The translations under genes and the position numbers were made by a program. The notes under the pieces were generated by a model. The model was given only the letters and a program-made list of their open reading frames with translations. It did not search any database and was not told where the DNA came from. A stretch of DNA of 64,000 bases from Guptibacillus hwajinpoensis (lineage in GTDB: Bacteria > Bacillota > Bacilli > Bacillales > Guptibacillaceae), in assembly GCF_020171785.1 (NCBI RefSeq), contig NZ_JAIVAE010000008.1, forward strand, positions 124,001 to 188,000, read 5' to 3'. Numbering within the stretch: position 1 is the first letter of the stretch; each line of letters opens with the position of its first letter. Below, piece after piece: positions 1-64,000 of the stretch.

Positions 1-271
1 CAAGCGGATTAACCGATTCCATTATTAACGGAATTAAGCCGAAGTGAATGAGAAGAATTTGAACAAATAACGGCGTTCCTCTAAAAGCATTGATGTACCA
101 AATAAATGGATAGCGAATCCACCATGATTTTGAGATTCGTCCAATCCCCATAAACAGTCCCAAAATGCTTCCAATTAGTATCCCAGCTAACGAAGCTCCA
201 ACCGTAACCATAGCTCCCTTTAGAAAGAAAGGAAGATACTCTCGAACAATTTCAAATGAAAATACGCCCAT
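1..271 (-). CDS. Amino-acid ABC transporter permease (3' part cut by window edge)
   Basis: The first 90 or so codons of a polar amino-acid ABC permease; the rest lies left of the window. The N-terminus reads MGVFSFEIVREYLPFFLKGA, followed by a hydrophobic segment, a basic turn and NAFRGTPLFVQ, the conserved RGTP block of the His/Glu/Gln/cystine permease family. The ATG at 269-271 is preceded by AGGAG. It lies 92 bp downstream of the binding-protein gene on the same strand, so the two form an importer operon whose ATPase is probably further left. The substrate cannot be read from this fragment. Confidence 0.85.
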   Translation of the reverse strand, partial: MGVFSFEIVREYLPFFLKGAMVTVGASLAGILIGSILGLFMGIGRISKSWWIRYPFIWYINAFRGTPLFVQILLIHFGLIPLIMESVNPL

Positions 272-304
272 ATTCGATCTCCTTTGTGATTTTCTGCGAT
301 GGTT

Positions 305-356
305 AACCGACAAGGAACTACGGCCGGTGTATCACTGAAGCCGTAGTAAGTCGGTT
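305..356 (-). terminator. Intercistronic hairpin between binding protein and permease
   Basis: Two nested perfect arms, AACCGAC/GTCGGTT and ACTACGG/CCGTAGT, enclose a short loop in the gap between the binding-protein and permease genes. There is no long T-run, so it is more likely an mRNA 3'-end stabiliser or partial terminator that keeps binding-protein mRNA in excess over permease mRNA. That role is inferred from position. Confidence 0.5.
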
Positions 357-363
357 TAGTCGT

Positions 364-1197
364 TTATTTTGCTTGCTCAAGCAACGTATCTGTATTGGGC
401 TCTTTTCCAAACCATTCTTCATAAATCTTAGCGTATTCTCCACTTTCGATTACTTTTTTAATCGCTTCATCAAATTCTGCTTTCAGTTCACTGTCCTTAG
501 GGAACATCAAGCCATAGAATTCAGATTCAAAGTTTTCTGGATCTTCGATTGTTTGGAAATTATCATCCGGGTTATTCTTCACATATTCATTGACGACCGT
601 ATTATCCGTTACTACCGCTTCCACATCATTGTTTTTCAGTGCCATAATGGCAACAACGTTGTTTTCAAACTTTTTAATACTAGAGCTCTTATCTCCCATA
701 ATCTTCTCAGCTGCTGCTTGTCCAGTTGTTCCGTTTTGAACCCCTACTGTCAGCCCTTCAATATCTTTTGCCGTTTGAATATCTGTTCCTTCTTTGAACA
801 TCACCATGTGCGTTGATTCAAAATATGGATTCGAGAAATCAAATGTTTTTTCTCGGTCTTCATTAATCGTGATTCCTGAGATAGCCATGTCTACTTCTTT
901 CCCCTGGCGCACAGCTTCAAATAGCGGATCCCAACCGATATTTTTCGGTTCCCATTCATAACCAGCTTCTTTCATCACAGCATCAAGAAAGTCCATATCA
1001 AAGCCAACAATCTCACCTTTATCCATGTATTCGAATGGCGCAAACGCAGCGTCAGTCCCAACAATTAACTTCTCTTTCTTCTCACTATCCCCTTCAGAAG
1101 TGCTTGTCGAACTACTTTCATTCTGACCACATGCCGTCATGATCGCTAACAAGCACGCTAACACCGTAATCAATAACCCTTTCGTGAACATTCTCAT
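364..1197 (-). CDS. Amino-acid ABC transporter substrate-binding lipoprotein
   Basis: A family-3 solute-binding protein of about 277 residues, the extracellular receptor of the importer whose permease follows. It begins with a lipoprotein signal ending in a lipobox (IMTAC, Cys near residue 24), then a Ser/Thr/Glu-rich linker and the SBP_bac_3 domain: LIVGTDAAFAPFEY, IVGFDMDF and VDMAISGITINEDREKTFDF are family signatures. The ATG at 1197 is preferred over the in-frame TTG at 1200 because it is 6 nt from AGGGGGG. Glutamine, cystine or another polar amino acid could be the ligand. Confidence 0.9.
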   Translation of the reverse strand: MRMFTKGLLITVLACLLAIMTACGQNESSSTSTSEGDSEKKEKLIVGTDAAFAPFEYMDKGEIVGFDMDFLDAVMKEAGYEWEPKNIGWDPLFEAVRQGKEVDMAISGITINEDREKTFDFSNPYFESTHMVMFKEGTDIQTAKDIEGLTVGVQNGTTGQAAAEKIMGDKSSSIKKFENNVVAIMALKNNDVEAVVTDNTVVNEYVKNNPDDNFQTIEDPENFESEFYGLMFPKDSELKAEFDEAIKKVIESGEYAKIYEEWFGKEPNTDTLLEQAK

Positions 1198-1241
1198 CAA
1201 ATTCCCCCCTGAACTATTTTTTTAATATTCTAATATTTTAA

Positions 1242-1269
1242 ATTATACACAACGCTTTTATAATAACAA
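1242..1269 (-). promoter_or_regulatory. Probable sigma-A promoter of the ABC importer
   Basis: Reading leftwards, TTGTTA (1264-1269) and TATAAT (1242-1247) are separated by 16 bp and sit about 45 bp upstream of the binding-protein start. The -10 box is a perfect consensus. Confidence 0.5.
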
Positions 1270-1510
1270 TATTGAAATTTGAGAAAAAGTATGATTTTTC
1301 GATACTATTCTTCTTTAAAATTAGTCATATCACAAAGTTACACCTTCAGAATGGTTAATTCCCTGGTGAAATATCCCACAAATCAATAAAAAAAGGCTAT
1401 TTCAAAATAAATTGGGCATGCTTTATAAATGTAAAAGACATCCATCAGGACGTTAGTTTATCTCACAGGTTTTTTATTCCAAAGAACAACATCACCAATT
1501 CCACAAGTAT
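1270..1510. other. Intergenic region without a recognised feature
   Basis: AT-rich spacer between the divergent ABC importer and desaturase genes. I saw no RNA motif, operator palindrome or credible short gene here beyond the two promoter regions it must contain. Confidence 0.5.
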
Positions 1511-1523
1511 TAGGAGGATTAAG

Positions 1524-2612
1524 ATGGACGACCTGCATTCATTTAGCTGGTATGCTGCTAAACTTAAAAAGCTTCTTCCACCTGAAGCCTTTAAACCCGT
1601 TCCAACTAGATTATTCGGTGGACTTACATATCTCATCATCACGATTAGTGTTATTTCACTCATTGGTTTGAACGATTTTCATCCACTTGTTTTGCTAATT
1701 TTCTCTATTATCCTTGGTTCCTGTTTTGCCGGCCTAGGTTTTCTTGGTCATGAAATTTTACATGGAACTGTCGTACGAAAAGCGTGGCTTCGAGACCTTT
1801 TGGGGGCAATGGCTTTTTGGCCTCTAAACACCGGACCAACGCTTTGGAGAAAATGGCACAACCTCAATCACCATGTTCATACACAGCATGAAGAAAATGA
1901 TCCTGACGCCTGGCCAACACTCGAGCGTATATCAAAAATGAGAATGTTTAAGTGGATTTATGGTCTTCCGCTGTTTATCCGGTCGTTCTTTGCTTTTGCA
2001 TCACTTACAGTTCAATTTAGCGCTCATTCTTTGAAAATGTTTTTTACATATGTAAAAGAATTCAATCGTAAAAAACAACGTGATATCTGGATGCAAATGA
2101 TTTTGCCATGGATCTCTTGGCTAAGTCTCATCTTCGTCATTGGTTTTCGGAACTGGCTATTCGCTTATCTTGTCCCCCTTCTAATCGCGAACTTTATTGT
2201 GATGGCTTACATTTCAACCAATCATCGGTTAAATCCATTGACTCCTGTCAATGATCCACTTGCTAACAGTCTCACAGTAACGGTGCCAAAAATTGTAGAT
2301 ATCTTGCACTTTAATTTCTCGTATCACACAGAACACCACCTTTTTCCTGGAATGAATCCTAAATACTATCCAAGGGTAAAACACCACATTAAGGCAATGT
2401 GGCCAGAACGTTACCATGAAATGCCAATGACGGAAGCGTTGATAGCACTCTGGCAAACCCCTCGAGTTTATCAAAGGCACACAAACCTCATTGATCCAAA
2501 AAACCGTAAAACCTATGGATCGCTCGGATATAACTTAAATTTAAAATCGATTTCCAGGAATAGTGACCGATTAAAAAAGGCTGTCCTAAAAAATCCTACA
2601 AGAAAAGGCTGA
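1524..2612 (+). CDS. Membrane fatty acid desaturase
   Basis: A 362-residue integral-membrane di-iron desaturase of the PF00487 type, which introduces a double bond into acyl chains of membrane lipids. The three His boxes are visible: HEILH near residue 78, HNLNHHVH near 112 and HTEHH near 270. Hydrophobic segments lie before the first box and between the second and third. The start follows TTAGGAGGATTAAG. It does not resemble B. subtilis Des at the N-terminus, so regiospecificity and cold control are not assigned. It is monocistronic. Confidence 0.88.
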   Translation: MDDLHSFSWYAAKLKKLLPPEAFKPVPTRLFGGLTYLIITISVISLIGLNDFHPLVLLIFSIILGSCFAGLGFLGHEILHGTVVRKAWLRDLLGAMAFWPLNTGPTLWRKWHNLNHHVHTQHEENDPDAWPTLERISKMRMFKWIYGLPLFIRSFFAFASLTVQFSAHSLKMFFTYVKEFNRKKQRDIWMQMILPWISWLSLIFVIGFRNWLFAYLVPLLIANFIVMAYISTNHRLNPLTPVNDPLANSLTVTVPKIVDILHFNFSYHTEHHLFPGMNPKYYPRVKHHIKAMWPERYHEMPMTEALIALWQTPRVYQRHTNLIDPKNRKTYGSLGYNLNLKSISRNSDRLKKAVLKNPTRKG

Positions 2613-2634
2613 CTCTATCGATATCAGCCTTCTT
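2604..2634 (+). terminator. Possible terminator of the desaturase gene
   Basis: AAGGCTGA and TCAGCCTT pair around a short loop; the stop codon is inside the left arm. The T-run is poor, so termination efficiency is uncertain. Confidence 0.45.
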
Positions 2635-2704
2635 GCGCGTTTATTATTCAACCCGTGCTTTTTCAACAGAGTTGTTCTGCCAAATACAGCTTATGTTTTG
2701 AGAA

Positions 2705-2800
2705 TTAGTAGCCTCCTCCAACAAAAGCTGCACCTACGATGATAAGGAGAATAAACAGCACTACAATTAGAGCAAACCCACTGCCGTAACCGTATCCCAT
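2705..2800 (-). CDS. YjcZ-family small membrane peptide
   Basis: A 31-codon gene encoding [15 protein letters not shown] followed by more aliphatic residues and ending GAAFVGGGY. The Gly/Tyr-rich ends around a single hydrophobic stretch are characteristic of the YjcZ/YtfJ-type small proteins often annotated as sporulation proteins in Bacillus. The ATG is preceded by GGAGG with 9-nt spacing. The family is usually present in several copies per genome; the molecular role is not established. Confidence 0.85.
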
Positions 2801-2955
2801 GGAGTATGACCTCCTTTCCATCATGGATTTAATACATACTATGCAAAAACCAATCTGATGGATGGGCGTTTGTTTAGTTTTGATCGATACTTTTCAATTC
2901 CTTCTTCTCATAAGGACCATAAACTCTTCTTGGGTATTAATCTGATTAAATCCCC

Positions 2956-2984
2956 TTGCATATATAAGCGTATGCTTATATACT
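2956..2984 (+). promoter_or_regulatory. ars promoter with embedded ArsR operator
   Basis: TTGCAT (2956-2961) and TATACT (2979-2984) are 17 bp apart. Between them, a perfect inverted repeat TATATAAGC-GTAT-GCTTATATA (2961-2982) fills the spacer. This is the position expected of an ArsR operator: repressor on the palindrome would block RNA polymerase until arsenite binds. Confidence 0.82.
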
Positions 2985-3003
2985 GATTCAGGGAGGTGAA
3001 GCG

Positions 3004-3348
3004 ATGGAGAAATCAGTGATCGAACTAGAACCAGCAGCTTCTGTTCTTAAACTGCTTGGAGATAAAACTCGTTTAACGATGATGGGACTATTAAAAGATG
3101 GTGAATGCTGTGTGTGCGAATTTGTAGAAGTTCTTCAAATGAGCCAGCCTTCAATCAGTCAGCATTTAAGGAAATTGAGAGACGCTGGGTTAGTGAAGGA
3201 GCGTAAAAAAGGGCAGTGGGTATTCTATTCGTTAAATCCAGATCATGAAGCTATATTGCTGATTGAACGTATTTTAACCATCATTCCTGACCAAATGGAA
3301 AAACTGAATGATCTAGAAAAAAAAGGATTGCGCATTTGTTGCGATTAA
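3004..3348 (+). CDS. arsR: ArsR-type arsenite-responsive repressor
   Basis: A 114-residue winged-helix repressor. The metal-sensing motif ECCVCEF lies at about residues 34-40, in the DNA-recognition helix region, as in ArsR of B. subtilis and plasmid R773. It is followed by the HTH segment [19 protein letters not shown] and a basic wing. It is first in the arsR-arsB-arsC operon and probably binds the palindrome upstream. A Cys pair also ends the protein (ICCD). The start follows GGGAGGTG. Confidence 0.92.
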
Positions 3349-3361
3349 TGGGGGAATTTGT

Positions 3362-4654
3362 TTGACCGTTACACTAGCTATACTTATTTTTGTTTTAACT
3401 TTAGTGCTTGTTATCTGGCAACCTAAAAACCTTGGCATTGGTTGGTCTGCATGCGGGGGAGCTATACTCGCTTTGCTTGTGGGTGTTGTGGACTTTCAAG
3501 ATGTTCTCACAGTAACAGGCATTGTATGGAATGCCACATTTGCATTTATTGCGATTATCCTCATCTCTCTTATTCTTGATGAAATTGGTTTCTTTGAATG
3601 GGCTGCTCTTCACATGGCAAAAGCCGCCAAAGGAAATGGGCTTCGGATGTTTATCTACGTCTCATTGCTTGGAGCAATTGTCGCAGCATTATTCGCCAAC
3701 GACGGAGCCGCACTTATTTTGACACCAATCGTTCTCGCAATGGTGCGAAATTTAAATTTCAAAGAAAAAATGATTTTTCCGTTTATTATGGCAAGTGGTT
3801 TTATCGCTGATACTACGTCACTACCCCTTGTTGTTAGTAACCTCGTTAATATCGTATCGGCTGATTTCTTTAACATCGGATTCGTTGAATATGCTTCGCG
3901 AATGATTGTGCCGAACTTTTTTTCACTTGGAGCAAGCATTCTAGTGCTTTATCTCTTCTTCCGTAAAGATATTCCGGGGAACTATGACGTCAATGAGCTT
4001 CGCATTCCAAAGCAAGCCATTAAGGACATCCATATGTTTAAACTTTCCTGGATCGTTCTAGCTGTTCTTCTAATCGGTTATTTCGCAAGTGAGTTTATCG
4101 GCGTACCTGTTTCCATCATAGCCGGAATCGTTGCGATCTTCTTTCTTTTAATGGCTAGACGCAGCAAAGCTGTAGAAACAACAAAGGTAATTAAAGGGGC
4201 GCCATGGGCGATTGTTTTCTTCTCAATTGGCATGTACGTGGTTGTTTATGGTCTCCGTAATCAAGGACTAACCGATATTCTCGCAAACGTGATCCAAGCT
4301 GCTGCAGACCAGGGATTACTTGTTGGCACGATTTCAATGGGCTTTATCGCAGCTATTTTGTCATCGATCATGAACAATATGCCAACGGTTATGATTGATG
4401 CTCTTGCAATTGAATCCACAACCACATCAGGTACACTTCGCGAAGCGCTCATTTATGCCAATATTATCGGCTCTGACTTAGGTCCAAAAATCACGCCAAT
4501 TGGGTCGCTTGCAACCTTACTATGGCTTCATGTTCTTTCGCAAAAGGGTGTCAAAATTTCGTGGGGTTACTACTTTAAAATTGGCGTTATCTTAACCGTA
4601 CCAACGTTACTTATTACGTTACTTGGCCTTTATTTCTGGCTACTTATACTTTAA
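3362..4654 (+). CDS. arsB: Arsenite efflux pump ArsB
   Basis: A 430-residue polytopic protein of the ArsB/NhaD ion-transporter superfamily that exports arsenite or antimonite. Family blocks include [32 protein letters not shown] and [19 protein letters not shown] near residues 115-165, and a C-terminal half with [14 protein letters not shown]. It belongs to the ArsB rather than the Acr3 type. The start is TTG at 3362, 13 nt after the arsR stop and behind GGGGGA. It lies between arsR and arsC in one operon. Confidence 0.92.
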
Positions 4655-4678
4655 ATTTCGATTCAAAAGGAGCTCACT

Positions 4679-5101
4679 ATGTCTACTAAAAAATCAATCT
4701 ATTTCTTATGTACAGGAAACTCATGCCGAAGCCAAATGGCTGAAGGTTTTGGAAAAAAATATCTTGGTGACACGTACGATGTTTATTCTGCAGGAATTGA
4801 GGCACATGGGCTTAATCCTAATGCTGTGAAGGCGATGAACGAATCTGGAATTGATATCACAACCCAAACATCAGATAAAATTGATATGGAATTGTTAAAC
4901 AACGCTGATTTCGTTGTCACACTTTGCGGCGATGCAAAAGACAAATGCCCGGTGACGCCTCCTCATGTGAAACGTGATCACTGGGGATTTGATGATCCGG
5001 CGAAAGCAGAAGGAACAGAAGAAGAAAAATGGGCCTTCTTTCAGCGTGTTCGCGATGAAATCGAAGAACGTATCGCTCGTTTTGCGAAAGAAGGACGCTA
5101 A
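4679..5101 (+). CDS. arsC: Thioredoxin-coupled arsenate reductase ArsC
   Basis: A 140-residue enzyme of the low-molecular-weight phosphatase fold, reducing arsenate to arsenite for ArsB to export. The P-loop CTGNSCR (residues 11-17) carries the nucleophilic Cys. The two resolving Cys are in LCGDAKDKC near residues 83 and 90, the triad of S. aureus pI258 and B. subtilis ArsC. It is 24 nt after arsB with its own AGGAG, and the operon ends in the hairpin that follows. Confidence 0.94.
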
Positions 5102-5108
5102 TTAAGAT

Positions 5109-5144
5109 AAAAGCACGGTGGATAGTCATCCAGCGTGCTTTTTT
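5109..5144 (+). terminator. Terminator of the ars operon
   Basis: AAAAGCACG pairs with CGTGCTTTT around a loop, followed by a T-run. Confidence 0.75.
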
Positions 5145-5160
5145 GTATGAAATAAGTCGT

Positions 5161-5260
5161 TAATTCCGCGATATTCAAGATTATTCCGCGAATCTCGATA
5201 TTTTTTCCGCGAAAATCGAAAGTTATCCGCGATTTCACAGTTATTTCCGCGGAAATGAAA
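5161..5260. repeat. Five-unit array of a CCGCG core with 20-bp period
   Basis: The core (T)TATTCCGCG recurs with CCGCG at 5166, 5186, 5207, 5227 and 5247, a spacing of 20-21 bp. The cores are separated by variable AT-rich linkers such as ATATTCAAGA and AATCTCGATA. The array fills the space between the ars terminator and the 3' end of the convergent ABM gene. The period is not a multiple of three, so it is not a protein repeat. A second array with the same layout but a different core lies at 24401-24500. Confidence 0.8.
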
Positions 5261-5277
5261 AGCAGACAATAATGAAG

Positions 5278-5565
5278 TTAGTCGAGCTTTTTCATTTTAT
5301 ATACTTCTCTACTCTCAAGCAAAGAACCAATATCCTGCCGATACTTTTCATAATGATCGGAGTTAATATGCGTCTCAATGGCTTGTTGATCTTTCCACAC
5401 TTCATAAATCACGTACGTTGAATCCTCTATTGATTGATGCACGTCATACTGAATGTTTCCTTCTTCATTTCGTGAGCCTACTAACACTTCTTGAAGAACG
5501 TGTAAAACGGCTTCTTCTTGTCCTTCTTTTGGCTTTAATATAGCGGTAACTGCAATTTGCTTCAT
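5278..5565 (-). CDS. ABM-domain protein, putative quinol monooxygenase
   Basis: A 95-residue ferredoxin-like alpha-beta-barrel protein of the antibiotic-biosynthesis-monooxygenase (YgiN/YcnE-like) type. Signatures are the start IAVTAILKPKEGQEEA, the strand NIQYDVHQSIEDSTYVIYEVW and the helix IETHINSDHYEKY. Such proteins oxidise quinols or act as small stress monooxygenases; the substrate is unknown here. It is monocistronic, with its 3' end facing arsC across the CCGCG array. Confidence 0.8.
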   Translation of the reverse strand: MKQIAVTAILKPKEGQEEAVLHVLQEVLVGSRNEEGNIQYDVHQSIEDSTYVIYEVWKDQQAIETHINSDHYEKYRQDIGSLLESREVYKMKKLD

Positions 5566-5644
5566 CTGTTTCTAACCTCCAATGCTCGTTTACGAATAGG
5601 ATAAGCATAGTGGCAAGAACTTATCAAAGCAATTTTTATGCTTG

Positions 5645-5938
5645 CTAGGATTTTATCGGTTTGAAGATTGCTCTCTGTAGTGGCACCCCACCCATTGTTA
5701 CGTTCCGTTCAATAAACATATACGATTTCCCATCAATTTTAAACGTTCGGTCACCTAAATAGTCCACGTCTTTCCCCTGAGATCTCAGTTCACTCTTTAA
5801 GGCTCTCACGTATTCGTTGTAATCCATATAGCGATCGTCCAGATCGATTTGGAGATGGTTTTTCCGATACCCCATCAACCAATTGAATCCTGTTAAAGAA
5901 GCAACAATAACAGCTAGCATAAGAATAAAGTTCCACAT
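5645..5938 (-). CDS. Hypothetical membrane-anchored protein
   Basis: 97 residues. One N-terminal membrane helix (residues 2-22) is followed by a hydrophilic domain containing DDRYMDYNEYVRALKSEL and a C-terminal beta-rich part (YMFIERNVTMGGVPLQ). I do not recognise the family. The ATG follows GGAGGGATGCTGT. It stands alone. Confidence 0.65.
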   Translation of the reverse strand: MWNFILMLAVIVASLTGFNWLMGYRKNHLQIDLDDRYMDYNEYVRALKSELRSQGKDVDYLGDRTFKIDGKSYMFIERNVTMGGVPLQRAIFKPIKS

Positions 5939-6113
5939 ACAGCATCCCTCCTGTAGCTTATATTCTTAATACGAAAAAAAAACCTAAGACGTTTCACTTT
6001 TTTTGTAAAATAAGGTAGTTAGTACTTTCGAAGTGAGCTTAAACAGTAAATGTTTAAAAAATGCCAGATCAGTCAATAGTCTATTATCATGAATAAACTG
6101 GAGGCGTTTGTAT

Positions 6114-6413
6114 ATGGCACTTTTAGAAATCAGCGTAACACCTATAGGAACTAGTCAGACGAGTATGAGTCATTTTGTCACTGAAGCCATTCAAATAGCT
6201 GAGAAAGAAGGCTTCACTTACCATATTGGCCCAACTTCTACCGTTTTTGAAGGAAATGTAGATGAACTTTTTGAATTGGCGAGAGACATTCATACGAGTG
6301 CGCTTCGGAAAGGGTCAGATCGCGTCATCACGAATATTAAGATTGAGGATCGAGAAGACAAGGCACTTACGATTGATGGGCAAGTAAATGAAGTTCGAAG
6401 ATCAATTGGATAA
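6114..6413 (+). CDS. MTH1187-family thiamine-binding protein
   Basis: A 99-residue member of the UPF0045/DUF77 family (YqgV/MTH1187), small ferredoxin-like proteins that bind thiamine-type ligands. Recognisable are MALLEISVTPIGTS at the start, FTYHIGPTSTVFEG in the middle and RVITNIKIEDR towards the end. The ATG at 6114 is chosen because GGAGG is 9 nt away; the in-frame TTG at 6108 is too close. Whether it serves transport, sequestration or regulation is not known. Confidence 0.83.
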   Translation: MALLEISVTPIGTSQTSMSHFVTEAIQIAEKEGFTYHIGPTSTVFEGNVDELFELARDIHTSALRKGSDRVITNIKIEDREDKALTIDGQVNEVRRSIG

Positions 6414-6420
6414 GCACGCA

Positions 6421-6453
6421 AAAGGAGGTAGCGAATCATCCGCTACCTCCTTT
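6421..6453. terminator. Bidirectional terminator
   Basis: AAAGGAGGTAGCG pairs perfectly with CGCTACCTCCTTT around a short loop, between two convergent genes. Confidence 0.8.
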
Positions 6454-6455
6454 AT

Positions 6456-7580
6456 TTATTTTAAGATGCCTTCTTTCTTTAATACACCTTCCATACCTTT
6501 ACGCGCTTCATTTAGAACCGATTTCTTCCACTCTACGTCATTCGGATAAAACATCGCTTCAAATTCTCCGAGAATCCACTGAATATCATCCACAGACTCT
6601 GCGCCTTCATGATACAAGTGGTTTTCTAAAATAATCGTCATAAATTCACGAAGTTCTGCCTGTTTGTCTGTTCCAAACGTTCCAAACTCAAACAGAGCGG
6701 AAAGAAGGTATGTTTCCGGATACGCTTCTTCTTTGAGCTTATAGAAATGATTTGTTGAGTCACCTTTTACTTTCTCAGGGGTATAGGTTTCAACATTTTT
6801 AAGTTGATAAGCTTCTTTCAGCTCATCTACGCTTCTGCCGTCATTCTCAGAGATCACCATCGTGATTTCATTCGTTGGCCCTAGGGCCGTATGCCAATCC
6901 ATATGAATCACGCTCGCATAAGTTCCTAGCATCTTTTCTTGAATACTTTTCAAGAAAACAGCCGACTCTTCAGCTGAAGAACCCCCATAGTAGACGCCTC
7001 GCTCAAATTCAAATTGCCCCATTCCCTTTGCCTTTTTCAATCCGGCGTATCCTTCTTTTGCGAGTCCTTTCATTAACTGAGCATATAACTTATGCTTTTC
7101 TTCTTTTAAATCAGTGATTTTTCCATTCGGTAAAAATAAGTTACTTTCTTTTGCATAATTTTTATTCACATCTCTACGAATGGAATTTTCATCATAGAAA
7201 TAATTTCGGTTAAGGTCGACGTTATTTTCGGTTACGCGACGAAAGTGGCGCATTCCCCACGGGTTAATGGCATGAATCAAGCAAATACCTGTTTTGGATG
7301 GATCCATTTGATCAAGATAATTTTCAACGAATAGTTGAATAACGGCTGCACCTGCATAGCCTTCAATTCCGTGTTCACCAGTTGTAAAAAAAAGCACCTG
7401 ATCATTTGAAGTTAGTGCTTCTGAATAAATCATATCAATTGTGTTATTTTCTTCTTTTCCAATCGCTTTTGTTGTTAAAGTTGCATCCGGCCACTTCTTT
7501 TGAATTTTATCGAGATGACTGCGAAAGGTTACTCTTGACTCATCGTAATTTTTAGCAAAGTAATGGTCTGTGCCGTTCAT
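6456..7580 (-). CDS. M14-like metallopeptidase (DUF2817)
   Basis: A 374-residue protein of the DUF2817/M14 carboxypeptidase clan. The zinc-binding HxxE is seen in TTGEHGIEGYAG (about residues 67-78), the third ligand probably in HMDWHT near residue 228, and the fold is marked by INPWGMRHFRRVTENNVDLNRN. It has no signal peptide, so it is probably cytosolic. The start follows AAAGGAGAGTATTCG. The gene is monocistronic; the substrate is unknown. Confidence 0.8.
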   Translation of the reverse strand: MNGTDHYFAKNYDESRVTFRSHLDKIQKKWPDATLTTKAIGKEENNTIDMIYSEALTSNDQVLFFTTGEHGIEGYAGAAVIQLFVENYLDQMDPSKTGICLIHAINPWGMRHFRRVTENNVDLNRNYFYDENSIRRDVNKNYAKESNLFLPNGKITDLKEEKHKLYAQLMKGLAKEGYAGLKKAKGMGQFEFERGVYYGGSSAEESAVFLKSIQEKMLGTYASVIHMDWHTALGPTNEITMVISENDGRSVDELKEAYQLKNVETYTPEKVKGDSTNHFYKLKEEAYPETYLLSALFEFGTFGTDKQAELREFMTIILENHLYHEGAESVDDIQWILGEFEAMFYPNDVEWKKSVLNEARKGMEGVLKKEGILK

Positions 7581-7702
7581 AGCGAATACTCTCCTTTATC
7601 ATTAAGTTGTTCCGTTGCGGAATCAGTTAGCTAACCTTTACATTCCACCCTACTCAAATATCAAACTTTTCTGCTTAAATTTAGTATCGGATCTGAAAGC
7701 AC

Positions 7703-7737
7703 AAAAAAAGATGAAAACCCAATTCAGAGTCTCCATC
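7703..7737 (-). terminator. Probable terminator
   Basis: Leftwards, AAGATG pairs with CATCTT followed by seven T, immediately after the small membrane gene's stop codon. Confidence 0.55.
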
Positions 7738-7902
7738 TTAGTTATGTTTCTGGTTATTTTGTTCATGCTGCTGTTCGTATTCTGCTAGCTCGACTTCCAA
7801 ACGTTTCTGAGTTCGTTTCTTATCAACATTTAGAAATAGTGCTGCAACTGCAATGAACCCTATGCTTAACATTAAAAATTGTAAGGTTAATTCTAATGAC
7901 AT
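7738..7902 (-). CDS. Small membrane protein, hypothetical
   Basis: 54 residues from the ATG at 7902. One hydrophobic helix (about residues 7-27) is followed by a charged tail rich in Gln, Glu, Asn and Lys. An in-frame TTG at 7935 would add 11 residues, but GAGAGGGATG upstream of the ATG is better spaced. The family is not recognised. Confidence 0.6.
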   Translation of the reverse strand: MSLELTLQFLMLSIGFIAVAALFLNVDKKRTQKRLEVELAEYEQQHEQNNQKHN

Positions 7903-7989
7903 TCTTTCATCCCTCTCTTTGTACTCTTGTTTCAATTCCCTTTTTAGGATTTAATGGGGGATTATATAGTTACCCCATATTTCAACACT

Positions 7990-9186
7990 CTAAACATCCG
8001 CTTCAGGCTTAATCGAAACAAAACAAAGTAGAATGGCTGCTACAGCTACAGCTGCAGAGGTATAAAAGACGATTTCATGCGATTGCTTCATAAGAATGGC
8101 ATAGATCGGTGGTCCTGCTGCTACCCCAAGGAAACGCGTTGAACTGTAAAGCGATGTAATTGTGCCACGCTCTTCTTTTTTCACGCCTTCTGTTATAAGC
8201 GCATCAAGGCATGGAAGCGACATGCCTATCCCGATCCCAGCTACAAACAATATTAGTAACATGAACCACAGTATTTCCGTAAAAGATACACCTATTGTAG
8301 CAGCAGCCAGCAAGGAAAGACCTGCAAAGATACACCATTTCATCGTCGTTTTGTTCTCACCAATTCGTTTTCCAGCGATATAAGAAGTCAAAGATAGGGC
8401 CACAAGCGGAATGGCAATGATGGCTCCTTTCTTAACACCTACAATTTGAAACTCCTTTTCCAAAAATCCGGCGAGGTAGAATAAAATTCCAAATAGAACA
8501 AACATGATTATGCCACCGATCGCAAATATCGCTGTCAGCCATTTTCCATCGTTATGAAAAATGTTCTTTAAACACGACAAAAAACATGAAAATGTTTGCG
8601 GCTTCTCATTTTTCTCTGGTGACTCCACAAGGAAAATAACAAGCAATATAGAAATAAGTGAGAAAACCGGAATGGCTAAGAATGGTAAGTACCAGAGAAA
8701 AGAAGCAAGGAGCGCCCCAAGGATAGGACTAAGTACTTTACCGATTGTATTCGAAGTTTCAATCAAACCAAGTCCTGCACTTACATCTTTATCACTTTTG
8801 AATAAATCTCCTACAAGCGGAAGGACAACTGGGGCTGCTCCTGAAGATCCAATCCCTTGAAGTACTCTTCCGATGAGAATCATGCTATACGGATCTTCTA
8901 GAGACCATGATGCCCATCCCGTCACTAGTCCCCCAGCTCCTGCAATAAATAAACTAGGGATAATCACTTTTTTTCTTCCATATCGATCAGATAAATACCC
9001 GGCAATCGGAATTAATAAGATAGCAGCGATTGAGTAGACCGTAATGATCATCGATACTTCAAAGGATGTGATGCCTAGCTTTTTTTCAATAAGAGGTAGA
9101 ACGGGTATAAGCATTGAATTCCCCAGCGTCATCACAAGTGGAATTGAAGCAAGAGAAATCAAATCCCACTTCTTTTTATTGTCCAT
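7990..9186 (-). CDS. MFS transporter, probable multidrug efflux
   Basis: A 12-helix major facilitator of 398 residues. Motif A is GYLSDRYGRKK near residue 65, and the drug-antiporter motif C region GLIETSNTIGKVLSPILG follows near 145. The hydrophobic pattern is that of DHA1 exporters (Bmr/Blt/TetA-like). The ATG at 9186 is 6 nt from GGAGG; the ATG at 9192 overlaps the Shine-Dalgarno. A palindrome GGGTATACCC lies at 9242-9251 upstream and may be an operator. The substrate is unknown. Confidence 0.82.
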   Translation of the reverse strand: MDNKKKWDLISLASIPLVMTLGNSMLIPVLPLIEKKLGITSFEVSMIITVYSIAAILLIPIAGYLSDRYGRKKVIIPSLFIAGAGGLVTGWASWSLEDPYSMILIGRVLQGIGSSGAAPVVLPLVGDLFKSDKDVSAGLGLIETSNTIGKVLSPILGALLASFLWYLPFLAIPVFSLISILLVIFLVESPEKNEKPQTFSCFLSCLKNIFHNDGKWLTAIFAIGGIIMFVLFGILFYLAGFLEKEFQIVGVKKGAIIAIPLVALSLTSYIAGKRIGENKTTMKWCIFAGLSLLAAATIGVSFTEILWFMLLILFVAGIGIGMSLPCLDALITEGVKKEERGTITSLYSSTRFLGVAAGPPIYAILMKQSHEIVFYTSAAVAVAAILLCFVSIKPEADV

Positions 9187-9439
9187 GAGCATCCTCCATT
9201 AAGATCTCTACTTCATATGTAGTTTGCCTGCTCTTGTTAGTGGGTATACCCTAGTAAAACCTGGCTATAATGAAACAACACTTACTCCTGCATTAACTTC
9301 GCTACTTTATTATTAGGAAATGAAATCAAACATAGATAATCGTCAAAAATGTGTAACATAACTTACAGTCAGCGAACCACTTTTTTAGTATACTTAACAT
9401 GGAGATGAACCATGTAAAATCCGTTTGGAGGTCAAACAC

Positions 9440-9835
9440 ATGATTACACTTTATACGTCACCAAGCTGTACATCTTGCAGAAAGGCGAAAGCATGGCTTG
9501 AAGAGCACAATCTTCCTTATGAACAGCGGAACATGTTTGCAAAGCCACTCTCTGAGGATGAAATTAAAGCGATTATACGTATGACTGAAAAAGGAACAGA
9601 AGAAATCATCTCAAAGCGCTCAAAGGCGTTTGAATCACTTGATAAAGAGCTCGATGAACTGACGCTTCAGGAACTTTATAGCTTAATTAAAGAAAATCCT
9701 GGTATTTTGAAGCGACCGATCTTACTTGATACGAAACGTCTTCAGGTTGGTTTTCATGAAGATGAAATAAGAAGCTTCCTACCAAGGAAAGTTCGCGCAT
9801 TTCAGCTTGAACAAATTCTTCAAGAAGCGCAATAA
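9440..9835 (+). CDS. spx: Spx-family redox-sensing transcriptional regulator
   Basis: At 131 residues this matches the length of B. subtilis Spx and reads closely to it: [20 protein letters not shown] with the CxxC redox switch (Cys10/Cys13), [31 protein letters not shown] and [11 protein letters not shown]. Spx binds the RNA polymerase alpha C-terminal domain and reprogrammes transcription under thiol stress; it is normally destroyed by ClpXP. The ATG at 9440 sits behind GGAGGTC. This could be the main Spx or a paralogue, because Bacillus genomes often have more than one. It is not an arsenate reductase despite sharing that fold. Confidence 0.88.
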
Positions 9836-9837
9836 AT

Positions 9838-9872
9838 GAAAGCGAGAGAGGATTATCCTCTCTCGCTTTTTT
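9838..9872. terminator. Bidirectional terminator between spx and lspA
   Basis: A 14-bp perfect stem (AAAGCGAGAGAGGA and its complement) with flanking T-runs on both strands. Confidence 0.85.
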
Positions 9873-10350
9873 GTGGCTCTTGATTTGCATCTTCATCCAA
9901 GCCTTTGATCGTAAATTTCTTCATGAAGTAAAGAATAACGATTAAAATAAACCCATATCGAATACACATATCAGCTACGTTAAAAATACCCGAGCTCCAC
10001 TTTACTGAAAGAAAATCAATAACATGACCATATTGAATACGATCAACTAAATTTCCAATCCCACCACTAATCAATAAGCTAAAAGCTACTTGCATGGCAA
10101 AACGTTTTGGAGTTGCACGTATGTACCCGTAAATCAACAGAAGAATGATTCCTGTTTGTAGAAAGAGAAGTAAACCCGTGTATCCTTCTAATAGCCCCAT
10201 CGTGGCGCCCGCGTTATAGTAAAGCCGGAAACCTAAAATACCATCAATGACTTCAATCCGTTCATTGATCGTTAGGACAGAGTCAATCCAACGTTTGGTT
10301 ATAAGATCAATCGCTAAAAAGAAGGTCACTAAAGGAATCATCCGCTTCAA
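9853..10350 (-). CDS. lspA: Prolipoprotein signal peptidase (signal peptidase II)
   Basis: An integral-membrane aspartic peptidase of about 165 residues that removes signal peptides from lipidated prolipoproteins. Four hydrophobic segments and both conserved blocks are present: GGIGNLVDRIQYGHVIDF near residues 96-113 and FNVADMCI near 125, with the catalytic Asp pair in NLVDR and NVAD. The TTG at 10350 is preferred, 10 nt from AAGGA; the GTG at 10359 is too close. It is separated from ileS- or rluD-type partners often found beside lspA, so it may be a second copy. Confidence 0.87.
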   Translation of the reverse strand: MKRMIPLVTFFLAIDLITKRWIDSVLTINERIEVIDGILGFRLYYNAGATMGLLEGYTGLLLFLQTGIILLLIYGYIRATPKRFAMQVAFSLLISGGIGNLVDRIQYGHVIDFLSVKWSSGIFNVADMCIRYGFILIVILYFMKKFTIKGLDEDANQEPQKSERG

Positions 10351-10387
10351 ATCGTTCACATCCTTATATAAAATGAGGTTGAAGCAT

Positions 10388-10421
10388 AAAAAACTCCTTA
10401 AACCATGTTAAGGAGTCTTTT
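10388..10421. terminator. Terminator overlapping the NUDIX 3' end
   Basis: ACTCCTTAA and TTAAGGAGT pair around a 6-nt loop, with T-runs on both sides. The NUDIX stop codon (10408-10410) is inside the stem. Confidence 0.65.
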
Positions 10422-10806
10422 CATATAAGAAATTCGTTAAGTAAGATGCGTCTTCAGGATAAGCATGAACTACCGCTTCCACTTCTTCCACTGTTTTCCA
10501 CTCAATTTCAGTTACGTCTTGTTCAGATTTCGAAAGAGAAATCATGCCGCCAACCACATTTACTTCATAATAATAAGTCGTGACATGAACGCCATTCACA
10601 TCCTGATCTTTCACAAATAGTGGCTTTTCAATCGCAACATCATAGCCTGTTTCTTCTTTCACTTCACGTATGCAGCACATCTCAGGCGTTTCATCTTTTT
10701 CTACTTCTCCAGAAGGAACGGCCCATTTCTCCTTGTCATTTTGAATCATCAGCAAATCCCCCTGATCATTTGTACAAACTGCCGCTGCTCCAATCCATTC
10801 TCGCAT
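10408..10806 (-). CDS. NUDIX hydrolase
   Basis: A 132-residue NUDIX domain hydrolysing a nucleoside-diphosphate-linked compound. The NUDIX box is GEVEKDETPEMCC followed by IREVKEETGYD, matching GX5EX7REUXEEXGU with the catalytic REVKEE helix at about residues 47-55. The ATG at 10806 is favoured over 10812 by spacing to GGGTG. Four NUDIX domains occur in this window; the sequence does not show this one's substrate. Confidence 0.83.
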   Translation of the reverse strand: MREWIGAAAVCTNDQGDLLMIQNDKEKWAVPSGEVEKDETPEMCCIREVKEETGYDVAIEKPLFVKDQDVNGVHVTTYYYEVNVVGGMISLSKSEQDVTEIEWKTVEEVEAVVHAYPEDASYLTNFLYEKTP

Positions 10807-10825
10807 GACCATTCACCCTTTAGTT

Positions 10826-10990
10826 TCAATCATTATGAACGTATTGACTTGTATGGCTTTTCACTTCTTCTTGTGCTAGTTCGTGTTTCGTTCGATTCGG
10901 TGCTTTTGTTCCAAAAACTTTTTGGAAGAGAAAGCCAACCACTAGAAACGTTGCAATTGTTCCCCAAAAAACCCATCCGATCAGTGTCAT
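10826..10990 (-). CDS. Small membrane protein, hypothetical
   Basis: A 54-codon gene starting MTLIGWVFWGTIATFLVVGF, with one membrane helix at residues 3-22 and a basic then acidic cytosolic tail (TKHELAQEEVKSH). AAGGAG is 7 nt from the ATG, which supports translation. It lies upstream of the NUDIX gene on the same strand, 19 bp away, and may share a transcript. No family recognised. Confidence 0.6.
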   Translation of the reverse strand: MTLIGWVFWGTIATFLVVGFLFQKVFGTKAPNRTKHELAQEEVKSHTSQYVHND

Positions 10991-11175
10991 CTACTCACTC
11001 CTTATTGAGCTCTCTACTCTTTCTACGATTGTGGAAGCTGTTTTGTTTCACATAGTTACTAAAAAGTGCCTACTTATCAAAAAAAATCATCTGTTTTATA
11101 ATGGCAAAACGCTTAGGTTTACAAAAACGAGTTCAGGTGAATCATATCCATATTCATACTAGAGGAGGAATTAAG

Positions 11176-12159
11176 ATGAAAGCTCTTTTACTTCAAGATA
11201 AAAATCAGTGGGATTCCATGAAAGTGCAAGAAATGGAAACCCCTTCTCCCAAAAAAGGGGAAGTTCTTGTTAACATTCACGCTGCTGGATTAAACCCCGT
11301 TGATTATAAGACGGCAACAAACGGAAACCCTAACTGGGAATACCCTCATATCCTTGGTCTTGACGGCGCTGGTGTGATCGAGGAAGTAGGCGAAGAAGTA
11401 ACGGATTGGAAGCCAGGTGATCGCGTAGTGTACCATGGCGATCTCATGAAGAAAGGAACATTTGCCGAATATGCAATTGCACAAGCTCACACGATTGCTA
11501 AGCTTCCTGAATCCATTTCTTTCGTTGATGCTGCAGCACTCCCAACCGCAGGATACACTGCTTATCAGGCCCTTTTCCGCAAGCTACACATTCATCGCGG
11601 GCAAACGATTCTGATTCATGCCGGCGCTGGTGGTGTAGGTGGCTTTGCGATTCAGATGGCGAAGTATATGGGATTAACCGTCATTACAACAGCGTCACGT
11701 CATAATCACGATTTTGTAAAAAAACTTGGTGCTGACTATGCAATTGACTACAAAGAAGAAGACTTCGTGGAACGAACGCTCGAACTAACAAACGGTATTG
11801 GCGTTCACGCTGTGCTTGACGCTGTAAGTGGAGATAACGCGACAAAATCACTTGAAACCTTAACATTTAACGGTCAAATCGCGTATATTGCCGGTGCCCC
11901 AGATTTTCAACAGGGTGTCTCTTTCGCTCGACCACTCTCTTTCCATCAGATCGCTCTTGGAGGCGTGTATCAATCCTCTAACTTAGCAGAACAAGCTGAC
12001 CTTGCTATGATGGGAGATGAAATGATTCAACTTCTTCTAGGTGGCCATCTGGATCCGATGATTTCAAAAACCATATCTCTTGAAGAGGTGCCACAAGCTT
12101 TAGTTGAGTTATCGAAGCGTCATGTAACTGGTAAGATTGTTGCGAAAATTAGCGAATAA
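11176..12159 (+). CDS. Zinc-independent quinone oxidoreductase-like dehydrogenase (MDR superfamily)
   Basis: 327 residues. A GroES-like N-terminal half (GLNPVDYKTATNG, ILGLDGAGVIEEVG) is followed by an NADPH-binding Rossmann half with HAGAGGVGGFAIQMAK near residue 152. The Cys ligands of zinc alcohol dehydrogenases are absent, which places it with the quinone/enone reductases. The ATG at 11176 follows GAGGAGG; the longer reading frame upstream lacks a ribosome site. It is monocistronic with its own terminator. Confidence 0.85.
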   Translation: MKALLLQDKNQWDSMKVQEMETPSPKKGEVLVNIHAAGLNPVDYKTATNGNPNWEYPHILGLDGAGVIEEVGEEVTDWKPGDRVVYHGDLMKKGTFAEYAIAQAHTIAKLPESISFVDAAALPTAGYTAYQALFRKLHIHRGQTILIHAGAGGVGGFAIQMAKYMGLTVITTASRHNHDFVKKLGADYAIDYKEEDFVERTLELTNGIGVHAVLDAVSGDNATKSLETLTFNGQIAYIAGAPDFQQGVSFARPLSFHQIALGGVYQSSNLAEQADLAMMGDEMIQLLLGGHLDPMISKTISLEEVPQALVELSKRHVTGKIVAKISE

Positions 12160-12168
12160 TCCGCTCTC

Positions 12169-12204
12169 AAAAACCGCTCTCACTATCTGGAGAGCGGTTT
12201 TTTT
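12169..12204 (+). terminator. Terminator of the quinone oxidoreductase gene
   Basis: AAAACCGCTCTC pairs with GAGAGCGGTTTT, followed by T's. Confidence 0.8.
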
Positions 12205-12232
12205 GTTCATTCGGATAACCCCTGTTTTGGAA

Positions 12233-12248
12233 ATACCCCTAGTGGGTA
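12233..12248 (+). promoter_or_regulatory. CsoR/CstR-like C-rich palindrome
   Basis: ATACCCCTAGTGGGTA resembles the TACCC...GGGTA operators of CsoR-family repressors (copper, persulfide). It lies about 40 bp upstream of the DUF4396 gene. A cleaner version precedes the persulfide-dioxygenase gene at 43322. Confidence 0.4.
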
Positions 12249-12289
12249 AAGTTTATAAATAGACTTAATACTCCAAGGGGATGATTCAT

Positions 12290-12952
12290 TTGAACACACT
12301 TCAGCTTATTTCAATTCTCGCTCTTTCCATTGGGTTACTCTCATCGCTCGTGATTCTTGTTGATATTATCCGTCATCCACAAATGATGCGAATTATGAAC
12401 GTCGTTTGGCCAATTAACGGGTGGTTTCTTGGCCCATTTGCGATCTGGTCATATTTTAAATGGGGACGCCTGAAGGCAAAAAACCTGGATTATGACGATC
12501 ATCGAGGTGAACCTGCAAAAGTGTTTATGTCTACGAGTCATTGCTCAGCAGGCTGCACTTTAGGAGATGCTGTCGGCGTTCCGATCGTTGCCTTAACTGG
12601 ATTTGCTCTCCTGGGCTCTGTTCTTTACACACACTATCTCGTTGAGTTTATACTGGCATATGGATTCGGTATCCTTTTTCAATTTTATGCCATTTATCCA
12701 ATGAACAAAGAAGATGGTGCATGGAGTGCGATTAAAGAAGCCGCCAAAGCAGACACGCTTTCCTTAATTGCTTTTGAAGTTGGAATGTTTGGCTGGATGG
12801 CCATCGTACATTTCGTTCTCTTTGCCGAACCTCCAAAGCCTAACTCAGCCGTATACTGGTTTATGATGCAAATTGCGATGGTTCTTGGATTTGCGACAAG
12901 CTATCCAGCAAATTGGTGGCTCGTTAAAAAGGGGATAAAAGAAGCGATGTGA
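12290..12952 (+). CDS. DUF4396 membrane protein
   Basis: About 220 residues with six or so hydrophobic segments. The family marker is the central STSHCSAGCTLGD (about residues 83-95), whose His and two Cys look like a metal- or thiol-binding site just before a membrane helix. The start is uncertain: AAGGGG abuts the ATG at 12281, while the TTG at 12290 has a 9-nt spacing and is used here. The function of DUF4396 is not established; the Cys motif and CsoR-like upstream palindrome suggest metal or sulfur handling. Confidence 0.75.
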   Translation: MNTLQLISILALSIGLLSSLVILVDIIRHPQMMRIMNVVWPINGWFLGPFAIWSYFKWGRLKAKNLDYDDHRGEPAKVFMSTSHCSAGCTLGDAVGVPIVALTGFALLGSVLYTHYLVEFILAYGFGILFQFYAIYPMNKEDGAWSAIKEAAKADTLSLIAFEVGMFGWMAIVHFVLFAEPPKPNSAVYWFMMQIAMVLGFATSYPANWWLVKKGIKEAM

Positions 12953-12962
12953 TCAGTCAGGC

Positions 12963-13886
12963 CTATGCCTGGCTTTCTTCATACCATTTTGGAACCATTC
13001 GATGAAAACTATCATATGTCTCTAGAACATATTCTATTGCTTCTTCGGCAAGTGAAAGATCTTGTGGAAAAAAATCCGTCGCCCAATTCATATGATAGAT
13101 AAGGATCTGGGCCATATGTACGGAACGAATTTTCCAGAAAAGTTCAGGAACTTCACCAGAAAAGTATCCTTGAATCATCCCTTTTGAAAAAGGAATGCTC
13201 AAGCGACTCGAAAACAATTCAAGCTTATCAAACTCAGAATAAGCCGTGTTTACACCACATCGGTTAAAATCAATCACACCAGCATACTTTCCATGCTGAA
13301 TAATCAGGTTTCCTGCATGATAATCATGATGCGCAAATACAAGCTTACTCTCTCCAATAAGTGGCAAGTTTCTTCTAACATAATCAATTATCTCTTGATC
13401 ATGTGAAAGACGTGTTTCGAGCTTCAAATACCGCTTGACCGCCTTCTCAAATTTAGTTGTCACAAAAGCGATATGCTCTGATTTAGAGGCAACGATGGGC
13501 AATTCGTGCATTTTCAAAAGATCTACTCCCGCTTCATACCCTGCTCTGTATTGTTCAGCCTCTGTTAAGCTAGGTAACGCCACCTCGCCATCTTCTCCTT
13601 CAAGAAAAGAAAAAATCGTGTAACAGAAATTTTCTTCCGGTATCACACCAAAGGCATACACTTCCTGACATCGAACACCACGCTCCCTAAATGCACGCAT
13701 CTTTGCTACTTTTTCTTGTACGCGCTCACTTAAAGCTAGCTCATAGATCCGAAGCAACACGTGCTGTCCCTTCCAATGTGTTGCGTATTTTAAATCATGC
13801 GAATATCCTTTTGTAATTGGAATGAGTGTCTCATCAGTCAATTCTGGGATCCTAGAGATGATTTTCTCTTTTGTAAGGTTTTTCAT
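12963..13886 (-). CDS. Aminoglycoside-phosphotransferase-family kinase
   Basis: A 307-residue protein-kinase-like phosphotransferase (PF01636). The Brenner catalytic loop is HHDYHAGNL near residue 187, followed by the metal-binding GVIDFNRC. The N-terminal lobe carries HVLLRIYE with the ATP-site Lys region replaced by Arg. The start follows AAAGGCGG. Most chromosomal members phosphorylate small molecules rather than confer resistance; the substrate is unknown. Confidence 0.82.
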   Translation of the reverse strand: MKNLTKEKIISRIPELTDETLIPITKGYSHDLKYATHWKGQHVLLRIYELALSERVQEKVAKMRAFRERGVRCQEVYAFGVIPEENFCYTIFSFLEGEDGEVALPSLTEAEQYRAGYEAGVDLLKMHELPIVASKSEHIAFVTTKFEKAVKRYLKLETRLSHDQEIIDYVRRNLPLIGESKLVFAHHDYHAGNLIIQHGKYAGVIDFNRCGVNTAYSEFDKLELFSSRLSIPFSKGMIQGYFSGEVPELFWKIRSVHMAQILIYHMNWATDFFPQDLSLAEEAIEYVLETYDSFHRMVPKWYEESQA

Positions 13887-13947
13887 TGTTCTAACCGCCT
13901 TTCTAAAGGAAATATTATCCTATCAAATATTCAGAAGAAAAGAAAGA

Positions 13948-13976
13948 TTGCCTTAATATTTTTCGTATGCTACTAT
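13948..13976 (+). promoter_or_regulatory. Probable promoter of the hisS leader transcript
   Basis: TTGCCT (13948-13953) and TACTAT (13971-13976) are 17 bp apart. Transcription would begin near 13983, only about 18 nt before the leader-peptide start, the arrangement expected for an attenuator. Confidence 0.55.
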
Positions 13977-14000
13977 ATTTGACAATAAGAGGTGAGCGAT

Positions 14001-14042
14001 ATGAAACAGTTATTCATCGTACAACTTCATCATCACAGTTAG
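14001..14042 (+). CDS. Histidine leader peptide MKQLFIVQLHHHS
   Basis: A 13-codon reading frame with a good ribosome site (AGAGGTGAG, 13988-13996) that ends in three consecutive His codons (CAT CAT CAC), one Ser and TAG. It lies directly ahead of the histidyl-tRNA synthetase gene. The stop codon is the first pair of the downstream hairpin, so a ribosome stalled on the His codons would cover that hairpin's left arm. It is too short to be a functional protein; regulation by charged tRNA-His is the straightforward reading. Confidence 0.78.
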   Translation: MKQLFIVQLHHHS

Positions 14043-14139
14043 CCTTGCTATCCGATTGATAAAAAATCGCGTATAGGAAGGCTATTGCTCGTAACCGCAT
14101 GAATTGAGAAGAACTCTTCTCCCATTCATGCGGTTTTTT
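14040..14139 (+). promoter_or_regulatory. Transcription attenuator upstream of hisS
   Basis: Two hairpins follow the leader peptide. The first (14040-14084) pairs TAGCCTT/AAGGCTA, CTAT/ATAG and CGATT/AATCG. The second (14093-14139) is a terminator with a perfect 12-bp stem AACCGCATGAAT/ATTCATGCGGTT and a T-run. When the first is open, AAAAAATCGCGT (14061-14072) can pair over 12 bp, with two wobbles, with ATGCGGTTTTTT (14128-14139), the terminator's right arm. No T-box motif is present. Confidence 0.7.
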
Positions 14140-14166
14140 GTATTCAAAAACGAAAGGATGAGCGCA

Positions 14167-15447
14167 ATGAAAAAGCTGAAAGATCAAAATGTAAAAGGAA
14201 CAATGGATTATTTACCTGAGGATGAGCGAATACGTCGAAAAGTGAGGCTAACGCTTGAGGATACGTTTATCCAATATAACTGTCTTCCGTTAGAAACGCC
14301 TATTCTAAATGAACAAAAACTAATGGCTTCCAAATACGCGGGCGGGGATGAAATCTTAGAAGAAATGTACACACTTAGCGATCGTGGGAAAAGAGAGCTT
14401 GCCCTTCGTTACGACCTTACCATTCCATTTGCAAAAGTAGTGGCAATGAATCCAGGTTTACGTATGCCATTCAAGCGATATGAAATTGGAAAAGTTTTTC
14501 GAGATGGACCTGTGAAACCGGGACGATTCCGCGAATTTACTCAATGTGATGTCGATATCACCGGCGTAAGTTCTCAAATGGCAGAAGCTGAATTAATGGA
14601 AATGGCACTTGATATTTTCAATCAACTTGAACTTAACGTAACGATTCAATATAACAATCGCAAGCTTCTTGCCGGCATGCTACAGACCCTATCGGTCCCT
14701 TCCTCGCGATTAAACGATGTTATCCTGACAATGGATAAACTCGAGAAAATTGGAATAGAAGGTGTTAAAAAAGAACTTCAACAAAAAGACATCTCTGCAG
14801 ACGCCATTCGGAACGTTGAGCGCTACGCGCAAGACTGGAGCGGTCAAAACCTCACTTATTTCCAACAATTTGCCTCCGAGAATGAGAATGTGCAAAAAGG
14901 AGTAAATGAGCTTTCTGAACTAACTTCCTATTTGGATGGACTTAACGTTCTAAAGAATTGCTCCTTTAACCCATTTCTTGCAAGAGGTCTTGATATTTAT
15001 ACCGGAACCATTTATGAGATTTTCCTCAGTGATCAGTCCATCTCATCGAGCATAGGCAGTGGCGGTCGCTATGACAGCGCTATTGCTGGTTTACTAGGCA
15101 GTGAAGAATCCTTTTCAACCGTTGGCATTTCATTCGGTCTTGATGTGATTTTCACTGCATTAAAAGGAAGGGAGTCATCACTCGTTAAGGATTCACAACC
15201 CGATTATATGATCATTCCGATCGATGCCAAGCGTGAAGCCCTAATGGTTGCCTCCACTTATCGTAAATTAGGTTATCGAGTGGAAGTAGATATGAGTGAA
15301 AAGAGAATTGGGAAATCGCTTGAACGAGCGAGTAAAAGAGGAATCGAAAAAGTCATTCTTATAGGAAACGAAGAAGTAACGAATAACAAGATTATCGTGA
15401 AGTCATTAAATGAAGGAAAAGAAGAAAGCATCTCCTTTCGTTTTTAA
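14167..15447 (+). CDS. hisS: Histidyl-tRNA synthetase
   Basis: 426 residues from ATG 14167 (behind AAAGGATGAG). Class II motif 2 is FRDGPVKPGRFREFTQCDVD near residues 115-134. The histidine-A signature is ARGLDIYTGTIYEI near 280, motif 3 is VGISFGLDVIF, and a full anticodon-binding domain follows (DYMIIPIDAKREALMVA to the C-terminus). Because HisA, motif 3 and the anticodon domain are intact, this is a charging enzyme rather than the HisZ regulator. It lacks the neighbouring aspS usual for the housekeeping hisS of Bacillus, so it may be a second, inducible copy. Confidence 0.9.
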   Translation: MKKLKDQNVKGTMDYLPEDERIRRKVRLTLEDTFIQYNCLPLETPILNEQKLMASKYAGGDEILEEMYTLSDRGKRELALRYDLTIPFAKVVAMNPGLRMPFKRYEIGKVFRDGPVKPGRFREFTQCDVDITGVSSQMAEAELMEMALDIFNQLELNVTIQYNNRKLLAGMLQTLSVPSSRLNDVILTMDKLEKIGIEGVKKELQQKDISADAIRNVERYAQDWSGQNLTYFQQFASENENVQKGVNELSELTSYLDGLNVLKNCSFNPFLARGLDIYTGTIYEIFLSDQSISSSIGSGGRYDSAIAGLLGSEESFSTVGISFGLDVIFTALKGRESSLVKDSQPDYMIIPIDAKREALMVASTYRKLGYRVEVDMSEKRIGKSLERASKRGIEKVILIGNEEVTNNKIIVKSLNEGKEESISFRF

Positions 15448-15463
15448 ACTTTTGGATGAAAAC

Positions 15464-15492
15464 AGCGGTAAGGGTTTTGCCCTTACCGCCGT
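15464..15492. terminator. Hairpin between convergent hisS and NUDIX genes
   Basis: GCGGTAAGGG and CCCTTACCGC form an 11-bp stem. The T-rich side lies leftwards, so it mainly serves the minus-strand gene. Confidence 0.6.
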
Positions 15493-15497
15493 TACAT

Positions 15498-15905
15498 TCA
15501 ACCTTGAAAGACGTATGGTACAGACGCTTTGAGTAACGTCTGAATCCCCCCTTGATAATAAGGCATCCATTCATCCGCTTCAGTTCGATTCATCCACTTT
15601 GCCTCCGCAATCGTTTCTGTGTCTAGAATGGCAATCGTGCCGTTCGTGATTCTGCCTTGAAAGGTAAAGAAGTGAGCGTGATGATTTCCTATAAATGCTT
15701 CATTAACACTCAACACGTTTCCCACTTCCACCGTTAATCCCGTTTCTTCTCTCATTTCACGACTAGCCGCCTCGACGAGCGTCTCTCCTTCTTCGACAGC
15801 ACCACCAGGGAGTGACCAATTGTCATGCTTCTTATTTTGAACCATTAACACTTGATCGTCCCTTTCGTTATAAAGAAGCGTATACACAACATCTACTCTT
15901 ATCAT
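15498..15905 (-). CDS. NUDIX hydrolase
   Basis: 135 residues with a classical NUDIX box, GGAVEEGETLVEAASRE followed by MREETGL, at about residues 34-57. The N-terminal strand contains NKKHDNWSLPGG. It resembles ADP-ribose or 8-oxo-dGTP hydrolases of the MutT/YjhB type, but specificity is not evident. The start follows AGGAGGAGCAA. Confidence 0.84.
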   Translation of the reverse strand: MIRVDVVYTLLYNERDDQVLMVQNKKHDNWSLPGGAVEEGETLVEAASREMREETGLTVEVGNVLSVNEAFIGNHHAHFFTFQGRITNGTIAILDTETIAEAKWMNRTEADEWMPYYQGGIQTLLKASVPYVFQG

Positions 15906-15991
15906 TTGCTCCTCCTCATCCGAATTGTTACCGTATGCTACTTATTTAATTTACCAGATTCATTGCGCGATTTGGAGAAAACGCTGATCAT

Positions 15992-16771
15992 TTACATTGA
16001 TTCTCCTTTTGACACTTCAGATTTTTTTGAACTCGATAAAAACCAGCCTCCGATTGCAATGAGGAGCAATACTGCATAGAACGTAACTTTCCATTCGGGT
16101 GATTTCGCAAATGATTCAGGTAGAATGCTTAATTCTGGGTGAGAAAGGGTGTAAACAGACAATTTTACACCTACCCAACCAACAATCATGAAAGCAGCAA
16201 TCTCCAACCCTGGCTTAGCTTTTAAAAGTTTCACAAAATAATTGGCCGCGAATCGCATCACAATTAATCCGATTAGCCCACCAGCAAAAATCACAAGAAA
16301 TTTCCCGCCGTCTAGTCCACCTATTTGTGGAAGAGGTGTATTGGGAAGCGTAACGGCTAAAGCAACGGCAGCTAAGATAGAATCGACCGCAAACGCAATA
16401 TCTGCTAATTCCACTTTAATGACTGTTCCCCAAAACCCAGACTGCTTTTTGGTTTTTTTCTCAACATCGCTTTTCCCCTTCTTCATCAGCTGCTTTCGAA
16501 CGATATGATTAATTGCAATGAATAAAAGGTAAAGCGCACCGATCGCTTGCACCTGCCAAACACCAACGAGAAAAGAAATCGCAAATAAGGAGGCAAAGCG
16601 AAAAACAAAGGCACCAGCTAGCCCGTAAAACAATGCTTTCTTACGCTCTTCTTCTGGTAAATGTTTTACCATAATCGCCAATACAAGAGCATTATCTGCC
16701 GCAAGCAGCCCTTCAAGTGCAATGAGAAGTAACAAAACCCATCCGTATTCCAACAACATTGACACATCCAT
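15992..16771 (-). CDS. TerC-family membrane protein, Mn2+-riboswitch controlled
   Basis: A 259-residue polytopic protein of the TerC/YkoY/YceF family, implicated in manganese export and metallation of secreted enzymes in Bacillus. Conserved acidic helices are visible: LEGLLAADNALVLAIMVKHL (residues 14-33) and VELADIAFAVDSILAAVAL near 125. The ATG at 16771 follows AAGGAGGACTTAGTA; the longer frame to 16837 runs through the riboswitch terminator and is not used. The yybP-ykoY riboswitch upstream supports a Mn2+ role. Confidence 0.87.
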   Translation of the reverse strand: MDVSMLLEYGWVLLLLIALEGLLAADNALVLAIMVKHLPEEERKKALFYGLAGAFVFRFASLFAISFLVGVWQVQAIGALYLLFIAINHIVRKQLMKKGKSDVEKKTKKQSGFWGTVIKVELADIAFAVDSILAAVALAVTLPNTPLPQIGGLDGGKFLVIFAGGLIGLIVMRFAANYFVKLLKAKPGLEIAAFMIVGWVGVKLSVYTLSHPELSILPESFAKSPEWKVTFYAVLLLIAIGGWFLSSSKKSEVSKGESM

Positions 16772-16810
16772 TACTAAGTCCTCCTTATTTTTCAAATAAA
16801 TGATCTTGCA

Positions 16811-16985
16811 TAAAAAAAGACCTCTGCCGCTTGGCAAAAGGTCTTTTGAAACAAATAAAGACCTTTACCGTAAAAGTAAAGGTCTTGCTAACAACACGAA
16901 TGTTGCCAACAAAGCCGAGAGCTAACATGCTCTGGAATGACGACTTTGCTGTAAAAGCTACTCCCCTTTAGGAGTTGCGTTATTT
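16811..16985 (-). ncRNA. yybP-ykoY Mn2+ riboswitch with two terminator hairpins
   Basis: Reading leftwards from about 16985, the RNA carries the class hallmarks: AAGGGGAGTAGC, GCAAAGTCGTCA, CGGCTTTGTTGGCA and TTAGCAAGACC. The aptamer is followed by a hairpin AAGACCTTTAC/GTAAAGGTCTT (16857-16886) and then a second, better terminator AGACCTTTTGCC/GGCAGAGGTCT with seven T's (16811-16844). Since the left arm of the first includes the aptamer's AAGACC, Mn2+ binding would be expected to prevent termination and switch terC on. Confidence 0.9.
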
Positions 16986-17031
16986 AATTGGTTGAGATGA
17001 TCATAATTTAATTTTTCATCGCTGTCAATTG

Positions 17032-17757
17032 TTATTTTATGCAGGATATGATTAAAAATAACGGAATACGCTGTCTTCTTTTAAACTCTTCTTCCTCTTG
17101 AAAATTTTCTCGTTGTGGCGTTCCTTCTTTTAAGCCCTGTATCGCAAATCCTGCACCCTGAAAGATAAGAAAATAGTCTTCAATCGTCCGATGGTATTTC
17201 ACCACTTGTTCCCCAATCCATGGTTCAATTCGCTTCCCTGTGTCAAAGTAATCATCAACGATCCAATCCGTTCGCTTTCCTGTCATACTTTTGAAAGAAG
17301 CTGTCATAACCGGATGAAGAACGCTGAAAACGAACTTCCCTCCAGGTTTTAACGTTTCATATACGTTCTTAACGATTGATTCTAGATCTTCTATGTAATG
17401 GAGGACTAATTGGGAAACAACCCGATCAAAAGCACCGGCTGGATAAGAATAGGTTTCTAACGATGTGTGGACAACGCTTCCTTTCGTCCCTTGTAGCTTT
17501 AATTCCGCTTGCTTCACCATGTTCTGAGAGCCATCCACCCCTACATATTCTTTACACTGTTTGCTTAGTAATGCTTCTCCAAGCGAAGCGTCTCCACAAC
17601 CGAGATCAAGTATTGTCTGATCCGTAACGTCTCCGAGTAAAGACATTAGGGCAGGATATTCAATTACTTTGTTGGGACTTTCTTCGCGATGTCGTCTAGC
17701 CATATATTGCTCGTAGAAATCATTATGATCGTACACCGATGATCCACCGTATTCCAT
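17032..17757 (-). CDS. SAM-dependent methyltransferase
   Basis: 241 residues of class I methyltransferase fold. Motif I is ILDLGCGDASLGEAL near residues 48-62, the acidic end of strand 2 is YVGVDGSQNMV, motif IV contains FDRVVSQLVLHYIED, and LKPGGKFVFSVLHPV follows. The sequence is typical of small-molecule (UbiE/Coq5-like) enzymes. The start follows AAAGGGGGATTTAAC. The next upstream gene is a second methyltransferase, 38 bp away on the same strand. Substrate unknown. Confidence 0.82.
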   Translation of the reverse strand: MEYGGSSVYDHNDFYEQYMARRHREESPNKVIEYPALMSLLGDVTDQTILDLGCGDASLGEALLSKQCKEYVGVDGSQNMVKQAELKLQGTKGSVVHTSLETYSYPAGAFDRVVSQLVLHYIEDLESIVKNVYETLKPGGKFVFSVLHPVMTASFKSMTGKRTDWIVDDYFDTGKRIEPWIGEQVVKYHRTIEDYFLIFQGAGFAIQGLKEGTPQRENFQEEEEFKRRQRIPLFLIISCIK

Positions 17758-17795
17758 GTTAAATCCCCCTTTTTTCTCTTATCTGACTGGCAACT

Positions 17796-18572
17796 TTATT
17801 TTGATTTTATCGCTTTTGTAGCAATAAACGTTTGAGTATAACGATCGATCAGACGCCTTCCGCCAAAATCATCTTCGTAGAAACCAGCGATCAGAAAGCC
17901 CGCATCAATCTGTCCCTGAATTTGATCTTCTAGCGTATGGCCGAATTCAAGGGCTTGATTGCTTTCCTTATATAGTTGAAGCTCAGTTTCACTTAATTGA
18001 TCGAGCGGGGAAAACGGAATGCTGTTTTTTACGTCCAGAATCCCTTTCTCCTCCTGCTCATCATCGAAAAGGTAAAGCAAAGGATTAGTAAATCCTGAAA
18101 TTAGCGTGCCACCATCTTTTAGTACTCTAGCTGCCTCTTCCCAAACGGGGCAAATATGTTCCACAAATACATTCGAGACTGGATGAACGATCATATCAAA
18201 AGTGTTATCAGGAATAAATGATAAGTCCGTCATATCACCTTTTTCGATCGTAAGCTGCAAATGATCTCTTTCAGCAACAAAACGATCCTGCTCCAATTGT
18301 TTCTCAGAAAGATCAACAACAGTTACTTCTGCTCCTGCAGCGGCAAGGATCGGTCCCTGCTGCCCACCGCCAGACGCGAGACAAAGAATCTTAACCCCTT
18401 TTAGCGTAGTGGGAAACCAATCACGTGGAACGGGTTTTTCCGTTGTTACAGTAATGTGCCAATTTCCCTTCTTACTTTCTTCAATCATTTCACTTGTGAC
18501 GGGCTTTGTATATGAAACGCCATCAGCCACTTTTTTATCCCATACAATGCGATTATGCTCATTGATTTTCAT
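17796..18572 (-). CDS. SAM-dependent methyltransferase
   Basis: 258 residues. The SAM site is LCLASGGGQQGPILAAAGAE near residues 63-82, with VTVVDLSEKQLEQD as strand 2 and GDMTDLSFIPDNTFDMIVHP as motif III/IV. The N-terminus (INEHNRIVWDKKVADGVSYT) is characteristic of a common Firmicutes family of uncharacterised methyltransferases. The start follows AAAGGAGAG. It probably forms a two-gene transcript with the following methyltransferase, to which it is not closely related. Confidence 0.82.
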   Translation of the reverse strand: MKINEHNRIVWDKKVADGVSYTKPVTSEMIEESKKGNWHITVTTEKPVPRDWFPTTLKGVKILCLASGGGQQGPILAAAGAEVTVVDLSEKQLEQDRFVAERDHLQLTIEKGDMTDLSFIPDNTFDMIVHPVSNVFVEHICPVWEEAARVLKDGGTLISGFTNPLLYLFDDEQEEKGILDVKNSIPFSPLDQLSETELQLYKESNQALEFGHTLEDQIQGQIDAGFLIAGFYEDDFGGRRLIDRYTQTFIATKAIKSK

Positions 18573-18652
18573 TGATCGTTACTCTCCTTTCATTCCCCCC
18601 TCTCTTTCATTCTTCTTCATGTGATGAAAACCCTTTTCACATTTATACCCTG

Positions 18653-18973
18653 CTAGTGACGGGGGAGGAGCATTACGGCTACGCCTATAAGGCAAATCGC
18701 ACCTCCAAGTATGTCATAAAGATCAGGAACCTTTTTATCAATTCCCCAGCCCCAAAGAACTGACATCACGACAAACACCCCTCCATACGCTGCATACACC
18801 CTTCCGAAATCAGGATAAACTTGCCAGGTGGCAATGACACCATATAATACCAATGCAAGCCCTCCTGCTAAACCTAGTAAGCTTGAATATCCTTCTCGAA
18901 GCCAAAGCCATATTAAATAGCCTCCACCAATTTCAGCAAGACCTGCTAACGCAAATAAGAGAATCGTCCTCAC
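18653..18973 (-). CDS. YnfA-family small membrane protein
   Basis: 106 residues and four hydrophobic helices of the UPF0060/YnfA family, related to the small multidrug resistance proteins. Signatures: [18 protein letters not shown] (residues 11-28), [20 protein letters not shown] and [13 protein letters not shown]. The start is GTG behind AGGAGGAG. It probably acts as a dimeric efflux protein, but the substrate is not known. Confidence 0.87.
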
Positions 18974-19184
18974 CCGCTATCTCCTCCTTCGAAAATGAGT
19001 GGCTTATCTAGTCATCCTATTTTATAAGGAGTCATCACCCTTCTCCTAATTTTCATTCATTCTTATTTATGGTAAAAACGAACCAACCCATACAAAAATA
19101 TGATAATCTATAAAAAAACGCTTCATTTTCATACTTCCATACTTTTTATATAAAGCTATTATTACCAGGAAAAGAGGATGCCCC

Positions 19185-20777
19185 ATGACGCAACGTGAAA
19201 CGTACATTCAAAACTCTAAAACCACCTGCGAGCATGTTTACCATATGGATCCAAACTCAGTTCCTGTTCTTCACGTTTTATTAACAGAAGAAGAGTTAAA
19301 TCAGCGCATGCACCATTACGAACGTGCGCTTTCCATCATTCAAACATTCATGACAAAACTTTTAAGCTTTCTAACCGATATCCCTACCGTTATCGTAACA
19401 ACCGATGACCAGGGGGTTGTGTTAGATTCCTATGGTGACGAGCGTCTTAAACAAATGACAGCGTCACTCGGCATTCAAAACGGCGTTAAATTCGATGAAG
19501 AAACGGCAGGTACGAATGCTATTACCCTTGCACTAAAACACAATAAGCCCTTTCATTTAATTGGAGAGGATCATTACCATTATTGTTTCAGCGAGGTGGC
19601 GTGCTACTCGGCACCGTATCGTTATCGTAACGGAGAAGTGATCGGCACCATTTCAATTATGACACCAAAAGAGCACGCCTCACCGTTACACCTTGGCTTG
19701 CTTTCATCTTCAATCGATACCATTGAACGCGAAATTCGGGTTCATGAACAAAACGAACAGCTTCATCTCTACAATCAAATGCTGATGAGCACCACGCCAA
19801 TTGGCATTGTTATTTCAGATCAGGCTGGTCATATAAGAGAATTTAATCAAAGTGCCGCTCACCTAACAGGCATGAATAAACTAAACATGATCGGGTCTCA
19901 TATATCAGAGGTTTCTGTTCTTAAACCATTTTTCGATCATGTGCTCACAAAAGAAAAAGGAATCGAGAATATCGAAATCACCTTCTCAAAGCTTGATGAA
20001 CGCAAATGTTTACTTGATATTTTACCTCTATATGATCACAATCAGCGGTTAAGCGGTGCTTTTGCTCAGTTCCGCGATATGACCTCTTATTATCAACTAC
20101 AAGAACAGGTCATTCAATCTGAGAAACTTTCTGCTATCGGGAAATTAGGGGCTGGATTAGCACATGAAATCCGCAATCCTCTCACATCCATCATCGGCTT
20201 TACACAGCTATTGGATGTGGATAAAAAACAAACCCACTATATCGATATTATTAGAACTGAGCTTGAACGAATGAAAAACCTCGTCAATCAATTCGTCATG
20301 ATGGGAAAACAAACAAGTAGTGAACGAAAAGCCGGCCAATTATATCCTCTCATATTTGAAACGGTTGAATTAATGAAAAGCAATGCTCACCTACATAATG
20401 TGGAGATTAACTTCCATGCCGAAGAGGAGCAAATAACCGTTTGGATGGATGCCTCTCAAATCAAACAAGTGCTTATTAATTTTATTAAAAATGCCATTGA
20501 AGCAATGCCTCAGGGTGGAGAAATTACGGTCTCTTTATCTAAAAAAGATCAACACGCCATCATTGCAATTAAGGATAATGGCAAGGGGATGAGTGAGAAA
20601 GAGGTGAAACAGCTCGGAACCCCCTTTTTTAGTACGAAAAACAGTGGGCTTGGAATTGGACTTTCGATTTGCTTTGATATTATGAAAGCTCATGACGGAA
20701 AAATCGTCATTGATTCTGATAAAGGTTCCGGTACAATAGCCAACCTCTTTCTCCCACTTCACAAGGAAGAGAGCTAA
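19185..20777 (+). CDS. Soluble PAS-domain sensor histidine kinase
   Basis: 530 residues without a membrane segment. The N-terminal 190 residues resemble the GAF-like sensor half of AcoR/RocR-type activators (FDEETAGTNAITLAL, YSAPYRYRNGEVIGTISIM). A PAS domain (ISDQAGHIREFNQSAAHLTG) follows, then the phosphoacceptor GLAHEIRNPLTSIIGF near residue 328. The ATPase shows NFIKNAIEAMPQGG, DNGKGMS and GLGIGLSI. No response-regulator gene is adjacent; it may feed the Spo0A phosphorelay or another orphan regulator. The start follows AGAGGATGCCCC. Confidence 0.85.
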   Translation: MTQRETYIQNSKTTCEHVYHMDPNSVPVLHVLLTEEELNQRMHHYERALSIIQTFMTKLLSFLTDIPTVIVTTDDQGVVLDSYGDERLKQMTASLGIQNGVKFDEETAGTNAITLALKHNKPFHLIGEDHYHYCFSEVACYSAPYRYRNGEVIGTISIMTPKEHASPLHLGLLSSSIDTIEREIRVHEQNEQLHLYNQMLMSTTPIGIVISDQAGHIREFNQSAAHLTGMNKLNMIGSHISEVSVLKPFFDHVLTKEKGIENIEITFSKLDERKCLLDILPLYDHNQRLSGAFAQFRDMTSYYQLQEQVIQSEKLSAIGKLGAGLAHEIRNPLTSIIGFTQLLDVDKKQTHYIDIIRTELERMKNLVNQFVMMGKQTSSERKAGQLYPLIFETVELMKSNAHLHNVEINFHAEEEQITVWMDASQIKQVLINFIKNAIEAMPQGGEITVSLSKKDQHAIIAIKDNGKGMSEKEVKQLGTPFFSTKNSGLGIGLSICFDIMKAHDGKIVIDSDKGSGTIANLFLPLHKEES

Positions 20778-20794
20778 GTTTCTCTTCCTACCTT

Positions 20795-20977
20795 TTACAA
20801 CGTCCACACAATGATAAACGTAAAAAGCAAAACTCCAATTGCTATTGTGTCGATCACATACTTTTGGCCTTCCGTTAACGGTTTTCCTTTTATCTCAAGA
20901 TAAGATGGATAAAAGAACCCAATCACGCGAACCAAAATAAGCCCGATCATAATCACAACAGCCGTCCAAATTTCCAT
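20795..20977 (-). CDS. Small membrane protein, hypothetical
   Basis: 60 residues with two hydrophobic helices (about residues 3-22 and 42-59) joined by a polar loop, EIKGKPLTEGQKYVIDT. The ATG is preceded by GGAAGTGG. No family recognised. It is convergent with the histidine kinase. Confidence 0.6.
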   Translation of the reverse strand: MEIWTAVVIMIGLILVRVIGFFYPSYLEIKGKPLTEGQKYVIDTIAIGVLLFTFIIVWTL

Positions 20978-21027
20978 ATAAAACCACTTCCTTTCTCATC
21001 ACTTTCCCTTCTCCTTTAGAACAAAAC

Positions 21028-21062
21028 AAAGGCTGTCACCCACTTAAGGTGACAGCCTTTTT
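21028..21062 (-). terminator. Terminator of the rocA gene
   Basis: AAGGCTGTCACC pairs with GGTGACAGCCTT, with a T-rich tail leftwards, immediately after the gene. Confidence 0.8.
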
Positions 21063-21073
21063 AGCCTATTCGA

Positions 21074-22621
21074 TTAAAACATTTCAGAAACTGTTTTTGC
21101 CTGCATGTGAAGTCCAAGGTAATCCGGTCCACCTGCTTTTGAATCTGTACCGGACATTTTGAATCCTCCAAATGGGTGGTACCCAACAATCGCGCCCGTA
21201 CAGTTACGGTTAAAGTATAGGTTACCTACGTGGAAGTCCATTTTCGCTTGCTCAATGTGTGCACGGTTATTCGTGATCACAGCACCAGTAAGACCATACT
21301 CCGTGTTGTTTGCTACTTCAATCGCTTCATCGAAATTATCTACTTTCGTTAAGCAGACAACGGGGCCGAAGATTTCTTCCTGCTGCATGCGAGATTTTGG
21401 AGCGAGATCCGCGAATACCGTTGGTTTAATGAAGTAGCCTTTTGAATCATCACCTTCACCACCAGCCACAAGTCGTCCTTCTTCTTTTCCGATCTCAATG
21501 TAGCTCATGATTTTATCAAATGATGCTTGATCAATGACTGGTCCCATATAAACGTCTGGTCCTGTCGTTTCGCCCATCGTTAGCTCGTTCGTTAGTTCAA
21601 CGACACGATCGCGCACTTGATCGTACACATCTTTATGAATGACTGCGCGTGAGCCTGCAGAACACTTTTGTCCTGAGAAGCCAAATGCAGAAACAACGAT
21701 CGACTGTGCCGCTAGTTCAAGATCCGCGTCGTTATCCACAACAACTGTATCTTTACCGCCCATTTCGACAATGACACGCTTCAAGTGCTGTTGACCTGGC
21801 TGTACTTTCGCCGCACGCTCATAAATGCGTGTACCTACTTCACGAGAACCAGTGAAGGTAATGATCGATGTTTTCGGGTGATCAACAAGATAGTCCCCGA
21901 CTTCAGCTCCGCTACCTGGTACAAAGTTCAAGACGCCTTTTGGAAGCCCCGCTTCTTCAAGCACTTCAACAAACTTCGCTGCAACAACCGGCGTTGCACT
22001 TGCTGGCTTAAGAAGAACGGTGTTTCCTGTTACAAGTGGAGCTACCGTTGTACCTGCCATAATCGCAAACGCAAAGTTCCATGGAGGAATAACAAGTGCA
22101 ACTCCGCTTGGCGTATAAACGTAACGGTTTTGCTCGCCAGGACGACTCTCAATCGCTTTCCCTTCCCCTAGCTCAATCATTTGGCGGGCATAGTATTCCA
22201 TGAAGTCGATTGCTTCAGCTGTATCCGCATCCGCTTCTTTCCACGGCTTACCTGCTTCATAGACAAGGTAGGCAGAGAATTCATGCTTACGGCGACGAAC
22301 AATCGCAGCTGCGCGGAATAATAGCTCAGCACGAGAGCGAGCCGACCATTTTCTCCAACCTTCAAACGCTTCATCTGCAGACTGAATGGCGCGTTCCGCA
22401 TGCTCTTTCGTTGCCTTTGATACGCGACCAACGATTTGTTCCTTGTTCGCAGGGTTAATGGAAACAATTTTATCTTCCGTGCTAACACGTTCACCATTGA
22501 TGAGAAGATCGTGATCTTTTCCTAGCTCTTCTTTCACTAGTTTCAGTGCTTCTTCGAAAGCCTTCTTATTTTCCTTAACAGTGAAATCAGTAAACGGTTC
22601 GTGTTTGTATGGTACTACCAT
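21074..22621 (-). CDS. rocA: L-glutamate gamma-semialdehyde (P5C) dehydrogenase
   Basis: 515 residues, the length of Bacillus RocA/PutC. It oxidises glutamate semialdehyde to glutamate with NAD+, the second step of proline (and arginine) catabolism. Active-site blocks are visible: [19 protein letters not shown] near residue 168, EMGGKD near 288 and [13 protein letters not shown] with the catalytic Cys near 322. The start follows AAGGGG. It lies 30 bp downstream of the proline dehydrogenase gene, so the two are transcribed together. Confidence 0.95.
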
Positions 22622-22651
22622 GAGTAAATTCCCCTTTCAAATATAAGAAGT

Positions 22652-23569
22652 TTATTTTTTAAAGATTCCATTAAAAGCAAAGGCGATGTTCGCAGGTCGT
22701 TCCGCCAACCGCCGCATAAAATACCCATACCAATCGTTCCCGTAAGGTAGGTATACTCTTACCGCATAACCTTCAGCTAGAAGATCGAGCTGACTCTGGT
22801 TTCGCATGCCGTAAAGCATTTGAAACTCAAATTGATCTTTCGGAATATCATGCTCTTTCACGAATTCTTTCGTAAAGTTAATGATGGCATCATCGTGACT
22901 AGCGATGGCTGTAAAATTCCCATTCAATAAATGTTTCTTAATCAGCTGCTTCAAATTATGATCCACATCTGATTTCGCTGGAAAAGCAACCTTCGCTGCT
23001 TCCTTATACGCCCCTTTCACAAGACGTAAATTCGGCTTTACTTCATTCAAATTATCCAGATCGTGATCAGATCGGTATAAATAAGATTGAATAACCGTAC
23101 CAATGTTGTCGTACTTTTTCTTCAGGTCTTTGTAAAGATTGAGCGTCGCTTCCGTTCGTGTCGAATCTTCCATATCGATCGTAACGAATACATCATGCTT
23201 CACCGCTTCTTCCATAATCTCAACCATGTTACGCCAGACAAGATCATGGCTAATATCAAGACCAAGTGAAGTGACTTTCAAAGACATTTGAGAATTTAGT
23301 TGATGAGCACTAATCATGCGGATTGTATTGATACACTCCTGCGTTCGCTCCTTCGCTTCTGTTTCCGAAGATACGAATTCCCCAAGATGATCCACCGTTA
23401 CCCGAAGCCCCTGACTATTCAAATTCTGAATAAGAGGAACCGCATGCTCAAAAGTCTCACCCCCAACAATCTTATCCGCCCCAAACTTACTACCCCAACG
23501 TTTGGCGAGCCGATCAAGGGAAGGTCTGCTAGCGAGAAAAAGGAAAAAACTCTTGTTGATGGCTTCCAA
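22652..23569 (-). CDS. putB: Proline dehydrogenase
   Basis: A FAD-dependent TIM-barrel enzyme oxidising proline to pyrroline-5-carboxylate. Conserved blocks are LRVTVDHLGEFV, LKVTSLGLDIS, FVTIDMEDSTRT, LRLVKGAYKE, FEFQMLYGMRNQSQL and VRVYLPYGNDWYGYFMRRLA. The start is ambiguous: TTG 23569 is 10 nt from AAGGAG and gives the family's usual length (305 aa), while ATG 23611 also has GGAG at 8 nt and would add 14 residues. It is the first gene of a putB-rocA operon and is probably activated by PutR, encoded upstream beyond a repeat tract. Confidence 0.93.
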   Translation of the reverse strand: MEAINKSFFLFLASRPSLDRLAKRWGSKFGADKIVGGETFEHAVPLIQNLNSQGLRVTVDHLGEFVSSETEAKERTQECINTIRMISAHQLNSQMSLKVTSLGLDISHDLVWRNMVEIMEEAVKHDVFVTIDMEDSTRTEATLNLYKDLKKKYDNIGTVIQSYLYRSDHDLDNLNEVKPNLRLVKGAYKEAAKVAFPAKSDVDHNLKQLIKKHLLNGNFTAIASHDDAIINFTKEFVKEHDIPKDQFEFQMLYGMRNQSQLDLLAEGYAVRVYLPYGNDWYGYFMRRLAERPANIAFAFNGIFKK

Positions 23570-23733
23570 CTCTACCACGCTCCTTTTCACCCTATATCTC
23601 CAATCATTCATCAAGCTTACTCCAAAGAAAGTTTTTGTTTTCTTGTGAAAATTATATCGATTTTAAGGGCCATCTGGCAACGTGGTCAAAGCACAATAGT
23701 TTAGCAGACATTTTGTGGTTTAAACACAATAGG

Positions 23734-24380
23734 AAAAGCGAAAGTGGGCGATTAGGGGCGACAAGCACTGGAGCTCCTCAGAAAGAACACGGTCTTTGTG
23801 TTCATTTTGTGGGGTGAAGCGATCGAGCCCCTGCCCACTGCAGCTGGATCTAGGGAAAAGCAGAGACGAGCGTTTAGAAACGGAGATATTGGAACTCTTG
23901 AACGAGAACACGCTTTTTGTGTTCTGATGAAAGAGTGAAATATCGCAGTTTCTGCGAGTCGGAGCTGGATCTCAGGAAAAGCGGAAGTGGGCGTTTAGAC
24001 ACGACAGGCACTGGAGCCATTTCATTTGAACACGCTTTTTGTGTTCTGATGAAATGGTGAAGTGACCAAGTGTCTGCCCACTGCAGCTGGATCAGGTAAA
24101 GCAGAGACGAGCGTTTAGAAACGGAGATATTGGAACTCTTGAACGAGAACACGCTTTTTGTGTTCTGGTGAAAGAGTGAAATATCGCAGTTTCTGCGAGT
24201 CGGAGCTGGATCTCACGAAAAGCGGAGCGGGCCCGTTTAAATCCGCAGGATGTTGGAGCCCATGAGAGTGAGACGCTTTTTGTCTCATTCGATTGGGTGA
24301 AACAGCCGGAGGATTTGGCCCGCGCAGCTGGATCTCACGAAAAGCAGAAGTGAGCGGTTAGGAGCGACAGGCACTGGAGA
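23734..24380. repeat. Tandem array of about 121-bp structured repeats (five full copies, one partial)
   Basis: Copies begin near 23734, 23856, 23977, 24098, 24218 and 24338 (partial), a period of 120-122 bp. Each starts AAAAGCRGA and ends AGCTGGATC. Each folds into a long hairpin whose stems vary between copies with base pairing kept: AGGGGC/GCCCCT, AGAAAC/GTTTCT, AGACAC/GTGTCT and AAATCC/GGATTT at one stem. The apical stem is GAACAC/GTGTTC in four copies but TGAGAC/GTCTCA in one. Copies two and four are almost identical. The array lies between putB and putR. Confidence 0.88.
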
Positions 24381-24400
24381 CGAGCACCCCGGATTTCCGG

Positions 24401-24500
24401 TTTGGCCAATATATTTGGGATTTAGCCAATAAATCTCGAATTTGGCCAATATATTTTGATTTTGGCTAATATATCTCAATTCTGGCCAATAAACCTAACT
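24401..24500. repeat. Five-unit array of TTTGGCCAAT core with exact 20-bp period
   Basis: The core TTTGGCCAAT (with one-base variants TTTAGCCAAT, TTTGGCTAAT and TCTGGCCAAT) starts at 24401, 24421, 24441, 24461 and 24481. It alternates with AT-rich 10-nt linkers (ATATTTGGGA, AAATCTCGAA, ATATTTTGAT, ATATCTCAAT). It directly follows the partial sixth copy of the 121-bp repeat. The layout matches the CCGCG array at 5161-5260. Confidence 0.85.
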
Positions 24501-24540
24501 CGCTCACCTCGAATTAGGCTACTTAACGGATACAAAAAAC

Positions 24541-24572
24541 TAAAAAAGAAGTTGCACCATGTGCAACTTCTC
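24541..24572 (-). terminator. Terminator of putR
   Basis: Leftwards, AGAAGTTGCAC pairs with GTGCAACTTCT around a 3-nt loop, followed by T's. Confidence 0.75.
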
Positions 24573-24612
24573 AAATTGAGCCAATAACTAGCCAGATCTC
24601 TGCTTAACTCAG

Positions 24613-25899
24613 CTATTTCGCCGTACTTTTCTGATCCTCTACAGCGGAAAGGTATCGATTATAGTAGGAAGGGATGTTGTTTAACAACAACAACTCAATA
24701 TAAATGTGACTTTTCATATTAAAATCATCAAAATCAATATCGGTCAGATCCTGGATTTGCTTCATACGATAATTGAGCGTATTAGGATGGATAAACAGCT
24801 CAGCCGCGGTACTTTTTCCTTTACCGTTGTTGGATAAATACACCTCGAGCGTCTTCAACAGACTTGAATGGCTAACAGAATCTTTTTCCATCAAGTTAAG
24901 CAAATTTTGATTGTAATAATGCTCCGTATTGTTCTTTTCATAAAGGGCCGCAAGATACCTGTAAACGCCGAGCTTCGAAAATTCTCTTGGCATAACATCG
25001 GGTCTTGGGCCAATAAAGTCAGCGGTCTCAATCACTTCAAGTGCTTCGAGAAAACTCTTCCTCATATCAGTAAGCTCCATGTATTCTTTCCCAATGCCAA
25101 TTAGAAACGAATAAAACTCTTCATGAGTTAAGGCACTTTTCACGTACTCAACAAGCTCACGACTATTTTCAATTGCCGATCCCTTCCGAATTTTATCACC
25201 AGAAATCACAGCAACCACTTGAAGATCGGTTTTTAGCACCTGGATTTTGTGACGCTTAAATCGAGACAGAAGCTCGAGCACTTCATTTAAAAGCGATTCT
25301 TGAGAAGGCTCTGCAATCGACATGACCAGTACAGAAAAGCGCTCAGGCAGTGGCAAGCTTGCTAATTGGGCTTTCCGTCTCATTTGGTTTTCACTTTCAT
25401 ATTCATGTAGCAGCACGTTCCAAAGCAATTTCTCCTGCTTCCCTTCATGCTCTTTTCCTTTTTGGTAAGAATCATGAATAAGCTTTCCGATGCGAGGAGT
25501 GATTTCAGTAAGAAACTCGACCTCTTCTTCCGTTAAGGGGCTGTTGGTTTCTTGCACCCAAAGATAGCCCATCGTCCGTTCCTCATAAATCGCTTTCACA
25601 ACCACGCGTTGATAAAAACCGATTTCCTCAATAGGAGCAATTCGAATCGGGGCTTCATTACTTTCAAGCTGTTGAACAATCCCTTCCTTTTTCAAACGAT
25701 CAATAATAAAAACAGGACACTTTTTATACAAAATGGTTTTTTGTTGCGTTTGATCAAAGCTCTCAGACGCCGTGCTATATGAAATCAATTCAAAATTTTT
25801 ATTTTCAATAATCACAGGCTTATTCGTCGCAATGCTGATCATCTCAGTTGCTTTATGAATATCCGTCGCTTCAAGAATTCGTTCTTTCGCGTCTATCAT
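24613..25899 (-). CDS. putR: PucR-family activator of proline catabolism
   Basis: 428 residues. An N-terminal sensory region is followed by a central GGDEF-like degenerate domain and the C-terminal PucR helix-turn-helix, TAAELFIHPNTLNYRMKQIQ (about residues 377-396). In B. subtilis, PutR of this family activates the put operon in response to proline. The position next to putB-rocA supports that role. The start follows GGGAGGGTGATTGG. It is transcribed on its own, with a terminator before the repeat tract. Confidence 0.85.
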   Translation of the reverse strand: MIDAKERILEATDIHKATEMISIATNKPVIIENKNFELISYSTASESFDQTQQKTILYKKCPVFIIDRLKKEGIVQQLESNEAPIRIAPIEEIGFYQRVVVKAIYEERTMGYLWVQETNSPLTEEEVEFLTEITPRIGKLIHDSYQKGKEHEGKQEKLLWNVLLHEYESENQMRRKAQLASLPLPERFSVLVMSIAEPSQESLLNEVLELLSRFKRHKIQVLKTDLQVVAVISGDKIRKGSAIENSRELVEYVKSALTHEEFYSFLIGIGKEYMELTDMRKSFLEALEVIETADFIGPRPDVMPREFSKLGVYRYLAALYEKNNTEHYYNQNLLNLMEKDSVSHSSLLKTLEVYLSNNGKGKSTAAELFIHPNTLNYRMKQIQDLTDIDFDDFNMKSHIYIELLLLNNIPSYYNRYLSAVEDQKSTAK

Positions 25900-26029
25900 C
25901 CAATCACCCTCCCTGTACCGACAATTGCTTTGAAACCAAAGGGTTTAGCAACACCAGAATTAGTCATTTTTCATCTTCTTCTATTATATCGGTTTCTTCC
26001 TAAAAGAAAAATAATTAGGGGAGATTCTC

Positions 26030-26058
26030 AAAGAAAAAAGACGCAGTCTACTGCGCCC
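26030..26058 (-). terminator. Terminator of the SDR gene
   Basis: Leftwards, GCGCAGT pairs with ACTGCGTC, followed by six T's. Confidence 0.7.
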
Positions 26059-26067
26059 ATCACTTCT

Positions 26068-26859
26068 TTATAATGCCTTGACAAGACCTCCGTCTACAAC
26101 GAGCGATTGCCCTGTCATATACGTATTCGCATCTGATCCAAGAAATACGATTGCCTTTGCAAATTCGTCGGGTTCACCGTATCTTTTCATCGGAATGGAT
26201 TGCTCCGCCTGACTCTTTAATTCAGCAGCAGTGACTCCTAGCTGATCTGCCTTCAAACGATCAAGTTGTTCAACCCGATCTGTAGCAATGCGTCCAGGAC
26301 CAACGGTATTTACAAGAATATTATGCTCAGCATATTCTTGTGAAAGACTTTTGGCTAGTCCCACGATTCCTGCTCGAAATGTGTTCGACAGGATCAAGTT
26401 ATCCAGGGACTGTTTTATAGAAGATGAAGCAATGTTTAAGATACGTCCCCATCCATTTTCCTTCATATAAGGTATCGCTGCTCTAGATGTTCGAATAAAG
26501 CTTAATAGATTCAATTCAAACGCTTGTTGCCAGTCATCATCACTAAAATCCTCAAATCCTCCAGCTGGAGGACCGCCCGCATTATTAATTAACACATCGA
26601 CTGTACCATTCGTTTCCGCAGCAAACGTCATCATTCGATTAATATCATCCGCTTTTGTCATATCGCAAACAATCCAGGTAACATGCTCATTCCCCGTCTC
26701 TTCGATGATTTCTTCGCATGCTTTTTTAAGTTCATCGTCACTTCTACTTGATAAAATGACGTGCGCCCCTTCTTTCGCAAATTCAAGGGCAGAAGCTCTT
26801 CCAAGTCCTTTGCTTGCAGCTGTTACGACGACTGATTTTCCTTTTAGATTGAGATCCAT
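26068..26859 (-). CDS. Short-chain dehydrogenase-like protein without the YxxxK motif
   Basis: 263 residues with an SDR fold: cofactor loop TAASKGLGRASA near residue 12, NNAGGPPAG near 92 and the strand ILNIASSSIKQ carrying the catalytic Ser region. At the place of YxxxK the sequence reads SNTFRAGIVGLAKSL, so Tyr and Lys are replaced by Ser and Arg. The C-terminus (YMTGQSLVVDGGLVKAL) is typical of FabG-like proteins. The ATG at 26859 is 8 nt from AAAGGA. Enzymatic activity is therefore uncertain. It may follow the TRAP transporter on one transcript. Confidence 0.8.
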   Translation of the reverse strand: MDLNLKGKSVVVTAASKGLGRASALEFAKEGAHVILSSRSDDELKKACEEIIEETGNEHVTWIVCDMTKADDINRMMTFAAETNGTVDVLINNAGGPPAGGFEDFSDDDWQQAFELNLLSFIRTSRAAIPYMKENGWGRILNIASSSIKQSLDNLILSNTFRAGIVGLAKSLSQEYAEHNILVNTVGPGRIATDRVEQLDRLKADQLGVTAAELKSQAEQSIPMKRYGEPDEFAKAIVFLGSDANTYMTGQSLVVDGGLVKAL

Positions 26860-26896
26860 ATACACGTTCCTTTCAAATACAACTATTCAATATTTA

Positions 26897-29053
26897 TCAC
26901 GCTGATAAGCTATTTCCAGAAGATTGTTTTCTTGATACAAGATTCTTCGCTACAACAATTATAAAAATCAATCCACCAATAAGATCTGTCATAATACCAG
27001 GATAAATTAAAAGAAGTGCTCCTATTCCAGTTATTATTCTGAACCAAGTTGATACTTGCGTAAGAAAATACCCTTCAGCAGTAATTGATAATAGAAAAAC
27101 ACCTATTAGAGATGTAACTGCAATTAACAGGATATTCAAAAACGTTGCATCAACCATGAGCATTTCATGAGAAAAGACAAACATAAACGGGACGATAAAT
27201 CCTGCTATTGCTAGTTTCATAGCTTGGAATCCAGTTTTATTAGGGTCTCCTCCACTAATTCCTGCTCCTGCAAAAGCTGCTAAGGCGACAGGAGGGGTAA
27301 TATTAGCAAAGATACCGAAGTAAAACACAAACATATGAGCTACAAAAATCGCTGTCTCTTGGGATCCTGCAAGCTCTCTAAACAATGGAAGCTGCAATAA
27401 AATGGGAGCAGCCATCGTACTTGTAATGATGTACGTTGGAATACTTGGTAGACCCATTCCAAGTATAATAGACGTGATCATCGCCAAAATGAGTGTAATA
27501 ATTAATTGAATCAATGGACTATTAACCATTGAACCTATGCTTACAATACTATTCGCGATTTCAAGCGCTACTCCTGTTAAAGAAGCCACACCCACCACAA
27601 TACCTACCGCTCCACATGCAATAGCAACCGGAATTGTCGTTTTCGTTCCTTCTTCAAGCGCTTGAATACTATCCATGATACCAATTTCTTCAGCCTCTAG
27701 CTTAAGGAATCTTCTCCACAAATTGATAGAAAACGGCAATACAATAATAATCATTAATTCCCACCAGTCACCCCTTATGTTAGGAAGTGTTTGCCCTGAA
27801 AGTAAAGCTGTTAACTGTGGTTGAAAGACTAAAAATAATCCTAACAGCATGATAACAGGAAGCATTTTTCTAGTGGCAGAAATAATGACCGTTGCAATGA
27901 TCGCCCAGAAAGCTGCAAAGAATGGCGTTTTTCCTGTGAATAGCAGGTAAAGTAGAAAAAGCATAGGAATAATGAGATGTCCTCGTTCAATCAGTACTTC
28001 TTTTACAGTCGGGAGCTCACTCTTAGGCAATCCCTTTAATCCTCGTTTAGCTGCACGGAAATGAACTTGCAAAAGAATACCTATATAAAACAATACCGCT
28101 GGAATAATACCAGCAAGAATGATCTTGGTGTATGGTACATTCAAATTCTCAGCCATAATAAAGGCCGCTGCGCCCATGATCGGCGGTAGAATCTGTCCCC
28201 CTACACTTGCTGCTGATTCTACAGCACCAGCAAAGTTTCGATGGTATCCTATCTTCTTCATTAAAGGAATTGTAAAAGCACCTGTCGTTACGACATTCGC
28301 AATAGCCGATCCGTTAATAGATCCAAGGAACCCGCTCGCTATAACCGCAACTTTCGCGGGTCCACCTTTCGTATGCCCGGCAACAGCGAGTGCAAGATCA
28401 TTAAAGAGCTGTCCCATTCCAGATCTACTCAAGAAAGCCCCGAACAGGATAAATAAGATAATATAACTTGCCGATACTCCGATTGCTGTTCCAAGTATAC
28501 CTTCTGTAATGAAAACTAGCTGAGAAATAATTTGTTTCGATACACTGAGAATAACCGGTTCAGTTAATTGAGGATAAATGGATAATTTGACATAAAAACC
28601 ATAAATCAGAAAAGCAGTCCCTAGCAAAGTAAGTCCCCACCCAGTAATTCTCCTGGTGATATCTAGTAAAAGTAAGACTATTAAAATACCAACCACGAAA
28701 TCAATAGAATTAATTTGCCCACCGGATTGAATTATTCTTTCTGCTGTAAAAAGCATATAAACGCCAATAAATAACGAAAGAATAAAAAGGATATAGTCAT
28801 AGATGGGTACCTTTTTATTTGCGTTTTTTTTCATAAAAGGATAGATTAGAAAACCAAGTGCCATTAACGTGTATAAATGAATGCTACGTTGTTGAATATC
28901 CACCAGTGAACCTGCGTAAGAAGTATATAAATGAAACAGGGCAAGTCCTGCCGCTAAAACAGTGATGACCATTTTCATTTTAGAATGATCGACCGATCTC
29001 ACACTACTTTCCCGATCATATTCAGCTGCATCTTTCTTTTTTCCCTCTGTCAC
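26897..29053 (-). CDS. TRAP transporter fused permease (DctQ-DctM type), TAXI class
   Basis: 718 residues with about 17 hydrophobic segments. The N-terminal part (FLIYPFMKKNANKKVPIYDY and the following helices) corresponds to the small permease, fused to the large DctM permease with AFLSRSGMGQLFNDLALAVAGHTKGGPAKVAVIASGFLG (read in parts) and ILGMGLPSIPTYIITST. Fused permeases are usual for TAXI-type TRAP systems, which import organic acids with an ion gradient. The GTG at 29053 follows GAGGTGA. It is the third gene of the TAXI operon. Confidence 0.88.
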   Translation of the reverse strand: MTEGKKKDAAEYDRESSVRSVDHSKMKMVITVLAAGLALFHLYTSYAGSLVDIQQRSIHLYTLMALGFLIYPFMKKNANKKVPIYDYILFILSLFIGVYMLFTAERIIQSGGQINSIDFVVGILIVLLLLDITRRITGWGLTLLGTAFLIYGFYVKLSIYPQLTEPVILSVSKQIISQLVFITEGILGTAIGVSASYIILFILFGAFLSRSGMGQLFNDLALAVAGHTKGGPAKVAVIASGFLGSINGSAIANVVTTGAFTIPLMKKIGYHRNFAGAVESAASVGGQILPPIMGAAAFIMAENLNVPYTKIILAGIIPAVLFYIGILLQVHFRAAKRGLKGLPKSELPTVKEVLIERGHLIIPMLFLLYLLFTGKTPFFAAFWAIIATVIISATRKMLPVIMLLGLFLVFQPQLTALLSGQTLPNIRGDWWELMIIIVLPFSINLWRRFLKLEAEEIGIMDSIQALEEGTKTTIPVAIACGAVGIVVGVASLTGVALEIANSIVSIGSMVNSPLIQLIITLILAMITSIILGMGLPSIPTYIITSTMAAPILLQLPLFRELAGSQETAIFVAHMFVFYFGIFANITPPVALAAFAGAGISGGDPNKTGFQAMKLAIAGFIVPFMFVFSHEMLMVDATFLNILLIAVTSLIGVFLLSITAEGYFLTQVSTWFRIITGIGALLLIYPGIMTDLIGGLIFIIVVAKNLVSRKQSSGNSLSA

Positions 29054-29063
29054 AATCTTCACC

Positions 29064-29588
29064 TCACATAACTCGTATTTTTAATAGCAAAGCTTGGAAT
29101 AGTTTAAGTTGATTAACAGTTACATGATAGGAACTGTTTGCCTTAAGCTTGACGCTTTGTCCATCTACCGTTATACGGTGTTCCGTTGTCTTTCCTGTTC
29201 GAAAATAAAAACTAGTACCAATTGACCGTTGAATACCACTCATGTAAACCCAGCCATCTTTTATAAAGGTATCTGAGCCAACATCATTTGGAACACCTGC
29301 CCCAAATGTCTTAAAACGAGTTTTTGTTAGAAGGATCCCTGTGTCTGTGAGAACAAAAAATTCCTCCCAATCTTCCTTTTCAACAGAATGTTTCCATCTT
29401 AAGCTAAACTCTGACGCCCCTATATGAGCGCTCTCTTCTCCATCTTCTTCTTCTATGGTAAGGACCTGAAAAGGAATAAGAAGCAATACTATGCAAAGTA
29501 AAATTATGATAAGAACTATACTTCTAAAAACGAGAGCACCGGATCGATGCCCTCGCTTTTCATTATTCAAGTATTCCTTGTTCCTCAT
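29064..29588 (-). CDS. DUF1850 protein of the TAXI TRAP operon
   Basis: 174 residues. A basic N-terminus is followed by one membrane helix (VLIIILLCIVLLLIPF-like, around residues 25-42) and an extracytoplasmic DUF1850 domain: EFSLRWKHSVEKEDWEEFF and GWVYMSGIQRSIG. DUF1850 genes characteristically sit between TAXI binding proteins and fused permeases. The ATG at 29588 overlaps the end of the binding-protein gene by 26 nt and has AAAGG upstream, so translation is probably coupled. Role in transport unknown. Confidence 0.78.
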   Translation of the reverse strand: MRNKEYLNNEKRGHRSGALVFRSIVLIIILLCIVLLLIPFQVLTIEEEDGEESAHIGASEFSLRWKHSVEKEDWEEFFVLTDTGILLTKTRFKTFGAGVPNDVGSDTFIKDGWVYMSGIQRSIGTSFYFRTGKTTEHRITVDGQSVKLKANSSYHVTVNQLKLFQALLLKIRVM

Positions 29589-30561
29589 AGAATGCCTTTG
29601 CGCCCGGATGGAGAGGTGTAATAAGATCTTTTGCAATCTCATCTCGATCAAGCTGTTTTAAAACACCAACAGCTACTTCATCAGATCCAAGATATTCATA
29701 ATAACGTTTGGTCATATCCTTTACTAACTCTTCATCTAAATCAGGGGACACAATAATCATATTTTGAATACCCACAGTTACAATCTCATTTTCAAGATTA
29801 TACTTCGCTTCATCGCCCGCAGGTATTTTGTAGTCTTTATAGAAGGGATACTTTTCCTTCAGTGCTTCTGCTGTTTCTCCTTTAATTTCAACAAAAGTGA
29901 TTTCATTCTGTTGCATCAAGTCCGTAATGTTGCTATTTGGAACACCAGATGTAAAGAATGCTGCATCCAGATTGCCATTCTTCATTTCTTGAACACTATC
30001 GGCATAACCAGTATGAGTTACTTTTGATAGATCATCATAGGTATAGTCGACTGCTTCAAGTACTTTTTGTGCACTCTGCTCAACACCAGATCCCACTTTT
30101 CCTACCCCAACTTTTTTCCCTTTTAGATCTTCCACTGTTTTGATTCCACTATCCTTCGTTGCAACAATTTGCACTACATTAGGATACATGCCTGCTAGCG
30201 CTTTAATATCAACTTTCTTACCTTCAAATTGACCTTTCCCTTCAACCGCATCATAAGCTACATCACTCATAACAACAGCCATCTGGTTTAGCCCATCCTG
30301 GATGTTCTGGATGTTTGCTACAGAAGCTCCGGTCGATTCTACAGTAATATTTCCTACTAAATCACTTTGTTCTAGAATCGGCTTAAGCGCTCCACCGATG
30401 GGATAATATGATCCTGATGTTCCTCCAGTCCCAAATACAAGGGATTGCGATGAGCCTGAAGATTCTTCACCACTATTCCCACCTACTGAATTTCCACCAC
30501 CACATGCTGAAATGATCATGGCAAGTGCAATCAATAAGGTTGCGAGCATCTTTGTTTTCAA
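29563..30561 (-). CDS. TAXI-family TRAP transporter solute-binding lipoprotein
   Basis: 332 residues with a lipoprotein signal (IISAC, Cys near residue 20). The mature domain has family features SLVFGTGGTSGSYYPIGGAL, VTVESTGASVANIQNIQDG and VGKVGSGVEQSAQKVLEA. The start is TTG, 8 nt from GGAGG. It is first in the operon with the DUF1850 and permease genes, and directly downstream of the two-component genes. A likely CcpA site (30597-30610) precedes it. A dicarboxylate or glutamate-like ligand is an inference from the neighbouring DctS/DctB-like proteins. Confidence 0.88.
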   Translation of the reverse strand: MKTKMLATLLIALAMIISACGGGNSVGGNSGEESSGSSQSLVFGTGGTSGSYYPIGGALKPILEQSDLVGNITVESTGASVANIQNIQDGLNQMAVVMSDVAYDAVEGKGQFEGKKVDIKALAGMYPNVVQIVATKDSGIKTVEDLKGKKVGVGKVGSGVEQSAQKVLEAVDYTYDDLSKVTHTGYADSVQEMKNGNLDAAFFTSGVPNSNITDLMQQNEITFVEIKGETAEALKEKYPFYKDYKIPAGDEAKYNLENEIVTVGIQNMIIVSPDLDEELVKDMTKRYYEYLGSDEVAVGVLKQLDRDEIAKDLITPLHPGAKAFYEEQGILE

Positions 30562-30596
30562 TTTACATTCCTCCGCTTCATTGTTTGCTACATTTA

Positions 30597-30610
30597 TGGT
30601 AACGCTTACA
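30597..30610 (-). promoter_or_regulatory. Candidate CcpA (cre) site of the TRAP operon
   Basis: TGGTAACGCTTACA agrees with the cre consensus TGWNANCGNTNWCA except at the third base. It lies about 36-49 nt upstream of the binding-protein start. A related sequence precedes the dctB-like gene at 33184. Confidence 0.5.
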
Positions 30611-30663
30611 CTTTTATTTTTGAATATTTAGAACATATTGGACATTTTGGTCTTTTTGGTCAT

Positions 30664-30711
30664 AAGAAAAGCTCCAGTGCTCGGTTAGTCCCGACAAGCA
30701 CTGGAGCTAGA
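30664..30711. repeat. Hairpin related to the 121-bp repeats
   Basis: AAAAGCTCCAGTGC pairs with GCACTGGAGC across a short CGG/CCG stem. The segment CGACAAGCACTGGAGCT is shared with copy one of the tandem array at 23.7 kb. It lies between the TRAP operon and its response regulator, and may double as a terminator of the latter. Confidence 0.6.
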
Positions 30712-30756
30712 CTTTACCGACTTTCATAGTTTCTAGACAGAAAAAGTGCTCTTCCA

Positions 30757-31461
30757 TTAACTCGAAGAACTCTTTAAAAGAGAATAGCGATTAAGCGGTC
30801 TGCCAACGCCTCCATATTGTATGTCCAATTGTACTTTTCCTGACTTTTGAAGATAGTCTAAGTACCTTCTTGCTGTCACTCTAGCTATGCCGATTCCATC
30901 GGCTGCTTCTTCAGCTGAGAGGGGCTTGGCTTGCTTATCGATATAGAGAATAATTTGTTTCATTGTCTGGTGATTTAACCCCTTAGGTATTTGATGAGTA
31001 GTTATAGAATCGTTCGTTTCATCTTGTACATGAGAGAAATGCCGATCAAGCTCTTCCTGAGAAAGCTTTCCTTCTCCACTTAACCTCGCTTTATAGTGAA
31101 GGAATTCTTGCAAGGCTTGCTTCAACCTACCAAATTTAAAAGGCTTAATAATATAATCTCTAGCGCCATGATGCAACATCGTTCTTATCGTTTCACGGTC
31201 ATTTGCTGCTGTGATTGCAATAACCTCAACATTGATTTCTTCCTGTCTGATTAATTTCAATGTTTCTAAACCGCTTGCTCCTGGCATGTAGACATCAAGT
31301 ATAATAAGTTCAGGCTTTAGCATTTTTGCAAGTTCAATGCCTTCTTCTCCAGTTCCAGCAACTCCAATCACATGAAAACCATCAACTTTCTCGATAAATT
31401 GTCGATTCACTTCCTGTACCATCGGATCATCTTCAATTAATAAAACGTCTATCTTCAACAC
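30757..31461 (-). CDS. CitB/DctR-family response regulator
   Basis: About 235 residues. The receiver has the acidic pair LLIEDDPMV, phosphoacceptor in LIILDVYMPGASG near residue 53 and the Lys in DYIIKPFKFGRL. The C-terminal HTH is GIGIARVTARRYLDYLQKSG, typical of DctR/CitT/YufM regulators of organic-acid transport. It overlaps the kinase gene; AAGGGG favours GTG 31461 or TTG 31458 over the ATG at 31467. Its likely target is the adjacent TAXI TRAP operon. Confidence 0.87.
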   Translation of the reverse strand: MLKIDVLLIEDDPMVQEVNRQFIEKVDGFHVIGVAGTGEEGIELAKMLKPELIILDVYMPGASGLETLKLIRQEEINVEVIAITAANDRETIRTMLHHGARDYIIKPFKFGRLKQALQEFLHYKARLSGEGKLSQEELDRHFSHVQDETNDSITTHQIPKGLNHQTMKQIILYIDKQAKPLSAEEAADGIGIARVTARRYLDYLQKSGKVQLDIQYGGVGRPLNRYSLLKSSSS

Positions 31462-33055
31462 TCTCATCCCCTTCGTTACTCATTGGAAAGAATAGGTCGA
31501 TACTCGTTCCTTCACCCTCATGAGAAATGATTTTCATATCTCCTTTGCCCTTATCAACTGTTCGTTTCACTAGATATAACCCAAGCCCACTTCCGTTTTC
31601 ACCTTTTGTTGTAAAACCCTTGGTCAATATGTCATCAGTGAACTCTTTCGGAACACCGCACCCATTGTCCTCGACAGTGATAGCAATCGAATGATCATCT
31701 TGAATGAGACTGATCTCAATCATTCTTTCTTTACGATGTAGGTTTTCAAAGGAATGAAAGGCATTTTCAATTAAATTACCCATGATTAGGACAATGTCAT
31801 GACTATCTAAAAAGAAAGGGAGTCTTTCCAATCTACTATGTTGATTAATAGAGAGAACAACCCCTAATTCCTGTGCTCGTTTCACTTTACTTATAAGCAA
31901 TCCAGAAATTCGATAATCTTTAATGTTCTTACTTAGAAATAAAGACAGTTCCTCATCCTTTTGGGAAACCTCAAAAACATAATTCAACGCTTTTTCTTTC
32001 TGATCTAGCTGAATAAGTCCAGCAATTGTATGTAATCGATTCATAGATTCGTGATTTTGTACTCTGAGGGCATCAACAAAGTTTTTTACCCCTGTTAGTT
32101 CCTCTGCCATTAGAGATACCTCTGTTCGATCCTGGAAAACAGCTAACGCACCGACAGTTTCTTCTCCCACTGAAACTGGTACTTTACTAATCATCAGTAC
32201 TTTGTTTCCAAATGTCATTTCTTCACGCTCAAAGGCATGATCTTCATATAAAACTCTAATCAATTTAGGGCTCATCAACACTTTATTTATTTGTTTTCCA
32301 ACTACATCTTCTACAATATCCAGTATGGTTTTAGCTTTCTCATTAAAGATGATAACCTCTCCATGCAGATCGATCGCAATGACACCTTCATTCATTGCTT
32401 GAAATGTGGCTGTCCTCTCTACTAACAACCTTGAGATTTCATGTGGCTCAAGCTGAAATGTTTCTTTTTTAATTTGCTTTGCAAGTAGCCATGAGCCTAC
32501 CATTCCAAATCCCAGTGCAAGTAGTACAATGAGAAGAAGTTCTGGTTTAATACTGAGAAGAACACTTGTAATGCTAGGAAGCATATTTCCTACAATGACC
32601 ACGCCGATCTGTTCGTGCTGTTGGTTCATAATTGGCACGAATGATCGTATAGCTATCCCCATTTCTCCCTTGGCTTTTGACACATAACTATGTTCTGCAA
32701 ATGCAGCCCCTTCATCTTTCCCAGCTGATACGGTACCAAGCTTTTCTTCAACGGGATGGGAGTATCGAATACGGTTTGTATCAAGGACAACTATATAGTC
32801 TGCTCCATTAATTGTACTAATGCGATTCACGATAGGATTTATTTGAATCCAGCCTTCACTTTCCATTAATGATTGTTGAACCTCAGGTAAATTAGCCACG
32901 ATGCGTCCCGTGATTAACCCTCTCTCCCCCAGTTCCCTCTCATTTTCCTTATATATTTTTCCAGAAGCAATGATACCTGCAATCGTGATTGAAAAAAACA
33001 CAACACCAAATGAAAAAATCATTATTTTTATTTTAATTGGCACTCTTCTTGTCAT
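31433..33055 (-). CDS. CitA/DctS-family sensor histidine kinase
   Basis: 540 residues. Two membrane helices (about 9-31 and 170-192) bracket an extracellular Cache-type domain, followed by a PAS domain (AMNEGVIAIDLHGEVIIFNE). The phosphoacceptor motif is LRVQNHESMNRLHTIAGLIQ near residue 345, diagnostic of CitA/DcuS/DctS kinases. The ATPase has LIENAFHSF, DNGCGVP and GSGLGLYL. It forms an overlapping pair with the response regulator. The divergent DctP-type binding protein beside it suggests a DctB-DctS-DctR-like signalling unit. Confidence 0.9.
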   Translation of the reverse strand: MTRRVPIKIKIMIFSFGVVFFSITIAGIIASGKIYKENERELGERGLITGRIVANLPEVQQSLMESEGWIQINPIVNRISTINGADYIVVLDTNRIRYSHPVEEKLGTVSAGKDEGAAFAEHSYVSKAKGEMGIAIRSFVPIMNQQHEQIGVVIVGNMLPSITSVLLSIKPELLLIVLLALGFGMVGSWLLAKQIKKETFQLEPHEISRLLVERTATFQAMNEGVIAIDLHGEVIIFNEKAKTILDIVEDVVGKQINKVLMSPKLIRVLYEDHAFEREEMTFGNKVLMISKVPVSVGEETVGALAVFQDRTEVSLMAEELTGVKNFVDALRVQNHESMNRLHTIAGLIQLDQKEKALNYVFEVSQKDEELSLFLSKNIKDYRISGLLISKVKRAQELGVVLSINQHSRLERLPFFLDSHDIVLIMGNLIENAFHSFENLHRKERMIEISLIQDDHSIAITVEDNGCGVPKEFTDDILTKGFTTKGENGSGLGLYLVKRTVDKGKGDMKIISHEGEGTSIDLFFPMSNEGDESVEDRRFIN

Positions 33056-33183
33056 TGGCGTTACGTCCTTCCACCATTAAGAATAAATCAATCCTATGTA
33101 TCTTATTTCATGTATCCGTCATTCTGATCGTATCAGAAATGTAAAATGTTTGCTTTAACACGTTATAATCTATGATAAACTAT

Positions 33184-33197
33184 TGGAAACGCTTACG
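33184..33197 (+). promoter_or_regulatory. Candidate CcpA (cre-like) site before dctB-like gene
   Basis: TGGAAACGCTTACG differs from the cre consensus at two positions. It lies 15 nt upstream of the start codon and downstream of TATAAT at 33164, a position suited to roadblock repression. Confidence 0.38.
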
Positions 33198-33211
33198 GAA
33201 TAGGGGAGTCT

Positions 33212-34273
33212 ATGAAATCAATAGCAGTGATTGCCGCATTCATTTTTATAGGGATTCTCACAGCTATCTTTTCAGGTTATAACCTTCCTGTTAGTACATC
33301 ACCGATTGTTCATGATGACGAACAAGATGGAATTAGTGACCGGGTAATTATTCGCTTTAGCCATGTTGCTGCGGAAAATACCCCGAAAGGCATGGCAGCT
33401 CGTTACTTCGCAGAGGCTGTTGAAACCAAAACAAATCATGACGTGCATGTTGAAATATACTCAAACGGCGAAATCTATCAGGATCAAAACGAATGGGAAG
33501 CTTTAACGAATGGGAAAGTTGAAATGATTGCACCTGCTACTGCGAAGCTATCAACTCGTTTCCCTAATTGGCAAGTGCTTGACCTTCCATATGCTTTTCC
33601 AACTTACCAGGCCGTGCAGGAAGCATATGACGGTAAAATCGGAAAAGAATTAATGAAGGATCTTACCCAATCGAACGCAAAGGGGCTCGGTTTCTGGTAT
33701 AACGGCTTCAAACAGTTTACAAATGATACACACCCTATTCTTCAACCAGAAGACATGGAACAGCTTCACTTCCGAACAATGCCCGGTCCAACAATTAAAG
33801 CCCAATTCGATGCTTTGAATACAAGTACGAGTCAACTATCGTTTAACAAAACTTATCGGAATCTTGAAGTGGACTTTATTGACGGGCAGGAGAATACCGT
33901 TTCAAACATTTATTCAAAAAAGTTTTATCAAGAACAAAAATACATGACCATTAGTAACCATGCTTATCTTGGTTACGCTGTCCTCGTTAATGAGGAGTTT
34001 TGGAATAAGCTTTCTAAAACACACCAAAAGGCAATAACAGAAGCAAATAAAGAAACAACGGATTGGGTTAGAAGGCATTCAATTGAGATTAACGATAGCC
34101 ATATCCGACAACTTAAAAGAACAACTGATATACAAATTGATACATTAACAAATAATCAATATCAGAAATGGGAAAAGGCCTTTTCACCCGTTTATTTTCA
34201 AGTTGAAAAATCGATTTCATCATCACTTATGAAAGAAGTCCACCGTATACAGGAATACTATTCATCACCATAA
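33212..34273 (+). CDS. DctP-family TRAP solute-binding protein, DctB-like co-sensor
   Basis: 353 residues with an uncleaved or signal-anchor N-terminus (residues 4-22 hydrophobic) and a DctP domain: IIRFSHVAAENTPKGMAARY, LDLPYAFPTYQAV and LHFRTMPGPTIKAQFDAL, the last with the ligand-carboxylate Arg. No DctQ/DctM permease of the matching DctP class is nearby. In B. subtilis, DctB is such a permease-less binding protein required by the DctS sensor, and is encoded next to dctS-dctR as here. The same role is inferred. Confidence 0.85.
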   Translation: MKSIAVIAAFIFIGILTAIFSGYNLPVSTSPIVHDDEQDGISDRVIIRFSHVAAENTPKGMAARYFAEAVETKTNHDVHVEIYSNGEIYQDQNEWEALTNGKVEMIAPATAKLSTRFPNWQVLDLPYAFPTYQAVQEAYDGKIGKELMKDLTQSNAKGLGFWYNGFKQFTNDTHPILQPEDMEQLHFRTMPGPTIKAQFDALNTSTSQLSFNKTYRNLEVDFIDGQENTVSNIYSKKFYQEQKYMTISNHAYLGYAVLVNEEFWNKLSKTHQKAITEANKETTDWVRRHSIEINDSHIRQLKRTTDIQIDTLTNNQYQKWEKAFSPVYFQVEKSISSSLMKEVHRIQEYYSSP

Positions 34274-34289
34274 TCAGGAGGTCTTACTT

Positions 34290-34610
34290 ATGAACACTCT
34301 TTTCGTCGCCGGCCACTCAAAACTCCCAACTGGCATGGCTGCTAACAACATTTCAGACACCTTAACCCTCACTCTTGAAGTTGATAAAAAGTATGGCGTG
34401 ATTGTCGACGCATCTTGCACACTCGCAACGGAACATAGCAAGCAATTCGTCAAACAGTTGCTGAAGGGATTCAGTTTAAAAGATGGTATTACAGACCCTC
34501 TTCATCAGTTAAAAGAGGGCTATCTCGGAAAAGCCGGCAATGCTCTTGCTGCTGCTCTTAAGGATGCTCACAAGCAATACGAGCTGCATCCCGAACCTCT
34601 TAACACATAA
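34290..34610 (+). CDS. DUF3870 protein
   Basis: 106 residues reading NTLFVAGHSKLPTGMAA, then VDASCTLATEHSKQFVKQLL and KAGNALAAALKDAHKQYE. It matches the DUF3870 family, small soluble proteins that often accompany organic-acid transport and catabolic genes. The start follows AGGAGG, 16 nt after the dctB-like gene, so it is in the same operon. Function not established; a role with the TRAP ligand is suggested by position only. Confidence 0.78.
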   Translation: MNTLFVAGHSKLPTGMAANNISDTLTLTLEVDKKYGVIVDASCTLATEHSKQFVKQLLKGFSLKDGITDPLHQLKEGYLGKAGNALAAALKDAHKQYELHPEPLNT

Positions 34611-34613
34611 AAA

Positions 34614-34653
34614 GAGTAGAGGACAAATGAGAATTTGTCCTCTACTTCTCTTT
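34614..34653. terminator. Bidirectional terminator
   Basis: A 14-bp perfect stem, AGTAGAGGACAAAT with its complement, separates the DUF3870 gene from the convergent secreted-protein gene. Confidence 0.8.
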
Positions 34654-35227
34654 AAAAAACAATACCAGTATCTTCAGCAATTTCATCGTTTATGATCCCT
34701 ATCCCTTTTATCTTATCCTCTTGTACAATCGGTTGGACAGATGAGTTGGAAGGATAGTTTGCTCCATCAAATTTTAGCTGGTGATAGCCAGGCTCGATTC
34801 CTCCACCTGTTACATACATGGCGATATCCTTCCACCCGTTTGTTGTTTCATTTTGAATGATGACTGGGGTTCTGACTAAAGAAAATCGAGACTTCACCTT
34901 ATAATCCCCGTTCTTTTCTTCTAACAAAAGTCCACTGCATCCTCCTGTTCCACATACCATTGGACCGACTAAATAGACAAATGTTTCACGTATCTGATCA
35001 TTGTTTAAGTCTAATTTATTGTAGTAATAACGAATGGAGTCTGTCCCCTTCGTAAGACCGAACTCTTTAGCAAACGTTTCTTCAAGAGCAGCGTCTTTTT
35101 TGGTTTCTGATTTGAGATAGGTAACCTCATTTAAATTCCTTTCTTGCTCTGCTTGAACCGGATATGCGTTATTCATAAGTAGAAGCAACGCAAAAACAAG
35201 ACCCACGCAACATTTTTTTCTAATCAT
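34652..35227 (-). CDS. Secreted protein with CGTGGC motif
   Basis: 191 residues with a signal peptide (KKCCVGLVFALLLLMNNA, cleavage probably after VQA). The mature part contains NKLDLNNDQIRETFVYLVG, then MVCGTGGCSGLLLEEKNGDY and TGGGIEPGYHQLKFDG. The paired Cys in VCGTGGCSG could form a disulfide; the pattern is seen in small uncharacterised exported proteins. No enzyme motif is evident. The gene is monocistronic. Confidence 0.72.
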   Translation of the reverse strand: MIRKKCCVGLVFALLLLMNNAYPVQAEQERNLNEVTYLKSETKKDAALEETFAKEFGLTKGTDSIRYYYNKLDLNNDQIRETFVYLVGPMVCGTGGCSGLLLEEKNGDYKVKSRFSLVRTPVIIQNETTNGWKDIAMYVTGGGIEPGYHQLKFDGANYPSNSSVQPIVQEDKIKGIGIINDEIAEDTGIVF

Positions 35228-35361
35228 TTTTTTTACCCGCCTTCGTATTTCACTTAGCCTATAGTTTACCCAGTATAAAAAATCTCATCATGAAAATGAA
35301 CTTTCACCCACTTTTATTTGTATAAATATGTGAAAATATAGAAATGAAAGGTGTGAAATAC

Positions 35362-35727
35362 ATGGCAATCGGTTGGATCATGGGGTTAGTGATGGCAGGA
35401 GTTCTCGGAACCATTTTTGCCGTCTTAATCGCAACGCTTCAAAAACATGTTCACAAAACAAATGGAAGAATTGATTTTCAGAAGACAACTCTCTATTTTT
35501 ATTGGTCGCGGTGGGATTATGTCATGATTGTTTCCTCAGCGTATTCTTTCTTATGTATTACAGGTTTATTTGTTTTTCTAATTAAGGGAGAAAACATTGA
35601 AAATCCATTTGTGCAGTTCTTTCTGCATCAGACCTTTGTTTTTCCACTTCTCACATTTCTCTGGTTTATTTTCCGACTCGCTTACACTTACAAAGGGATA
35701 AAAGAGCGCTGGCCAAATGAATTTTAA
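35362..35727 (+). CDS. Small membrane protein, possibly DUF3949
   Basis: 121 residues from ATG 35362 (AGGTG upstream). There are three hydrophobic helices, and the C-terminus YKGIKERWPNEF recalls the DUF3949 family, which I assign only tentatively. It overlaps the sigma-factor gene by 11 nt, so the three genes to 36482 are translated as one unit and may share a function. Confidence 0.65.
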   Translation: MAIGWIMGLVMAGVLGTIFAVLIATLQKHVHKTNGRIDFQKTTLYFYWSRWDYVMIVSSAYSFLCITGLFVFLIKGENIENPFVQFFLHQTFVFPLLTFLWFIFRLAYTYKGIKERWPNEF

Positions 35728-36253
35728 CGAACGCGAATCGATTCCTTTCGAGAAATCATTGGCTATGACGTTCGAAACCATTTACCTTACACACAAAGAT
35801 TCACTCTACCGTTTCTTATTTCGCTATACTCGTGATGAGCAGCTTAGTATCGATCTTGTTCAGGATACATTCGTTAAATTTCACAAGTATCAGGATCGCT
35901 ATGATGTTACACGAGCTTCTCTAAAAACGTACCTTTTCAAAATCGGTTATCAACTGATGATTAACAAATTAAAACGAAGAGCAAAATGGCAAACGCTTCT
36001 CCCTTTTCTGATCAAAAAAGAAGAATTTTCTTTTAACGATTGTGTGGAGAAGATGACGATTCAGTGGGCGATTAAACAGCTACCTGAAAAGCAGCGAGCG
36101 GTTATCCTCTTAACCTATTATCACGACATGACTCAAGAAGACACCGCAAACATCTTAGATATTCCCGTTGGAACGGTTAAGTCAAGATTATCGATAGCCA
36201 TTAAACGTTTAAGAGATTTATTGGAGGGACATTATGATGAAATCACACAATAA
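35717..36253 (+). CDS. ECF-type RNA polymerase sigma factor
   Basis: 178 residues. Region 2 is RFLFRYTRDEQLSIDLVQDT with FVKFHKYQDRY (residues 32-65), region 4 is LPEKQRAVILLTYYHDMTQE and IPVGTVKSRLSIAIKRLRDL (about 120-170). The start overlaps the upstream gene and no strong ribosome site precedes it; ATG 35765 is an alternative. It overlaps the next gene by 20 nt. That gene's small membrane product is a candidate anti-sigma factor. Confidence 0.85.
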   Translation: MNFNERESIPFEKSLAMTFETIYLTHKDSLYRFLFRYTRDEQLSIDLVQDTFVKFHKYQDRYDVTRASLKTYLFKIGYQLMINKLKRRAKWQTLLPFLIKKEEFSFNDCVEKMTIQWAIKQLPEKQRAVILLTYYHDMTQEDTANILDIPVGTVKSRLSIAIKRLRDLLEGHYDEITQ

Positions 36254-36482
36254 CCATTCGCTACCGAAAGAACTCCGTGAACAACTTGAGCAGTACACCG
36301 TTGACGTTCCCCCCCTTTCCTTCAAGAAGAAGATATCAGACCGAGTAGCGGATTTTATGAGTGCACCCGTTCAAAATCCACTTGATCACCATGCTAGTAC
36401 ATCTGGTTTGTTACTGAAAATCCAATTAACTCCGATTGTTCTTACGATTGGAATATCGGCAGGATTACTATTATTCATGTAA
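36234..36482 (+). CDS. Candidate membrane anti-sigma partner
   Basis: 82 residues. A soluble N-terminal segment (LPKELREQLEQYTVDVPPL) resembles the start of some anti-sigma proteins, and one membrane helix closes the protein (LTPIVLTIGISAGLLLFM). GGAGGG lies 5 nt before ATG 36234 and 8 nt before ATG 36237. The role is inferred from size, topology and overlap with the sigma gene; there is no zinc-binding HxxxCxxC motif. Confidence 0.6.
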   Translation: MMKSHNNHSLPKELREQLEQYTVDVPPLSFKKKISDRVADFMSAPVQNPLDHHASTSGLLLKIQLTPIVLTIGISAGLLLFM

Positions 36483-36493
36483 ATTCTATCAAT

Positions 36494-36519
36494 AAAGGAC
36501 CTCATTCAGGGTCCTTTTA
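36494..36519. terminator. Terminator after the sigma operon
   Basis: AAAGGACC and GGTCCTTT form a stem with a T-rich tail, between convergent genes. Confidence 0.7.
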
Positions 36520-36521
36520 AG

Positions 36522-37301
36522 TTACGAATGCTTGTAACCTCTACGCCCTAGCAAAAAAGTCATGACAGCGGGTACTCTATGAGAAAATGACTCATAGTGA
36601 TGCTTTCCATCCTTAACCACTTTAAATTCAACACTACTCCCTCTTTCCTCTAACAATCCAAAAATCCGTTCATTCGATTTCAGAAACGCTCGATCGATCC
36701 GCTCTTCTCCTGATTCCTTATCTCCGCAATCCAAATAAAGACCGTCAAATGCAACTTGTTCGGATTCTAAGATATACTGCTCTAACTTTTCCTGATTACG
36801 AAAAAAAGCGGAAGAGATCCCCGCTCCTCTTCTAAAAACAGTTGGATAGCAACATAGCGCATAGACTGTAAGCAAACCGCCAAGTGAAATACCAGCCATA
36901 TAATTCGATCCCACCTGTATGCGATACGTAGCATTCATCGACGGTACTACATCCCTCACGATAAAATCCAGATAATCCCTACCCTTCGCTTCTTTAGAAT
37001 CACTTTTCCCCGTAAGTTCATCACTCATCTTTCCCGGCGCCCATAAGCGATATTCCTCCATCCGATTAGCGCCCGAATCAATCGCAATAACGATAACCTG
37101 ATCATGATTCTGCTCGAGATAGTCCTTTAAACGCAACGACCTTCCCCCTACTGCATCCTTATCTTCAAACACATTTTGTCCATCGTGCATATAGAGAGCT
37201 GGGTAATCTTGATTCGTTTGTTCATATGTATCTGGTAAATAAATTCTAACCGTTCTTTCTTCATTAAACACTGGAATCCAATATTGTTTCGTTACTAACA
37301 T
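36522..37301 (-). CDS. Esterase-D/Fes-type alpha/beta hydrolase
   Basis: 259 residues of PF00756 putative-esterase type. The nucleophile elbow is MAGISLGGLL near residue 138, the acid is in LDCGDKESG near 190 and the His in KDGKHHYESFSHR near 235. The N-terminal YPALYMHDGQNVF is a family hallmark. It has no signal peptide. Such proteins hydrolyse siderophore or acyl esters; the substrate is not evident. The start follows GGAGGGGG. Confidence 0.82.
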   Translation of the reverse strand: MLVTKQYWIPVFNEERTVRIYLPDTYEQTNQDYPALYMHDGQNVFEDKDAVGGRSLRLKDYLEQNHDQVIVIAIDSGANRMEEYRLWAPGKMSDELTGKSDSKEAKGRDYLDFIVRDVVPSMNATYRIQVGSNYMAGISLGGLLTVYALCCYPTVFRRGAGISSAFFRNQEKLEQYILESEQVAFDGLYLDCGDKESGEERIDRAFLKSNERIFGLLEERGSSVEFKVVKDGKHHYESFSHRVPAVMTFLLGRRGYKHS

Positions 37302-37365
37302 GCTCTACCCCCTCCACATCTAGAACTATTCTTCTCGTAGCAGCCTCCTTTTCCCTCTTCCATAA

Positions 37366-37394
37366 AATAAACCACCGAGTTTCCTCGATGGCTT
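37366..37394 (-). terminator. Probable terminator of the glaH-lhgO operon
   Basis: CCACCGAG pairs with CTCGATGG with one mismatch, followed leftwards by a T-rich stretch. Confidence 0.55.
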
Positions 37395-37399
37395 TTTGT

Positions 37400-38611
37400 T
37401 CACGATAATCGAATCATCTTTCGCGTAGGCGAAGGCACTTTCCCTGCAATGATTTTTCCAATCTCTAAAGATGCTGTCGCAGCAGGAGAAGGTGCGTTGC
37501 AAACATGAATGGATCTTTTGCCAGGAATAATAAAGAAATCATCAACAAGTTGACCATTCTTAAGGAGAGCCTGAGCTCTCACTCCTGAGTGAGTTGGAAC
37601 CACATCTTCCTCTTGAATTTCTGGTACAAGTCGCTGAAGACTTTTCACAAAGGACTTTCTGTGAAACGAGCGTCCCATTTCTTTTAGTCCTTCTTTCATG
37701 TTACTTCCCGCCATTTTCCAAAACCCCTCAAATGCCAGTACATCGAGGGCATCTTTTGGATTAAATGACAGCTTATGATAGCCCTCACGTTTCAAGCTAA
37801 GTACCGCATTTGGTCCAGCATGAATCGAGCCATCCATCATACGAGTGAGATGAACACCAAGAAACGGAAAATCTGGATTTGGTACAGGATAAATTAAGTT
37901 TTTAACCAGATGACTTTTCTCTTTCTTCAATTCAAAATACTCGCCTCGAAATGGAACGATCTTTAAATCGGTATAAATATCCGCGAGCCTAGCGATACGG
38001 TCACTTTGAAGTCCAGCACAATTAATTATATACTTTGCTTTAAACGTTCCTTTAGACGTATCAACCACCGCTTCATCAAGACTTTCCTCAATATTTGTTA
38101 CTCTAGTTCCATGAAATAAGTCAACTTCTTGATTCGATAGAATTTCCGCTAATTTCTCAGTCACTTTCTTATAATTCACGATGCCAGTAGACGGCACCCG
38201 AATTCCACCTACCCCATTTACATGAGGTTCGACCTCTTTAAGCTCCTCCTTTGTGAGCTTTTGTACATCTAGACCATTTTCCAATCCACGTTCATACAAG
38301 TGATTTAGATTACCTTTTTCCGTTTCATCAACAGCTACGATAACCTTTCCACACACATCATGTGCAATATTATTCTCCTGACAAAAGCGAACGATCGACT
38401 CACTGCCCCGCTTCGCTAATGTGGCTTTCAAGCTACCAGGCTTATAATATATTCCTGAATGAATCACACCACTATTTCTGCCAGTTTGATGACTAGCCCA
38501 TTCCTTTTCTTTTTCAACGATGGCAAGTGTTGCATTTGGGTAACGCTGTCGAATCGAAAGCGCTGTGGATAAACCAACGATTCCGCCCCCAATCACGAGA
38601 TAATCATACAT
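37400..38611 (-). CDS. lhgO: L-2-hydroxyglutarate oxidase
   Basis: 403 residues. The FAD-binding loop YLVIGGGIVGLSTALSIRQ opens the protein. Family blocks are SHQTGRNSGVIHSGIYY (residues 46-62), VNCAGLQSDRIA-like NCAGLQSDRIARLA, and HVCNAPSPAATASLEIGK near the end. It oxidises L-2-hydroxyglutarate to 2-oxoglutarate, passing electrons to the membrane quinone pool. The ATG at 38611 follows GGAGGAGACAGC and overlaps no other gene, although the longer frame touches glaH. It is paired with glaH as in the E. coli csiD-lhgO pathway. Confidence 0.92.
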   Translation of the reverse strand: MYDYLVIGGGIVGLSTALSIRQRYPNATLAIVEKEKEWASHQTGRNSGVIHSGIYYKPGSLKATLAKRGSESIVRFCQENNIAHDVCGKVIVAVDETEKGNLNHLYERGLENGLDVQKLTKEELKEVEPHVNGVGGIRVPSTGIVNYKKVTEKLAEILSNQEVDLFHGTRVTNIEESLDEAVVDTSKGTFKAKYIINCAGLQSDRIARLADIYTDLKIVPFRGEYFELKKEKSHLVKNLIYPVPNPDFPFLGVHLTRMMDGSIHAGPNAVLSLKREGYHKLSFNPKDALDVLAFEGFWKMAGSNMKEGLKEMGRSFHRKSFVKSLQRLVPEIQEEDVVPTHSGVRAQALLKNGQLVDDFFIIPGKRSIHVCNAPSPAATASLEIGKIIAGKVPSPTRKMIRLS

Positions 38612-38631
38612 GCTGTCTCCTCCAATTAAAC

Positions 38632-39564
38632 TCAAGCGAATCGACCACGCTGGCGTAAAAGCTCTCTGTGAAGTCCAGTATTTTCTTCAAAGGCTTCTCT
38701 TCCATGAAGCCAGAATCGATTATTCAACATAATCAATTCTCCTGCTGGAAGCTCAAGTCCTTTTGTAGCAGAAGAATTCTCCATCGAACGTGATAGTTCC
38801 TGTAAATAAGTTGCCTGCGCAATGTTTTCTGGATGAACGAACTGATCGATAAAACAAATACAAGGTTCATTGTTTTGTTCATAGAACGTCGTACGAAACA
38901 CTTCCTTCACCACATTTTTGCTTGGCGGTGCCTTATAGATCAATCGCTGTGATGCCATCGGGTGCTGATAAAACCGCTCAAGCTCTTCCCAATCATCAAG
39001 ATGAAGAAGTCGTGAACGTCCGCCAACCGCATGTTGCTCCTCAAATTTCATCATCAACAACCAGTCCGTCGCTTCATCTACATATGTTCCATCCGTATGG
39101 AGTGTAAAAAGACGATACGCCTGACGAAGGTAGGAATCACTCGTATCCGTATGTTTCACTGAAAAACGGGCGTAGTAATTTCCGGACATCGCATCGAAAT
39201 TAGGAATGCCAACAAGGTGAGAAAATGCAGTTGAAAACTTTACATAGTCCTCTGAATCAGTCGTTTGCTTGTTAACCCCAACGGTAAATCCGCCCGTCTG
39301 TCGATCATGGAGAATGGCTCGAACTGCTTTTTGAAAGTTTTCATCTAAAAGTCGTGAGAGCTTCTCAGTCAGAACAAATCGCATGTAAGGGATATACGCT
39401 AACTGCTGACTACTAATCTCACGAACGTCTTCAAAAAAACGAGTGATCACTTCTTCTTCCAGCTCCACTACATAAAGCCGTTCATGAACTGCACTCGGTT
39501 TAATCTCATACCCTTTGCCTTTTTTCACACTTCTTTCATTCTGCTTGATCCTTGTAAGTTCCAT
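38632..39564 (-). CDS. glaH: Glutarate 2-hydroxylase (CsiD family)
   Basis: About 310 residues. An iron/2-oxoglutarate-dependent dioxygenase that converts glutarate, a lysine-degradation product, to L-2-hydroxyglutarate, the substrate of the next enzyme. The HxD iron ligands are in TLHTDGTYVDEATDWLLMMK (near residue 160) and the distal His in NRFWLHGREAF with the following Arg, LHRELLRQRGRF. The start is ATG 39564 or 39573; AGGAG is 11 or 2 nt away. A structured leader precedes it (39609-39823). Confidence 0.9.
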   Translation of the reverse strand: MELTRIKQNERSVKKGKGYEIKPSAVHERLYVVELEEEVITRFFEDVREISSQQLAYIPYMRFVLTEKLSRLLDENFQKAVRAILHDRQTGGFTVGVNKQTTDSEDYVKFSTAFSHLVGIPNFDAMSGNYYARFSVKHTDTSDSYLRQAYRLFTLHTDGTYVDEATDWLLMMKFEEQHAVGGRSRLLHLDDWEELERFYQHPMASQRLIYKAPPSKNVVKEVFRTTFYEQNNEPCICFIDQFVHPENIAQATYLQELSRSMENSSATKGLELPAGELIMLNNRFWLHGREAFEENTGLHRELLRQRGRFA

Positions 39565-39608
39565 TGCACGCATCTCTCCTTTTATAGTTTTTAGAATGAT
39601 AAGAAAAA

Positions 39609-39823
39609 CAAAAAAGCCAGCACACTTCTCCCGTCTTACGGAAAAAATATACTGGCTTTAAACTGCGGACGAAACTCCGGCAAGAGCTTCAACAGTTTTA
39701 TCAGTTATTGTCATTGTTATCATTCAGACGATGCCCTACTGTCCTGATTTTGAAAGGGAGACCTTTCTAAAGGGAAGTATGAGCTAGTAAGTTAAGATTA
39801 CAATGAATCGAATTTTCTGTCAA
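39609..39823 (-). promoter_or_regulatory. Structured 5' leader of glaH with promoter and terminator
   Basis: TTGACA (39818-39823) and TGTAAT (39797-39802, 15-bp spacing) lie just after the tetR stop. They would start a leader of about 210 nt. It contains a pairing AAACTG/CAGTTT around GCCGGA/TCCGC, then a terminator AAAGCCAG/CTGGCTTT with an inner CCGT/ACGG stem and T-run (39609-39660), 36 nt before glaH. Either an attenuator/riboswitch or an independent small RNA would fit. It does not match the lysine riboswitch core. Confidence 0.5.
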
Positions 39824-39838
39824 CTACCTTTACTCTCT

Positions 39839-40438
39839 TCAGGGCTTCCTCACGTGCATCTTCAATATCCCCGTCGGTCCTTTTTGATTTAACTGAATCA
39901 TTTGCTCAGCCATCTCTTTCGGTGTATAAGGCATCTCATTTTCAAGCCACCAGGAAATCATGCCTGTATAAGCAGATGCGATATAACTTGCGATGACTTC
40001 ACTTGGTAACGGGAGAGGATCGAATCTCCCCTTTGCAATTCGATTGTCATAGAAATCAAAGAAGAAGCTACGCATGTGATCAAGAAAGTTCGGCATTCCT
40101 TTTTTGATTAACATGACGTGAAAGAATTTATCGTATTCTGCAATACTTGAGAAAATATGTTCTGCGATATAACGCTGAAGTTCATCAATTGATAAATTAC
40201 CAGGAGGAATGGTCAGTGCCTCGCCAAACAGCTGCCGAAGCATTTCATCAACCGTTTGAAGTAGTAACTCTTCTTTATCTTGATAATGCAAATAAAAAGT
40301 AGCGCGGTTAACCGTTGCTTCTGTTGTAATATCGGCAATCGTGATTTTCTCATATTCTTTTACTGACATCAGATGGATAAACGAATCTTGCAAGAGCTTT
40401 CGTGTTCGCGTAACGCGTGGGTCTTCCTTTTTTCTCAT
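39839..40438 (-). CDS. TetR/AcrR-family regulator
   Basis: 199 residues from ATG 40438, behind GGAGGAGATTTTT. The HTH is ITIADITTEATVNRATFYLHYQDKEEL (read in parts, about residues 33-59). The C-terminal domain contains YIASAYTGMISWWLENEMPYTPKEMAEQM, typical of a Firmicutes TetR subgroup. It is divergent from an MFS exporter, with palindromic TTGTT/AACAA sequences between, so it probably represses that exporter. It is also codirectional with glaH, but a separate promoter follows it. Confidence 0.85.
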   Translation of the reverse strand: MRKKEDPRVTRTRKLLQDSFIHLMSVKEYEKITIADITTEATVNRATFYLHYQDKEELLLQTVDEMLRQLFGEALTIPPGNLSIDELQRYIAEHIFSSIAEYDKFFHVMLIKKGMPNFLDHMRSFFFDFYDNRIAKGRFDPLPLPSEVIASYIASAYTGMISWWLENEMPYTPKEMAEQMIQLNQKGPTGILKMHVRKP

Positions 40439-40559
40439 AAAAATCTCCTCCAAATTACACTTTTCTCAACAACACTTTATAACTTGTCGTTTAAACCACG
40501 TTCTTCGAAAACTTGATTATTGCTCATTTTCGCGACTCTGTTAAAATATTTTACGACAC

Positions 40560-40586
40560 TTGTTGTATAAATAACAACCGTTGTTC
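40560..40586. promoter_or_regulatory. Candidate TetR operator
   Basis: Two interlocking inverted repeats, TTGTT...AACAA and AACAA-CCG-TTGTT, lie between the divergent tetR and MFS genes, 34-60 nt upstream of the MFS start. Confidence 0.5.
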
Positions 40587-40619
40587 TTTCCGAACGATAT
40601 TTATTGGAGGTTAAATGGA

Positions 40620-41783
40620 ATGAATGAGAAGAAATTCACAAAAGCCCGGTGGATTACAATTGCAGCAACCTTTCTTGCTTTTATGGGTATAGGGATTGTC
40701 GATCCGATCCTTCCAACGATCGCAGAACAAATTGGTGCAAACCACTGGCAAGTAGAAATGCTGTTTACTGCTTACATTTTAACAATGGCCATTATGATGA
40801 TTCCTGCAGGGATTTTTGCAAGTCGCTTTGGCGATAAGCGCATGATGGTATTTGGCTTATGTATTGTGACGGTTTTTGCGCTTCTCTGCGCTCTTTCAAA
40901 TGGAATCGCAAGCCTATCGATTTTTAGAGCAGGTTGGGGATTTGGTAATTCTATGTTCTTCGCGACAGCCATGACGCTATTAATCGCTTTATCTAAAGAC
41001 CCACAAAAAGCCGTTGGCTACTATGAGGCAGCGATTGGACTAGGAATGGCGGGCGGCCCCCTTGTAGGTGGTGTTCTTGGTGGTTATTCATGGAGATTCC
41101 CTTTCTTTGCAACGTCGATCCTAATTCTAGCTGCATTTTGCCTTGTTCTCTTCTTTGTATTTGAACCAAATGGCAAACAAAAACGTAAACCTGTTGGAAT
41201 AAATGAGTTAAAAGGGCTCTTTTCATTCAAACCATTCCTAACGTCCGCTCTTGCAGCGATGCTCTATTACTACGGGTTTTTCGTAGTGCTGGCTTATACG
41301 CCTCTCATTATCGGACTTAATGCGATTCAAATTGGATTTGTCTTCTTTGGGTGGGGATTAATGCTCGCCTACGGTTCAGCCATTCTAAGTCATCAACTTG
41401 AGAAAAAATTTCTACCGAAGAAGATTCTTCCTTATAGCTTATTGATATTTGCTCTCTTACTAGCCTTACTATTTGTGGTCCCAACGACACCGCTTCTGAT
41501 TACTGTAGTGATCGTTTCAGGACTTGCTTCAGGACTCAATAACGCCCTCTTTACAAGCTACGTGATGGAAGTTTCTCCATATGAAAGAAGCATAACGTCA
41601 GGAGGATACAATTTCCTTCGCTGGCTCGGTGCTGCCATTGCCCCCGTTCTTTCTGGTTTGATTGGGCAGGGAGTATCAGCTCACGCACCGTTCCTCGTTG
41701 CAGCTGTCCTTAGTGTTGGGGGGATTGGATTAATGCTAATAAAGCCTAAACCGGCTACGTTAGAAACTGAAATGAGTGCATAA
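40620..41783 (+). CDS. MFS drug-efflux transporter
   Basis: 387 residues and 12 predicted helices. Motif A is GIFASRFGDKRMM near residue 68 and the antiporter motif C region is EAAIGLGMAGGPLVGGVLGG near 140. It belongs to the DHA1 drug:proton antiporters. The ATG at 40620 is 9 nt from GGAGG; the upstream in-frame TTG-rich extension covers the operator and is not used. The divergent TetR gene suggests inducible efflux of an unknown compound. Confidence 0.85.
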   Translation: MNEKKFTKARWITIAATFLAFMGIGIVDPILPTIAEQIGANHWQVEMLFTAYILTMAIMMIPAGIFASRFGDKRMMVFGLCIVTVFALLCALSNGIASLSIFRAGWGFGNSMFFATAMTLLIALSKDPQKAVGYYEAAIGLGMAGGPLVGGVLGGYSWRFPFFATSILILAAFCLVLFFVFEPNGKQKRKPVGINELKGLFSFKPFLTSALAAMLYYYGFFVVLAYTPLIIGLNAIQIGFVFFGWGLMLAYGSAILSHQLEKKFLPKKILPYSLLIFALLLALLFVVPTTPLLITVVIVSGLASGLNNALFTSYVMEVSPYERSITSGGYNFLRWLGAAIAPVLSGLIGQGVSAHAPFLVAAVLSVGGIGLMLIKPKPATLETEMSA

Positions 41784-41876
41784 GAAAAAGAGCGTAAAGG
41801 TATCGACCCCCAAAAGTTAGAGTAGAAAACTAACTTTTGGGGTTACCCACCAAAGCAGTGGCTTTACGCTCTTTTT
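41784..41876. terminator. Composite terminator containing an IS-end-like palindrome
   Basis: An outer stem, AAAAAGAGCGTAAAG with CTTTACGCTCTTTTT, is an ordinary bidirectional terminator. Its loop contains a 13-bp perfect inverted repeat, CCCCAAAAGTTAG and CTAACTTTTGGGG with 9 nt between, and a small CCAC/GTGG hairpin. The inner sequence resembles the terminal repeats of IS150-type IS3-family elements, without any transposase gene. Confidence 0.65.
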
Positions 41877-41879
41877 AGA

Positions 41880-43289
41880 TTATTTTTCAATTTTATCTCC
41901 GTCTTTTTCCCATGCAGCAAAACCACCGCTATAGTTCAAAATATCCTTGAAACCAAGCGACTGAAGTAAACTTGTTCCGATTGCTGAACGAGTTCCAGAC
42001 TGACAGTGAACCACAACCGTTTTATCTTCTGGAATGTCCTTCGCTTGATCTTCTAAATACCCAAGCATGTGATGATTGGCGCCAGGAATGTGACCGGCGT
42101 TCCATTCATTTTCTTTTCGAATATCAACCACATAAACATCTTCTTTATCATACACATCTTTCAATTCTTCCGTTGTCACAAAGGAATAGCCTTCAAGATC
42201 ATCCCATTGAGAGAGAAGCTCAGGACCAGCATATGCTTTCATCCGATCAATGCCAATGGAGTGTAACGCCTTTACGATCTCTTCTTTTTGATTATCCTCT
42301 GCAATAAGAAGCAAGTCGCGTTCATAGTCTAGTACCCAACCTGACCAGTTCGTGAATGCTTTATTGAATGGAAGGTTAATGGCTCCATCAATATGGCCAT
42401 CCGCGAAATCCTGTGCTGGTCGCGTATCCACAATCGTGGTCTTACCATTTGTTGCAAGTGCACGTACTTCATCAACGCTCTTAACCTTTTTAAGTTCTTC
42501 ACCTGTTAAGACGTTGGGCCCTTCTTTATTTACTTTCTTCATCACAGCAAAATACGTCGGAGCTTCAGGCTGTTCATTTAATAGTTCTTTTACAAACGTC
42601 TCTTCCTTATCTTCTTTCAACGCCCAGTTATTGCGAAGTTCATAACCAACTGTTGATTGTGGTACGGCACCAAGTGACTTGCCGCAAGCACTTCCTGCGC
42701 CGTGACCTGGCCACACCGTTAAGAATTCTGGCAGATCTTTAAACTTTTGAAGAGATTTGAACATTGATTTCGCACCCGTTTCAGCTGTTCCCACAGCCCC
42801 TGCTGCTTTTTCAAGCAAATCTGGACGACCAATGTCTCCTACAAATACAAAATCTCCTGTAAAAATCCCCATTGGTACTTCAGAGCCACCACCACGATCT
42901 GTCAGTACGAACGAAATACTTTCTGGGGTATGTCCAGGGGTATGCATCACACGAAGTTCAACGTTACCTACATGAATCATAGAACCATCTGTTACAAGTT
43001 CTACATTCAAACCATCGAGGTAACCATATTTCCAGTCTTGATCTCCCTCATCGGATAAGTACAGCTTTACGTCATGCTTTTCAGCTAGTTGTCTTGCGCC
43101 TGAGACAAAATCAGCATGAATATGCGTTTCAGCAGCTGCCGCTAAATGAAAGCCTTCCTTTTTCGCTGTTTCTAAATACGGTGTAACGTCTCGCGCCGGA
43201 TCAATTACAAGCGCTTCACCCGTTCGTTGACAGCCAATCATATAAGAATACTGTGCCAATTTTTCATCAAAAAACGTACGTAAATACAT
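41880..43289 (-). CDS. Persulfide dioxygenase-rhodanese fusion (CstB-like)
   Basis: 469 residues. An N-terminal metallo-beta-lactamase-fold dioxygenase with THIHADFVSG near residue 57, HTPGHTPES and TGDFVFVGDIGRPDL is followed by two rhodanese domains. The first (VDTRPAQDFADGHIDGAINL) lacks an active-site Cys. The second ends in VVHCQSGTRSAIG near residue 425 with the catalytic Cys. In S. aureus, CstB of this architecture oxidises low-molecular-weight persulfide and produces thiosulfate. A CstR-like operator (43322-43335) supports a sulfide-detoxification role. GGAGG lies 8 nt before the ATG. Confidence 0.86.
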   Translation of the reverse strand: MYLRTFFDEKLAQYSYMIGCQRTGEALVIDPARDVTPYLETAKKEGFHLAAAAETHIHADFVSGARQLAEKHDVKLYLSDEGDQDWKYGYLDGLNVELVTDGSMIHVGNVELRVMHTPGHTPESISFVLTDRGGGSEVPMGIFTGDFVFVGDIGRPDLLEKAAGAVGTAETGAKSMFKSLQKFKDLPEFLTVWPGHGAGSACGKSLGAVPQSTVGYELRNNWALKEDKEETFVKELLNEQPEAPTYFAVMKKVNKEGPNVLTGEELKKVKSVDEVRALATNGKTTIVDTRPAQDFADGHIDGAINLPFNKAFTNWSGWVLDYERDLLLIAEDNQKEEIVKALHSIGIDRMKAYAGPELLSQWDDLEGYSFVTTEELKDVYDKEDVYVVDIRKENEWNAGHIPGANHHMLGYLEDQAKDIPEDKTVVVHCQSGTRSAIGTSLLQSLGFKDILNYSGGFAAWEKDGDKIEK

Positions 43290-43321
43290 GTCATTATCCT
43301 CCTAGTAACAGTTTTCTAAAT

Positions 43322-43335
43322 TACCCCTTGGGGTA
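43322..43335 (-). promoter_or_regulatory. CstR/CsoR-type operator
   Basis: TACCCCTTGGGGTA is a perfect 14-bp palindrome 33 nt upstream of the persulfide-dioxygenase gene. It matches the TACCCC...GGGGTA operators of CstR, the persulfide-sensing CsoR relative. No csoR/cstR gene is in this window. Confidence 0.65.
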
Positions 43336-43509
43336 TCTGTAACCATCATAAACCCTTTTTCATTTTTCAGCAACCCACATGCATCTATTGGCCATATCAG
43401 AAAGAATCTTCTTTATACATGTTTGGAATTCCTTTAATCGGGAACGCACTATCTCAGTGTACTATTTACGAAAAGAGCGATTATTAAACGATTTATTTGG
43501 AGGTTTTCA

Positions 43510-43989
43510 ATGTTTACTTTAAGCGATGTTCCGATGTTCTTCGTGAACTTTTTTATCATATTACCTATCATCACTCTCCTACACGAAGCTGGACATGTTC
43601 TTGTAGCAAGAGTTTTTGGAGGCAAAATCAAATTTTGTATTGGTACTGGGAAGACCATTTTTCATATTGGTCCTCTTGAAGTAAAAAAGAAATACTTTAT
43701 GGAAGGTTGGTGCCAATACGAAGATTTAACCTATAACAAAACATGGGCTCACGTGGCCATTTATGCGGCTGGTAGTCTATTCAACATTATTGTTATTCTC
43801 ATTCTAAACGCATTAATTTATGCTGACATTCTTCCAGTTGATCTCTTCTTCTACCAATTTACTTACTTCTCGATTTATTTTATTTTCTTTTCCCTAATGC
43901 CTTATCGAAATGATGCCGGCAAACCGAGTGATGGCATGGCGATTATCGATGTCATTCGATACGGAAAAGCGCAAGATCCAATCGACTAA
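43510..43989 (+). CDS. M50-family membrane metalloprotease-like protein
   Basis: 159 residues. The zinc motif HEAGH is in LLHEAGHVLVARVFGG near residues 24-39, inside the first hydrophobic segment. Further hydrophobic helices follow, and a second metal motif may be MPYRNDAGKPSDGMA near 140, in place of the usual NPxPDG. The size and short loops suggest a minimal M50 peptidase or an inactive relative; no signal as to substrate. The ATG is 6 nt from GGAGG. Confidence 0.78.
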   Translation: MFTLSDVPMFFVNFFIILPIITLLHEAGHVLVARVFGGKIKFCIGTGKTIFHIGPLEVKKKYFMEGWCQYEDLTYNKTWAHVAIYAAGSLFNIIVILILNALIYADILPVDLFFYQFTYFSIYFIFFSLMPYRNDAGKPSDGMAIIDVIRYGKAQDPID

Positions 43990-44005
43990 TTATAATGTTC
44001 AAATT

Positions 44006-44040
44006 AAAGGAGGCTCTTCTGTGCGATGAGCCTCCTTTAT
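44006..44040 (+). terminator. Terminator of the M50 gene
   Basis: AAAGGAGGCTC pairs with GAGCCTCCTTT, followed by a short T-rich tail. Confidence 0.7.
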
Positions 44041-44119
44041 TGTGACGAAAGATGAGGTTTTATTAAAAGAGATTCCGGAAATAGGAAGAATAAACCAATA
44101 CACAAAAGGATGTGAAGAG

Positions 44120-45253
44120 ATGAAAGCTGTTACGTATCAAGGGAAAGAAAAAATGGTTGTAAAGGATGTAGAAGCTCCGTCTATTCAAGAACGTACTGAT
44201 ATGATTGTAAAAATTACCGCTAGCGGAATTTGTGGTTCAGATCTGCATTTATATCATGGAGGAATTGAACCTGAACAAGATTACATCGTCGGTCATGAGC
44301 CAATGGGAATCGTGGAAGAAGTAGGTCCAGACGTAAAAACCTTAAAAAAAGGCGACCGCGTCGTCATTCCGTTTAATATTGGTTGTGGCGAGTGCCACTA
44401 TTGCAAAAATCAGATGGAAAGCCAATGCGATGAATCGAATCCGCATGGTGAAGTCGGTGGCTTGTTTGGTTTTACTGAAATAAACGGGAATTACCCAGGC
44501 GGGCAAGCTGAATACTTACGTGTGCCTTATGCAGATTTCACTTCATTTAAAGTACCAGAATCAAGTACACTTGAGGATGAAAGTGTGCTTTTCCTCTCTG
44601 ATGTTGTCCCTACAGCCTATTGGAGCGTCGAACATAGCGGCGTAAAAGCAGGTGACACTGTTATCATCCTAGGAAGTGGGCCAATCGGATTAATGGCTCA
44701 GAAATTCGCCAAACTTAAAGGCGCCAAACGGGTCATTGCGGTCGATCAGGTAGACCATCGTCTTGAACATGGTAAGCGCACAAACCACGTTGATACATTT
44801 AATTTTAAACAACATGATGATATCGGAGCTTTATTGTACGAAGAGACAAAAGGCGGCGCTGATGTTGTCATCGATTGTGTTGGAATGGACGGCACTGTTC
44901 CTCCTAACGAATCTTTTGGATCAGAATTTGATAATCAATTTGGTACAATTAGCCCCATTGTGACAGCCTCTAAGTCAGTTCGTAAGTTCGGAACCGTACA
45001 ATTGACAGGTGTTTATGGAACGGAAGCGAACCGATTTCCATTAGGAGATTTCTTTACTAGAAACGTATCCCTAAAAATGGGACAGGCACCTGTGATTCAC
45101 CTTATGCCGAAGCTTTACGATATGATTGAAAATCAGGAGTTTGACCCGAAAGACATTATTACTCATAGCATGTCAATTGAAGAAGCCGCAAAAGGATATG
45201 AGATTTTCGATAAGAAAGAAGATGGAAATATTAAAGTAATTCTAAAACCGTAG
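44120..45253 (+). CDS. Zinc-dependent alcohol dehydrogenase
   Basis: 377 residues from ATG 44120, behind AAAGGATGTGAAGAG. The catalytic-zinc region is SGICGSDLHLYHGG with VGHEPMG. The structural-zinc Cys cluster is CGECHYCKNQMESQC near residues 93-107, and the NAD site is ILGSGPIGLMAQKFAKLKGA near 185. The long loop after VIDCVGMDG resembles glutathione-independent formaldehyde dehydrogenases and B. subtilis YycR-like proteins. The substrate is unproven. Confidence 0.86.
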   Translation: MKAVTYQGKEKMVVKDVEAPSIQERTDMIVKITASGICGSDLHLYHGGIEPEQDYIVGHEPMGIVEEVGPDVKTLKKGDRVVIPFNIGCGECHYCKNQMESQCDESNPHGEVGGLFGFTEINGNYPGGQAEYLRVPYADFTSFKVPESSTLEDESVLFLSDVVPTAYWSVEHSGVKAGDTVIILGSGPIGLMAQKFAKLKGAKRVIAVDQVDHRLEHGKRTNHVDTFNFKQHDDIGALLYEETKGGADVVIDCVGMDGTVPPNESFGSEFDNQFGTISPIVTASKSVRKFGTVQLTGVYGTEANRFPLGDFFTRNVSLKMGQAPVIHLMPKLYDMIENQEFDPKDIITHSMSIEEAAKGYEIFDKKEDGNIKVILKP

Positions 45254-45256
45254 AAT

Positions 45257-45293
45257 AAAATGAGGGTACGCTTCTAAAAGAGTTTGCCCTCAC
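45257..45293 (+). terminator. Probable terminator of the alcohol dehydrogenase gene
   Basis: TGAGGG and CCCTCA pair around a longer loop with an inner CTT/AAG stem. It is modest in strength. Confidence 0.45.
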
Positions 45294-45446
45294 TCTTCAT
45301 AACAATTTTTACCACCTTCCCCAAAGCGAAATTCCAATTATTAGCATTACAATAGGTGAAATGGCCCTTTAGTTAACAGGATCTTCAATCTTTTTAGGAC
45401 CTCTGCTTTATTGTTAAGCTTTTCCAATAGGTTTAAAATAGAAAGA

Positions 45447-45462
45447 GAATGAATGTTCATTC
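45447..45462 (+). promoter_or_regulatory. FatR/Bm3R1-type operator upstream of the repressor gene
   Basis: GAATGAATGTTCATTC is a near-perfect palindrome 30 nt upstream of the repressor start. It matches the operator upstream of the P450 gene at 46093. Confidence 0.75.
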
Positions 45463-45491
45463 CGCATTTTTGATCAGAAAGGGGGATGCTT

Positions 45492-46064
45492 GTGGCGACC
45501 CAAAATAAGCGGGAAAACATCATGACCAGTGCTCTAGCGTTATTTGCCGAACGAGGTTATGATGCGACGACTGTACCAATGATTGCTACTTCAGCTAAAG
45601 TCGGTGCTGGTACAATCTACCGTTATTTTGAGAATAAAGAGGTGCTCGTTAATACCCTTTTTCAAGATTATGTTCGAACCTTTACAAAGACGATTGAGGA
45701 TCAATTTCCCTTTCAACAGACTGTTCGTCATCAGTTTCACCATATATTTAAAGCCATGATTTTGTTTACAGACCAGAATGAACACGCACTCTACTTCATT
45801 AAAAAGCATAGTGCTGCACATTTCCTGGATAGTCAAAGTCAGGAAGATTTCACTCAGTTGCTCAACCTATTAAGAAGCTTTTTTGATACTGGTAAGCAGC
45901 AGTTAATTATTCGTAACCTACCTTCTGAAGCTCTTATCGCCATTCTTTATGGAGCTTTTCTAGAACTTCAGAATCTTGTAAGAGCCGGTGAACTACAACC
46001 TGATCCTGAGCTTCTTACTGGTATTGAGAATAGTTTATGGGATTCCGTAAGAGCACATTCGTGA
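45492..46064 (+). CDS. fatR: TetR-family fatty-acid-responsive repressor of the P450 gene
   Basis: 190 residues. The HTH is ATTVPMIATSAKVGAGTIYR followed by YFENKEVL, and the C-terminal half (LYFIKKHSAAHFLD) binds the inducer in relatives. It lies directly before a CYP102A gene, as do Bm3R1 of B. megaterium and FatR/BscR of B. subtilis, which are released by fatty acids. The start GTG 45492 is 6 nt from AAAGGGGG; ATG 45486 abuts it. Palindromes on both sides of the gene suggest control of itself and the P450. Confidence 0.88.
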   Translation: MATQNKRENIMTSALALFAERGYDATTVPMIATSAKVGAGTIYRYFENKEVLVNTLFQDYVRTFTKTIEDQFPFQQTVRHQFHHIFKAMILFTDQNEHALYFIKKHSAAHFLDSQSQEDFTQLLNLLRSFFDTGKQQLIIRNLPSEALIAILYGAFLELQNLVRAGELQPDPELLTGIENSLWDSVRAHS

Positions 46065-46092
46065 AGAGTATTAACTCTTCATACAGCAGAAT

Positions 46093-46108
46093 GAATGAAC
46101 GTTCATTC
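46093..46108 (+). promoter_or_regulatory. FatR/Bm3R1-type operator upstream of CYP102A
   Basis: GAATGAACGTTCATTC is a perfect 16-bp palindrome, 30 nt before the P450 start and identical in type to the Bm3R1 operator. Confidence 0.82.
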
Positions 46109-46137
46109 CGTTAATTTATAAATGAGGTGATGTAATC

Positions 46138-49100
46138 ATGACTACTAAGAAATCGTTCCCACAACCTAAAACTTATGGACCTTTAGGAAGCCTCCCTCTT
46201 ATTGATAAAGAAAAACCAATTCAATCTTTTATGAAACTTGCTAAAGAATTGGGTCCAATTTATCAGTTCCAGTTTCCAGGACGCACCAGTACGTTTGTTT
46301 CAAGTGCCGCCCTTGTTGCAGAAATTACAGATGAGAAGCGCTTTGATAAAAAAGTAGGTCCTGCTCTTCAAAAAGTTCGTGCTTTTGGCGGAGATGGTTT
46401 ATTTACAAGTGAAACAGAAGAACCAAACTGGAAAAAAGCCCACAATATTCTTCTGCCTAGCTTTAGCCAACAGGCTATGAAAGGCTACCATAATAAAATG
46501 GTTGATATTGCAACCCAGCTTATTCAGAAATGGGCACGATTAAATCCAGATGAGGAAGTTGATGTGCCTGAAGATATGACGCGATTAACGCTCGACACCA
46601 TTGGTCTTTGTGGATTCGACTTTCGTTTCAATAGTTTTTACAGAGAGAATAACCACGAATTTGTTGATGCTATGGTCCGCGCGCTAGATGAAGCAATGAA
46701 TCAGTCACAGCGTCTCGGCGTTCAAGATAAGCTAATGGTAAAATCGAAAAAACAGTTTAGAGAAGATATTAACTATATGTTCAACCTTGTTGATGACTTG
46801 ATTGCTGATCGCAAGAAGAATGGGGATCAAGGTGAAGGTGATCTTCTTTCCCATATGCTTAAAGGAAAAGATCCAGAAACTGGGGAACCTCTTGACGATG
46901 AGAATATTCGTTTCCAAATCATTACCTTCTTAATTGCAGGTCATGAAACAACAAGCGGTCTTCTCTCATTTACACTTTACTATTTAATGAACAATCCTGA
47001 TAAACTAGCAAAAGCTCAAGAAGAAGTCGATCGCGTTGTCGGTGATGGCATTCCTGACTACAAGCAAGTAAAACAGCTCAAATATGTTCGAATGGTCTTA
47101 AATGAAACACTTCGATTATGGCCGACTGCTCCTGCGTTTACGTTATATGCGAAAGAAGACACAACATTAAACGGTGAATATGAGGTTAAAAAAGGAGATG
47201 ATTTCACTCTACTTTTACCAGAACTTCATCGAGATACATCTGTTTGGGGTGAAGATGTTGAATCTTTTATTCCAGAGCGATTTGAAGACCCTTCCTCCAT
47301 TCCAAACCATGCTTTTAAACCGTTCGGAAATGGTCAGCGCGCTTGTATTGGACAACAATTTTCACTTCATGAATCTACCCTATTGTTAGGTATGATCATT
47401 CAGAATTTCGACCTCATTGATCATTCGAACTATCAGTTAGAGGTAAAAGAAACATTAACGCTTAAGCCTGATGCATTTAAAATGAAAGTAAAGCCAAGAA
47501 AAGAATCGATTTCTTTTGTAGCACAAGTTACTGAATCGGATAAAAAAGAAAAGAAAGCAGAAGCGACACCTGTAGAAAATGCACACGGTACTCCTCTTCT
47601 CATTTTATATGGTTCAAATCTTGGGACCGCTGAAGGGATTGCACGTGACCTAGCTGAGACAGGTCGACAACAGGGCTTTCACTCTGAAGTTGCTCCTCTG
47701 AACGATTATGTGAATGAACTTCCTCAAGATGGAGCTGTTCTGATTGTTTCTGCTTCCTATAACGGAAATCCTCCAGACAATGCGAATGAATTTGTACAAT
47801 GGCTAGAGGAGATGGAAGATGGAGCAGCAAACGGTGTGCAGTATGCCGTCTTTGGTTGCGGTGACCGCAACTGGGCCAACACGTATCAGCGGATCCCTTC
47901 TTTCATTGACAATCAATTGTCTACAAAAGGAGCAAAGCGAATCGCAGAAACTGGATTCGGCGACGCTAGCGATGACTTTGAGGGAGATTATGAGAAATGG
48001 GAAGCAACATTATGGCCAAATCTCGCAGAAGCGATGAATATCGAACTAAATGAAAACAGCTCAGAAAACAGCGCTATTTCAATGAGTTTCGTAAGTGGCG
48101 TAAGTGATACGCCTCTCGCTAGAACGCACCACGCATTCACTGCAATTATTAATCGAAATGTTGAATTACAGCATACAGAGAGTGGAAGAAGCACGCGCCA
48201 CATTGAATTGATGTTACCTGACGGTGTGACCTATCAAGAAGGGGATCATGTCGGCATCCTTCCACAAAATAGTGATGAAATGGTCAATCGGGTTCTTGAA
48301 CGCTTCTCGTTAAATGGGCATGATCACGTGCTACTGACTGGAGATTCTGGTAAAGCGGCTCACCTTCCTACTGACAAACCAGTGAAACTCCAGGAGCTTC
48401 TTTCTTCTTATGTAGAACTTCAAGAACCAGCAACACGTTCTCAAATACGGGCGCTAGCTTCGCACACAGTTTGCCCACCTCATGTGGTTGAGCTCGAGCA
48501 ATTACTTGAAGACGACACCTATAAAAAGGAAGTTCTTGAGAAGCGCGTTACGATGCTAGAACTTGTTGAACACTACCTAGCTTGCGAGATTCCATTCGAG
48601 CGGTTCATTGCACTACTTCCGCCATTGAAAGCTCGCTACTACTCGATTTCAAGTTCTCCGCTTTATAAAGAACGAGAAGCGAGCATGACGGTTAGTGTCG
48701 TTCGTGACACTGCTTGGAATGGTAAGGGAGAATACAAGGGTGTTGCTTCGAACTACCTGGCAACGCGTGAATTTGGTGACAAAGTGGCCTGCTTTATCAA
48801 CACGCCACAGTCCAACTTCCAGCTTCCTGAAGATCCAGAAACACCAATGGTCTTAATTGGACCTGGAACAGGTATTGCGCCATTTAGAGGATTCATCCAA
48901 GCCCGCCGGGAATTAAGTAAGCAAGGCAACGAACTTGGTGCAGCTCATCTTTACTTCGGCTGTCGTAATCCTGAACATGATTATTTATACCAGGAAGAGC
49001 TAGAGCAAGCTGAAAAAGATGGACTTGTTACCCTTCACACAGCATTTTCACGTTGCCCTGGCCAGAAAAAAACGTATGTCCAACATCTTGTATCCGAGAA

Positions 49101-49305
49101 TGCTTTAGATGTCATCCCACTTCTAAAAGACGGTGGACGCTTATACGTTTGCGGCGACGGTAGCTACATGGCTCCTGAAGTTGAGCAAACGATGATCACA
49201 AGCTATCAATCAATGTATAAAACAACTGAGCAAGAAGCAATTCAATGGCTTGAAGAACTTGAGCGAGACGGCCGATATGCGAAAGATGTATGGGCTGGCG
49301 CTTAA
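46138..49305 (+). CDS. CYP102A: self-sufficient cytochrome P450/NADPH-P450 reductase
   Basis: 1055 residues. The heme domain (about 1-460) has [11 protein letters not shown] (I helix, oxygen-activating Thr) and [13 protein letters not shown] with the heme Cys. The reductase has FMN ([17 protein letters not shown]), FAD (RYYSISSSP) and NADPH ([16 protein letters not shown]) sites. It hydroxylates fatty acids at subterminal positions. Relative to BM3, the active-site Phe87 (GDGLFTS) is kept. At the carboxylate anchor, Arg47 is kept but Tyr51 is Phe (GRTSTFVSS), so substrate preference may differ. The gene is controlled by the operator and FatR upstream. Confidence 0.96.
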
Positions 49306-49310
49306 TACGG

Positions 49311-49349
49311 AAGAAGACAGCGAACTTTAATTGGTTCGCTGTCTTTTTT
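49311..49349 (+). terminator. Terminator of the CYP102A gene
   Basis: AAGACAGCGAAC pairs with GTTCGCTGTCTT, followed by T's. Confidence 0.85.
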
Positions 49350-49448
49350 ATTCTTCTTTTTTTCACAAGAACTGCTGACGTTACAATCGGTACTTTAAGC
49401 ACCCTTAATGAAGAGAGAATGCCTTTTTCTTATAAAATCCAATTTCAA

Positions 49449-49487
49449 CAAAAAAGACGCTTTTGCATTTGCACAAAAGCGTCTCAT
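49449..49487 (-). terminator. Terminator of the YczE-like gene
   Basis: Leftwards, GAGACGCTTTTGTGC pairs with GCAAAAGCGTCT, followed by T's. Confidence 0.75.
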
Positions 49488-49496
49488 CACACACAT

Positions 49497-50132
49497 TTAT
49501 AAATACTCCTCGTGCGGTGCTTGCGTTGGATAAAGCATATAATACATCGGATACGCTCTTTCATACCAGAACTGTATAATTGGTCCGAGTAAAAATACGA
49601 GCGCAATTGTTCCTACACCAACTGGACCACCAATTAGTAAAGCAAGAGTCGCCATCACAACTGCAACAATCGTCTGTCCCATTTGCAAACTAAGGTTGAA
49701 TCTTGCGCTAATGACAAGAAATAGCTGATCGAACGGGGCTCTTGGGAACTGTGGCAAAATGTATATAGCTACGCCTAAACCAATTGCAACCATACCAGCG
49801 ATCAGTATCGCAACTTTTGCTAGTAATGGGGCTGCTGTTAACTGAACGGAAGAAAACACGATTTCTAACCAAAAGTCGAGGATAAAGCTTTCTAGAATAA
49901 TCGGCAGAACTGCCCCGTATTCCGGCTTCTTTTTCATTAAGCTTCCATTCAAGAAAATGACAAGGATTTGAAACAAGCCATACCAAAACCCAACGGTAAG
50001 CCCTGCTAAATCTGATAGCCCAATAAAAAAAGAAGTCCAAAATCCGGCACCAAGCGTCGCATGAATGACAAGCGCGACACCAAAAAAGTTAATAAACATA
50101 CCAAGAAGATAAACCGTAATTCGATAAAACAT
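49497..50132 (-). CDS. YczE/YyaS-family integral membrane protein
   Basis: 211 residues from ATG 50132, behind GGAGGATGTCGTA. Five or six hydrophobic helices, with FFGVALVIHATLGAGFW near the start, LGVAIYILPQFPRAPFDQLF in the middle and GGPVGVGTIALVFLLGPIIQ towards the end. These are marks of the YczE/YitT-like family. Function unknown; relatives affect surfactin production in B. subtilis. Confidence 0.78.
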   Translation of the reverse strand: MFYRITVYLLGMFINFFGVALVIHATLGAGFWTSFFIGLSDLAGLTVGFWYGLFQILVIFLNGSLMKKKPEYGAVLPIILESFILDFWLEIVFSSVQLTAAPLLAKVAILIAGMVAIGLGVAIYILPQFPRAPFDQLFLVISARFNLSLQMGQTIVAVVMATLALLIGGPVGVGTIALVFLLGPIIQFWYERAYPMYYMLYPTQAPHEEYL

Positions 50133-50365
50133 TACGACATCCTCCCTTCCTAAAAAATAAAGAAAACCTGAGTATCCTGATTCCATCTGCTAGTCAGTTA
50201 GACCTTTGAAGACAAACCGTCTTTTCGCTTAAGATGGTAACGTTCTTGCTTGTGGAAGAGAGGATCTTACTAAGATTTTTCGAGACCATTTTATTAGTCA
50301 TTGTCTTCACCGTCAATGGATTTCGCTTTTAAAAAACATTCTCATTTTTTCGTTTTTTCCTCACA

Positions 50366-50398
50366 AAAAAAGCTGCCTGTTTTGGACAGCTTTTTCTC
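50366..50398 (-). terminator. Terminator of the RsbR-like gene
   Basis: AAAAAGCTG and CAGCTTTTT pair with one bulge around CC...GG and a short loop; T-rich leftwards. Confidence 0.7.
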
Positions 50399-50415
50399 AA
50401 AAATGATTGAGCAGA

Positions 50416-51228
50416 TTATAAAATATGCCTGCCTAATGCTTGTTTTAGCGTACTGTGAGTTTGAATGGAAGAGAAATCGATCCCGAGATGAATCATCGTT
50501 TGTGCCACTTCAGGCCTAATTCCTGATAGGATCCCCTTAACACCTAGCAGCTCTAAAGAATAAATAATATTAAAAATGTTGTTAGCAACCATTGTATCAA
50601 CGATAGTGACACCAGAAAGATCGATAAATAAATGCGTTAAGCGTTTTTCAGTTGATTCTTTTAGTGCTGTTTCCATAAGAAGACTAGCCCGATGCGTGTC
50701 AACATCACCGATAATCGGCAAAACAGCGACGCCCTCAAGAATTGGTACAACGGGAACAGAAAGCTCTAGAAATACTTCTTGTGCATGGCTGAGATTATTC
50801 TTATATGAGGTAACATAGGCTGTGCTGTACGCATAAACAGCATGGTCAAGCATACGATCAACCAATTTCCCGGCTGCAAAAACACTTTGAACCGTATGGT
50901 TTGCTTCGACTGTTATTAATTCAATGACATCCCATATTGCTTGTCTAAATTCTGACGTGGTTTTCAGTGACTCATCTAGTTCTGAGCCATAACTAACCGC
51001 CAGCTCTCCTGTCTCTCTTCCCCACTTTGTAACGTTAGGCATCGTTTCTTCTATACCAATTAAAATGGTTTCGGCACACAGTTGAACAAGCTCTGTATGT
51101 AACCTCAGTGCTTCTGCATTGTCCGCACCTGGTTTGAGTAAGCTTTTTGCAATATCTAACTTTCTTGCTTCTAGCTGTTTTCCGATTAATTGAACTTCCT
51201 GATCAATGATCGATTTCTGAATTGGCAT
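50416..51228 (-). CDS. RsbR-family stressosome protein
   Basis: 270 residues. The N-terminal 140 residues form the non-heme globin-like sensor of RsbR paralogues. The C-terminal STAS domain is seen in VVPILEGVAVLPIIGDVDTH, LFIDLSGVTIVDTMVANNIF and GVKGILSGIRPEVAQTMIHLG. The phosphorylatable Thr sites lie in GDVDTHRAS and GVTIVDT. RsbR proteins build the stressosome with RsbS and RsbT and control sigma-B. It is monocistronic, like the orphan rsbR paralogues of B. subtilis. Confidence 0.86.
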   Translation of the reverse strand: MPIQKSIIDQEVQLIGKQLEARKLDIAKSLLKPGADNAEALRLHTELVQLCAETILIGIEETMPNVTKWGRETGELAVSYGSELDESLKTTSEFRQAIWDVIELITVEANHTVQSVFAAGKLVDRMLDHAVYAYSTAYVTSYKNNLSHAQEVFLELSVPVVPILEGVAVLPIIGDVDTHRASLLMETALKESTEKRLTHLFIDLSGVTIVDTMVANNIFNIIYSLELLGVKGILSGIRPEVAQTMIHLGIDFSSIQTHSTLKQALGRHIL

Positions 51229-51429
51229 TTCTACTACCTCCGCTGATAAATCGATTCTCTACCCTATCATAGAGGAACACACTTCATTTTACATTAAAAA
51301 CTTTCTCACTGCCTTATTTATATTCCTATCCATACCTATAAAACCTAATATATCAATGGTTACGATGCCAAACACCTTCATTCCCTGTGCCCTTTCTACA
51401 ATGATATTGCGGGAATTTCCAGAAGAGGT
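51229..51429. other. Intergenic region without a recognised feature
   Basis: The spacer between divergent rsbR-like and csp genes. Only the promoter regions are expected here; no palindrome or RNA motif stood out apart from the csp promoter that follows. Confidence 0.45.
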
Positions 51430-51457
51430 TTGCTTTTTTTGGGAGACGTGTTATACT
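51430..51457 (+). promoter_or_regulatory. Promoter of the cold-shock gene
   Basis: TTGCTT (51430-51435) and TATACT (51452-51457) are 16 bp apart, with an extended TG one base before the -10. Transcription starts near 51464, leaving a 5' leader of about 120 nt, the length seen for csp mRNAs whose leaders fold in a temperature-dependent way. Confidence 0.65.
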
Positions 51458-51586
51458 AAGGTTAATTATTGTTGTTCGGTACTGATTATTAAAGAGCAGG
51501 CTACTTTAGGAAGTACTTACATCTCAAATGATTATGTAGAGCAGGAATAGTAATATTTGTGCAAAATGCACTTGGAGGATACACAC

Positions 51587-51787
51587 ATGAACAAAGGTAC
51601 AGTAAAATGGTTTAACGCAGAAAAAGGTTTTGGCTTCATCGAAGTTGAAGGCGGAGACGACGTATTCGTACATTTCTCAGCTATTCAAGGCGAAGGTTTC
51701 AAAACTCTTGAAGAAGGTCAAACAGTTACTTTTGACACAGAGCAAGGTAACCGCGGACCACAAGCTACTAACGTAGTTAAAGCATAA
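51587..51787 (+). CDS. Cold-shock protein
   Basis: 66 residues, a single cold-shock domain. RNP1 is KGFGFIEV and RNP2 is VFVHFSAI; the first strand is [10 protein letters not shown]. It binds single-stranded RNA and DNA and acts as an RNA chaperone. The start is ATG 51587, 7 nt from GGAGG. It resembles CspB/CspC/CspD of B. subtilis but which one cannot be decided. It is monocistronic with a long leader. Confidence 0.95.
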
Positions 51788-51796
51788 ATCATATAT

Positions 51797-51830
51797 AAAA
51801 AAGCTCTTCCCTGGCGGAAGAGCTTTTTTT
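51797..51830 (+). terminator. Terminator of the csp gene
   Basis: AAAAAGCTCTTCC pairs with GGAAGAGCTTTTT, followed by T's. Confidence 0.85.
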
Positions 51831-51891
51831 GTTTATGTTTATCTAGTTGCTTTCTCGTAGTCAGATCAATCATGTTGTATCAGCATTTCAC

Positions 51892-52275
51892 TTATGCTTC
51901 TGTTTCTTCTTTTTCTTCTTTTTCTTCTTTTTCTTTTAAAAACAACTCCGGATCAAATTCACCTTCGATGGCAATGGCGGTTAATCCCTTTTCCGTAGTC
52001 GTCTCGTGCCATTCATCTTTATTCCAGAAGACAGCATCCCCTTCTTTTACCTTCATTAACTCATTATCTTCCCCTCTTACCAACCCTTCACCACTGATAA
52101 TTAATAATAATTGCGGCGTCACGGCCTGATGAAAGCCAATCAGTCCTTCTTTGTCCAGATACATGGCACCTATATGTACACTAGAATCTGTCTGAGTAAT
52201 GCGAGACATCATAAATTGCGATCCGAATTTTGTAATTTCTTTTCCTGCCGACCGACTAAAATTATAAATTTTCAT
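51892..52275 (-). CDS. Cupin-domain protein with a Glu/Lys-rich tail
   Basis: 127 residues. The double-stranded beta-helix is visible from DSSVHIGAMYLDKEGLIGFH through LLLIISGEGLVRGED and EGDAVFWNKDEWHETTTEKG. Potential metal His residues are few. The last 15 residues are KEKEEKEEKEETEA, a simple-sequence tail encoded by repeated TTC-TTC-TTT on the plus strand that could vary in length. The function is unknown. Confidence 0.75.
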   Translation of the reverse strand: MKIYNFSRSAGKEITKFGSQFMMSRITQTDSSVHIGAMYLDKEGLIGFHQAVTPQLLLIISGEGLVRGEDNELMKVKEGDAVFWNKDEWHETTTEKGLTAIAIEGEFDPELFLKEKEEKEEKEETEA

Positions 52276-52487
52276 CCCTACTCCTCCTCCGTAAAAACTA
52301 ATCGATGCTTAAACACCTTTTCTTCCTAACCTTTTCCTACTATTTTCACTATGTGTAATGGTTTTTCCACTTCTCCTTATTTCCAAACCTTTGCCTAGCC
52401 ATTCAACACCCGCTTTACTACTCCAACCACTCCCCTTCTAAACTATATTCGCTCTATCTAAAGTTTTCCCTTTTCCTTACCCCTAAT

Positions 52488-52516
52488 AGTAAAACCTCCT
52501 TCTATTAAGGAGGTTT
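52488..52516 (-). terminator. Terminator of the metallo-hydrolase gene
   Basis: AAAACCTCCTT pairs with AAGGAGGTTTT. Confidence 0.7.
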
Positions 52517-52521
52517 TGCTT

Positions 52522-53343
52522 TTACGTATGAAAAAGCTCTCCTTCAAGAGCTTGAAGATATCGAGTTGCCGACCGTTGAACCGCCTCATCTGCACCAGAT
52601 TCAACGATGCGATGAAAGGCGTTGTAAAGGCGATCAAACTTTAGTGGCTTAACCTTCTGAGCCATTTCTTTCACCTTGTTCGCCGGTAACGGAATTAAAT
52701 TAGGATAGCTATACATGAAACTAACCCATTCTTGATCAGCGACAACTTGTATAATGTCACCCGTCAGCAGTAGCCCTTTCCCTCCACTCAAATCCTTCAC
52801 ATGAAGCACTGCACCACCAAGGAAGTGTCCGCCAAGGCGATGAATGGTTAAGTGAGGCATAAGTTTCAATGACTCTCCATTCCAGAACACAATCCTCTCA
52901 TTCTCTCTCATCACCCATTTGGCATCATCTTGATGAATATAGATCGGAACTTGAAAAGCTTCTGCCCATTCTACCTGAGAAGAGTAATAATGTGGATGTG
53001 ACAGCGCAATGGCATCAATGCCGCCGAGGTCTTTAACCGCTTGAATTGTCGCTTCATCCAGATAAGAAACGCAATCCCATAGCACATTAAATCCATTACT
53101 CCGCACCAGATATGCTGTTTGACCAATAGCAAAAGTCGGAGCCGTTGTGATGCTATATAAGCCTTTTTCTTCTTCAATAATTTGATTTTGAAACTGTTTT
53201 TTCTGCATGTCGATAAGCGTTGTCCATTCCTGCCCATCTGGATTAACATACTGTCTTTCTTCTTTACAAATAGGGCACGTTTCAGGATCAACCTCCATAT
53301 CACAGTATTGCGTGCCGCACGTGATGCAAATCGGTCGTTTCAT
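52522..53343 (-). CDS. MBL-fold metallo-hydrolase with N-terminal zinc ribbon
   Basis: 273 residues. A short Cys-rich head (CITCGTQYCDMEVDPETCPI, with a CPxC pair) probably binds zinc. It is followed by a metallo-beta-lactamase-like domain: LVRSNGFNVLWDCVSYLDE, SHPHYYSSQVEWAE in place of HxHxDH, HRLGGHFLGGAVLH and LLLTGDIIQVV. The catalytic Asp is not evident, so activity is uncertain. ATG 53343 is 8 nt from AGGGAG. Confidence 0.78.
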   Translation of the reverse strand: MKRPICITCGTQYCDMEVDPETCPICKEERQYVNPDGQEWTTLIDMQKKQFQNQIIEEEKGLYSITTAPTFAIGQTAYLVRSNGFNVLWDCVSYLDEATIQAVKDLGGIDAIALSHPHYYSSQVEWAEAFQVPIYIHQDDAKWVMRENERIVFWNGESLKLMPHLTIHRLGGHFLGGAVLHVKDLSGGKGLLLTGDIIQVVADQEWVSFMYSYPNLIPLPANKVKEMAQKVKPLKFDRLYNAFHRIVESGADEAVQRSATRYLQALEGELFHT

Positions 53344-53455
53344 AATCATCTCTCCCTCTTTTTCATCCTCATGGAAATTATAACCTAATTACCCACCGTA
53401 GCTAATGACTTATTTTTTTCTACATCTTTAGAAGGAGAACATTCTCTGAGCACTA

Positions 53456-53484
53456 AAAAAAGCATCCCGTTAAACGGGATGCTT
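53456..53484 (-). terminator. Terminator of ltaS
   Basis: AAAGCATCCCG pairs with CGGGATGCTTT, with a T-run leftwards. Confidence 0.85.
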
Positions 53485-53489
53485 TCACA

Positions 53490-55448
53490 TTATTTCTGTT
53501 CTTTTTCTTGTGCAGGATCTTCTTGTACTGGTTCTGTTTGATCAACATTGTAGTCGTAATCACTACGATCAACAGGAGTGAAGCCTTCAGGCTCATAGAA
53601 GCGCAGTAAATCGCCGTAGACTACTTTATCTGAGAGTTCAAGTGACTCTTCGACAAACTGTCCTGGCTGCTCACATTGTTCAGCATCTACTTTTTCACCT
53701 GATGGATTCGCATAACACTTCTCATTAACAGACGTTACTTCTGGCGTTACGAAATCACCATTACGGAATGGTACGATTTCACGATGATCTTCTGAAAGGA
53801 GATCAGATCCAAACGAAATATATTCATCTGTTTCAACGCCTAGTAGATGAAGAACGGTATCGCGAATGTCCATATGCCCACCATATTCATGAACCTGCTT
53901 ACCTTCTACACCAGGTGCAGTAATGAAAAGAGGCACACGCTGTAGCTGCGCATTTTCATATGCGCCTACTTCCTCACCCATTACTTCAGACATCGCCTTA
54001 TTATGGTTATTCGAAATACCATAGTGATCGCCATACATTACAATCACGGTGTTGTCATAAAGTCCAGATTCTTTCAAATCGTTAAAGAATTGTTCAATGG
54101 ATTCATCCATATACTTCGCTGTTTGGAAGTAACCATTTACAACTGCATCATTCGTTTCAGGTGTTGGGAAATCGACATCCCCTTCATCCATTGTAAACGG
54201 AAAATGGTTCGATAACGTTAGCATTTTCGCGTGAAACGGTTGTTCGAGACTTTCAAGATATGGCATGGATTGTTCAAAGAATGGCTTATCTTTTAGACCA
54301 TAGTTATGAACATCTTGTTCGTTCATATCGTAATAGCTTGAATCAAAGAATTTCTGAATACCAAATGACTTATACATCTCATCACGATTCCAGAACGTTT
54401 TACCATTACCGTGGAGGGAAGACGTAGTGTAGCCTTTTTGCTCCAAAATGGCTGGCTGCGCCTGATATGTGTTCCGCGCTTTTTCCATCGCTACTGATCC
54501 ACTTGGTAGTGGATAGAGAGAGTTTGCCATCATAAACTCAGCGTCCGACGTTTTTCCCTGTCCAACTTGATGGAAAATATTATCGAAATAGAATGTGTTC
54601 TGATCTTCAACAAGACTGTTTAAGAACGGCGTTACTTCCTGACCATCGATCTCTTTTCCAATGACAAAGCTTTGCATCGATTCAAGGGAAATATAAATGA
54701 CGTTCATTCCCTCAGCCTTACCGAAGTACTCCGGATTTGGCTCTGTTCGATTTGCTTCAACAAAGTTTCGAACATCTGTTAAATCATCACTGCTTGCAAA
54801 CGCGCTTTGAGAGCTAGACTTCACGGTTGTAACGACGTCAAAAATTTGATAGTTAAACTGACCAAGATATTTCACAAGGTACGTGCGATCAAAAGCACGC
54901 GTTAAAAGCTCTGGACGATCAGCTTCAGCAAGTCCAAGATTCACTGTGAAGAAGACAGCTGCTGAGGCAAATACAAGTGCAATTTTCTTCTTTTTCATCG
55001 CGACTTGTGGCTTTATAACTTTAAATAAGATTAATCCAAGAATAAGCAACGTATCAATGAAATAAAACGCATCCGAGAACTGCATTAACGCAAAGGCACT
55101 GTCTTTCAGCTCTCCAGCATCATTTGTATGCATGACTGTTGGAAGTGTAATAAAGTCATTAAAGAAACGGTAGTACACGACATTTGCATAAAGAATAAAG
55201 GATAGGACAAAATCAATAATTAGAATCGCCCATGCTCGTTTACGTCCTTTGAAGAATAGCGCAAATCCAAAGAAGAGCAACAAAGAACTAATCGGGTTTA
55301 AGACTAATAGAAACGACTGCATACCATTTTGAATCCCAAGATCAAATTCAGTTTGATAGACAGCATACGTTTTTAACCAGAATAATAGAATCACACCAAA
55401 GAATAACGTCCATGGCTTATTAATCTGACTGCTTAATTTATTTCGCAT
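53490..55448 (-). CDS. ltaS: Lipoteichoic acid synthase family protein
   Basis: 652 residues. Five N-terminal membrane helices anchor an extracellular sulfatase-fold domain that polymerises glycerolphosphate from phosphatidylglycerol. The catalytic Thr is in GQGKTSDAEF near residue 298, metal residues in YISLESMQSFVIG (Glu) and YGDHYGIS (Asp, His) near 470. A signal-peptidase-type site could lie after the last helix (ASSDD). The C-terminal tail is acidic. It is monocistronic under a strong promoter at 55542-55570. Bacillus species have several paralogues, so LtaS, YfnI and YqgS cannot be distinguished here. Confidence 0.92.
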   Translation of the reverse strand: MRNKLSSQINKPWTLFFGVILLFWLKTYAVYQTEFDLGIQNGMQSFLLVLNPISSLLLFFGFALFFKGRKRAWAILIIDFVLSFILYANVVYYRFFNDFITLPTVMHTNDAGELKDSAFALMQFSDAFYFIDTLLILGLILFKVIKPQVAMKKKKIALVFASAAVFFTVNLGLAEADRPELLTRAFDRTYLVKYLGQFNYQIFDVVTTVKSSSQSAFASSDDLTDVRNFVEANRTEPNPEYFGKAEGMNVIYISLESMQSFVIGKEIDGQEVTPFLNSLVEDQNTFYFDNIFHQVGQGKTSDAEFMMANSLYPLPSGSVAMEKARNTYQAQPAILEQKGYTTSSLHGNGKTFWNRDEMYKSFGIQKFFDSSYYDMNEQDVHNYGLKDKPFFEQSMPYLESLEQPFHAKMLTLSNHFPFTMDEGDVDFPTPETNDAVVNGYFQTAKYMDESIEQFFNDLKESGLYDNTVIVMYGDHYGISNNHNKAMSEVMGEEVGAYENAQLQRVPLFITAPGVEGKQVHEYGGHMDIRDTVLHLLGVETDEYISFGSDLLSEDHREIVPFRNGDFVTPEVTSVNEKCYANPSGEKVDAEQCEQPGQFVEESLELSDKVVYGDLLRFYEPEGFTPVDRSDYDYNVDQTEPVQEDPAQEKEQK

Positions 55449-55537
55449 GCCAGTTGAAGACCTCCTTATAGAATTAAATATTGTGTTGAATATATTTTAA
55501 ATGTAAAAATGTTAATTTTTTTTAAATCCTAATACTT

Positions 55538-55570
55538 GAGTATAATACTCCCTAAAAAATTTAATGTCAA
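55538..55570 (-). promoter_or_regulatory. Sigma-A promoter of ltaS with overlapping palindrome
   Basis: Leftwards, TTGACA (55565-55570) and TATTAT (55542-55547) are 17 bp apart, close to consensus. The perfect palindrome GAGTATAATACTC (55538-55550) covers the -10 and could be an operator. The leader is about 90 nt. Confidence 0.6.
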
Positions 55571-55838
55571 ATTCCATTACAATTGCTTTCAGTTCATTTT
55601 TCTCCGATGAGAACGTTCTTTTAATACAGCAGTAACGTACCCATCTGATTCGTAACTCTTCTGTTAAAGAGCAGTGAAATTACGGTAAAAAAATAACAGT
55701 AATTAGAAAGGTACTACCATTTGTTTCTTTATATTTCGTTTATTCCCAGTTTCTGTTCCAATCGTTTCAAGTATATTACAATTATCATCTTTTTATAAAA
55801 GCATAAAGTCATGATTTCATTTACGAAATTGTGACAAC
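55571..55838. other. Intergenic region without a recognised feature
   Basis: AT-rich spacer between ltaS and the DHA2-type transporter. I saw no gene, structured RNA or repeat in it. Confidence 0.45.
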
Positions 55839-55873
55839 AAAAAAGCGCCTCGCTGCGAGACGCTTTTTTCGTT
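55839..55873 (-). terminator. Terminator of the DHA2 transporter gene
   Basis: GCGTCTCG and CGAGGCGC form a stem with one mismatch and T-runs on both sides. Confidence 0.75.
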
Positions 55874-57356
55874 AGTCATTGACCGCTTTTGATTCCGTTT
55901 GACCTGCTCGATCTTCAGGCATTGCTTTTCGAATAAATAATGAAATAAGAAAGCCAGCTGCAGCAAAACCGAATGCAACAAGATAGACAAGTTCCACTCC
56001 CGACACGAGGGACTGACTAATTGTTGTTGGGTCTGCTGGGTTAGCCGCATTATCGAGATAAGTCTGTTGGCGTGTTGTCATAATACTAATGAAAACAGAA
56101 ACGCCGATGGCTCCTGAAACTGGTTGCAGCGTATTCATAATAGCCGTTCCGTGTGGATAAAGGTTTTTAGGAAGTCCATTTAATCCATTCGTTTGAGCTG
56201 GCATCATAATTGCTGAAATCGAAAGCATGAGCAAAATATAAGTCGTAACAATTAACACAATGGATGTATCAACCTTCACTGTACTAAACACGAACATCAC
56301 ACCGGTCAATACAAGAGCAGCAGGAATAATTAATTTCCTTGGTCCAAACTTATCGAATAACTTCCCCATTACTGGTGACATTAAGCCATTTAACAGCGCA
56401 CCAGGCAGTAGAATCAATCCGGCTGTTTGTGGCGATAATCCAAGCGGCCCCTGCATGTACATCGGTAAAATAATTTCAGATGAGAACATCGCCATGATAA
56501 TGATAATAAAAAGCAAGACGGCAACTGTAAACATCGGATATTTAAAGACTCGCACATCAAGCATTGGCTCTTTTAATTTCAACTGACGAAGTACAAAGAT
56601 AATCAGGGAAACAACCCCAATTACAAGAGGTAAAAAGACTTGCGGAGCTAAGTAGCCAACTTCACCCTCACCCGCAAAACTAAATCCAAGTACAACGCCT
56701 CCAAATCCTAATGTGGAGAAGAGTATCGAAAGAATATCAACTTTAGGCTTCGTTACCTCACCAACATTGCGAAGGAACTTGTAGCCAAAACCAATCGAAA
56801 ACAGCGCGAAAGGAATAACGGTAATAAACAAATATCTCCAACCAAGATTGTCCACGATCACGCCTGAAAGGGTTGGTCCAATGGCCGGCGCAAACATAAT
56901 CACGAGACCGATCGTCCCCATCACACTTCCCCGGCGTTCTGGAGGGAAAATGAGTAAAAATGTGTTAAAAATGATTGGAATTAATAACCCCGTACCTACT
57001 GCTTGTAACAATCTACCGGTTAAAAGTATAGCGAAAGTCGGCGCGATTGCACATATAACGGTTCCGATTGTAAAAATCGTCATTGTACCAAGAAACATCT
57101 GTCTTGTCGTATAAGACTGTAGCAGAAGTGCGGAAACCGGTGTTAAGATTCCCATTACCAGCAAGAAGCCGGTTGCCATCCATTGGACAGTGGCAGGTGT
57201 TACGCTAAACTTCTCCATTAACGTTGTTAATGCAATATTTAATAGTGTTTCATTTAAGATCGCAAAAAAAGCTCCGATGATAAGCGAGATCATGACTGGT
57301 TTAACATTAAAATTGGGATCATCAGCTAGGAATTCATACGTTTCCTTTTCCTCCAT
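55872..57356 (-). CDS. DHA2-family multidrug MFS transporter
   Basis: 494 residues from ATG 57356, behind GGAGGGG. Fourteen hydrophobic helices. The first helix carries FFAILNETLLNIALTTLMEK with the D1 motif, then QWMATGFLLVMGILTPVSALL and the antiporter motif IMFAPAIGPTLSGVIVDNLG near residue 140. This is the EmrB/QacA/LmrB group of proton-drug antiporters. No regulator is adjacent; the PadR gene is divergent and paired with chrA. The substrate is unknown. Confidence 0.87.
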   Translation of the reverse strand: MEEKETYEFLADDPNFNVKPVMISLIIGAFFAILNETLLNIALTTLMEKFSVTPATVQWMATGFLLVMGILTPVSALLLQSYTTRQMFLGTMTIFTIGTVICAIAPTFAILLTGRLLQAVGTGLLIPIIFNTFLLIFPPERRGSVMGTIGLVIMFAPAIGPTLSGVIVDNLGWRYLFITVIPFALFSIGFGYKFLRNVGEVTKPKVDILSILFSTLGFGGVVLGFSFAGEGEVGYLAPQVFLPLVIGVVSLIIFVLRQLKLKEPMLDVRVFKYPMFTVAVLLFIIIIMAMFSSEIILPMYMQGPLGLSPQTAGLILLPGALLNGLMSPVMGKLFDKFGPRKLIIPAALVLTGVMFVFSTVKVDTSIVLIVTTYILLMLSISAIMMPAQTNGLNGLPKNLYPHGTAIMNTLQPVSGAIGVSVFISIMTTRQQTYLDNAANPADPTTISQSLVSGVELVYLVAFGFAAAGFLISLFIRKAMPEDRAGQTESKAVND

Positions 57357-57619
57357 GGATTCCCCTCCTTTTCTCCTTAGCAATTGTGCCCTAAATCTTG
57401 ATTTCACTTAGGGTTTACCGTTCAAAAACGTTTTAAACAACAGACAATATCTTACTATACCTAAAGGACTATTAAAAGGAATAAAGCTTATGAACTTGTT
57501 CCCTTAACGGTTGGTTAAATCACTGAAAGGTGAAACTTCGATCATGTTAAGGATTTGTAAAAAACGTGCCTATCCCCTTGTGGATCAATCATTTACCCGT
57601 TAAAATTTGCTTATCATCA

Positions 57620-57636
57620 ATATCGAAAACCGATAT
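57620..57636 (+). promoter_or_regulatory. Candidate PadR operator
   Basis: ATATCG-AAAAC-CGATAT is a perfect 6-bp inverted repeat 30 nt upstream of the padR start; TATCG recurs once more directly after. It also lies in the region divergent to the DHA2 transporter. Confidence 0.5.
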
Positions 57637-57665
57637 CGAAATCAGATAATAAGAGGTGGTAGCAT

Positions 57666-57974
57666 TTGGATAATAAAATATTAAGGAAACTCTTTCTAGG
57701 ATTTATTCAAATTCATATTCTTCACCATGCTAAGGAAGAAGCGATCTACGGCTCATGGATGCTAGAAGAACTTCGTGAACATGGATATGAAATGAGCTCA
57801 GGTACCTTATATCCAATCCTTCACAACATGGAAAATGATGGTTTACTTTCGAAAGAAGAAAACAATGTGAATGGAAAGATACGAAAATATTACCGTACCA
57901 CCGAAAAAGGCAATCGAATATTGTTAGAAGCCCAATCGAAAGCGTACGAACTATTTAAAGAAATTAAAGACTAA
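57666..57974 (+). CDS. PadR-family transcriptional regulator
   Basis: 102 residues starting with TTG, behind GAGGTGG. The winged helix is visible in IHILHHAKEEAIYGSWMLEE, GYEMSSGTLYPILHNMENDG and the wing GKIRKYYRTTEKG. It is 12 nt before chrA. PadR-chrA pairs are common in Bacillus, where the repressor controls chromate efflux. The ligand here is inferred from the neighbour only. Confidence 0.85.
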   Translation: MDNKILRKLFLGFIQIHILHHAKEEAIYGSWMLEELREHGYEMSSGTLYPILHNMENDGLLSKEENNVNGKIRKYYRTTEKGNRILLEAQSKAYELFKEIKD

Positions 57975-57986
57975 TGGAGGGTCAAC

Positions 57987-59180
57987 ATGCCTGGTAAACA
58001 CTCTTTCAAAACCTTTATTGAAATTCTTCTCGTATCAACGCGACTAGGTTTAACTTCATTTGGAGGTCCTGTTGCGCATCTTGCTTATTTTAAGGATGAA
58101 TATGTTGATCGAAGGAAATGGCTTGATGACAAAATGTATGCTGACATCATTGCACTATGTCAATTTTTGCCCGGACCTGCTAGCAGTCAAGTTGGAATAG
58201 CAATCGGTATGATGCGGGGTGGGATGTTTGGTGGCTTTCTATCATGGTTTGGCTTCACAGTACCTTCTATCATCATTCTTGTCATCTTTGCCCTGCTTTA
58301 TCAAACCTTTTCGCTTGGTGATGGGACATTCATTCATAGCTTAAAAATTGTTGCGGCAGCAGTCGTGCTTCATGCCATTATTGGATTAGGTAAGAAATTA
58401 ACACCCGATCGAACGAGAATTGCAATCGCCTTAGCCGCAGCTTTCATCATGCTACTCTATCCGTCTGCTTGGATGCAGCTTCTTGTTATTATAGGAGCTG
58501 GCCTACTAGGATTACGTTTGTTTAACGACAAAACAGAAACAACCGTTAAACCCTTTCCTGTTTCCATATCTAAAAAAGTTGGGGTTGGCTCGCTAGCCCT
58601 GTTAGGTACGCTCTTAATCGTTCTACCAATCCTTAACCGTTTAACGGATCATGCGCTTCTCAATTTATTCGACACGTTCTTTCGAGTAGGTGCGCTTGTA
58701 TTCGGAGGAGGACATGTTGTCCTACCGATGATTGAACGAGAAATCGTTCCCCAGGGTCTTCTCTCAAGCGATCAATTCCTTGCAGGTTATGGAATGGCCC
58801 AAGCAGTTCCAGGTCCACTGTTTACGTTCGCAAGCTACCTCGGTACGATGCTAGGAGGCATTACGGGAGCAATCGTCGTCACCATAGCGATATTCTTACC
58901 GTCCTTTCTACTGATTACAGCTGCCCTCCCATTTCTAAATGAATTACGAAAGCGGGCTTCATTTCAAAAAGTTTTAATTGGCGTGAACGCTAGTGTGGTA
59001 GGTATTTTATTAGCCGCCTTTTATGACCCTGTTATTAAAAGCGCAATTAATTCAGGAGAAGATTTTGCCCTTGCCGCGATTTTATTCGCTTTACTCTCAA
59101 TATGGAAGTTCCCAGCCTGGATGATCGTTGGTATAGGCATCATCGGCGGATATCTCATTCAAATCATCAGTTCATTCTAA
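57987..59180 (+). CDS. chrA: Chromate transporter, two-domain ChrA
   Basis: 397 residues with two homologous CHR domains of about 190 residues. The first has TRLGLTSFGGPVAHLAYFKD and CQFLPGPASSQVGIAIGMMR; the second has FFRVGALVFGGGHVVLPMIE and MAQAVPGPLFTFASYLGTML. The proline-glycine signatures LPGPA and VPGPL mark each half. Chromate efflux in exchange or with protons is the known role of the family. The start follows AATGGAGG. Confidence 0.9.
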   Translation: MPGKHSFKTFIEILLVSTRLGLTSFGGPVAHLAYFKDEYVDRRKWLDDKMYADIIALCQFLPGPASSQVGIAIGMMRGGMFGGFLSWFGFTVPSIIILVIFALLYQTFSLGDGTFIHSLKIVAAAVVLHAIIGLGKKLTPDRTRIAIALAAAFIMLLYPSAWMQLLVIIGAGLLGLRLFNDKTETTVKPFPVSISKKVGVGSLALLGTLLIVLPILNRLTDHALLNLFDTFFRVGALVFGGGHVVLPMIEREIVPQGLLSSDQFLAGYGMAQAVPGPLFTFASYLGTMLGGITGAIVVTIAIFLPSFLLITAALPFLNELRKRASFQKVLIGVNASVVGILLAAFYDPVIKSAINSGEDFALAAILFALLSIWKFPAWMIVGIGIIGGYLIQIISSF

Positions 59181-59214
59181 AAGAAGACGTCGCACTCATG
59201 CGACGTCTTCTTTC
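59181..59214. terminator. Bidirectional terminator after chrA
   Basis: AGAAGACGTCGC pairs with GCGACGTCTTCT. Confidence 0.8.
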
Positions 59215-59215
59215 A

Positions 59216-60439
59216 TTATAAGTCACTCGGCACTACTCCATCCTCTACTATGTTAATTTTCCATGCGACAATTGTGGTGCTATCTCTGACACCTTTAACC
59301 TCTATCTCTGCTAATAATTGTTGGACACCATCTTGCACCGACTGATTTTTCATTCGAGCCACGACTTGATCTGGCAAATGAAAATTTGTGTGAGGACACT
59401 CAAGTAATCCATCCGTCGTTAAAAAGATGAGGTTATCCCCTTTTCTTAACTCTTTTGTGCCGGTGCTATAGCATGGGACAATTGAATCAAATGTGTTCAC
59501 TTCTCCAATCCACTCGTAGAAACTTCGATGATTTTGCGCCGACTCTCCAAGCGCTTCTAGCTCTGGATGAATTAAAATCAATAAGCAATCACCAACGGAG
59601 AACCACCATAGATATTTATCTTTTCGAACGACAATTAAACAGGCCGTCTCCCCTTCCACTTCCCGGCACTTTTGTTTAAATGTTTCGTTTTGAAAAAGGC
59701 CAACTATAGCTTCGCGCAATTCACTGACTACTTCTTGCGTCGTTTTTATAAGAATGTTCGTAAACATCGAGTGATATCGCTCAACTTCATCTAAAATAAG
59801 CGCTGCACTACTCGCCGTTTTATGTGCATCTAATAGCACTGCAAACTCCCAATCTACTCCAGTCCAGACGAGACAACCATCTTCATTCTTATTCTGTCCT
59901 GCTGAAGTGTTCCCTCCGAAACGACCGACCGAGACGTTCCCAACCTCAGTACAGGTAGGTTCATCTAAATAAGGATACATACTTCCTACCCAGCTTAATT
60001 GATAACTTTTTCCTATTTTAGAACCAGTTTCAGTAAGTTTAACACTCCTGTCAGACACCAATACTGAAATCACCTCTTCGGGATAGATACGTAACCCGTT
60101 TAGTTCAGAAACCGGTACCCAAACCGCATTATATGCGCCTCGTTTATGAGGAGAAGATCGATACTCGCTACCGGTTCCGTTTCCAAATTCGCCACTGAGA
60201 ATTTCAGCTGTATAGTAAAAATGTTCTCCATTCAATTGAAAAGAAGTATATAACGCTTTTACACGTACGTTTACACCTAATTCTTCAAGGGCTTCTCTTT
60301 TGGCAGCTTGTTTGGGTGTTTCATATTCTTCGATTCCACCACCTGGAATAACATAATACGTTTCATCATTTCGATTTCGCTTTATTAAAGCGATTTGATC
60401 ACCTTGAATGATGACCACTCCCGCTCTGTTTCGATCCAT
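59216..60439 (-). CDS. NUDIX hydrolase fused to a PP2C-like phosphatase domain
   Basis: 407 residues from ATG 60439 (GGAGGTACGTG). Residues 1-145 are a NUDIX domain with the box GGGIEEYETPKQAAKRE then ALEELGV. Residues 170-400 read as a PP2C-type domain: GQNKNEDGCLVW, LLDAHKTASSA (where DGHGG is usual), WWFSVGDCLLILI, NLIFLTTDGLLE and the terminal DSTTIVAWKI. Most metal-binding Asp are kept, but motif II is divergent. The two parts are in one uninterrupted frame. The biological role is unknown. Confidence 0.78.
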   Translation of the reverse strand: MDRNRAGVVIIQGDQIALIKRNRNDETYYVIPGGGIEEYETPKQAAKREALEELGVNVRVKALYTSFQLNGEHFYYTAEILSGEFGNGTGSEYRSSPHKRGAYNAVWVPVSELNGLRIYPEEVISVLVSDRSVKLTETGSKIGKSYQLSWVGSMYPYLDEPTCTEVGNVSVGRFGGNTSAGQNKNEDGCLVWTGVDWEFAVLLDAHKTASSAALILDEVERYHSMFTNILIKTTQEVVSELREAIVGLFQNETFKQKCREVEGETACLIVVRKDKYLWWFSVGDCLLILIHPELEALGESAQNHRSFYEWIGEVNTFDSIVPCYSTGTKELRKGDNLIFLTTDGLLECPHTNFHLPDQVVARMKNQSVQDGVQQLLAEIEVKGVRDSTTIVAWKINIVEDGVVPSDL

Positions 60440-60514
60440 CACGTACCTCCTATCGCCTAACATCATTAAGACATTCGCAACGATAGTGAGGACTTCCTTC
60501 TTTTTTACGGGGGA

Positions 60515-60700
60515 TTATTGAATACTTCCTTTACAATAACTACACACTTCATATAACTCTTTATCAATCAGCTTTTGAAGATAGAGGTGATCGTGCGTGC
60601 CCTCTCTCTTTGTAATAGGTGTTGTATGAAATTCACATTGATCACCAGCAAATGGTGTGCGATGAATAATGCGTTTTGAATGATCGATTAGGTATTTCAT
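60515..60700 (-). CDS. Small hypothetical protein with C-terminal CxxC
   Basis: 61 residues, soluble, starting MKYLIDHSKRIIHRTPFAGD and ending ELYEVCSYCKGSIQ. The CxxC and one upstream Cys (GDQCEFH) with nearby His residues could bind zinc. AAGGAGG is 6 nt from the ATG, a strong site. The family is not recognised; it lies upstream of the NUDIX-PP2C gene on the same strand. Confidence 0.65.
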   Translation of the reverse strand: MKYLIDHSKRIIHRTPFAGDQCEFHTTPITKREGTHDHLYLQKLIDKELYEVCSYCKGSIQ

Positions 60701-60769
60701 TATCTTCCTCCTTGTCTGATTCTATATTCATAGTGTGTTTTCTGCTGCATTGGAAGGATAAGAAAATAT

Positions 60770-60812
60770 AAAAAAGCCAAAAAGAACCAGAAGTCTGGTT
60801 CTTTTTGGCTTA
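60770..60812 (-). terminator. Terminator of the MpsC-like gene
   Basis: A long stem, AAGCCAAAAAGAACCAGA with its complement, has a 4-nt loop and a T-run leftwards. Confidence 0.85.
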
Positions 60813-60843
60813 TAACTGGTTCTATCGCCCAGTTTATTTCCAC

Positions 60844-61539
60844 CTAGTATCTGTTTGGTTTAAGAATTAATGTAATATAGCTTTTATCTAGATTAAAATC
60901 CCAGTCTACAAAAATATCTTCTACTTTTGTAGAAAGGATTGATTCAAATTGTTGATCATGAAGCAAGCTTTTCTCAAGCCGTCTTTTCGATAATTTTAGT
61001 TGTTCTTCAAAACCATCGCGAATTAACTCTTTCTCTATGCGAACGAGAATACCGTCCCGAAGCACAACGAGCGTTCGGTCATTTAGCATGCAGGAATCTA
61101 CTTTCTCTGGTGCTTTTTCCGCAAGCATACTGACTCGGATAATTTCCTCATGAACCCGTTCTTTTTTATCATATTCAGGAAGTGCTTTACCTTCCATTTC
61201 ATTGATGTTATTCATGACACCAACAATAACTCCTGAGCGATTTTGAAGAGACCAATCATGATAAAATGACTGAATTTCAATACCTGTCATCACTCGAATG
61301 GATGCTTTAATTTCAGGTAACAAGCCTTGAATCAGCAAATCACGCGTTTCTTCAACACGCATATCTTCTTTCTGATCCACTAGTACTCGTTCCATCGGTG
61401 CAAGAAAATCGCGAAAATATATTGTCATATACGGTTCCTGTATCGATACGTAAACTGATGATGGGCCTTTCCCAAAGTTATCTCTTAACAGTTTGCCGAC
61501 ATAACTCGCAATTTCAGCTTCATTTGACTTACGTTCCAT
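60844..61539 (-). CDS. DUF2294/MpsC-like protein, two tandem domains
   Basis: 231 residues from ATG 61539 (AAAGGGTGA). Two related halves of about 115 residues: the first has LLRDNFGKGPSSVYVSIQEP and MTGIEIQSFYHDWSLQNRSG, the second has EKVDSCMLNDRTLVVLRDGI and ILSTKVEDIFVDWDFNLDKS. Both belong to the DUF2294 family, of which S. aureus MpsC, encoded with a bicarbonate/cation transporter, is a member. No MpsA/MpsB gene is adjacent here. The molecular function is unknown. Confidence 0.78.
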   Translation of the reverse strand: MERKSNEAEIASYVGKLLRDNFGKGPSSVYVSIQEPYMTIYFRDFLAPMERVLVDQKEDMRVEETRDLLIQGLLPEIKASIRVMTGIEIQSFYHDWSLQNRSGVIVGVMNNINEMEGKALPEYDKKERVHEEIIRVSMLAEKAPEKVDSCMLNDRTLVVLRDGILVRIEKELIRDGFEEQLKLSKRRLEKSLLHDQQFESILSTKVEDIFVDWDFNLDKSYITLILKPNRY

Positions 61540-61681
61540 TAGGTTCACCCTTTATTCTAAGATAGGAACATCGTATTTCCTATCCAGTATTCATTATAGT
61601 AGTATTTCCACTTTATTAAAAGAATATGGATTGAATTTGATATTTCATTTAGGTGACAGGAATGTCTTGAAAGGGCAATCA

Positions 61682-62119
61682 TTAATTATCTTGTTTTGTT
61701 AGCTGCTTCAACACTGCTCCTAATCCATTGGGATAACAGTGTTTATCCCCATTGACTACATCTTTCACGAAGATCCACTTTGCGACCGCATCATGTTCCA
61801 GAAATGAATATGTCTCTCTTTCATAATATTCTGCTTCACAAAATGAAACTGTATAAAGCTGAATGAGTTCATGCGACCATTCCTGTTCGATTTGAAATCG
61901 ATTTTCAAGGCAAGTTATGTATTGATTTACATGTACATCCACTCCAAGCTCTTCTTGAAATTCTCTTACTACCGTTTCTTTCGAATGCTCCCCTACCTCT
62001 ATATTCCCTCCAAGCGGACGATAATAACTTCCAAATCCTTTTGAATGCTTTCCATAATAAGATTCAACTAACATCTCTTGTTCTCTAAAAAGGAGCCCAA
62101 GTGCTTTTACTTTTATCAT
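61682..62119 (-). CDS. NUDIX hydrolase
   Basis: 145 residues. The NUDIX box is GGNIEVGEHSKETVVRE followed by FQEELGV, near residues 37-60. The preceding SYYRPLGG and the C-terminal part resemble the YjhB-like group. The start lies 3 nt after the stop of a small membrane-protein gene, suggesting translational coupling. Substrate unknown. Confidence 0.83.
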   Translation of the reverse strand: MIKVKALGLLFREQEMLVESYYGKHSKGFGSYYRPLGGNIEVGEHSKETVVREFQEELGVDVHVNQYITCLENRFQIEQEWSHELIQLYTVSFCEAEYYERETYSFLEHDAVAKWIFVKDVVNGDKHCYPNGLGAVLKQLTKQDN

Positions 62120-62122
62120 TCA

Positions 62123-62314
62123 CTACCTCCTTTTGTGTTTCTTCTTTTTTCGTCTCACCAGTAACAAGACGACCCGCTGAAAAACGACCGCAAGCGCACC
62201 GAGTGACATGATCATACCTGGCCGTACTGCACGGTCATCCTCGAAAAGGAAAATGAGAAGAATGGCAATGAGCACAAGAGAAAGTGTAAGAATAAAAAGC
62301 ACGCTCTTTTTCAA
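62123..62314 (-). CDS. Small membrane protein, hypothetical
   Basis: 63 residues. Two hydrophobic helices (residues 5-22 and 35-52) and a strongly basic C-terminus RRKKKKHKRR. The start is TTG, 8 nt from GGAGG. It lies immediately upstream of the NUDIX gene on the same strand. No family recognised. Confidence 0.6.
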   Translation of the reverse strand: MKKSVLFILTLSLVLIAILLIFLFEDDRAVRPGMIMSLGALAVVFQRVVLLLVRRKKKKHKRR

Positions 62315-62386
62315 GTGGGAGGCCTCCTTTTATGTATGACTGGACATATCTTCATAATCTTGGACAAAACAGATAGAATTTCCTAC

Positions 62387-62418
62387 AAAAAACCAGAGGA
62401 CATAACATCCTCTGGTTT
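62387..62418 (-). terminator. Terminator of the aldo/keto reductase gene
   Basis: AAACCAGAGGA pairs with TCCTCTGGTTT, with T's leftwards. Confidence 0.8.
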
Positions 62419-62427
62419 GTACATCTC

Positions 62428-63363
62428 TTACTTGAAAATCTGATCGATACGCTGGATTTCTTCACTTGTTAACTTCACATCAAGTGTTTTCAAGTTATCA
62501 ACAACCTGTTCTTGACGCTTAGCCCCTGGGATAAGCACATCAATGCTGTCACGCGTTAAATACCAAGCAAGGATAAGGTGTGTAACCTCAACGCCTTTTG
62601 CGTTAGCAATATTTCGGACCTGATCAACTTTCTTTAGGTTTGCTTTAAAAGCTTCTCCCTGGAAAAGAGGATCCTTCGAGCGAATATCATCGAACGTGGT
62701 GTTCTCATCATATTTACCTGCTAGAAGTCCAGAAGCAAGTGGGAAGTATGGGATAAAGGAAATCCCCTGTTCCGCAGTATAAGGAAGAAGATCTTCCTCA
62801 GCATCGCGATGAAACAAGTTGTAATGACTTTGAAGCACATCCACATAGCCATCCTTGTTTGCTTCTTTTAACTGCTCTAAATCAAAATTAGAAACACCAA
62901 TCGATTTAATTTTCCCTTGATCTTTCAATTCTTTAAGAGCACCTACTGCTTCAGCTTTGTTCGTATGTTCATCTGGAAAATGAATATAGAATAGATCGAT
63001 GTAATCTGTTTGAAGTCGCTTTAAGCTATTCTCCACCGATTGTTTTAGGAACGAAGGTGAATTGTTATAAACAACTTCTTCTCCTTTAAATTCATGAGCG
63101 CCTTTTGTTGCCAGAACGATATCGTCTCGGCTTCCCCGTTCTTTGATCACTTCTCCAACAAGTTCTTCAGAGCGCTCAGGTCCGTATATATAAGCTGTAT
63201 CCAATAAATGAATACCATTATCTATTGCTGCTCTTACAAGATCTTTCCCTGTTTCTTCATTTAAATTCGGATAAATGTTATGTCCACCCACGGCGTTTGT
63301 ACCTAAACCGATTGGGTTTGCCTGTAAACCAGATTTTCCAATTTGTACTTTTGCCACTTTCAA
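62428..63363 (-). CDS. iolS: Aldo/keto reductase, IolS-like
   Basis: 311 residues of TIM-barrel aldo/keto reductase. The catalytic Asp/Tyr lie in [20 protein letters not shown] near residues 52-70, Lys in LATKGAHEF near 86 and His in [10 protein letters not shown] near 127. NADPH contacts are in [19 protein letters not shown]. It reads along its whole length like B. subtilis IolS ([39 protein letters not shown]). IolS has no proven physiological substrate; no inositol genes are nearby, so the name reflects similarity only. Confidence 0.88.
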
Positions 63364-63426
63364 TCATCCTTTCTGTTAAAAGCTACACAAAGTACATTAC
63401 CACTTCTTAGTAATTGGAAAACATCG

Positions 63427-64000
63427 TTACGTGCTTTCAATCCACTTCTCTCGATCCTCTAATGCAGGCTCTGCAATTAATTCAGAGTGAATCAATCGTT
63501 CACGGATGGCGTTTAACATGGCTTTCTCTTTTGGATTCATCTTAGTCACATCGTATTTTTTATGAAATACAGTATAGAGTTCAAAATCTCTTAATCGAAT
63601 AAAATAAGGAAGCGTTTTAAGCCACTCATAAGAGACATTTACTTCTTCTCGATACCCTTTCAAAAAGGAACGCAAAAACGCTGTAGCAAAGCTTGAGCGT
63701 TCTGTAAAAGAGGCGGTTCCACATTTTTGCCAAACCGCATAATAGACAGGAATCGCAATATCACTTACATAATAATGATACATCGCATCGTCGAAATCAA
63801 ATAGATGTATCGCATTACCATCATAATGAAAGTTTCCGTGATGGACATCGGAGTGAATGAGACCAAACGTATTTCCTGTTTCATGAAACGTCTGGATTTC
63901 TTCGATCAGTCTTTTCCCTTCAATTATGATTCTTGCATCTTCAGGTTTGGAGAGATACCGGTCGAACTGAAGCAAGTCACCTTCATCCCATCTCGCTCGC
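63427..64000 (-). CDS. Aminoglycoside-phosphotransferase-family kinase (5' part cut by window edge)
   Basis: The C-terminal 190 residues of an APH/choline-kinase-type protein; the frame stays open to the right edge, where it reads RWDEGDLLQFDRYL, so the start is outside. The Brenner motif is IHSDVHHGNF, followed by IHLFDFDDAMYHYYVSDIAI with the metal Asp. The C-terminal helices (RDFELYTVFHKKYD) fit the family. Only weakly similar to the other APH-like gene at 12.9 kb. Substrate unknown. Confidence 0.82.
   Translation of the reverse strand, partial: RARWDEGDLLQFDRYLSKPEDARIIIEGKRLIEEIQTFHETGNTFGLIHSDVHHGNFHYDGNAIHLFDFDDAMYHYYVSDIAIPVYYAVWQKCGTASFTERSSFATAFLRSFLKGYREEVNVSYEWLKTLPYFIRLRDFELYTVFHKKYDVTKMNPKEKAMLNAIRERLIHSELIAEPALEDREKWIEST

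What the first reader, a model, noticed from the sequence alone, without database searches (positions are those of the whole stretch)
13948..14167. Complete histidine-leader-peptide attenuator before a stand-alone histidyl-tRNA synthetase gene
A promoter, a 13-codon leader ending in three His codons, a hairpin that starts at the leader's stop codon and a strong terminator precede hisS. Aminoacyl-tRNA synthetases of Firmicutes are normally controlled by T-boxes, and none is visible. Ribosome stalling on His codons would open the first hairpin. Then 14061-14072 could pair over 12 bp with 14128-14139, dismantling the terminator. Leader-peptide control with histidine codons is classical for his operons of enteric bacteria, not for Bacillus hisS.
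Basis: partly seen in the sequence, partly recalled or inferred. Interest (0 to 1): 0.8.

Follow-up and report, generated by a model that had tools for sequence, protein, structure and literature searches.

The report
Histidine-sensing leader before second HisRS gene
A tiny gene rich in histidine codons, followed by a conserved RNA hairpin and a stop-transcription signal, sits before a spare histidyl-tRNA synthetase gene in Bacillus relatives, and in a few relatives the same device has been re-coded from histidine to glutamine and sits before the glutamine enzyme's operon, which suggests that its codons set what it senses.

Summary
In detail: window 13948-14139 holds a promoter, a 13-codon leader ending VQLHHHS, hairpin H1 starting at the leader's stop codon, and a terminator before a HisRS gene. 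That gene is a second, divergent HisRS; the genome's other HisRS gene has a normal T-box. The element is an old Bacillales family: 100 of 106 fetched hisS2 loci have the leader, and 59 of 62 hisS2 genomes in a 397-genome sample have the element. H1 and terminator show compensatory changes, even at the stop codon (UAG:CUA to UAA:UUA). A His leader before this hisS paralog was already predicted in bacilli in 2010. New here: in nine related genomes the same element precedes a methyltransferase-glnS (GlnRS) operon with Gln codons in place of His (VQLHHHS to LQLQQQN in one); in that family of 35 genomes a codon-blind search met no exception. A folding test in which E. coli hisL, trpL and thrL show their antiterminators finds none in this family when stalled (0 and 3 of 87). 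How stalling suppresses termination is open.

The parts
13948..13976 (+). promoter: TTGCCT (13948-13953), 17 nt, TG at 13968-13969, TACTAT (13971-13976), extended -10 type
   Evidence: sequence; same layout in 12 of 13 genus members printed; below the cut-off of the simple scan
13989..13996 (+). Shine-Dalgarno sequence of the leader (GAGGTGAG)
   Evidence: sequence; a Shine-Dalgarno-like stretch was required for the leaders listed
14001..14042 (+). leader peptide ORF MKQLFIVQLHHHS*; His codons 14028-14036
   Evidence: homologous leaders at 100 of 106 hisS2 loci; CAT/CAC kept while the preceding Leu codon varies synonymously; His codons also when found by a codon-blind model
14040..14084 (+). 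hairpin H1: begins at the leader's stop codon; G.G mismatch 14047 x 14077; apical stem CGATT/AATCG
14093..14139 (+). intrinsic terminator, stem AACCGCATGAA/TTCATGCGGTT with upper stem GAGAAG/CTTCTC, then U-tract 14134-14139
14153..14162 (+). Shine-Dalgarno region of hisS2 (AAAGGATGAG)
   Evidence: sequence
14167..15447 (+). hisS2: second, divergent histidyl-tRNA synthetase, 426 aa
   Evidence: NCBIfam NF009085 and TIGR00442 above cut-off; Pfam PF13393, PF03129

Best explanation
It is a ribosome-mediated transcription attenuator of the leader-peptide kind for a second HisRS. When charged tRNA-His is plentiful the ribosome runs through the three His codons, terminates at the stop codon and leaves; H1 and the terminator form and transcription stops before hisS2. 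When charged tRNA-His is scarce the ribosome waits on the His codons, whose first codon lies 12 or 15 nt from the base of H1, so the ribosome's leading edge sits at or in that base; more polymerases then pass the terminator and HisRS2 is made. Shown by comparison: leader, codon identity, spacing, H1 and terminator are conserved, and the same module carries Gln codons before a glnS operon, so the codons follow the synthetase. Inferred: translation, stalling and induction by starvation. Not shown: how stalling weakens termination; no classical antiterminator was found.
For: Leader with at least 2 adjacent His codons at 100 of 106 hisS2 loci (some loci are the same gene reached by two searches, 90 distinct elements). 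CM from hisS2 leaders: 60 of 63 hisS2 places, 59 of 62 genomes, have the element upstream. Compensatory change: 20 of 33 pairs changed on both sides, 171 double-changed cells against 62.5 in shuffles, 0 of 500 as high (structure drawn from the window's row); stop-codon pair GC:78 AU:9 GU:3. Ruler: 12 or 15 nt in 87 of 89 measurable hisS2 elements (90 given) and in the 5 of 9 Gln elements measured. Codon-blind model R2: 59 of 60 elements have 2-4 in-frame His codons and the last has three in another frame. Codon swap: in 35 genomes of one family 10 elements precede hisS2, all with His codons, and 9 precede methyltransferase-glnS, all with 3-4 Gln in the last 9 codons. The His-trained model, which holds no Gln member, finds two Gln elements at E 3e-14 and 1e-9 and four more at 5e-5 to 1e-3 in 98 kb. 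The other HisRS gene has a T-box.
Against: No expression data. No antiterminator by pre-terminator folding (over 0.5 in 0 of 87 at His1 and 3 of 87 at His3, but also 5 of 87 free and 5 of 87 with the stop codon in the A site), segment swap or mutual information. A ribosome on the first His codon leaves H1 nearly whole, whereas one at the stop codon opens it, which does not fit the simple picture. Six of 106 loci had no leader in the stretch scanned, though one of them, L109, has the element farther out. The Gln leaders of G259, G397 and G398 and the His leader of G415 have lost the stop codon at H1, and that of G140 runs out of frame.
Confidence: 0.82

Rival explanations
1. Attenuation: stalling opens H1 and its freed 3' half (14061-14072) pairs with the terminator's 3' arm and U-tract (14128-14139).
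For: Complementarity kept in 79.1% of cells, well above slid registers; double-changed cells 20 against 8.5, 3 of 500 shuffles as high. Strongest pairing outside H1 and the terminator in the segment table (-7.65 kcal/mol mean).
Against: The other four measures are not clearly above shuffles, and slid registers reach as many double-changed cells; no co-evolution; weaker than the terminator stem in 70 of 70; needs the U-tract free; several elements with conserved H1 have a broken A-run (rows L058, L060, L070, L072).
Confidence: 0.12
2. The ribosome senses the codons, but a trans-acting factor, or a 30S subunit binding the purine-rich H1 3' arm (AGGAAGG) once H1 is opened, hinders the terminator, instead of an RNA switch.
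For: The H1 3' arm UAGGAAGR is highly conserved and the G.G mismatch is kept in 22 of 24, more than pairing seems to need (inference); no antiterminator found.
Against: A purine-rich arm follows from pairing with a pyrimidine-rich one; no start codon is conserved after it; no direct evidence.
Confidence: 0.15
3. The short ORF is incidental and H1 plus terminator is a protein- or ligand-binding leader, for instance autoregulation by HisRS2.
For: Strong sequence conservation in H1; in G140 the leader's frame runs past the hairpin's stop.
Against: His codons and the 12/15-nt spacing are conserved, and the codons are Gln when the operon holds glnS.
Confidence: 0.04

Closest known systems
Histidine leader peptide before hisS* and hisZ of bacilli (Naville and Gautheret 2010, PMC2965389; section on hisS read whole, other passages by search)
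   Same: Same gene family by description (Bacillus hisS paralog beside a T-box hisS), short ORF with a run of His codons, premature terminator. Very probably the same family; their alignments were not seen.
   Different: A computational prediction in bacilli, with no pairing statistics in the section read and no mention of glnS or glutamine in the main text.
E. coli his operon leader, Rfam RF00514
   Same: His-codon leader, hairpin, intrinsic terminator.
   Different: No Rfam match here; controls a synthetase gene; E. coli hisL shows an antiterminator in the folding test, this family does not.
uORFC-8-2 leader before cysS in Rhodobacterales (PMC8632094, section 24 read)
   Same: Leader peptide with codons for the amino acid of the downstream aminoacyl-tRNA synthetase, hairpin and terminator.
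   Different: Other phylum and amino acid; its first stem contains the Cys codons, whereas here the hairpin starts at the stop codon.
Candidate his-operon RNA attenuators in the B. cereus group, Peptostreptococcaceae and Erysipelotrichales (PMC9413887; section 8 and passages read)
   Same: Three to five His codons in a row followed by attenuator hairpins in Firmicutes.
   Different: They precede his biosynthesis operons; hisS does not occur in the main text. The hisZ locus of this genome has no R1 match.
T-box leader, RF00230
   Same: Senses tRNA charging for synthetase genes in Firmicutes; present on the other HisRS gene of this genome.
   Different: Reads uncharged tRNA directly (established knowledge); no T-box match at hisS2.

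Membership tests
ribosome-mediated leader-peptide attenuator | translatable leader ORF with a run of codons for the relevant amino acid | tested here: met
ribosome-mediated leader-peptide attenuator | intrinsic terminator between leader and gene | tested here: met
ribosome-mediated leader-peptide attenuator | codon identity matches the regulated gene and changes with it | tested here: met
   10 hisS2 elements with His and 9 glnS-operon elements with Gln codons in one family of 35 genomes
ribosome-mediated leader-peptide attenuator | mutually exclusive antiterminator that takes up the terminator's 5' arm when the ribosome stalls (classical form) | tested here: not met
   with E. coli controls. 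A folding test, so it lowers the claim of the classical form only
ribosome-mediated leader-peptide attenuator | read-through rises when the charged tRNA is scarce | not testable with these tools
   needs expression data
hisS*/hisZ His leader of bacilli (2010) | precedes the Bacillus-type hisS paralog in a genome with a T-box hisS | tested here: met
hisS*/hisZ His leader of bacilli (2010) | sequence similarity to the published 5' UTRs | not tested
Rfam His_leader RF00514 | match to the covariance model | tested here: not met
   no match at gathering score, none among the nine matches up to E 10 in 13800-14300
T-box RF00230 | match to the covariance model before hisS2 | tested here: not met
   positive at the other HisRS gene

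The most novel reading that the evidence does not exclude
A codon-programmable attenuator module of Bacillales that works without a classical antiterminator: a ribosome waiting with its front edge at the base of a stop-codon hairpin controls a downstream terminator by some other route, and evolution has retargeted the module from histidine (hisS2) to glutamine (methyltransferase-glnS) by third-base changes in the leader.
Probability: 0.35. Interest if true: 0.75.

Novelty: new member of a known kind. Interest (0 to 1): 0.52.

Why it matters
The window's element belongs to a family predicted in 2010 but not in the Rfam copy searched. What the relatives add is a natural codon-swap experiment: the same hairpin and terminator with His codons before a HisRS gene and with Gln codons before a GlnRS operon. 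That is strong evidence, short of an experiment, that the leader codons set the signal, in a phylum where T-boxes usually do this job. One genome with a T-box on one HisRS gene and a leader peptide on the other makes the two sensing modes directly comparable. The lack of a detectable antiterminator makes the stalling-to-read-through step a concrete open question.

Tried and rejected
Equilibrium folding with the ribosome-covered stretch removed was dropped as a criterion, because the terminator also wins in E. coli hisL, trpL and thrL. All 45 segment pairs were tried for alternative helices (leader Shine-Dalgarno with the linker, H1 with the hisS2 start region and so on): only H1 (z -8.0) and the terminator (z -10.2) stand out; the next is z -2.5. 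A second short ORF after H1 was looked for in the printed alignment and dropped, since no start codon is conserved there. Nine weak R1 hits outside hisS2 and glnS (E 1.3e-4 or worse) and five weak R2 hits: most look like chance or ordinary terminators; G078/G139 are kept as notes. R2 contains six Gln members, so its E-values for them are not independent; the R1 values are. Other codon specificities: none seen in the codons read; the 348 order genomes and 299 class genomes gave no further strong element. Papers on Gln leaders: 'glutamine codons' + 'leader peptide' + 'attenuation' gave none; of 16 papers with glnS terms 15 were listed, none on Firmicutes glnS by title and abstract start, and PMC2659441 concerns Shewanella (passages). 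PMC4833913 was seen in passages only.

Rows dropped before counts: three second fragments of already listed genes; twelve opposite-strand shadows of strong hits; eight named sequences plus automatic exclusions (70 of 90 kept, 30 representatives); three truncated ones (87 of 90 kept).

Full report
What is in the window. Bases 13948-14139 carry TTGCCT-N17-TACTAT with a TG element, a leader ATG at 14001 behind GAGGTGAG, the peptide MKQLFIVQLHHHS, stop TAG at 14040, hairpin H1 14040-14084 and a terminator 14093-14139; hisS2 starts at 14167. The whole folds far better than shuffles (z -5.44). The simple scans miss promoter and terminator because of their cut-offs. No Rfam family matches.

The gene is a second HisRS. 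It passes NCBIfam NF009085 and TIGR00442. The genome has another HisRS (31% and 26% identity in two stretches; TIGR00442 518.8 bits) and a hisZ (NF008941 615 bits, cut-off 447). The other HisRS gene lies behind a T-box (129 bits, cut-off 93); the hisZ locus has neither a T-box nor this element. The nearest named relative of hisS2 in the scan is in Pseudalkalibacillus spartinae, 93% identical.

Conservation. Of 106 hisS2 loci gathered (some are the same gene reached twice), 100 have a leader with at least two adjacent His codons and a ribosome-binding site, the stop codon lying at or beside H1. Of the six without, L111 and L112 are partial matches, and L109 (G037) has the element farther upstream, 343 nt from the gene. 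The 88 distinct leaders carry 2-5 His and 0-2 Gln in the last nine codons; in the 82 with three adjacent His the codons are CAT or CAC, while the codon before them varies among TTA, CTA, CTT, TTG and CTG for Leu as well as Phe and others. Because the leader search asked for His codons, a codon-blind check was added: model R2 finds 60 elements in 61 loci given (59 before hisS2, one the orphan of G064), and 59 of them have 2-4 in-frame His codons in the nine before the element; the last, L151, has three in another frame, whose stop lies just before H1. On 90 distinct elements, H1 and terminator cells pair in 88.6%, 20 of 33 pairs show changes on both sides, and 171 double-changed cells face 62.5 in shuffles (0 of 500 as high). 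The stop codon takes part: UAG with CUA in most, UAA with UUA in nine. A G.G mismatch is kept in 22 of 24 rows of the broader alignment.

Distribution. A covariance model from these (R1) over 397 genomes of the order hits 69 genomes at E 0.01 or better. A hisS2 protein search over 397 genomes of the order finds 62 genomes. Joined by position, 60 of 63 hisS2 places have the element, all but G014 (53% identical HisRS) and the partial G079 and G038; 13 of 73 hits lie elsewhere.

The codon swap. Two of those 13, G215 (E 3.3e-14) and G238 (E 1.1e-9), precede an RlmI-like methyltransferase gene (below the families' cut-offs) followed by glnS (above TIGR00440's), and the codons where His stands are Gln: CAA CTT CAA CAA CAG AAC TAG in G215 against CAA CTT CAT CAT CAC AGT TAG in the window. 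R1 finds four more at E 5e-5 to 1e-3 in 98 kb and misses that of G140. The model that starts at the stop codon (R2) was run on all 35 held genomes of that family. It finds 10 elements before hisS2, all with His codons (G300 has SHHRY), and 9 before methyltransferase-glnS (G140 only at E 0.47), all with 3-4 Gln in the last nine codons; G165 and G140 also have one His. None of the seven Gln genomes covered has a hisS2 match. In three Gln leaders (G259, G397, G398) the stop codon at H1 has become CGG, in one His leader (G415) TTG, and in G140 the leader runs out of frame into H1. On a glnS tree of 19 proteins the seven Gln-leader genes included form one clade, 100/99, which fits a single origin. 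G300 and G358 have methyltransferase-glnS (54% methyltransferase identity) with no leader in the stretch printed, which suggests capture of the module followed by third-base changes; that is inference. The family includes Evansella: the leaders of G408 and L058 (Evansella tamaricis) encode the same peptide.

R2 on 348 order genomes: 66 have hits at E 0.02 or better; six are chance by inspection (five, G315). Of the other 60, six are the Gln type, G064 is an orphan, G160 precedes what looks like a decayed hisS2, and 52 are genomes whose element was mapped. On 299 class genomes five have hits: the window's own, two more hisS2 elements and two chance hits.

Mechanism. The first codon of the His run lies 12 or 15 nt from the first base of H1 in 87 of 89 measurable elements, and the Gln run in the five of nine measured. 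That is about the distance from the A site to the front edge of a ribosome (established knowledge), so codon and hairpin are positioned for a waiting ribosome. The next step is open. In transcripts that end before the terminator's 3' arm, the mean chance that the terminator's 5' arm pairs upstream goes from 0.03 to 0.52-0.57 in E. coli hisL, 0.30 to 0.62 in trpL and 0.40 to 0.58-0.59 in thrL on stalling, and to 0.00 in trpL and thrL with the stop codon in the A site; in the hisS2 family the median is 0.25 free, 0.12 at His1, 0.26 at His3 and 0.30 at the stop codon, over 0.5 in 5, 0, 3 and 5 of 87. Swapping segments between species shows co-evolution of H1 and terminator only, and the top pairs by mutual information are in those two hairpins, with no cross-hairpin helix. 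A ribosome on the first His codon would leave H1 nearly intact while one at the stop codon opens it; this is told against the simple picture.

Prior work. PMC2965389 (2010) predicted a His leader before hisS* and hisZ of bacilli beside the T-box hisS (section read) and has no mention of glnS or glutamine in its main text. PMC9413887 (2022) lists His-leader attenuators of his operons in three Firmicutes lineages (section read). PMC8632094 describes a Cys leader before cysS (section read). Leader attenuators on synthetase genes are thus a known kind, and the window's element is a new member of a predicted family. The Gln form was not found in print in the searches, in a library that lacks most subscription papers.

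Noticed in passing
L178, L179 (G215:C22, G238:C3) and seven further genomes of the same family: Gln-codon version of the element before an RlmI-like methyltransferase and glnS; fits a single origin on the glnS tree.
   Followed up: yes
L176:657-779 (G064:C1:760156-760278): Intact element with leader ending LVQLHHIN before a HAD/GNAT-like gene group (by eye) in a genome without a hisS2 match; an orphan after gene loss, or a new target.
   Followed up: partly
L177:671-794 (G160:C25): Decaying element before what looks like a hisS2 remnant with an early stop.
   Followed up: no
L224:2603-2722 (G078:C34): His-run leader MTQQLNVCMTIKHHHL with an unlike hairpin and terminator, about 440 nt upstream of a PF13726 permease (taken for YuiF-like; YuiF is called a histidine permease in PMC9413887).
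   Followed up: partly
L167, L168 (G078:C1, G139:C1): Leader MLRLLIVAQLHHHT with a different hairpin before a 163-aa protein; the L167 copy has no Pfam or NCBIfam match.
   Followed up: partly
L165 and G389:C8: G389 carries two hisS2 copies, each matched as two pieces in different reading frames, both behind an element.
   Followed up: no
window 12963-13886 (-): Divergently oriented APH-family phosphotransferase-like gene directly upstream of the promoter.
   Followed up: no
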